A stretch of DNA of 34,653 nucleotides from NCBI GenBank assembly GCA_001770325.1, contig MEQT01000063.1, positions 511-35,163 of the forward strand. The letters are read 5' to 3'. The position numbers were made by a program, and so were the translations under genes. Origin of the DNA: Betaproteobacteria bacterium RIFCSPLOWO2_02_64_14. GTDB taxonomy: Bacteria; Pseudomonadota; Gammaproteobacteria; Burkholderiales; SG8-41. The notes under the pieces are model-generated. The model was not told the origin of the DNA. It ran no database searches and saw nothing but the letters and a program-made list of their open reading frames with translations. Shown here one piece after another: positions 1 to 34,653 of this stretch; within the stretch, counting starts at the first letter, position 1, and every line of letters begins with the position of its first letter.

Positions 1-353
1 CTGATTCCGCTTCCTCCATGCACCGCGATCCCGGCCGGTTTATTGAGCGCGAGCAAAGCGTCGTCTTCATACAGCACCGCGCCGACGAAACGGCTCGGTC
101 CGGGGCTACGCGGCAGCGCCGCTGGGCGCGCAAGTCGCGTCGGGGGGATGCGGACGCGGTCACCCATACTGAGCCGATAGTCGGGGCCGACCCGCTTGCT
201 GTTCACCCTGACTTCGCCGCTCCGCAGGATGCGGTAGACGTGGCTCTTGGGAACGCCCTTGAGGCGCCTGACGAGGTAATTATCGATGCGCTGCCCGGCC
301 GCCTCCTCTCCAATCTCCCGCCAGAGCCGAGAATCTTTACTTAACTCTTTCAT
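1..353 (-). CDS. rluC: Ribosomal large subunit pseudouridine synthase C (N-terminal part, runs off left edge)
   Basis: Reverse-strand translation [71 protein letters not shown]...[25 protein letters not shown]4 domain plus start of the RluC/RluD catalytic domain; divergent from rne, a common arrangement. Confidence 0.88.
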
Positions 354-549
354 TTGTCTATACTATTCTTTACGATTTCGCGACTACCGGTGTTTGCGCG
401 TATACACGCCGCGCAATATGGCGCAGGCGAACAGACCGCAAACTCGTGAATTGTTGTCGGGCTTCAGCGACCGTCCGCTCCCCTTAACCTGTGGCGCAAA
501 ATGTCCCACAGTGTGGCGTTGCGGCAGGCAGTACGCGTTGCACCCTGAC

Positions 550-577
550 TTGATCACCTGACCGGCATGGTTAATAT
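550..577 (+). promoter_or_regulatory. Putative sigma70 promoter for rne
   Basis: TTGATC - 16 nt - TAATAT, about 240 nt upstream of the rne ATG. Confidence 0.4.
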
Positions 578-818
578 CGCTCACCGGACAAAGTAGCGAT
601 ACTAGACGAGTTATGCGCTCAACACAGTTACAGGATCTCTGCGGCTTCGCGCGCGGCGCGAACCGCAACCGACGGACTCACGACGACCGATACCCCACGT
701 CACCCTACACCATGTTCGTGCCAAGTGACTGAACGCCTTCGGTATTCCGCGCTGCCCTGAGCAGCGCGCAGCGGGTCCGTCCATCCCGTGTCCTATGTGA
801 GCGCGGGGGAAGACGATA

Positions 819-3521
819 ATGAAGCGAATGTTGTTTAACGCGACGCAGGCCGAGGAGCTGCGCGTCGCGATCGTCGATGGGCAGAAGCTCATCGACCTCG
901 ATATCGAGCACTCCAGCAAGGAACAACGCAAGAGCAATATCTACAAAGGGGTGATTACCCGCATCGAGCCCAGCCTCGAAGCGGCGTTTGTCGACTACGG
1001 CGGCGAGCGCCACGGGTTCCTGCCGTTCAAGGAAGTCTCCCGTAGCTACTTCAAACCCGGCGTGGACGTCGGTCGTGCCCGCATCCAGGATGCGCTCTCG
1101 GAGGGCCAGGAACTGATCGTCCAGGTGGACAAGGACGAGCGCGGCACCAAGGGGGCGGCGCTCACCACCTTCATCAGCCTTGCCGGTCGCTACATCGTGT
1201 TGATGCCCAACAATCCGCGGGGCGGCGGCGTGTCGCGGCGCGTAGAAGGCGAGGAGCGTAACGAACTGCGCGACGTGATCGAGCATCTCGAGTTGCCCGA
1301 CGGCATGAGCGTCATCGGGCGCACGGCGGCAATCGGGCGCTCGCAGGAGGAATTGAGCTGGGACCTCAACTACCTGCTCAAGCTCTGGAGCGCAATCGAC
1401 GAAGCGGGCAGCAAGGATGTGCTCAAGGTCTACGGCACCCGGCTGCTCTATCCGGAGGGCAATCTCGTTGCCCGCGCGATCCGGGACTACTTCCAGCCCG
1501 ACATCGGCGAGATCCTGATCGACACCGAGGAGGTCTTCCGTCAGGCCTCGGAGTTCATGGCCACGGTGATGCCGGCAAACGTCAACCGGGTCAAGCTCTA
1601 CCGGGACGACGTGCCGCTCTTCTCGCGCTTCCAGATCGAGCACCAGATTGAATCGGCCTACTCGCGCTCGGTGAATCTGCCGTCGGGCGGCGCCGTGGTC
1701 ATCGACCACACCGAGGCTCTGGTATCAGTCGACGTCAATTCCGCGCGCTCAACGCGTGGCGCGGACATCGAGGAGACCGCGTATCGCACCAATCTCGAGG
1801 CGGCCGAGGAACTTGCGCGGCAGTTGCGCTTGCGCGACCTGGGCGGGCTCATCGTGATCGACTTCATCGACATGGAGTCCGGACGCAACCAGCGCGAGGT
1901 CGAGAATCGCCTGCGCGACGCGCTGAAGTTCGATCGCGCGCGGGTGCAGATGGGCAAGATCTCGCGCTTCGGCCTCATGGAACTGTCGCGCCAGCGCCTG
2001 CGGCCTTCGTTGGGAGAATCAAGCTACATCCCCTGCCCGCGCTGCCACGGAACCGGGCACATGCGCGGCACGGAATCCACCGCGCTGCACATCCTGCGGA
2101 TCATCCAGGAAGAGGCGATGAAGGAAAACACCGCGGCAGTGCACGCACAGGTGCCGGTCGATGTCGCCACTTTCCTGCTCAACGAGAAACGCGTCGATCT
2201 GCAAATGGTCGAGGCGCGCCATCGCGTCACGGTCACGCTGATTCCCAACGCACACCTGCAGACCCCGAATTACTCGGTGACCCGGTTGCGCCACGACGAT
2301 CTGAACCAGAGCGAGCCGCTGCCGCCGAGCTACAACCTCGTCGAAGTGCCGGCCGAGGAATCCACACCGGCGGTACCTTCCGCGGAGACGCCGCCGCCGC
2401 GCGCGGTGGCCGCCGTAAGAGGCATCACGCCGCAGCAGCCCGCGCCGGTAGCCAGGGAAGAACCGGTGGCAGCCCCGCCACCGCCCACTCCGGCTGCGGC
2501 GCGTGCTCCCGTGCAGGAAACTTCGATCATCAGCAAGCTCTTCGGATGGTTCCGAAGCGCACCCGTGGAAGCCGCGCAAGCCCCTGCACCGGAGCTGGCC
2601 GCCCCAGCGGTACCTTCACACGCCCGTCACGAGGCGCCGCGCGAGGGCCAGCGACCACGGGAAGGACGTGGGCGCGACCGCGACCGCGGCGCCCGCCCGC
2701 GCCCTGAAGGCGGAGGCCAGCAGCCGGCCGAACAACGCCGCGGGCGGGAGCACGGGCGCCAGCGGCATCCGGACGAGCGCCGCCACGAGGGCCGGCGTCC
2801 GGAGGGTGGCCGCGACCGGTCCAGGCAGCGTGACGAAGGTCAGGCTGAGGCCGCTCCGCGACCAGCGGCCCCTGCCGCAGAGCAGCCTGCACAGCGCGAT
2901 TCCGGTGACGGCCGCGGGAGAAGGCGGCGAGGCAGGCGGGATCGGCATGAGAATCGTGAGGGAACTACCGCAGGCGTGCAGGGCGCCGTGGCACCCGAGT
3001 TGGAAACGCGCGCCGAGCCGGAAAGTACGGCGACTCTGCCTGCCGCAGCGACCGTCGCCCCGGTTCCAACCACCGGTGAGCCCGTCAATGCCACAGCCGA
3101 GGGTGTATCCACCGCCATCGAAATGGCGATTCCGGTGACCCCTGCGATGCAACAGGAATTACCGGCGGTGACGATGGCCGAGTCGGTGGATCACGTGACT
3201 CAGCCGGAGCCGGCAGTGCCGCCGTCGGCCATCATTGCCGGAGAGGCCGTACGCGAAGAGACGCCAGTTCCCTTATTGGAGCAGACGCCCTCTCCCCTCG
3301 TACGGCCGGATGAGGTTCTAAAGCTCGATTGGCAAACCGATCTCACGCAAATCGAAACGAACCCGGAAAAGCGTAGGGCCGCGAGCGCGCAGGCCGTCGA
3401 GGACGCCCCAGAGTCGCATCCCAAGCGTGTGCGTCCTCCGACTGCGCCGCTGGACGAGGAGCCGTTGCTGCAGGTGGAAACCCATCGCGTGGAACCCGCA
3501 ACACCCACGCCGAACCCATGA
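819..3521 (+). CDS. rne: Ribonuclease E
   Basis: 900 aa; [61 protein letters not shown]; Zn-link CPRCHGTG; Arg-rich disordered C-terminus. Confidence 0.97.
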
Positions 3522-3540
3522 GAGAGCATGAGGAAACGCT

Positions 3541-3741
3541 ATGTCATCCTATTCTGCGGCACGCCAGGCCTTTGAAGATGCCAAGGGTCTCATCAAACCG
3601 CCGGCGAGAGACGCCGTGCACTGGGACACGCTGAACGGCCTCGTAAACCTCACGACCGCGTTGGAAGAGGACGTGCAGCAACTCAAGAAGAAGCTCGAGC
3701 ATATGGAGCTGCTGCTGTTGCAGCTTGGCTCGACGCGCTGA
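3541..3741 (+). CDS. Small conserved-looking hypothetical protein with coiled-coil C-terminus
   Basis: 66 aa ORF 19 nt after rne stop; heptad-like VQQLKKKLEHMELLLLQLG; ends just before convergent uvrB stop. Confidence 0.65.
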   Translation: MSSYSAARQAFEDAKGLIKPPARDAVHWDTLNGLVNLTTALEEDVQQLKKKLEHMELLLLQLGSTR

Positions 3742-3748
3742 ACGATGT

Positions 3749-5818
3749 TCAGGCGGCTCTGACGAACAACCGCTCGCGCAGAACTTTGAGCTGGTCGCGC
3801 AGTTGCGCGGCCAGCTCAAATTCGAGATTGCGCGCCGCCGCCAGCATTTCCCTTTCCAGTCGTTTCAGTTCGCGCGTGAGGTCCTTTTCGTTCATCGCCT
3901 CGTAGCGTGCCTCGTTCTGGGCGGCCCGCAACTCCTCGCGCGCGGCCTCCTGATCGTACACGCCGTCGATGATGTCCTTGACGCGCTTGCTGATTCCCTT
4001 GGGCGTGATGCCGCGCGCCTGGTTGTAGGCGATCTGCTTCGCGCGGCGGCGCTCGGTTTCGCCCATCGCGCGGCGCATCGAATCGGTCACCACGTCGGCA
4101 TAGAGAATGGCCGTGCCGTTGAGGTGCCGCGCCGCGCGTCCGATGGTCTGGATCAACGAACGCTCCGATCGCAGAAACCCCTCCTTGTCGGCGTCCAGGA
4201 TCGCGACCAGCGACACTTCCGGGAGGTCGAGCCCCTCGCGCAGCAGATTGATGCCGACCAGAACGTCGAACTCCCCGAGGCGCAGATCGCGGATGATCTC
4301 GACCCGCTCCACGGTGTCGATATCCGAATGCAGGTAGCGCACCTTCGCGCCGTGCTCGCCGAGATACTCGGTGAGATCTTCGGCCATGCGCTTGGTGAGC
4401 GTCGTCACCAGCACGCGCTCGCCGAGCTTCACGCGCTCGTTGATCGCCGAGAGCAGGTCATCGACCTGGGTCGATGCCGGGCGCACCTCGAGGCGCGGAT
4501 CGACCAGGCCGGTCGGCCGCACCACTTGCTCCACCACCTGCGCCTGATGCCGGCGTTCGTACTCCGCGGGCGTCGCCGATGCGAAAACGGTGCGCCGCAT
4601 CCTGGCTTCGAACTCGTCGAAGCGCAGCGGCCGGTTGTCGAGCGCCGAGGGAAGCCGGAAGCCGTAATCCACCAGGTTTTCCTTGCGCGCGCGATCGCCG
4701 CGGTACATGCCGCCCAACTGCGGGATGGTGACGTGGCTTTCGTCGATGATGAGCAGCGCATCGTGCGGAAGGTAATCGATCAGCGTCGGGGGGGGCTCGC
4801 CCGCGTTGCGCCCGGATAGATGACGCGAATAGTTCTCGATGCCCTTGCAGAATCCCATCTCGTTGAGCATCTCCAGGTCGAAACGCGTGCGCTGTTCGAT
4901 GCGCTGGGCTTCGACCAGCTTGTTGTTGCGCTGAAACCAGTCGCTGCGTTCGCGCAACTCATCCTTGATCAACTCGATCGCGCGCAGCGTGGTCGCGCGC
5001 GGCGTGACGTAGTGGCTCGACGGATAGACGGTGTAACGCGCAACACGCTGCAGCACGTGGCCGGTCAGCGGATCGAACATGTGGATACTTTCCACCTCGT
5101 CGTCGAACAGGCTTACGCGTACGGCCGTCTCCGAGTTCTCCGCCGGGAAGATGTCTATCACGTCGCCGCGCACGCGGAATATGCCGCGGCGGAAGTCGAA
5201 CTCGTTGCGCTGGTACTGCATCTCGGTGAGGCGCTTGAGCGCGTCGCGCTGCGCGAGCTTCTCGTTCTCCCGCAGGTGCAGGATCATGCCGTGATAGTCG
5301 ACCGGGTCGCCGATGCCGTAGATCGCCGACACGGTGGCGACGATAATCGTATCGCGCCGTTCGAGCAGCGACTTGGTGGCGGAGAGCCGCATCTGCTCGA
5401 TATGCTCGTTGATGCTCGAATCCTTCTCGATGTAGAGGTCCTTGGACGGGACGTAGGCCTCCGGCTGGTAGTAGTCGTAATACGACACGAAATACTCGAC
5501 CGCGTTGTCCGGGAAGAATTCGCGCATCTCGGAGTAGAGCTGCGCCGCCAGCGTCTTGTTGGGCGCCATGATGAGCGCCGGGCATCCGAGCCTGGCGATG
5601 ACGTGTGCCATGGTGTAGGTCTTACCCGACCCCGTGACCCCCAACAGGGTCTGGAATGCGAGACCGTCGCGTATCCCGGCGGTCAACTGCTCGATCGCCT
5701 CCGGCTGGTCACCCGCCGGTTCAAAGGCCTGGTACAGCCGGAACGGGCTGTCGGGAAAGATCGTCGGTTCGACCGTGCCCGGCGCGGCGGGCGCGGTGTC
5801 AGCTACGGATGCGGCCAT
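3749..5818 (-). CDS. uvrB: Excinuclease ABC subunit B
   Basis: [103 protein letters not shown]-terminal UVR motif. Start set at MAASVADT (5818), not the longer ORF start. Confidence 0.97.
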
Positions 5819-5961
5819 GGCTGGAATATGATGTGCGTGGTGTCTAAGGAAACCAATTATTTTCCCACAAGCATGGCCGCGATAGCCACCCGATCGCGTG
5901 GGCGAGCGGGTAAAATAGCACCTGCCCTTCAACCTTTTCGCAGCTCCCGCGTTACATTCGA

Positions 5962-7167
5962 ATGCACTCGTCACTGCTCGCCGCCGTTGAGATGGCGCCC
6001 AAAGACCCCATCCTGGGTGTCACCGAGACTTACAATGCCGACACCCACCCCAACAAGGTGAATCTCGGCGTCGGGGTATATACCGACGACAGCGGCAAGG
6101 TTCCGGTGCTCCAGTGCGTGCGCCGCGCCGAGGAGCAATTTGCCGCCAGCGCCCAGCCCCGTAACTACCTGCCGATAGACGGACTGCAGGCCTACGACCA
6201 GGCCGTTCAGGGCCTGCTGTTCGGTCCGCAGCATGAGGCCGTGACGGGCAGGCGCATCGTGACAGTGCAAACGCTGGGCGGGACCGGGGGGCTCAAGGTG
6301 GGTGCCGACCTGCTGCGCCGCCTCGACCCCGGCGCCCAGGTCTGGATCAGTGATCCCAGCTGGGAGAATCACCGGGCCCTGTTCGAGTATGCCGGTTTCA
6401 CGGTCAATACCTATCCGTACTACGACCCGGCAACGCACGGCCTCGACTTCGACGCGATGATAGCGGCGCTAGGTACGCTGCCGGCGCGTTCAATCGTGGT
6501 CTTGCATGCGTGCTGTCATAACCCCACGGGCGTGGATCTCACGCCGCAGCAGTGGGAAAGCGTGATGACGCTGATCAATGCGCGTGAGCTGGTGCCGTTT
6601 CTTGACATTGCCTACCAGGGTTTCGCCGAAGGCATCGACGAGGACGCCGCTGCCGTGCGGCGCTTTGCCGGGGCTTGCCCCGCGGTGCTGGTATCGAGTT
6701 CATTCTCCAAATCGCTTTCTCTTTACGGCGAACGCGCCGGCGCACTCTCGATCGTCACCCAGAGCGCGGACGAAGCGGCGCGCACGTTGAGCCAATTGAA
6801 GCGCGTCATACGCACGAACTACTCCAATCCTCCGACTGGCGGCGCCAGAATGGCGACGACCGTGCTGACGACGCCTGAATTGCGCTCCCTGTGGGAGCGG
6901 GAACTCGGCGCCATGCGCGAGCGCATCAAGACGATGCGGCGGCAACTGGTGGACAAGATCCGCGCGCACCGCGCCGACTTCGATTTCAGCTTCGTGGTAC
7001 GCCAGCGCGGGATGTTTTCCTACTCGGGGCTGAACCAGGAGCAGGTGCGACGATTGCGCGAGGAGTATTCGATCTACGCGATCGACAGCGGGCGCATCTG
7101 CGTCGCTGCGCTCAATACGCGCAACATCGACTACGTCGCCAAGGCGGTCGCGAGCGTGCTGGTGTAA
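5962..7167 (+). CDS. Aromatic amino acid / aspartate aminotransferase (class I/II, PLP)
   Basis: 401 aa; [34 protein letters not shown]-Lys motif [18 protein letters not shown]; TyrB/AspC-like. Confidence 0.94.
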
Positions 7168-7169
7168 GT

Positions 7170-7195
7170 AGGTGAAGGGTGAATCAACTTCACCT
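7170..7195. terminator. Possible stem-loop between convergent genes
   Basis: AGGTGAAG-(10 nt)-CTTCACCT between the aminotransferase stop and the AsmA stop; no clean T-tract. Confidence 0.3.
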
Positions 7196-7197
7196 GT

Positions 7198-8547
7198 TCA
7201 CTTCTTTTGCTCTTCCTTCCCGCCGAACAGCCCCTCCACCCAACCGCCTACCTTTGCGCCGACGGATGTTCCCACGCCGGGGCCCAGTATCGCAGTGCCG
7301 ACCCCCGCACCCGCCAGCGTGCCTCCCGTCGGCACCAGTAGCGGCGACTGGACGCTTCCCATCACGTTGAGCGGAACGACCGCGCTGGTGCCGGCCGCGG
7401 TCACCTGCGCGTTGACCCGCCCCGAGAGTTCGTCGCGAGGCGAGACCGTCACATTGCCGTTGGCGGAAAGAGATCCCGAGGATATTTTCAGCTGCGTCAG
7501 ACGGCGCGTGCCACGGTTGAGCGCGAGGTGGCCCGAGAGCTGATCGAAACGTGTCTCGCCGCCCTTCGAGCCTTCCCTGCTGATCAGCGACGTTGCCGCC
7601 TTGCCGATGTCGATGCCGTGGAGCACGCCGTTCTTGACGTCGAACGGGGTTTCCAGCCGCAACGCCTGGGCAAGCTGTCCGCCGACTGGCGCGGTCGCCG
7701 AGAATACGGGGTGTGCGGTGAGCCTGCCGCTCATGGTCGGCGGCCGTCCCAGCGCCCGCAGCAGAGAGCGTATTTCGACCTGGCTGACAGCGGCTTTCCC
7801 TCTGAGCTGTATCCCCCTTTTCCATGCCACGTTCGCCGTCCCGGTGATACTGCCGCCGTACAGGCGCGCCCGCACATCGTTGAAATTCGCATCGTTCAGC
7901 GTCGCAACGCCCTTCACGGCAAGCTCATCGAACAGGATAGGCGGGCCGAGCGGCAACTGCCACCCCTTGGCAAGCGCCTCGATCAGATAGGTCGATTTCT
8001 CCGGTTTGACGCTGACCTTCAGCTTGCCGTCGCGGGTGGTAATGGAGGCGGTCTCGGGCTCGCCGGAATGGTTCAGTTTCGCTTCGGCATCAAATGGCCC
8101 GAAGCTCGACCTGTCGAACCTTATTTGCGCATCGTCGAGCCGGATGCTCTCGACGCGCACTTGCGCCGGCTGCGGTGGCGTCTTTGGATCGGCCTTGGTC
8201 CATACCGGGATCTTGTCGAGAGCCTTCCGGGTGAGTACCAGCCCGTTCACTTCGATCGTCCGGATGACCTTGACCGGCGCAAGCAATGAGAGCAGGTCCG
8301 GCGCTACCGTGACCTTTCCGATCGTGATGTCTTGGGTCTTGCCAAGCGTGATGCCGTCAACCGTCAGATGCGGCAGCGGCAGCAGCGAGACCGTCAAACT
8401 CTTGATTGAGACCGGCTCACCGAGCCGCGCTGCAGCTTCCTTCTCGATGCGCGGAATGTAGTCGTTGAGCGAGATGAAAAACGGCAGTACGAGCAGTACC
8501 GCCAGCAGTGCGGCGAATCCGATCCCGATGCGTTTTGCCCACTTCAT
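7198..8547 (-). CDS. AsmA family protein
   Basis: 449 aa; N-terminal TM helix; VEVNGLVLTRKALDKIPVW, VKGVATLNDANFNDVRARLYGGSITGTANVAWKRGIQLRGKAAVSQVEIRSLLRAL, typical of AsmA C-terminal repeats. Confidence 0.85.
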   Translation of the reverse strand: MKWAKRIGIGFAALLAVLLVLPFFISLNDYIPRIEKEAAARLGEPVSIKSLTVSLLPLPHLTVDGITLGKTQDITIGKVTVAPDLLSLLAPVKVIRTIEVNGLVLTRKALDKIPVWTKADPKTPPQPAQVRVESIRLDDAQIRFDRSSFGPFDAEAKLNHSGEPETASITTRDGKLKVSVKPEKSTYLIEALAKGWQLPLGPPILFDELAVKGVATLNDANFNDVRARLYGGSITGTANVAWKRGIQLRGKAAVSQVEIRSLLRALGRPPTMSGRLTAHPVFSATAPVGGQLAQALRLETPFDVKNGVLHGIDIGKAATSLISREGSKGGETRFDQLSGHLALNRGTRRLTQLKISSGSLSANGNVTVSPRDELSGRVNAQVTAAGTSAVVPLNVMGSVQSPLLVPTGGTLAGAGVGTAILGPGVGTSVGAKVGGWVEGLFGGKEEQKK

Positions 8548-8583
8548 GAGCGCACTTCCATCACCGTTCCCGCGTTCCTCTCA

Positions 8584-8612
8584 TTGACCCTCGGCGCCCG
8601 AGCGATTACTAT
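8584..8612 (+). promoter_or_regulatory. Sigma70 promoter for tRNA-Asn
   Basis: TTGACC - 17 nt - TACTAT followed by a GC-rich discriminator (ATGCGCC), about 47 nt upstream of the tRNA. Confidence 0.7.
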
Positions 8613-8658
8613 ATGCGCCTTTCAAAAACGCTTCCATCCCGTTTTTTTCTAGCCTTTT

Positions 8659-8734
8659 TCCCCGATAGCTCAGTTGGTAGAGCGACGGACTGTTAATCCG
8701 CAGGTCCCTGGTTCGAGCCCAGGTCGGGGAGCCA
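8659..8734 (+). tRNA. tRNA-Asn (anticodon GTT), CCA encoded
   Basis: TCCCCGATAGCTCAGTTGGTAGAGCGACGGACTGTTAATCCGCAGGTCCCTGGTTCGAGCCCAGGTCGGGGAGCCA folds as a canonical cloverleaf; anticodon GTT at 8692-8694. Confidence 0.97.
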
Positions 8735-8740
8735 ACGCCC

Positions 8741-8771
8741 AAAGGGGTCAGCGCAATGCTGCCCCCTTTTT
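8741..8771 (+). terminator. Rho-independent terminator of tRNA-Asn
   Basis: AAAGGGGTCAGC-GCAAT-GCTGCCCCCTTTTT: GC-rich stem-loop followed by a T-run. Confidence 0.8.
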
Positions 8772-8887
8772 CTCACTCGAAATGACCACGACGTAATGGA
8801 AGCGCCGCGTCGCAGCGGCGACACGCAGGCCGCGCGAAAACGCGAGGGCCGGGATTGGCGTATAGTCGAATTTCGGAGGAACAGATC

Positions 8888-9082
8888 ATGAACTTCATCT
8901 GGCGTTTTTACCGGGATCCGGAGCGGCTCTGGCGGTGGCAGCGATTGTCTACCGACAAGTCGGTCATTGCGGAGTCGCCCGCCGCGTACAACGAGTACGA
9001 AGGCTGTCTCGCCGATGCGCAGAAAGAGGGCTACGTTTTCGAACCCGCCCAGGCCCGCATGCCTTCAGCGCGCGCGCGCTGA
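8888..9082 (+). CDS. Small hypothetical protein
   Basis: 64 aa from ATG 8888 with upstream GGAGGA; MNFIWRFYRDPERLWRWQRLSTDKSVIAESPAAYNEYEGCLADAQKEGYVFEPAQARMPSARAR. Confidence 0.55.
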   Translation: MNFIWRFYRDPERLWRWQRLSTDKSVIAESPAAYNEYEGCLADAQKEGYVFEPAQARMPSARAR

Positions 9083-9087
9083 TCCGC

Positions 9088-10851
9088 TTAGGATTTTGTC
9101 GGATGCTCGTCCGGCAAAATCCTTGGAATCACGGGCACGATGACGTACGACTCGTGGCCCGGACCGCAGTGCAGCGTCACTTTGCCGCCGAATACCAAAG
9201 CCGGCCGGTCACGCGGATCGCTGTGCAGAAACGGCCCGCAGCCGCGCAATTCGTTCTTGAAGTTTGACAGCCGCGCCCCGGTTGATTTAGCCCACTCATA
9301 GTCTTTCCCGCGCACCGTAAGCGCGACGCGATAACCCGCCGGCGCCACGATTGACGTGGGCCACAGTTCGACGTCAACCTGAACCACCTCGCCCGGACGC
9401 AGCGGCAGCGCCTCGTCGTGGGTGTGGTACGGCCGGTATTCGGTCGAGAGTTTCGGATCGAGTTTGCGGTGCGACGCGCGCAGCCAGCCCTGCGCCACCG
9501 GCGTGTGCGGATCGATCGCGCCCATGAACACCACTTCCCGCAGGTCCGGCGTGAAGACGCGGAACACGAGAAAAAGATCCGCGTCGGCCGTATCCGAGGA
9601 AATCCACAGCCGTGCCGCCAGCGGCCCTGTGATTTCCGTGTCGGCATCGAGTGGGGGCGACAGGAAAGTCACGCCCTCGCCCGAAGCGTCATAGGTAACG
9701 GAGCCGGCCGCCGCCACCGGCTGGTTTGACAAACTGTGATTGCCGGATTCGAGGTAGAAACGCGTCCAGCGGGTGCGCGGAATCGGCCACGCGTCCTCGT
9801 GCCGCTCGACGAAGCGATCGACGTGGCGCACCTGGAGCTGCACGCGCGGCTGGCGCTCCCACCCGTTGTTCGCGTCTTTCAGGAAATGATCGAAGAACCG
9901 CTTCTGCAGGCCAACGCCGTAGCTGGTGTAGAAGTGCGTCCAGTGCTCCAGGCCGTGCGCTTCGAGCCACTTGTGCTTCGATGCCGCGCGCTGGAAGCCT
10001 TCGAAGTTGCCTCGCGGATGAAGCCCCTGCCCGCCCCAGTTGGCTGCGGAAAGCATTGGCACCGTAATCTTCTCCCACACCGGTGAGCGCGTCTTGTGGT
10101 ACGCGTCGTCGAGCGGATGCGCGAGGATGTCATCGCCGAAGTCGCAACGGGTACTGCCAAGCTCCCGGTCGGAAAGCGTCGCGTCACCGCACACGAGTTC
10201 GCCGGTTACGCGTGAGCGTGAGCCGCGCTCGCCAAGTCCATGTTGCACCGTTTTCACCTGCATGTCGTACCAGTTGCCGAAAAAGGTATTGAGAATGCCG
10301 CCGTGGTGCGTCATGTCGCGGTACCAGTCTGCGGCGCCCTCCCAGATGCACAGGGCGGCGAGGTGCGGCGGTTGCAGCGACGCGACGTGCCATTGGTTGA
10401 TGGCGTAGTACGAAATTCCGTTCAGGCCCACCTTGCCATTCGACCATGGCTGCACGCCGGCCCATTCGATGCAGTGATATAAATCACGCGTTTCGCGCGG
10501 CGAGAACGGATCGATAAATCCGGGCGAGCGCCCCGCCCCGCGCGAATCAACGCGCACGCAGGCGTATCCGTCCGGCACCCACTTCTCGGGATCGACCACT
10601 TCCCAGCTCTGGTATTGGTTGGTGGAGCCGTATGCCACATCGGGATGTTCGGCCACCATGCGCTGCCACGCGCTGGGGTAACCTTCCTGGAACGCGAGGC
10701 CTTTGGCGTACGGTCCGTAGCTCAGGACGACCGGGTAACGGCCCTCCAATGGCGGACGAAACACATCGGCACGCAACACCAACCCATCATCCATCGTGAT
10801 GGGAACATCCCACTCGATGAGCATCCGATCCCGCAACTCACTTCCCGCCAT
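9088..10851 (-). CDS. CocE/NonD family hydrolase (X-Pro dipeptidyl-peptidase S15-like)
   Basis: 587 aa; IEWDVPITMDDGLVLRADVFRPPLEGRYPVVLSYGPYAKG, DSRGAGRSPGFIDPFSPRE, nucleophile region VGLNGISYYAINQW, C-terminal jelly-roll-like domain. Confidence 0.93.
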   Translation of the reverse strand: MAGSELRDRMLIEWDVPITMDDGLVLRADVFRPPLEGRYPVVLSYGPYAKGLAFQEGYPSAWQRMVAEHPDVAYGSTNQYQSWEVVDPEKWVPDGYACVRVDSRGAGRSPGFIDPFSPRETRDLYHCIEWAGVQPWSNGKVGLNGISYYAINQWHVASLQPPHLAALCIWEGAADWYRDMTHHGGILNTFFGNWYDMQVKTVQHGLGERGSRSRVTGELVCGDATLSDRELGSTRCDFGDDILAHPLDDAYHKTRSPVWEKITVPMLSAANWGGQGLHPRGNFEGFQRAASKHKWLEAHGLEHWTHFYTSYGVGLQKRFFDHFLKDANNGWERQPRVQLQVRHVDRFVERHEDAWPIPRTRWTRFYLESGNHSLSNQPVAAAGSVTYDASGEGVTFLSPPLDADTEITGPLAARLWISSDTADADLFLVFRVFTPDLREVVFMGAIDPHTPVAQGWLRASHRKLDPKLSTEYRPYHTHDEALPLRPGEVVQVDVELWPTSIVAPAGYRVALTVRGKDYEWAKSTGARLSNFKNELRGCGPFLHSDPRDRPALVFGGKVTLHCGPGHESYVIVPVIPRILPDEHPTKS

Positions 10852-10861
10852 GCTTCACTCG

Positions 10862-10916
10862 GTAGCGCGGCAATCCCTTGCCGCGATCGATGCCGGCAAA
10901 GGATTGCCGGCCTACG
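10862..10916. repeat. Palindromic REP-like element A
   Basis: GTAGCGCGGCAATCCCTTGCCGC...CCGGCAAAGGATTGCCGGCCTAC: about 19/23 inverted match; each arm also forms its own hairpin (CGGCAA-TCCC-TTGCCG; GCCGGCAA-AGGA-TTGCCGGC). Confidence 0.75.
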
Positions 10917-10930
10917 ACTCAATCAACCCG

Positions 10931-11012
10931 CGTAGGTTGGGCTGAACGTAGAGATGCCCAACACGGAACGAACGTCGATTGTTGGGGTTCTCGTTGTTCA
11001 CCCCAACCTACG
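10931..11012. repeat. Palindromic REP/MITE-like element B (CGTAGGTTGGG ends)
   Basis: Starts CGTAGGTTGGGCTGAACG, contains CCCAACA...TGTTGGGG, ends CACCCCAACCTACG; terminal inverted repeats. Confidence 0.8.
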
Positions 11013-11023
11013 TTCTTGCGCCT

Positions 11024-12091
11024 TCATCCTTTTGCCTGGCCCTGCACTGCGCCGATGGCGGCGAACAGGTTGGCGACCTCGCTGCGCCCGATGCCGCGTG
11101 TGATGAAGACGATGCGTGAGCTGCGATCCTCGCTCGGCCATGCCGCCAGCTCGACCGGTGGATGAAAGAGGTGCTGCACACCCTGCACTACCATTGGGCC
11201 GGCTCGCGACTCGACGTTGACGAGTCCTTTCACCCGCAGGAGGTCGGGTCCGCGCAGGGCGGTGAGCACATCCATGCACTGCGTGAAAACCGCCCACGAG
11301 AACGGCCGCTCGAATCTCAGGCAGAACGACGTGATTGCGGTGTCGTGCCTGTGGCCGTGCGCGGGCTCGTCATGATCTCCGCGCTCGCTCTCACGCTCAT
11401 CGGCGCCCAGCCAGCGTGCGATATCCTCGAGTTTGCCCTTGACGTTGCGCAGCCCGACGTCGACCAGGAATGCCAGCTCGATTTCGCCGTTGAGCGCACG
11501 CCTGATCGGCGCCGGGGGGTTCAATTCGCGCAATTTCGCTTCCAGCTCTTCGAGCTTCGCCGCGTCGGCGAGGTCGGATTTCGTGATGACGAGGCGGTCG
11601 GCGAGAGCGGCCTGCTTGACCGGTTCCGGCAGGGTCGCGATCTGCCCCAGACCGTTCACCGCATCGACCAGAGTCACCACGCAATCGAGGCGATACTGAT
11701 CTTCGAGCATGGTGTCGGTCATCAGGGTCTGCATCACCGGCGCCGGATCGGCGAGTCCCGTGGTTTCGATCACGACGCGGTCGAAGTCGATGATCTCGCC
11801 GTTGCGGCGCTTGATGAAGAGATCGCGCATGGTCTCTTCCAGATCGCCGCGCAGCACACAGCACAGGCAGCCGTTGTTGAGCAGCATCATCTGCTCGGAG
11901 GACACCTCCACCAGGTCGTTGTCGATGCCAACTTCGCCGAGCTCGTTGACGATCACGGCGACCCGGTTCATGTCGGGGCGCTTGAGCAGCCGGTTGATGA
12001 GCGTGGTCTTGCCGCTGCCGAGGAAACCCGTCACCACGCTGACGGGAATGCGTCCCGCCAGCGGGTCGCGCGCGGTAAGAGTGCCTAACAT
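11024..12091 (-). CDS. CobW/COG0523-family GTP-binding protein (putative metallochaperone)
   Basis: 355 aa; P-loop GFLGSGKTTLINRL, CLCC motif NGCLCCVLRGDLEETM, VIETTGLADPAPV, NKSD-like TKSDL, His-rich DHDEPAHGHRHD. Confidence 0.94.
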   Translation of the reverse strand: MLGTLTARDPLAGRIPVSVVTGFLGSGKTTLINRLLKRPDMNRVAVIVNELGEVGIDNDLVEVSSEQMMLLNNGCLCCVLRGDLEETMRDLFIKRRNGEIIDFDRVVIETTGLADPAPVMQTLMTDTMLEDQYRLDCVVTLVDAVNGLGQIATLPEPVKQAALADRLVITKSDLADAAKLEELEAKLRELNPPAPIRRALNGEIELAFLVDVGLRNVKGKLEDIARWLGADERESERGDHDEPAHGHRHDTAITSFCLRFERPFSWAVFTQCMDVLTALRGPDLLRVKGLVNVESRAGPMVVQGVQHLFHPPVELAAWPSEDRSSRIVFITRGIGRSEVANLFAAIGAVQGQAKG

Positions 12092-12156
12092 GATGAACCA
12101 CGTGTGCGTTGCCGCCAGAACGGATTGATCACGCGGGTCATCATGTTAGGCACTCT
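12078..12156. repeat. Perfect 19-bp inverted repeat spanning the start of the CobW-like gene
   Basis: AGAGTGCCTAACATGATGA (12078-12096) and its exact reverse complement TCATCATGTTAGGCACTCT (12138-12156), 41-nt spacer. Confidence 0.95.
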
Positions 12157-12184
12157 AAGTCGCGGTTGAACCTCGAGCGTCACG

Positions 12185-13429
12185 TCAGAGGCTCATTTCC
12201 AGGATGTAAAGGCCGCCGGCGAAACGGTCGACGGTGAAGACCAGCCCGCGGTCATCGACGAAGACGTCGTTCAACTGGATCGCCCCGGCTCGCGACATCT
12301 TGGGTGCGCCGGGCACGAAGTAGGCGACTTCCTTCGGTTGGTACGGGTTCGAGGTATCGAACGCGCGCACCCCGCCGTTGAAAAAAGTGCCGAGCACGAT
12401 CGTGTCGGAGCGCCAGGCGCACGGGCCGGGGTAGTTTTCGTGCAGATTGTGCGACCCGAAGCGTCCGCCGCGCTTGCTGAAAGTTTCCACCGGCGGCAGC
12501 GGCAGCGTCGCAATCGGCACCAGGTTGGATTCATTGCGCGCGTCGACGACCCAGGTGAGCTTCGGCCAGTCGATACCGTTGTCCTTGACGCATTCGTCGC
12601 TCACGATGAGCAGGTCCCGGCTCAGCAGCGGCATTACGGTGTGCGTGAAGCCGTTGTAGGGCGGCGAATACTGCAGGTGTCCGACCGCCTTGGGGTGCGC
12701 CTTGTCGCTGATGTCGAGTATCCAGGCGCCCCCGTCGATGTAGGCCACGTAGGCGCGATTCGGCCGGCCCGGGTAAACATTGGTGTTATGCGGCCGATAC
12801 CCGCCGTCGAACTTCGGATGACGGGGCGGCGGCGGCTCCGCATCGCCCTTGCGGGTGCCGGGATACCACCACCGGCCTACTTCGGTCGGTTTCGACGGGT
12901 TGCGCACGTCGATGATGCGGTAGAACTGGTCGTCCTTCTCGTGAGTCGGGGTAAAGTCCGGGGCGCCGCAACTCATATGCACATACTCGCCGTCAACGAA
13001 CCAGACGCAATGCGCGCCGCGCGAACTCGGTCCCGACGCGTCGAAGTGCGCGATGAGCCGGGGTTTCTCCGGCGTGCTGATGTCGAAAAGGTCGAATCCG
13101 GCGGGCTTGAGGCCCCACTTCTTGGTCTGGTACGCCACCGCCATCAGGTCGCCGACCACATCCAGCGAGTTCGAACGCACGTCGCCGTGCGGCAGGTCGG
13201 TTTGCACCACCATCTTCGGGTTGTGCGGATCCGTGACGTCGACGCCGGTGAAGTTCTTGGGCGCGGACTCGTGCGCCATCCAGAAGATGCGCCGGCCGTC
13301 TTTGGTCTTTTGCATGTTGGTGCCCTCGCCCATGCCGCCGAAACCCGACAGCTCGTGCTGCGCCACCAACTTCATGTTCCAGGCGAGCGTCTGCGCCGCC
13401 TGGGATTGCGTGGACATCGTGGTGCTCAT
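12185..13429 (-). CDS. LVIVD-repeat (beta-propeller-like) protein
   Basis: Start at MSTTMSTQSQ (13429), 4-nt overlap with upstream gene; repeats such as DVRNPSKPTEVGRWWYPG, DISDKAHPKAVGHLQYSPPYNGFTHTVMPL, DTSNPYQPKEVAYFVPG. Confidence 0.85.
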   Translation of the reverse strand: MSTTMSTQSQAAQTLAWNMKLVAQHELSGFGGMGEGTNMQKTKDGRRIFWMAHESAPKNFTGVDVTDPHNPKMVVQTDLPHGDVRSNSLDVVGDLMAVAYQTKKWGLKPAGFDLFDISTPEKPRLIAHFDASGPSSRGAHCVWFVDGEYVHMSCGAPDFTPTHEKDDQFYRIIDVRNPSKPTEVGRWWYPGTRKGDAEPPPPRHPKFDGGYRPHNTNVYPGRPNRAYVAYIDGGAWILDISDKAHPKAVGHLQYSPPYNGFTHTVMPLLSRDLLIVSDECVKDNGIDWPKLTWVVDARNESNLVPIATLPLPPVETFSKRGGRFGSHNLHENYPGPCAWRSDTIVLGTFFNGGVRAFDTSNPYQPKEVAYFVPGAPKMSRAGAIQLNDVFVDDRGLVFTVDRFAGGLYILEMSL

Positions 13430-14373
13430 CTCCTGCCTTTCCCTTTCATCTGACGTGATTGATTGCGCGTGATTCCGGCCATGCGTTCGAGCACGGCGCA
13501 GATCGCAGCGGTATCGTCTTTGGCGTGCCCCTGCGCGAGCGCCGCCGAATAGTACGGCTTGCTCGCCTCGAACAGGGGCGTCGGGCATCGCAACTTCGCC
13601 GCGAACGCGCCGATGATGTCGATATCCTTCTGGTAGATCTCGCACTTCATGTGCGCGTCGGAGTAGTCGTTCGCGACCATCAGCGGCCCGCGCACTTCGA
13701 ACATGCGCGAAGTCCCGGCGCCGTCGCGGATCACCTTGTACAGCAGCGCCAGATCGAGCCCCGACTTCAGTCCCAGCACGATCGCTTCGGCGGCAGCGAG
13801 ATTATGAATTGTCACCAGCAGATTGGCTACGAATTTCAGTTTCGTGCCGTTTCCGAACGGCCCGCAATAGTGCATGCTGCGCGAGAATCCGTTTAGGATA
13901 TCGGCACACCGTCTCACGGCATCGCGCTCGCCGCTCGCATAGACCGAAATATCCTTGGCCGCCGCCTGCGCCCCGGTGCCGCTGATCGGGCAGTCGAGCA
14001 CGGTGACGCCGTGCGCGGCGCAACTATCGCGCAGCGCGATCTTGGTCTCCAGCGGCATGGTGCTGGTTTCGATCACCACGGTGCCACGCCGCGCCCGTCC
14101 TGCAATCCCGTCGCGGCCGAAAAACGCGGCTTCGCAGGCTTTGATGCTCGGCAGGGACGTTACGATCGTCCTGCATCGGGTCGCAACCGCCGCCCCAGAC
14201 CTGGCGCTACGTCCGCCATGGCGTGCGAACTGTGCCGCGCGCCGCCGATCCGGGTCGAAGCCGACCACGTCAAAGCCCGCTTCAAGGAGGTGCTTCGCAA
14301 ATGCGCCGCCCATGATGCCCAGACCGATCTGCCCGACCGGCTCCGGTCTGCTGCGGGAGTCCCCTCTGCTCAT
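13426..14373 (-). CDS. NAD(P)-dependent oxidoreductase, 3-hydroxyisobutyrate dehydrogenase / 6PGDH-like family
   Basis: 315 aa; GQIGLGIMGGAFAKHLLEAGFDVVGFD, CPISGTGAQA, GNGTKLKFVANLLVTIHNLAAAEA. Confidence 0.92.
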   Translation of the reverse strand: MSRGDSRSRPEPVGQIGLGIMGGAFAKHLLEAGFDVVGFDPDRRRAAQFARHGGRSARSGAAVATRCRTIVTSLPSIKACEAAFFGRDGIAGRARRGTVVIETSTMPLETKIALRDSCAAHGVTVLDCPISGTGAQAAAKDISVYASGERDAVRRCADILNGFSRSMHYCGPFGNGTKLKFVANLLVTIHNLAAAEAIVLGLKSGLDLALLYKVIRDGAGTSRMFEVRGPLMVANDYSDAHMKCEIYQKDIDIIGAFAAKLRCPTPLFEASKPYYSAALAQGHAKDDTAAICAVLERMAGITRNQSRQMKGKGRR

Positions 14374-14422
14374 ATTTGTGTGGGATGCATTTCGTCAGGG
14401 AATCATCGTGCGGTGCTTGCGA

Positions 14423-15265
14423 TCAGTTCGCCTTGTTGTTAATGCGTGCCTGCTCGCGCTCCTCCGCGGTCATGCCGTCTATCCGCTGTTCCAGGTACGG
14501 CGTCGAGCAGACGAGCGCATAGCGGACGCAGGGCGCCGCCGGCTTCAGGCGGTAACGCATCCCTTTCGGTATTTCGATTACGTCACCGGCGCTCACCGTT
14601 TTCGCTTCGCGACCTACCCGGGCACGCATGCTCCCGCCGATCATGTAGATGAAGGTTTCCCGTGCACTCGCGCATTCGGGCTCGTCATAGCCGCCGGGAA
14701 CGTCGAACAGCCCGAAGGCAAGCCGCTCGCCCTCGATCCAGGACACGCGGCGCGCCGACACCTGGGGCGCATCGAGCGCGTCGAGCAGCGGGTAATAGCA
14801 GACGTTCAATCCCTCGACGATCATGCGCGAGGCGCCGTCCTGCTTCGATCGCGACAGCGTGCCGCTCGTGTGCAGCCGGTTGATTTCGTCCACGGTCCAG
14901 GCCTTGTCCGGCACCGCCTGGTCTGCTGCAAGTCCCACCACTGTCCAGGTCTTGTCCTTGATGTACAGATACGAGCAGTCTGCTTCCTCGGTCGCTTTCA
15001 TCGAATGGCGCGCGTAGGCAGGCGCGTGCACGAATGTGCCGGGCGGCGCTATCCGGCGGTCCTTGCCGACAATCGCGTTCAACGCGCCGCACACCGGGAA
15101 GATCAGCAACTCGTTCGGATGATAATGGAGTTCCGAGCCCGTGCCGGCGACCTTGTGCACCAGACAGAAATACAGGTACTGGCCTTCGATCACCGGCCCC
15201 CTGCCGGTCGAGAGATCGGGGGTAAGCGCTTTGCTCTCCAGCGCTTCGAAACGGTGAAACGGCAT
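14423..15265 (-). CDS. Cupin-domain protein (bicupin)
   Basis: From MPFHRFEALESK (15265); first cupin GTGSELHYHPNELLIFPVCGALNAIVGKDRRIAPPGTFVHAPAYARHS, second cupin ETFIYMIGGSMRARVGREAKTVSAGDVIEIPKGMRYRL. Confidence 0.85.
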   Translation of the reverse strand: MPFHRFEALESKALTPDLSTGRGPVIEGQYLYFCLVHKVAGTGSELHYHPNELLIFPVCGALNAIVGKDRRIAPPGTFVHAPAYARHSMKATEEADCSYLYIKDKTWTVVGLAADQAVPDKAWTVDEINRLHTSGTLSRSKQDGASRMIVEGLNVCYYPLLDALDAPQVSARRVSWIEGERLAFGLFDVPGGYDEPECASARETFIYMIGGSMRARVGREAKTVSAGDVIEIPKGMRYRLKPAAPCVRYALVCSTPYLEQRIDGMTAEEREQARINNKAN

Positions 15266-15476
15266 TCCGTGGTTCCTGTTGCAGAACGTGGGTTCGATAT
15301 CGAGGTGTGGCCGGCGCGATAATTTATCATGCGCGTGCCGCCAAAACAATTTTAGATCGGCCCCGGGGATTTCATCGGCTGCCCGTGCAACGGCATTGCG
15401 CACGAGATGATCAATGACGGCAGCGAGCCGTAACGGCGCGAAGCCGCCGCCTCGCCGCGGGCTCCGGGCACCCCTG

Positions 15477-16535
15477 CTAGCCGCCGAGATTGGCCGGGGA
15501 TTGCGGAATCTCGCCCTGCTCGACCCGGGTCACGATCTCGGTCAACTTCTCGTGGGCCGGCGCCGCGACGCCGACGAACCTGCCTTTCTCGGCGATGAAT
15601 CCGTTCATGAACTGTATTTCGGTGCGCCGGCCCTTGCGCATGTCCTGCGCCATCGACGGGCGCTGGATGCCGGCCCGCGGATTCGAGGCCGCGCGGGACA
15701 TCATCAGGTTTTCGATCTCCACCAGGGCGTCCTGGTTGCCCTCGCTGGCAAGCGCGAGGCGTTCCGGCGCGAGCTTGCCCAGATTCACGAGCTGATAGCC
15801 GAGCGCCTGGCCGACGCGTACCGCTTCGCCGCCGAGCTTGATCGAAAAACACCGGATCGCATCGTTGCGATCGCATTCCTTGCCGCTCAGGCCGGTGGAC
15901 GCCGACACGCCGTTGCGCATGCCGTTCTGGCACAGCTTGGTCCAGCGCTCGCCCCACAGATTGGTCGTCGCCTTCGCGCTGTCGATCGCGGAGAACATGG
16001 ACACGAGTTCCTCGACGCGTTTCGTGACCACGCCGTGCACTTCGCCCACGCGAAACACCGTATGCTTGTCGCCGCCCTTCTCGACCATGCGGCGTATCCG
16101 GCCCGGCTCGTAGAGTTCAACCGAGATGAGCGACGAGACGACTCCCAGCGTCTTGCCCCAACCGACGATACCCGCGATCCTTTCCTCATTGATGCAGTTT
16201 TGCAGCGACACCACGTAGCCATCGGACGCGAGATAAGGCCGTATCATCATCGTTGCCCACTCGGTATCGTAGGACTTGACCGCCACGAACGCGATATCGA
16301 CAGGCTTCTGCTTCGAGAGCGACTGCAGCTCGGTGATATGCATGGTTTTCGCCTGCGTCACCGTGAATTTTTCCTCCGGCGTGATGCCGTCGAGCTCCAG
16401 CCCGCGGGCCCGTATGGTCTCGATATGCTCGGGCCACATGTCGATCAAGGTCACATCGTGGCCCTGATGCGCGAGATGGCCGCCGACATAGCCGCCGAGC
16501 GCTCCCGTGCCTACCACCGCAATTCTTTTCCGCAT
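15477..16535 (-). CDS. Ketopantoate reductase family protein (PanE/ApbA-like)
   Basis: From MRKRIAVVGTGALGGYVGGHLAHQGHDVTLID; VKSYDTEWA, C-terminal ApbA-like domain with KLCQNGMRNGVSASTG. Confidence 0.87.
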   Translation of the reverse strand: MRKRIAVVGTGALGGYVGGHLAHQGHDVTLIDMWPEHIETIRARGLELDGITPEEKFTVTQAKTMHITELQSLSKQKPVDIAFVAVKSYDTEWATMMIRPYLASDGYVVSLQNCINEERIAGIVGWGKTLGVVSSLISVELYEPGRIRRMVEKGGDKHTVFRVGEVHGVVTKRVEELVSMFSAIDSAKATTNLWGERWTKLCQNGMRNGVSASTGLSGKECDRNDAIRCFSIKLGGEAVRVGQALGYQLVNLGKLAPERLALASEGNQDALVEIENLMMSRAASNPRAGIQRPSMAQDMRKGRRTEIQFMNGFIAEKGRFVGVAAPAHEKLTEIVTRVEQGEIPQSPANLGG

Positions 16536-16766
16536 GTGTTCCCTCCCCCGCAGGTTCATGCATGCCAATCCGCCCGCGCTCCCGATTCCCGCGCTGGTTT
16601 CGCGCCGCGTTCCGACTCTTCGCGCACCCATGATACACGTTCGGCTTGGCGGTTCTGGGGCCAGCCGTTACAATATGCACCAGAAATCCCCGAACTCCGC
16701 AGCATTCCCTTTGCCCTGTACCTGTCTCCGGGATCGCGTGCTCCCGGCCCATTGCGAGGAAGTCGA

Positions 16767-17840
16767 GTGAAACCCGTGGAAGTCGCAGTCATTGGCACCG
16801 GCTGGTGCGGCGGTATTCGTGCCCAGACGTGCGCCGGTCACGCGCTGGTGCGAGGCCTGCATATCGCCGAAACGCGTCCTGAACGCCTGGCCGAGGTCGC
16901 GAAGGCCACCCGCCCACGCACCGCCACCGCGGATTACCGCGAACTGCTCAAGATCCAGGAAATCGAGGCGGTCTATATCTCGGCTACGCCGGAGAGCACG
17001 CACTATCCGATGGCACGCGACAGCCTGCTTGCCGGAAAGCACGTGTTCCTCGAAAAGCCGATCGCGATTGAACTGCATGAGGCCGACGACCTGATCGCAA
17101 TTGCGAACCGCAGCGGTCTCAAGTTCACGATCGGCTACTCGCAACGCTTCAATCCCAAGCATGCATTCGTCAAGAAGTCGATCACCGAGGGCACGATCGG
17201 CCGGCCGGTCAGCGCGCTGGTGAGCCGGCATATCACGCGCGGCCTCGGCAAAAAGATCACCGGACGCAGCAAGCTGTCTCCGGCTGCCATGGAAGCGACC
17301 CACGATCTCGATTTCGTCCTGTGGTGCCTGGAACCGGCCAAACCGGTGCGGGTGTATTCCCAGGTGAATTACGGAGCCATGCGCGAGGCGACCGGGGGCG
17401 ACATTCCCGACAACCAGTGGATCATGGTGACCATGGATAACGGGATCTCGTTCGTTGTCGGCGGCGGTTGGAGTCTGCCTCCCGGCTATCCGAATTTCTC
17501 GACGACGTGGATCGAGATGATCGGCACCGAGGGCGCGCTGCTGGTGGACGACAGCCATCGCGACGTGGTGCTGAATACCATGAAGGACGGCATGCGCCTG
17601 CCGATGTCGTCCATGCCGGGTGAGTTCATCGATCATGCCTACGCGGGACCGATGGAGCGGGAAACCATCCATTTCCTGGAAGCGGTCGCCTGCGACCGGC
17701 CGGTCCTGGTCACGCCCGAGCAGGCGCGGCAGGTGATGGAACTCTATATCGCCGCCGACCTCTCCGCCGAACGCAACGAACCGGTCACCCTGCCCCTGCC
17801 AGAATCCCGTCCTGCGCTCGCCGCCGGCGCCGCGCGCTGA
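16767..17840 (+). CDS. Gfo/Idh/MocA family oxidoreductase
   Basis: GTG start at 16767 preceded by GAGGA; VEVAVIGTGWCGGIRAQ, VYISATPESTHYPMARDSLLAGKHVFLEKPIAIELHEAD. The 808-aa ORF extends upstream artefactually. Confidence 0.92.
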   Translation: MKPVEVAVIGTGWCGGIRAQTCAGHALVRGLHIAETRPERLAEVAKATRPRTATADYRELLKIQEIEAVYISATPESTHYPMARDSLLAGKHVFLEKPIAIELHEADDLIAIANRSGLKFTIGYSQRFNPKHAFVKKSITEGTIGRPVSALVSRHITRGLGKKITGRSKLSPAAMEATHDLDFVLWCLEPAKPVRVYSQVNYGAMREATGGDIPDNQWIMVTMDNGISFVVGGGWSLPPGYPNFSTTWIEMIGTEGALLVDDSHRDVVLNTMKDGMRLPMSSMPGEFIDHAYAGPMERETIHFLEAVACDRPVLVTPEQARQVMELYIAADLSAERNEPVTLPLPESRPALAAGAAR

Positions 17841-17853
17841 CAAGCAACAATAT

Positions 17854-18972
17854 ATGACAAGAAAACAGCCCAAGAAGATCGGCCTCGCGATCGTCGGCGC
17901 CGGGCGGGTCGGCCTGATCCGCGCCGAGCTTGCCGCGCGCCATCCCGAGGTCGGCTGGATCGGCCTCGCCGAAAGGAACCCGGAACGCGGCGAGATCGTG
18001 CGCGAAAAATGCGGCGCCGAGTTCGTCACCACCGATTTTCGCGAGCTATTGAGCCGCCCTGAAGTCAATGCGGTGGTGGTTTCGACCGACGAGCATCTGC
18101 ATGTCGATTCCGTGCTGTTCGCCGCTGAGCGCAAGCTGCCGATGCTGATCGAAAAACCGCTTGCGACTGACCTCGCCGAGTCGGCGGCGACGCTCGCCGC
18201 GATCCAGAAATCCGGCGTCGATGCCGTGATCGGCTATACCCAGCGTTTCCGCCGGCGCTGGCTCGTCGCCAAGGAAAAAGTCCGCGCGGGCGCGCTCGGT
18301 GAAGTCACCATGGTGACCTCGCGCGCGTTCATGAACCGGCTGGTCGCCATCGACAATTACCAACGCAGCGACAATCCCGCGGAAATCTCGCCGATGGTGA
18401 TCTCCGGGACGCACGCGCTCGACGTGGTGATGTGGCTGATGGAAGGGAAAACGCCGGTCGAGGTTTACGCGCGCTCGGTGAACAAGGCGCTGGGGCCGGC
18501 CTGGAAGGGCATCGACGGCACCGGCTACACCATCACTTTCGACGACGGCGCCATCTATCATGGCGTGATCAACTGGGGCTTGCCCGAGATCTGGCCAGGC
18601 GCGGTCTACAGTCTCGAGATCGGCGCGGTCGGAACCGAGGGCGTGCTCACCATCGACGATACCCACCGCGACATCGTGCTCGCCACCAACCTGATCCAGA
18701 CTGAAGGTTACGCACCCGACAAGCGCCGGCACGTCGACTTCCTGACCAGCTACCCCGTTGGCGACATGGCGCTGGGTGAATTACGCGGCCCGATGCGCGA
18801 GGAAACGAATTCGTGGCTCAATCGCATCTCGCTGGGCGTGCCGACCCAGCACGCGACCGCGGCCGAGGGGCACAATCGCCTGATGCTGACCAAGGCAATC
18901 GATCTGTCCGCCCGCCTGAAGCGTCCGGTCAAGCTCCCCATTTCGCCGGAAGATGAGAAACAGACGGCGTGA
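17854..18972 (+). CDS. Gfo/Idh/MocA family oxidoreductase (tandem paralogue)
   Basis: 372 aa; IGLAIVGAGRVGLIRAELAARHPEVGWIGLAE, PMLIEKPLATDLAESAATL, GYTQRFRRRW. Confidence 0.93.
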   Translation: MTRKQPKKIGLAIVGAGRVGLIRAELAARHPEVGWIGLAERNPERGEIVREKCGAEFVTTDFRELLSRPEVNAVVVSTDEHLHVDSVLFAAERKLPMLIEKPLATDLAESAATLAAIQKSGVDAVIGYTQRFRRRWLVAKEKVRAGALGEVTMVTSRAFMNRLVAIDNYQRSDNPAEISPMVISGTHALDVVMWLMEGKTPVEVYARSVNKALGPAWKGIDGTGYTITFDDGAIYHGVINWGLPEIWPGAVYSLEIGAVGTEGVLTIDDTHRDIVLATNLIQTEGYAPDKRRHVDFLTSYPVGDMALGELRGPMREETNSWLNRISLGVPTQHATAAEGHNRLMLTKAIDLSARLKRPVKLPISPEDEKQTA

Positions 18973-19355
18973 CCGACATTACCGCACGCCAGCTTCAGAC
19001 CAAGATCAGCGATCTCTGGGGACAACCCGTCATCGTCGACAACCGGGCGGGCGCTTCCGGCAACATCGCGCTCGAGCTCGCGGCGAGATCCGCACCGGAC
19101 GGCTATACCCTGTTCGTCGGCAACGTGTCCACCAACGCGATCAACGAGACCACGTTCAAGTCGCTCAAGGTCAAGCCCTCACGCGATCTGACCGGGGTGA
19201 AAATCATGTTAAGCCCCGAGATGAAGGCCTCACTCTCGAAGGTTTTCATGTCGGTGGTGGTCAACAAGTCCCCGGAGGAATTCCAGCAGTTCGTGCTGAA
19301 AGAGATCAAGGACTGGGGAAAGATCGTCGTCGAGAACAACATCAAGGTCGAATGA
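18969..19355 (+). pseudogene. Internally deleted TctC/Bug-type solute-binding protein remnant
   Basis: 128 aa; N-part LQTKISDLWGQPVIVDNRAGASGNIALELAARSAPDGYTLFVGN fused to a TctC-like extreme C-terminus SPEEFQQFVLKEIKDWGKIVVENNIKVE; no signal peptide, middle of the fold missing. Confidence 0.75.
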
Positions 19356-19378
19356 AGGACGCATATCGCGTCCTTCAT
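19352..19378. other. Perfect 11-bp stem-loop between the TctC remnant and the second CocE-like gene
   Basis: ATGAAGGACGC-ATATC-GCGTCCTTCAT. Confidence 0.8.
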
Positions 19379-19393
19379 AAATGATGAGAAATC

Positions 19394-21076
19394 GTGACCA
19401 ACACGCCCCAGCCCAGGCACGAGCTCCTCGTCGAAAAGGACGTTGAAATTCCGCTGCGCGATGGCGTGCGCCTGCGGGCGGATGTCTTTCGGCCCAAGGG
19501 CGGAGGCAGATTCCCGGCGCTCATCAACATCGGCGCCTACCAGAAAGACAAGCTGTGGGTGCCGCCCCCGGATCTCGAGGAAAACCCGAACCAGTACATG
19601 AACTGGGAGACGGTCAACCCGCTGTGGTGGGTGCCGCGGGGTTACGCGGCAGTGCGGGTGGACACCCGCGGCTCGGGCAAGTCTCCCGGCATGACGGATC
19701 CCTTCTCGCTCCAGGAGGCAATCGACTTCTACGACGCAATCGAGTGGTCCGCACGGCAGCCGTGGTGCAGCGGCAGCGTCGCGACCATGGGCATTTCCTA
19801 TTTTGCGATGACGCAGTGGCTGGTGGCCAACCTGCGCCCGCCGTCTCTGAAGGCGATCATTCCGTGGGAGGGCGCCGCCGACATGTATCGAGATTTCGCA
19901 TACCATGGCGGCATTTTCTGCTTCGGCTTCGTGTCCAACTGGTACAACAACCACATGGCGCACCACCTGCTCGGCCGGCGCACGCAGGACAGCCCGGACG
20001 CCTTTGCCAAGCACTGGCTGTGGCATTACATGCGCGACAGCCTCGACGCCGGCGCCTACTACGGACGTCAGGCGCGCTGGGACGAGATCGACATACCGAT
20101 GTACAGCGCCGGCAACTGGAGCGGCATGGGATTGCACCTGCGCGGCAACACCGAGGCGTTCATGCGCGCCAGATCGAAGCACAAGAAACTGCGCATCCAC
20201 GCCGGCACGCACTATCACCCGTTCTACGCCGGGGAGGCACGGCAGGATCAGTTGCGATTTCTCGATCACTGGCTCAAGGGCATCGATACCGGAATCATGG
20301 AGGAACCCCCGGTCAAGCTGCTCATACGCACGGGCGGCGGCAAGGGTTACCAGTGGCGGCGCGAGAACGAATGGCCGTTAAAGCGCACCCGCTGGACGAA
20401 GTTCTATCTCAAGCCCGCCGCCGGACCCGGGAGCGAGGACGGCGCGGCGGAGGGAGCGCTGTCCGATACGGTTCCCAAGCGCAGTGCCTCCCTCACCTAT
20501 CCGGCAAGCGGCATGACCAAGGCCGGGGTGGCATCGGCCTCGTGGACCTCGACCGCTCTCGCGGGAAGTCTCCCCCGTATGGGTGTCTCGTTCGAGACTG
20601 CTCCGCTCGCCTCGGACCTGGAGGTGACCGGGCCGGTGAACCTTGTGCTTTGGGTATCGAGCACGACCGCGGACATGGACATTTTCGCGACGCTGCGCAA
20701 CATCGACGCGGAAGGCAAGGACGTTTGGGAAATCGGCCAGCAGCAGCAGCCGATACCGGTGGCGAAGGGCTGGCTGCGTGTTTCCCATCGCAAGCTCGAC
20801 CCGCGCCTGTCCCGACCCTACCGGCCCTATCACAGCCACGATGAACGGCAATGGCTCAAGCCGGGCGAGAAAGTCCAGGTGCAGGTCGAAATCTGGCCGA
20901 CCTGCATGGTATTCCGCAAAGGCCACCGCATCCGCCTCGACATCCAGCCCAGGGACGGTGTTGGCAGCGCGCCTTATACCCATTACTGCGCGGACTACAA
21001 TGTAGGAGGCAATACCATTTTCACCGGGGGCAGCACGGCTTCCCACCTGCTCCTTCCGGTAATCCCGAGGACGTGA
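19394..21076 (+). CDS. CocE/NonD family hydrolase (second copy)
   Basis: 560 aa, GTG start; VEIPLRDGVRLRADVFRPKGGGRFPALINIGAYQKDK, DTRGSGKSPGMTDPFSLQEA, SVATMGISYFAMTQW. Confidence 0.93.
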   Translation: MTNTPQPRHELLVEKDVEIPLRDGVRLRADVFRPKGGGRFPALINIGAYQKDKLWVPPPDLEENPNQYMNWETVNPLWWVPRGYAAVRVDTRGSGKSPGMTDPFSLQEAIDFYDAIEWSARQPWCSGSVATMGISYFAMTQWLVANLRPPSLKAIIPWEGAADMYRDFAYHGGIFCFGFVSNWYNNHMAHHLLGRRTQDSPDAFAKHWLWHYMRDSLDAGAYYGRQARWDEIDIPMYSAGNWSGMGLHLRGNTEAFMRARSKHKKLRIHAGTHYHPFYAGEARQDQLRFLDHWLKGIDTGIMEEPPVKLLIRTGGGKGYQWRRENEWPLKRTRWTKFYLKPAAGPGSEDGAAEGALSDTVPKRSASLTYPASGMTKAGVASASWTSTALAGSLPRMGVSFETAPLASDLEVTGPVNLVLWVSSTTADMDIFATLRNIDAEGKDVWEIGQQQQPIPVAKGWLRVSHRKLDPRLSRPYRPYHSHDERQWLKPGEKVQVQVEIWPTCMVFRKGHRIRLDIQPRDGVGSAPYTHYCADYNVGGNTIFTGGSTASHLLLPVIPRT

Positions 21077-21108
21077 CAAAACGTGACAATCACGAGGAAA
21101 ACCAAAGC

Positions 21109-22098
21109 ATGCAATCCATACGACTTGTCGTCGCCGCCACGCTAGCGGCGACGCTGCTGCCCACTGCGCACGTATTTGCCCAGGCGAAACAGGACGCTTA
21201 TCCGTCGCGCTCCGTGCGCATGGTGGTGCCGTTCGCGCCCGGTGGCGCCTCCGACACCGTCGGCCGCATCATCCAGCCCGCGATGGCCGCTTTGCTGAAA
21301 CAGCAGGTGGTGGTGGACAACCGCGGCGGTGCTGCCGGCAACATCGGGGTGGAAGTCGCCGTCCGCGCCAATCCCGACGGCTACACGTTTCTGCTCGGCA
21401 ACGTTGGCACGATGGCGATCAATCCGAATTACTACACCAAGTTCCCGTACCGGCCCCTGAAAGATCTCATCCCGATCACCCAGGTGGTGGACGTTCCGGG
21501 GTGCCTCGTGGTTCACCCCTCGCTCCCAATGAAGAACGTCAAGGAATTCGTGGCGCACCTGAAGGCGAATCCGGGCAAGCTCAACTACGGCTCGCCGGCG
21601 CCTTCCAGCGCAAACCGGCTGGAGATGGAGATGTTTCTGGCGGCCACCGGAACGAAAGCCGTCCAGATAAACTACAAAGGCGGTGCGGGGCCCGCAATGA
21701 TCGGGCTGCTCGCCAATGAGGTCCAGATAATGTTCGTGACCTTTTCCTCGGCGGTCAACTTCGCCAAGCAGGGACGGGTGCGCATGCTCGGCGTGATTTC
21801 ACCGGAGCGCAATCCCGCCTATCCCGAGATTCCGACGATGCGCGAGCAGGGCTTCAACATGGCCGTGGGCTCCTGGCAGGGCACTTTCGTGCCCAAGGGC
21901 ACGCCGCAAGCGGTGGTGAACAAGCTGTTCAAGGCCGGGGTAGAGATGATGAAAGATCCCCAGGTCGTCAAGCGCCTCGGTGACAGCGGGATCACCATCG
22001 TCTCCAGCAAATCATCGGCTGATTTTGTCGCCTTCGTGAAGAGCGAGACCGGCCGCTATGGCAAAGTCATCAAGGACGCGAACATCCGCACGGAATGA
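21109..22098 (+). CDS. Tripartite tricarboxylate transporter (TctC/Bug) substrate-binding protein
   Basis: Signal peptide MQSIRLVVAATLAATLLPTAHVFAQA; YPSRSVRMVVPFAPGGASDTVGRIIQPAM...QVVVDNRGGAAGNIGVEVAVRANPDGYTFLLGN. Confidence 0.95.
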   Translation: MQSIRLVVAATLAATLLPTAHVFAQAKQDAYPSRSVRMVVPFAPGGASDTVGRIIQPAMAALLKQQVVVDNRGGAAGNIGVEVAVRANPDGYTFLLGNVGTMAINPNYYTKFPYRPLKDLIPITQVVDVPGCLVVHPSLPMKNVKEFVAHLKANPGKLNYGSPAPSSANRLEMEMFLAATGTKAVQINYKGGAGPAMIGLLANEVQIMFVTFSSAVNFAKQGRVRMLGVISPERNPAYPEIPTMREQGFNMAVGSWQGTFVPKGTPQAVVNKLFKAGVEMMKDPQVVKRLGDSGITIVSSKSSADFVAFVKSETGRYGKVIKDANIRTE

Positions 22099-22297
22099 GC
22101 CGCGACAAGAGGTCGCACCGCTGCTGCGCGGCCCCTTGCGATGGTTTCCCGGGAATGCTAGATTTGCACACTGATTGCATCCGAAAAATGCGGTCGCGGC
22201 ATCGGCAGCTCGACGGCTCCCTCCCTGCATTCACTTCTGATTGTCAAGATAACTGATTTCTGTACTCGCAACACCCCATTCACACTGGAGAAAGAAC

Positions 22298-23569
22298 ATG
22301 GCCAACTTCGGCATCGCGGGACTGGACTGGCAACAGCGCGTCAACTGGGACCGTCTCCGCAAGTATCGCACCGAGCGCGCCCGTGAGCGCATGAAGGCAC
22401 ACGGGCTCGGCGCAATGCTGCTCATGTACGATGAAAACTGCCGTTATGTCACCGGGACGCTCACGCCTGGCTGGAACCGGCTGAAACCCGGCCTAAGGTA
22501 CGCTTTGCTGTGCGGCGACGACGCGCCGGTGCTCTTCGAACAGGGCGACATCGGCTACCAGGTCCATAAGCATTCGCCTTGGATTCCGAAGGATCACGTG
22601 CGCTGGTCGTATGCCTGGATCAAGGGTGCGGCAGGCGCTGCATCGCTCGCCCAGGTCACCAAGTTCACCAATGCGCTGAAGCAGGAAATGAAGAAGGCCG
22701 GTGTCGAGGGCATGAAGCTCGGCGTCGACTTCGTCGATATCAACATGATCCAGATCTTCAAGGACTCGAAAATCGACTGGACCGACGGCATGACGCCGAT
22801 GATGGAGGCGCGCGCGGTCAAGAACGAGGACGAGCAGGAGTGCCTGCGCATCGTGGGAGCGATCGGCGACGCCGCACACTGGGAGTTCATGAAGTTTCTC
22901 AAGCCCGGTCGCACCGAGAACCAGATGACGGCGCACATCATGGAGTACCTGTATTCGGTTCCCGGCATGGAGGATGTCGAGGACGTGATCGTTTCCGCCG
23001 GTCCGAACACGTGGCCCAACTGGCGCAACTTTTCCGACCGCATCATCCAGCCTGGCGACATCGTCTTCATGGATCTCGCCGCGCTCACCTGGAACGGTTA
23101 CAAGTCGTGCTACTACCGCACCTACTGCGCGGGCAAGGAGCCGACCCAGGAGCAGAAGGAAGTCTACGCCACTGCGCTCAAATGGCTCTACGATTCGATG
23201 AAGGCCGTGAAGGTCGGCACCACGACGCGCGAGATTGCGTCCAAATGGCCCTCCGCCAAGGAAGCGTGGGGCTACGCCGAGGAAGATCAGGCGGCCGCCA
23301 ACCTGTGGGGCCACGGGCTAGGCCTTGCCCAGTACGACATGCCGGTCATTTCGCGCATCTGGTCGCTCGACCATCCGGTCGAGATCAAAGACGGGATGGT
23401 GTTCGCCCTCGAGACCCAGCACGGCAAAATGTACCAGTGGGGCGTGCGCATCGAGGAAATGCTGATCGTGCACAAGGATCGGGTCGAGCTCATTTCCAAC
23501 TTCCCGGTCGAGCAGATCACCGTCGTCGATCCGATGCCCGGTTATTCATCGCTCGGATGGTCCCAGTGA
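22298..23569 (+). CDS. M24 family (Xaa-Pro peptidase/creatinase-like) protein
   Basis: 423 aa; GDIVFMDLAALTWNGYKSCYYRTY, GHGLGLAQYDMP, GMVFALETQHG, GVRIEEMLIV: pita-bread fold motifs; RBS GGAGAAAG. Confidence 0.88.
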   Translation: MANFGIAGLDWQQRVNWDRLRKYRTERARERMKAHGLGAMLLMYDENCRYVTGTLTPGWNRLKPGLRYALLCGDDAPVLFEQGDIGYQVHKHSPWIPKDHVRWSYAWIKGAAGAASLAQVTKFTNALKQEMKKAGVEGMKLGVDFVDINMIQIFKDSKIDWTDGMTPMMEARAVKNEDEQECLRIVGAIGDAAHWEFMKFLKPGRTENQMTAHIMEYLYSVPGMEDVEDVIVSAGPNTWPNWRNFSDRIIQPGDIVFMDLAALTWNGYKSCYYRTYCAGKEPTQEQKEVYATALKWLYDSMKAVKVGTTTREIASKWPSAKEAWGYAEEDQAAANLWGHGLGLAQYDMPVISRIWSLDHPVEIKDGMVFALETQHGKMYQWGVRIEEMLIVHKDRVELISNFPVEQITVVDPMPGYSSLGWSQ

Positions 23570-23660
23570 GCGGGGAGTCACGCTCCTCACGCTGGAGAGA
23601 AGGTCGGAATCAGCCCGGACTTGATCCTCGGCTACCAATAACGCAAGCCGCGTGTAGAGC

Positions 23661-25016
23661 ATGATAATCGTTCCGCTTTCAGCGCCGGAAGCGACCGACG
23701 CGACGCGCTTCGGACCCAAGGCCGCCAATCTCGCTGCCCTCGGGCACGCGGGTCTGCCGACCCCGGGCGGAATCTGCGTGGATGCGGCAGCCTATCGCAT
23801 GCAGGTCGATGCTCTGGGCCTCGGTGAGGCGGCGCGGGGCGCGTTTGCCACCGAAGACGGCGCCCAGGCGAGGCGCTACGCGCTCGCAATGAAACTCGGC
23901 TTGATGGAGCGGCCCGTGGCTTCGCAGATCCTGGATCCCCTGCTCGCTGCCTGGCGCGAGTTGAAGTGCGCGAGTGGTGCTCTTACCGCGGTACGCTCTT
24001 CGGCACTGGTGGAAGACTGCGCGGGTTCCAGCTTTGCGGGGCAGTTTGAAAGCTTCATCGGCATCGAAAGCGAAGCGGATTTTCTGACGGCGGTGCAGTC
24101 GTGCTGGGCCGCGCTCTGGTCCACGCGGGCGTTGCGTTACATGGCGACCCACGATCTCGACCCTGCTGATACTGCGATGGCGCTTCTCATCCAGCCGCTG
24201 GTCGCTGCCCACGCATCCGGCGGCGGCCTGAGCCGGACGGCCGAAGGCGATATGCTCCTCAGCGCGACATGGGGGCTGGGTTCGGCGATCGCGCAGGGTG
24301 AGGTGACGCCGGACCGTTACGAGCTCGGGCATAACGGCGAAGTGAAGCACATTCACGGCGGACGCAAGGACCACCGCGTGGACTGCATCCATCGCGAGGA
24401 ACCGGTCACCGAGGCGGTACTGGGATCACTTGTCACCGAGCCCTGCCTGTCACGGCGGCAGGCGGCGGAGCTGGGACAGCTCCTGCTCGCTGCCGAGCGG
24501 GTCATGGGCATGCCGGTTGAAATCGAATGGGCGCTGGACGACGCCGGCTTCAAGATGCTGCAGGCGCGCCCGCTCCACACCCAGACGACCGAAGTCCCTG
24601 ACGAGATCTGGCTCAACCATCCGCGGCTAAACGGTCATCCCGCGGGCGTGGGCTGGGGCACAGGACGCGCTTGCGTGATCAACTGCGAATGCGAGCTGTC
24701 GCGCGTCGGACCCGGCGATGTGCTGGTCACGCGCGTAGCAGGCCCCGCCTTGAGCCACATCCTGCCACGGGTTGCCGGAGTCGTCGCCGAACGCGGCGGG
24801 AGCACTTCGCACATGGCATCCCTTGCGCGCGAGCGCGGCATTCCCATGGTTCTCGGAGTGCTCGACGCCACGGAGCGCATTCCGGACGGCGCCATGGTCG
24901 CGGTGGACGGTGTCGCCGGCGTCGTGCGATGGATGCGGCAGGGCCATGATTGGAAAACGGGGAGCCGCGAAGCGGCAGGCCCCCACCCTATCGAACATCG
25001 GGCGGTCGATCACTGA
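23661..25016 (+). CDS. PEP/pyruvate-binding (ATP-grasp) plus PEP-utilizing phosphohistidine-domain protein, PEP-synthase-like
   Basis: 451 aa; FGPKAANLAALGHAGLPTPGGICVDAAAY, AVRSSALVEDCAGSSFAGQFESFIGI, EIEWALDDAGFKMLQARPL, GGSTSHMASLARERGIPMVLG. Confidence 0.87.
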   Translation: MIIVPLSAPEATDATRFGPKAANLAALGHAGLPTPGGICVDAAAYRMQVDALGLGEAARGAFATEDGAQARRYALAMKLGLMERPVASQILDPLLAAWRELKCASGALTAVRSSALVEDCAGSSFAGQFESFIGIESEADFLTAVQSCWAALWSTRALRYMATHDLDPADTAMALLIQPLVAAHASGGGLSRTAEGDMLLSATWGLGSAIAQGEVTPDRYELGHNGEVKHIHGGRKDHRVDCIHREEPVTEAVLGSLVTEPCLSRRQAAELGQLLLAAERVMGMPVEIEWALDDAGFKMLQARPLHTQTTEVPDEIWLNHPRLNGHPAGVGWGTGRACVINCECELSRVGPGDVLVTRVAGPALSHILPRVAGVVAERGGSTSHMASLARERGIPMVLGVLDATERIPDGAMVAVDGVAGVVRWMRQGHDWKTGSREAAGPHPIEHRAVDH

Positions 25017-25051
25017 TCCCGCTTCCCGGTTCACGTCGTGATGGAAAGCCC

Positions 25052-25504
25052 ATGACGCAACGATTACGCAGCATCACGGACGCAGAAGCAACTGGTGCGG
25101 TCAAGGAGATCTTCGAAGCCTCGAACCGCCTCCTGGGACGCACGGCGAACCTGTCGCGCATCCTGGCCCACAGCCCGTACGTCGCGCGCTTCTTCCTGCC
25201 CCTGGTCGCCGCAGTACGACAGCCCAACGCCGGCGCGGTATCGGACGTGCGCCTGCGCAACCTTGCCGTGCTCATGACATCTACCGTCAACGGGTGCCGT
25301 TACTGAACAGAGCACAACCGGGTGATCGTGGAGATCTCCCTTAGCACCGCGATGTTCAACATGATCAGCCGCCTTAACGACTCTTTCCGTACGGAACTCG
25401 AATCCGAAGAATACAATCGCCGGCAACACGAGGCGGTGGGAGTCACGCGCGAGGCCCTGGAGGACTACGCGTGCCGTATCTGCGCCAGAAGGGACGATGC
25501 GTGA
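25052..25504 (+). pseudogene. Carboxymuconolactone decarboxylase/AhpD-like gene interrupted by an in-frame UGA at the CxxC position
   Basis: ORF segments 25052-25306 and 25307-25504 share one frame: ...LRNLAVLMTSTVNGCRY-[UGA]-TEHNRVIVEISLSTAMFNMISRLNDSFRTELESEEYNRRQHEAV...; family motif expected is CxYCTxHN. Confidence 0.7.
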
Positions 25505-25520
25505 TCAGTGATCCGAAAAG

Positions 25521-25598
25521 CGAAAAGCGTGATCCGTGAACTGTCCAGGGCCAGAAGACCCGTTGCGACTTACGTCGGTTCACGGCTCACGCTTCTCG
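25521..25598. repeat. Imperfect inverted repeat within degenerate GTGATC/TTCACG-type intergenic repeats
   Basis: CGAAAAGCGTGATCCGTGAAC (25521-25541) vs GTTCACGGCTCACGCTTCTCG (25578-25598), 19/21 inverted match. Confidence 0.75.
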
Positions 25599-25647
25599 AT
25601 TCACGCCTCAGCTCCATCGGCCCACGGCTTACGAATTCACGCGCCTG

Positions 25648-26628
25648 ATGCGTCCCAGGATTTTCATCACGCAACCTATCCCGGCAGGCGCGGTGGAACG
25701 CATGCGCCGCGCGGCGGAGGTCGAATGGAATCCCGATCCTCTCCACATCATGACCAAGGGCGAGTTGCTGGATGTCGTCCGGCACTGCGACGTTCTCGTC
25801 TGCCTGCTGCACGATCACGTTGATGCCGACGTGATTCATGCAAACCCGCAATTGAAGGCCATCGCATCCATGACCGTCACCCCCGCGGATATAGACGTTG
25901 CCGCGGCGACCGAACGGCAGGTGCCGGTTACGGTCGTTCCGGCGCCGTTGCTCGACGATGCCACCGCTGATTTGACCTGGGCGCTGCTGCTCGCCACCGC
26001 CAGGCGCGTGGCGGAAGGCGACCGCCTGATGCGTGCCGGGACCTTTCCTGGTTCGCAATCTTGTTATCTGGTGGGTGGCAGCGTGTCCGGCAAAGTTCTC
26101 GGCATTCTGGGCATGGGCGGTGTCGGGCGCGCGGTTACACGGCGCGGCGGCGGCTTTGGGATGAAGGTCCTGTATCACGACCCGAAGCGCCGCACCATGG
26201 ATGAAGAGGAGCGGCTGGGACTCACCTGGGTCGAGTTTGACGCGTTGCTGGCACGGTCGGACTTCGTCTCGGTCAACGCCAGGCTCACGCCACAGACGCG
26301 GCACCTGCTGAGCGACCGCGAATTCACCCTGATGAAGCCGACCGCATATCTCGTGAACACGGCGCGCGGTCCGATCGTGGACGAGAGGGCACTCGTGCGC
26401 GCGCTGGCCGAAGGCCGCATTGCGGGCGCGGCACTCGACGTATACGAACATGAACCGCAGCCGGACCCCGAACTCATGCGGCTGCCCAACGTAGTGTTCA
26501 CGCCCCATATCGGCAGCGCCGACATGGAAACGCGCGACGCGATGGCGAATATCGTGGCGGACAATGTGCTGGCGGTCATTGCGGGCCGCCGTCCGCCCAA
26601 CTGCTGCAATCCTGAGATCTACGCGTGA
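25648..26628 (+). CDS. D-isomer-specific 2-hydroxyacid dehydrogenase
   Basis: 326 aa; GKVLGILGMGGVGRAV, VNTARGPIVDERAL, ALDVYEHEPQPDPEL, FTPHIGSAD. Confidence 0.93.
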   Translation: MRPRIFITQPIPAGAVERMRRAAEVEWNPDPLHIMTKGELLDVVRHCDVLVCLLHDHVDADVIHANPQLKAIASMTVTPADIDVAAATERQVPVTVVPAPLLDDATADLTWALLLATARRVAEGDRLMRAGTFPGSQSCYLVGGSVSGKVLGILGMGGVGRAVTRRGGGFGMKVLYHDPKRRTMDEEERLGLTWVEFDALLARSDFVSVNARLTPQTRHLLSDREFTLMKPTAYLVNTARGPIVDERALVRALAEGRIAGAALDVYEHEPQPDPELMRLPNVVFTPHIGSADMETRDAMANIVADNVLAVIAGRRPPNCCNPEIYA

Positions 26629-26747
26629 GTTGAAAACTCTATCTGTACGGCGTGATTCGTGAGCCGTGACCCGACTGAACCGCGCCGTGCGTGACTCTCG
26701 GATCACGGATTACAGATCACCGTTCACGCATTTGAAAGGAAGATAAC

Positions 26748-27737
26748 ATGGCTGCCAAGGCAAAAGTGGTGCTCACGGATTACGTGTGGGATTCGCTCGA
26801 CGTCGAAAAACGCACCCTGGAGGGGCTCGCCGACCTGGTGCCGCTGAAGACCAAGACGCCAGATGAATTTCTGGGTGAAGCCGCCGACTGCGACGCGCTG
26901 CTCAATACCTATGCCGGGCCGATCACGGCGGAAGTGATGGCGAAAATGCCGAAGTGCCGGATCATCGCGCGCTACGGCATCGGGGTGGACACCATCGATC
27001 TGGAGGCGGCGACGCAGGCTGGAATCATCGTCACCAACAATCCGACCTATTGCATCGAAGAGGTTGCCGAACACACGATGGCGCTGCTGCTCTCCGCCGC
27101 CCGCAAGGTCGCCTTCTACGACCGCCTGGTGCGTGCCGGGCGCTGGGAGGTGCCGCCCGGCAAGCCGATTTCGCGCATCGCCGGCAGCACCCTCGGCCTG
27201 GTCGGTTTCGGCAACATCGCGCGCCGTGTGGCGGTGTGCGCGGCGTCGCTCGGCATGCGGGTCCTGTATTGCGATCCTTTCGTGAAGGACGGCCAGTTCG
27301 ACGCACCGGGCAAGAAGATGGAACTCCATGCCATGCTCGGCGAGTCGGATTTCGTGTCAGTACATCCGCCGCTCACTCCCCAGACACGCAAGATGATCGA
27401 CGACGAGGCATTCGCCCGCATGAGGCCGAATGCCATCATCGTCAACTGCTCGCGCGGCCCGGTGATCGATACCGACGCACTGGTGCGCTCGCTCGATGCG
27501 AAGAAGATTGCCGGTTGTGCACTCGATACCACCGATCCCGAGCCGCTGCCCAACCCGCATCCATTGCGGGGGCGAGAGAACGTCATCATCAATCCCCACG
27601 CCGCCTGGTACAGCGAGGACGCGATGAAGGGACTTCAGGCTGGCGCGCCAGCGGAGGTGAAGCGCGTGCTGACTGGTGAGTGGCCAATCAACGTCGTCAA
27701 CAAGGCGGTCAAGGGAAGAAATCGCGCCGGGCTTTAA
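26748..27737 (+). CDS. C-terminal-binding-protein-like D-2-hydroxyacid dehydrogenase
   Basis: 329 aa; RIIARYGIGVDTIDLEAAT, LGLVGFGNIARRVA, VNCSRGPVIDTDAL, ALDTTDPEPLPNPHPL, INPHAAWYSEDAM. Confidence 0.93.
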   Translation: MAAKAKVVLTDYVWDSLDVEKRTLEGLADLVPLKTKTPDEFLGEAADCDALLNTYAGPITAEVMAKMPKCRIIARYGIGVDTIDLEAATQAGIIVTNNPTYCIEEVAEHTMALLLSAARKVAFYDRLVRAGRWEVPPGKPISRIAGSTLGLVGFGNIARRVAVCAASLGMRVLYCDPFVKDGQFDAPGKKMELHAMLGESDFVSVHPPLTPQTRKMIDDEAFARMRPNAIIVNCSRGPVIDTDALVRSLDAKKIAGCALDTTDPEPLPNPHPLRGRENVIINPHAAWYSEDAMKGLQAGAPAEVKRVLTGEWPINVVNKAVKGRNRAGL

Positions 27738-27917
27738 CCGGCATCTCGAGTAACGGGAGCCCATCTTGCGCGGTCTGACATGGGCCACGCGCGATTTCTT
27801 ATCGTACGCTTCCTCGTTCGAGTTTCAGGCCGCGATCCCCGAGACACCACTTCGAGATGATCGCCGGGAAGGCGGAAAGCGCTGCCGCCCAACAGTCGAT
27901 CGTCGCCAGCCGTACCT

Positions 27918-29756
27918 TCAAAGAGCGCGCTCAAGCTGCTCGCGCTGGGCTATCAACGCCCGGGGCAGGCGCGCCTTGAGTGACTCGAAGAATTCCGCAT
28001 GGCCCTTCAGTTCTTCGCGCCACAGTTCCCGATCCACGGCAACCAGTCGCTCGAAGCTTTCCCGGCCGAACCCGTCCAGCCCCTGCCACTCCATGTCCTC
28101 GTAGCGCGGCATGCGCCCAAGCGGAGTATCGACCGCGCCCGCCTTGCCGTTGCAACGTTCCACGATCCACTTCAACACGCGCATGTTCTCGCCGTATCCC
28201 GGCCACATGAACTTGCCATTCTGATCGAGTCGGAACCAGTTCACGCCGAAAATGCGGGGCGGTTCCTTGAGGGTGCTTCCAACCTTGAGCCAGTGCTGGA
28301 AGTAATCGCCAAAGTGGTAACCACAGAACGGCAGCATCGCGAACGGATCGCGGCGCACCACGCCCACCTGTCCCACGCTCGCCGCCGTCGTCTCGGAGGC
28401 CATCGTGGCCGCCATATAGACCCCCTGTTCCCAATTTACCGCTTCTCTCACCAGGGGTATGGTGGTCGCGCGCCGCCCGCCGAAGAGAAACGCGCTGATC
28501 GGCACGCCGTCGGGATTCTCCCAGTCGGGATCGACGCATGGGATCTGGCTGGAATGCACCGTGAAGCGCGCGTTGGGATGGGCGGCTTTGCGCCCGCAGC
28601 CCGGCGTCCACGCGTTGCCCTGCCAGTCGATGAGCTCTGGCGGCGGCTCCTTCGTCATGCCTTCCCACCACACGTCACCGTCCGGCGTCAGCGCCACATT
28701 GGTGAAGATGGTGTCGTGCGTGACCGCTGCCATGCAATTCTTGTTGGTGAAGTCCGAGGTGCCCGGCGCGACACCAAAGGCACCGGCTTCCGGATTGATC
28801 GCGTAGAGCCGGCCGTCTTTCCCGGGCTTGACCCAGGCGATGTCCTCGCCGATGGTCGTCACCTTCCAGCCCTTCAGTGCCGCTGGCGGAATCAGCATCG
28901 CAAGATTGGTTTTTCCGCATGCGCTCGGAAACGCCGCGGCGATGTAGCGCTTCGCGCCGTCCGGCGGCTCAATTCCCAGGATCAGCATGTGCTCTGCAAG
29001 CCAGCCCTGCTCGCGCGCCATGATCGAGGCGATGCGCAGCGCGAAACATTTCTTTCCGAGCAACGCATTGCCGCCGTAGCCGCTGCCGAACGACCAGATC
29101 TCCTTGGTCTCCGGGAAGTGCACGATGTACTTGTGCTCCTTGTTGCTGGGCCAGCGGGCATCCGTCTGTCCCGGCGCGAGCGGCGCCCCCACCGAGTGCA
29201 CGCACGGCACGAAGTAGCCGTCGCGCCCGAGCACGTCCAGCACCCTGCGGCCGGTGCGCGTCATGATGCGCATGCTGGCCACAACATACGGCGAATCCGT
29301 AAGTTCGACGCCGATGTGCGCAATATGCGACCCCAAGGGCCCCATGCTGTAAGGGATGACGTACATCGTCCGCCCGCGCATGCAGCCGTCGAACAGACTG
29401 TTCAGGGTTGCGCGCATCTCGGCCGGCGCGATCCAGTTGTTGTTCGGGCCCGCATCCTCACGGTCCTTGCTGCAGACGAACGTGCGCTCTTCCATGCGGG
29501 CGACATCATCGGGATCGGATCGCGCGAGGAAGCACCCGGGACGTTTATCCGGGTTGAGCTTGATCAACATGCCCGAGGCGACCATCTCGGCGCACAATCC
29601 GTCGTATTCCTCCTGCGAGCCGTCACACCAGTAAACGCGGTCGGGTTTGGCAAGTTTCGCCACCTCCTGCACCCAGTGCGCGAGTTTGTGATGGTCGACG
29701 TAGTCTGGATACGATTCAGGCTGTCGGACCTGAGCCGCGGTAGCGGGCTGCTTCAT
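27918..29756 (-). CDS. pckG: Phosphoenolpyruvate carboxykinase (GTP)
   Basis: From [81 protein letters not shown]. Confidence 0.96.
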
Positions 29757-29917
29757 GGCTCTCCTCTCTGCTGACGGTCCATGAAATTGGCGTGTAAAAA
29801 CAAAGGCAAAGCAACCCGTCTCGATCGCCTTGCCGCAGAGGCGAATTCTACCGCAAATCGCTCGCCGCCGACAGCGACATTCCGTGGCGAAGCCGCCGTG
29901 CATCATTCTGCCCGCTT

Positions 29918-30010
29918 GTCATTGCGAGCGGAGCGAAGCAATCTCGTCGCATGCGACGCCGTGGCCTGCCGCGAGATCGCTTCGTCACCTTCCGCCTCTC
30001 CGCGAAGACA
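29918..30010. repeat. Partly degenerate palindromic repeat of the GTCATTGCGAGcggAGCGAAGCAATCTC type
   Basis: GTCATTGCGAGCGGAGCGAAGCAATCTCG ... CGAGATCGCTTCGTCACCTTCCGCCTCTCCGCGAAGAC; imperfect inverted halves. Confidence 0.65.
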
Positions 30011-30233
30011 ACCAAGGGTCCGTTATTATGAGGCCCGAGGTGCCGACGCAATCTCATTGTGAGTAACGCAATGGCGCTGGCTGCTCGTCATCTGCGGGAC
30101 ACTCAAGATAATCTTTGATCTCACACTGCTCAGGATGTTCGGGCAGGTCAAACCCCCGGAAGAAGCGGATAACAAGAAGTTCGGGTAGGATCGCGATTTC
30201 GACCATACGTCACGAACGCCAGGAGAGATAGCC

Positions 30234-31217
30234 ATGAAAATTGTCGTGATACATGATTATGCCGACATGTTTCGCGGGACGCGCGCCTTCCCTCGGCTGA
30301 AGGGACACGAGGTACTCATCCATACCGACGCCTATACCGACCCCGCACGCGTCATCGAGCAGGTCACGGGTTGCGACGCCCTGTTGCTCACGCAACAGCG
30401 CGTGACCGTTACACGGCAGATCATCGAGCGCCTGCCCGCGCTCAAGTTCATCAGTCAAACCGGCCGCAACGTGAGCCACCTCGATGTCATCGCCTGTAGC
30501 GAGCACGGCATCCTCGTTTCTGCGGGTGGGCATGACGCACACAGCCCGTATACCACCACCGGCGAACTCGCGTGGGCGCTGATCCTTGCGTCGCTGCGTC
30601 AACTTCCATACGAGGTGGAACGCTTCAAGCAGGGCCACTGGCATTCGACGGCCGGCACCCGGCTCCACGGCCACACGCTCGGCGTGTACGCCTTCGGCCA
30701 TATCGGCTCCGGGGTCGCGAGGGTCGGGCGCGCGTTCGGCATGAAGGTGGTGTGCTGGGGGCGGGAAGGCTCGACCGCCCGCGCCAAAGCGGAAGGCTTC
30801 GAGACCGCACCGAGCCGCGAAGCGTTCTTCGAGAACGCGGACGTGATCAGCCTCCACCTCCCGTCCAACAAGGGGACCCGCGGCATCGTCACTTCGGAAG
30901 ACCTCGCGCGCATGAAGCCAACCGCCCTTCTCGTCAACACCAGCCGCGCGCCGATCATCGCGGAAGGCGCCCTCGTCACGGCGCTGCAGAAGGGGCGCCC
31001 CGGCTTCGCGGCAGTCGACGTCTACGAGGAAGAACCGGTGATCGGCGCCAACCATCCGCTGCTCAAGATGAAGAATGCGCTGTGCACCCCGCATCTCGGG
31101 TACAGCGAGAAGGACAGCTACGAGAGCATCTATGCAGGTGCGGTCGATCAGCTGCTCGCCTACGCCGCGGGCAAACCGATCAATGTGCTGAATCCCGAGG
31201 TGTCTGGAAAGCAGTAG
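30234..31217 (+). CDS. D-2-hydroxyacid dehydrogenase family protein
   Basis: 327 aa; GHTLGVYAFGHIGSGVARVGRAFGMKVVCWGRE, LVNTSRAPIIAEGAL, AAVDVYEEEPV, CTPHLGYSEKDSYE. Confidence 0.93.
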   Translation: MKIVVIHDYADMFRGTRAFPRLKGHEVLIHTDAYTDPARVIEQVTGCDALLLTQQRVTVTRQIIERLPALKFISQTGRNVSHLDVIACSEHGILVSAGGHDAHSPYTTTGELAWALILASLRQLPYEVERFKQGHWHSTAGTRLHGHTLGVYAFGHIGSGVARVGRAFGMKVVCWGREGSTARAKAEGFETAPSREAFFENADVISLHLPSNKGTRGIVTSEDLARMKPTALLVNTSRAPIIAEGALVTALQKGRPGFAAVDVYEEEPVIGANHPLLKMKNALCTPHLGYSEKDSYESIYAGAVDQLLAYAAGKPINVLNPEVSGKQ

Positions 31218-31309
31218 CGGATAGAATCGCGCGTCACCAAGGATCGCGGAAATGGCCCACGCGAAGGCCTGCGCAGAAATCTGTTGTATGCCGGAAACAG
31301 GAGGAATCG

Positions 31310-32311
31310 ATGTGCTCGCTACATGGTCGTAATGGTGCTCTCGTCACGGCGCTGCTCCTTGCATTGCATTGTGGAGGTGCGCTCGCACAGTCTGCTTCGC
31401 CCCGCGCGGGGCAGGCCTACCCGGCCAAGCCGATACGGCTCATTGTGCCGTTTCCTCCCGGTGCGTCGAGTGATGTCGTAGGCCGGATGCTTGGACAAAA
31501 GCTCACCGAGCAACTGGGCGAGCAAGTAATCGCAGATAACCGTCCCGGTGCCGGCGGGAACCTGGGGATTGGGGTCGCAGCCAAGTCTCCACCCGATGGC
31601 TACACGATCGTGATCGCCACGGCAAGCATCGCCGTCAGCCCGTCGCTTTACGCCAATCTCGCTTACGACGCGGTCAAGGACCTGGCTCCGGTTGCAAGGC
31701 TCGCCTTGATCCCCAACGTCCTGCTTGTGCATCCCTCGGTGCCGGCAAAGACGCTGAGGCAATTCATCAGCCTGGCACGCGCGCACCCCGGCAAGCTCAA
31801 TTTCGGATCAGGCGGCGCGGGCACGACCAACCATCTTGCGAACGAGCTGCTCAAGAGCCTGGAAAAGATCAACATGGTGCATGTCCCCTACAAGGGCGTC
31901 ACACAGGCGATGGTGGCCATGACCGGCGGCGAGGTCGATGAGGTGGTAATGCCTATTACGACCGCGCTACCGCAGATTCGTGCGGGCAAGGTGCGGGCGC
32001 TGGCAGTGCTCACGGAGCGCCGCATCGCAGTACTGCCCGACGTGCCGACAACAAAGGAAGCAGGCGTAGACAGCTTCACCATGCCGTTGTGGTATGGCAT
32101 GTTCGCCCCCGCCGCGACCCCGCGTGACATCGTCGCTCGGCTCAGCCGCGAACTCGTGCGGGCGCTGGAGGCGCCGGACCTGAAGAAACGGCTCGCTGCC
32201 CTGGGCGTCGAGGCGTGGCCGGGCACCTCAGGGCAGCTGGGAGAGCTCATGCGCAGCGAAATCGCGCGCTTTGCGGCGATCGTGCGCAACGCGGGATTGC
32301 AGCCGCAATGA
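31310..32311 (+). CDS. Tripartite tricarboxylate transporter (TctC/Bug) substrate-binding protein
   Basis: ATG 31310 with AGGAGG upstream; signal peptide; YPAKPIRLIVPFPPGASSDVVGRMLGQKL...QVIADNRPGAGGNLGIGVAAKSPPDGYTIVIAT. The 579-aa ORF extends artefactually upstream. Confidence 0.95.
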   Translation: MCSLHGRNGALVTALLLALHCGGALAQSASPRAGQAYPAKPIRLIVPFPPGASSDVVGRMLGQKLTEQLGEQVIADNRPGAGGNLGIGVAAKSPPDGYTIVIATASIAVSPSLYANLAYDAVKDLAPVARLALIPNVLLVHPSVPAKTLRQFISLARAHPGKLNFGSGGAGTTNHLANELLKSLEKINMVHVPYKGVTQAMVAMTGGEVDEVVMPITTALPQIRAGKVRALAVLTERRIAVLPDVPTTKEAGVDSFTMPLWYGMFAPAATPRDIVARLSRELVRALEAPDLKKRLAALGVEAWPGTSGQLGELMRSEIARFAAIVRNAGLQPQ

Positions 32312-32325
32312 CGCGGCGCTGCCGG

Positions 32326-33396
32326 TCACGATTCGGGCGCGCGCGCAAAGGGACGACTCGCTCGAACGAGCGGCGTCCAGCGCTCGCTCTCGCTGTGTAT
32401 CCGCGTCGCAAACTGCCCGCGTTGCGCCGTGACCGGTTCGAGACCAAGCGCGAGCAGGCGACTTTGCGCCGCGGGATCGTCGATCGCGGCTCCGATCCGC
32501 TCGGCAAGCCACGCAACCGCATGTCCAGGCGACTGCGCCGGAGCAAAAATCGCGTACCATCCCTCGAGTACGACGCCATCCACGCCCGATTCCCCCAGCG
32601 TGGGCAGATCCGGCAAGGAGGCCACTCGCCGCGAGCCCGCCACCGCAAGCGGCCGCACGTACTCGGAAGTCACATGGGGCAGCGCCAACGGCAAGGCCGC
32701 AAACATCAGCGAGACATGGTTGACCGCGAGGCCGTTGAGCGCGGCAAGCCCACCGTTATACGAAACGTGCACGATGTCCACGCCGGTCGCCCGCCGCAAG
32801 AATTCACCTGCCAAGTGCCCCGTCGTGCCACCTCCGGAGGAGCCGTAGTTGACTTCCCCTGGGCGCACCTTCAGCCAGAGAACCAGGTCCCGCGGCGTTG
32901 CCACGGGTAATTGGGAACTCACCATCAGGACGAATGGCATGGTGACCAGGGGCGCCACGAGCACGAAGTCGCGCACCGGGTCGTAGCCCACGCCAGTGAG
33001 GAACTGTGGATTAATGACGATAGTGGCGTTGCTCGCGAGCAACATCGTGTGGCCGTCAGCGGCCGCGCGCGCGACCGCCGCCGCCCCGCGCGTGGTGATG
33101 CCTCCGGGCTGTCGTTCGAGTTTCGCGCCATGCCGTGTTTCCGCGCGAATCGCCCGTGCCACGAGCCGAGCGAGCAAATCGGAGATGGACGGGGGCGCGT
33201 GCTCGGCAATGAGCTTGTAGGTCTTGGTCATGCGCGAGGTACCGCGAATGTCGGTGGGTCCGCTCACCGGGAAGGGAATCACGATCCGCACCGGCTTGCG
33301 CGGGAACGACGCGGCATCCGCTGCGGCCGGCCAGATCACCAGGAGCAACAGGCAAGTCGCGATAGTCAGAATATTGGGCAAACCACGCACGGTCAT
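32326..33396 (-). CDS. TctC/Bug-type substrate-binding protein, atypical N-terminal domain
   Basis: 356 aa; signal peptide MTVRGLPNILTIATCLLLLVIWPAAADA; FPRKPVRIVIPFPVSGPTDI, RQPGGITTRGAAAVARAAADGHTMLLASNATIVINP, SLPDLPTLGESG. Confidence 0.9.
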   Translation of the reverse strand: MTVRGLPNILTIATCLLLLVIWPAAADAASFPRKPVRIVIPFPVSGPTDIRGTSRMTKTYKLIAEHAPPSISDLLARLVARAIRAETRHGAKLERQPGGITTRGAAAVARAAADGHTMLLASNATIVINPQFLTGVGYDPVRDFVLVAPLVTMPFVLMVSSQLPVATPRDLVLWLKVRPGEVNYGSSGGGTTGHLAGEFLRRATGVDIVHVSYNGGLAALNGLAVNHVSLMFAALPLALPHVTSEYVRPLAVAGSRRVASLPDLPTLGESGVDGVVLEGWYAIFAPAQSPGHAVAWLAERIGAAIDDPAAQSRLLALGLEPVTAQRGQFATRIHSESERWTPLVRASRPFARAPES

Positions 33397-33481
33397 GCAT
33401 AACGCTCGCGGCCACTAGAGGATTCTAACAGGAGTGTCGCGCTGCCGGCATCGAGCGTCAATCACACTCGCAGACGGCGTT

Positions 33482-34653
33482 CTAGTTGAAAGCACCGATC
33501 CCTGTCTGTGCGCGGCCCAGCACCAGCGCGTGGATGTCGTGGGTGCCTTCGAGCGTATTCACGGTTTCCATGTTCATCATGTGCCGGATCACGTGGAACT
33601 CGTCGCTGATGCCGTTGCCGCCCAGCATGTCGCGGGCAAGCCGGGCGATCTCCAGCGCCTTGCCCGTGGAATTGCGTTTGACAAGCGACATCATCTCCGG
33701 TGTAGCCTTGCCCTGGTCGCGCAGGCGGCTCACGTGCAGGCAGGCAAGCAGGCCGAGCGTGATCTCCGACTGCATGTCGGCGAGCTTCTTCTGTACCAGC
33801 TGATTGGCAGCGAGTGGCCGTCCAAACTGCTTGCGGTCGAGTACGTATTGCCGCGCCGTGTGCCAGCAAAACTCCGCTGAGCCGAGCGCACCCCAGCAGA
33901 TGGCGAAACGCGCATTGTTAAGGCAGCCGAACGGCCCTTTGAGTCCGGAGGCACCGGGCAGGATGTTATCCGCCGGCACGAACACGTTGTCCATCACGAC
34001 TTCGCCGGTCGGGCTTGCCCGCACCGAGAACTTGCCTTCGATCTTGCGCGTGGCGAGACCCTTCATGCCGCGCTCGAGGATGTAGCCGCGGATCGTCCCG
34101 CCATCGTCTTTCGCCCATACCACCATGATATCGGCGATCGGCGCGTGCGTGATCCAGAGCTTGGTGCCGTTGAGCAGATACCCGCCCTCGACGGTCTTTG
34201 CGCGCGCCTTCATGCTGCCGGGATCGGAGCCGTGATCCGGTTCGGTGAGTCCGAAGCACCCAAGCAGCTCGCCTTTCGCCATGCGCGGCAGGTACTTGCG
34301 CCGGTGTTCTTCACTCCCGTAGGCATAGATCGAAGTCATGGCAAGGGAAGTCTGAACGCTGCACGCGGACCGAAACGCGGTATCGACGCGCTCCAGTTCG
34401 CGCATGATAAGACCGTAGGCGACATAGCCGATCCCCGCGCACCCGTAGCCTTCGAGCGGCGCGCCGAGAAATCCCAGCGCCCCCAGCTCGCGCATCACCG
34501 CCGGATCGAAATGCTCGGTGCGGTTCCACTCGAGAATGCGCGGCCGGAGCTTCTCCTGCGCGTATTCGCGCGCGGTATCGCGGATCATGCGCTCCTCGTT
34601 GCTCAATTGCTCCTCCAGCAGCAATGGATCGTCCCACTTGAACTGGCCGCCGG
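33482..34653 (-). CDS. Glutaryl-CoA dehydrogenase-like acyl-CoA dehydrogenase (start beyond right edge)
   Basis: [132 protein letters not shown]. Frame stays open to the window end. Confidence 0.92.

Follow-up and report, generated by a model that had tools for sequence, protein, structure and literature searches.

A reading frame interrupted by a single in-frame UGA in Betaproteobacteria bacterium RIFCSPLOWO2_02_64_14 is probably a recently broken, decayed copy of a real CxxU selenoprotein gene of the CMD/AhpD-like type, a gene that we consider dead or dying. The frame lies in a stretch of 34,653 nt (here called the window). An initial annotation, made from the sequence of the window alone, had proposed either a selenoprotein or a decayed gene and leaned toward decay. 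Both parts of that proposal can be retained: the machinery, UGA and SECIS speak for a bona fide selenoprotein family, while this copy has decayed, having lost its SECIS and 62 codons.

Direct reading confirmed a single frame from the ATG at 25052 to a TGA stop at 25502-25504, with the TGA at 25304-25306 as its sole interruption. The gene comprises 150 codons counting the UGA, plus the stop, compared with 209-218 codons in its orthologues, and its product would have 150 residues if the UGA were read as a residue. As the initial annotation had noticed, the UGA (codon 85 of 150, in the context NGCRY-UGA-TEHN) stands in place of the second Cys of the CxxC(xx)H motif of an AhpD/CMD-like protein; C82, UGA85 and H88 are kept in every aligned orthologue. 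Because most of the CMD domain is deleted, the window copy matches the Pfam CMD model (PF02627) only as a fragment, with 14.7 bits and thus below the gathering cut-off of 23. Against TIGR01926 it reaches 36.8 bits in all (cut-off 81.8), with the N-terminal half matching. An Rfam scan of the gene region returned nothing relevant, a promoter and terminator scan found nothing, and a scan of the window for further UGAs followed by GG-loop hairpins gave candidates only in frames without visible gene support.

Table 1. Coordinates of the features discussed in the text; positions without a contig label are those of the window.
Feature	Position	Strand	Remarks
CMD/AhpD-like gene of predicted selenoprotein origin, internally truncated	25052..25504	+	ORF reading and orthologues in 44 genomes
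Redox motif C-R-Y-[UGA]-T-E-H (CxxUxxH)	25295..25315	+	Cys codon 82, predicted catalytic; His codon 88
Predicted selenocysteine UGA codon (codon 85)	25304..25306	+	TGA in orthologues, TGC/TGT in alphaproteobacterial Cys forms
Junction hairpin GGG-U-GAUC-(GUGGA)-GAUC-U-CCC	25320..25340	+	Loop 21 nt after UGA
Junction of in-frame 186-nt deletion	25323..25325	+	1 nt ambiguity
Upstream neighbor, PPDK_N / PEP-utilizer domain protein	23661..25016	+	Synteny conserved
Downstream neighbor, D-2-hydroxyacid dehydrogenase	25648..26628	+	Synteny conserved
SelA	C129:12198-13307		E 1.7e-159
SelB	C129:13457-15343		447 bits
tRNA-Sec	C129:18020-18110		77.6 bits, cut-off 47
SelD	C56		412 bits

Because TGA is kept at codon 85 across the close orthologues, the UGA of the window gene is predicted to be an inherited selenocysteine codon and not a random nonsense mutation. 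We ran a read-through search over 199 related genomes, in which close orthologues were those with 61-86% identity across about the first 100 residues; they were present in 44 other genomes, with one in-frame TGA apiece. The TGA was codon 85 in 28/28 full-length orthologues (209-218 codons) read codon by codon, and in 45/45 betaproteobacterial genes. The initial annotation had left room for close homologues that all have TGC or TGT at this codon; alignment placed a UGA at the same codon in others. In a wider scan, restricted to one genome per species, the motif could be read in 78 relatives, with TGA in 62, TGC in 13 and TGT in 3. Alphaproteobacteria are the source of the Cys forms and Betaproteobacteria of most UGA forms; some UGA forms are in records labelled Rokubacteria, Chloroflexi, Nitrospinota, Rhodospirillales or Rhodospirillaceae. 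Some record titles are evidently wrong: MAGs are filed, for example, under "Bordetella parapertussis" or "Chitinophaga pinensis".

The source assembly is a 3.94-Mb draft of 304 contigs that is 90.8% complete and, judging by its relatives, of betaproteobacterial type. The initial annotation had pointed to selA, selB, selC and selD as the genes on whose presence recoding would depend, and selA, selB, the tRNA-Sec gene and selD are all found in this genome (Table 1). The selD gene has its own in-frame UGA (HGGG-U-GCK, around position 1531 of L060), followed by a strong hairpin with the loop GGU. Four more CMD-family matches occur in the same genome (L007 on C115, L004 on C81, L024 on C194 and L025 on C302), each with one in-frame TGA at the second Cys and a CMD-type frame continuing beyond it. 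Their motifs are NECRY-U, NSCNY-U, HGCHY-U and SCTY-U, and in all four the UGA is followed by a hairpin with GG in its loop; two of the loops have GGUC and one has GGUCU. One Sec gene of the genome has the loop CGGC. Judging from these frames and hairpins, the genome is predicted to hold a multi-gene set of CMD selenoproteins. SelA was found in 43 of the 44 orthologue-bearing genomes, the exception being an 84%-complete draft; because nearly all family members have SelA, this co-occurrence within the family is weakly informative (p = 0.03). The region between selB and tRNA-Sec (L028 4458-8996) contains, as judged by eye, a thioredoxin-reductase-like flavoprotein gene and a sulfatase-like gene, and the flavoprotein could have a selenium or thiol redox role.

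In almost all betaproteobacterial orthologues, the UGA is followed by the sequence GTG CTT GGT CAA GCA CTG. Its RNA folds into the hairpin GUGCUU-GGUC-AAGCAC, the loop of which lies 21 nt downstream of the UGA. With this spacing of 21, the hairpin conforms to the bSECIS rules, namely a loop of 3-9 nt, a stem of at least 4 bp, a G in the first two loop positions and a spacing of 16-37 nt (PMC13188914). Codons 91-96 have a synonymous diversity of 0.02, the lowest of any 6-codon stretch within the examined codons 1-107; the mean for codons 1-84 is 0.48. Among 36 distinct sequences, the six pairs are formed in 97.2% of cells and three of them change on both sides. Covariation was 0.200 vs. 0.082 in shuffled data, with 0/500 shuffles as high, although the shuffle ignores relatedness; slid versions of the helix reached at most 0.116. 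Covariation is also suggested by L097, a Rokubacteria record in which the pair adjoining the loop shows a compensatory change from U-A to C-G, and by distant relatives in which pairs at the stem base differ. The loop GGUC is present in 49/49 distinct UGA sequences but in 4/16 Cys-type relatives, and the stem, in which a mean of 5.88 of the 6 pairs are formed in UGA sequences, is broken in the Cys-type relatives (mean 3.25). Hairpin and UGA thus occur together, as expected of a SECIS. When single-sequence folding with a limit of -7.5 kcal/mol was applied, only 12 of the 28 orthologue SECISs passed, owing to competing folds or weaker local energy. Folding with the published energy limit was therefore not used to judge the presence of a SECIS, conservation and covariation together being the stronger test. 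The CUUGGUCAA hairpin core also recurs in UGA-type relatives labelled Chloroflexi, Nitrospinota and Rhodospirillaceae (L120, L121, L134-L140), and Cys-type Alphaproteobacteria are without it.

Compared with full-length orthologues, the window copy is short of the 62 codons that follow TEHNRV, which correspond to orthologue codons 92-153. The jump to the family's C-terminal region that was suspected in the initial annotation is thus real, with exactly 62 codons (186 nt) absent. The deletion begins about 18 nt after the UGA. In the window the orthologue SECIS would begin at 25322, where GUG is all that is left of the hairpin; because the orthologues' SECIS sits in the deleted stretch, there is no ancestral SECIS in this copy, which also explains why no convincing SECIS could be drawn there earlier. 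The nearest relative is a groundwater Betaproteobacteria MAG (L031, the same as L062), in which the gene is intact. A covariance model of the orthologues scored 74.6 bits on this relative, at its UGA, and 18.3 bits on the window, where the flanks alone align and 9 nt replace 27 model positions across the hairpin; the orthologues' SECIS is not retained by the window copy. Window positions 22053-28577 (6.5 kb) are collinear with the same relative at 95-97% identity. In the gene and its intact neighbors, the 186 nt are the only coding indel between the two apart from small ones where the next gene ends; the remaining indels are intergenic. Many small indels relative to this MAG were also seen between two hydroxyacid dehydrogenase genes (26623-26748).

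The AlphaFold model of the full-length protein (pLDDT 71.5) has the AhpD fold, and the deletion takes from it the end of helix H83-95, H100-107, H118-131, H139-148 and the start of H151-174. The model of the truncated product (pLDDT 48.4, pTM 0.30) is weak evidence, as its alignment was shallow and gapped. The nearest PDB entries to the full-length protein, 3c1l, 2gmy, 6k40 and 6ohi (Foldseek probability 1.00, with a sequence profile match too), are AhpD-type peroxidases and, in 6ohi, the Bmp8 debrominase; they share the same all-helical fold at 16-32% identity. We take these four to be Cys-type proteins, whereas the genes studied here have UGA instead. Judging from the fold, the intact protein probably works as a thiol/selenol peroxidase or reductase.

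We propose that the ancestor of this gene encoded a functional AhpD/carboxymuconolactone-decarboxylase superfamily selenoprotein. In the intact orthologues, SelB would bind GUGCUU-GGUC-AAGCAC, with its loop 21 nt past the UGA, and deliver Sec-tRNA, by which Sec would take the place of the second active-site Cys (CxxU). In the genome studied here, a single in-frame deletion of 186 nt removed the hairpin save its first three bases; from the protein it took three helices entirely, together with the last part of the catalytic helix and the first part of the helix after them. Translation should now mostly terminate at the UGA and yield an 84-residue fragment, and even on read-through the 150-residue product would be short of a third of the fold. 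With the SECIS and about a third of the protein deleted, this copy is in all likelihood dead or dying, and it is probably a recent relic heading to a loss that would already be completed at this locus in two congeners.

The state of the locus in related genomes is consistent with such a course. Two congeners (G002 and G003) have the gene intact, and in two others (G001 and G004; L144 and L146) it is missing altogether, the matches to the PPDK-like gene and the hydroxyacid dehydrogenase gene being separated by 195 and 291 nt in which no remnant of a CMD gene was seen. Because other genera keep the gene at the same place (L064, L066, L070, L093), loss is the simplest reading of its absence in G001 and G004, with the window copy resembling an intermediate in this process. 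Relative to the nearest relative, synonymous and non-synonymous changes number 15:6 in the CMD gene and 115:44 in the flanking genes, with no relaxed selection visible yet; decay was therefore judged from structure and not from evolution. The deletion is exactly in frame, which counts against decay. Two private substitutions at otherwise invariant sites (K75M and N106S) were considered as a sign of relaxed constraint and dropped, since the substitution ratio was no different from that of the flanking genes.

The main alternative to a recently broken gene is an error of assembly or binning, in which case the organism would have an intact gene of 212 codons and the 186-nt gap would be a draft error or a minority variant. 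An assembly in 304 contigs, the intact state and normal constraint of the rest of the locus, and the chance that the 186 nt sit in the unassembled part of the genome would all be compatible with this. However, the two sides of the junction are homologous over only about 1 nt and are not flanked by a repeat, and short-read assemblers need reads spanning such a join. In addition, the deleted stretch was found nowhere else in the 91%-complete draft, and loss is made plausible by the gene being wholly lost in two congeners. We consider an error of this kind unlikely.

A recently broken selenoprotein gene also has to accommodate a second hairpin, which spans the junction (Table 1). It has an energy of -9 to -10.6 kcal/mol and a G at the first loop position, and it agrees with the general rules for bacterial SECISs, its loop being again 21 nt from the UGA; this loop is GUGGA and not the lineage's GGUC. 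Of the outcomes that the initial annotation had named as refuting a selenoprotein, the lack of a SECIS-like fold downstream is the only one to apply, and it applies in part: the ancestral SECIS is gone, but a different SECIS-like hairpin has formed at the junction. In 1536 simulated in-frame deletions of the nearest relative's gene, 9.5% gave a SECIS-like hairpin and 1.0% gave one at 21 nt, while random window positions gave 16% and 0.65%, respectively; as the match in spacing was spotted after the fact, the figure of about 1% overstates its weight. Chance is the best account of the junction hairpin. Alternatively, the truncated gene may still be decoded, with GGG joined to a pre-existing GAUC-GUGGA-GAUC hairpin that acts as a SECIS for a 150-residue mini-selenoprotein. 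The energy, spacing and first loop base of the hairpin, the preserved frame and the lack of any sign of relaxed constraint would agree with this, but the frequency of such hairpins in simulated deletions and at random positions, a loop that differs from the GGUC, GGUCU, GGU or GG of the genome's other CMD UGA genes and selD, and a product that is without three helices and models poorly make it very unlikely. It is likewise very unlikely that the deletion that destroyed the SECIS also made a working substitute at the junction, at the same distance, from which a shortened selenoprotein is still made; if true, the SECIS would have been replaced in a single step. Lastly, the gene could be an ordinary pseudogene that was never a selenoprotein gene, its UGA being a random nonsense mutation in a CMD gene of the Cys type. 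This would fit a UGA breaking an otherwise Cys-type motif in a family with Cys relatives, but is ruled out for practical purposes by the orthologue set, in which codon 85 is TGA in every close orthologue read, together with the conserved SECIS and the full Sec machinery.

Selenoproteins of the CxxU AhpD/CMD kind are already known: they were first reported from Sargasso Sea metagenomes in 2005 (PMC1088965) and are listed in Table 1 of PMC13188914. The AhpD-like (COG2128 / TIGR01926) and CMD-domain (PF02627) selenoproteins are of the same superfamily, with CxxU and a SECIS directly behind the UGA, and the window copy differs from them in having lost its SECIS and 62 codons. The intact orthologue of the nearest relative scores 75.5 bits against TIGR01926, just below the cut-off of 81.8. 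The NCBIfam model NF053654 (GroundWater_YciW, "YciW-related (seleno)protein") aligns over most of the same orthologue with 72.6 bits, far below its cut-off of 310 bits, which indicates a relative and not the same equivalog. To this kind our analysis adds a betaproteobacterial set of predicted CxxU CMD/AhpD selenoproteins with an unusually clean covarying SECIS, including four further UGA genes in one genome. It also adds a selenoprotein gene apparently caught mid-loss, in which the UGA and the frame are present, the SECIS is deleted and the neighbors are intact, and which is gone in two congeners. Automatic annotation would label it a truncated ORF and overlook both points. Among the orthologues, L095 has the UGA and SECIS intact, but its codon 129 is TAG and not the GAG of the other orthologues, which may represent either a second decaying copy or a sequencing error.
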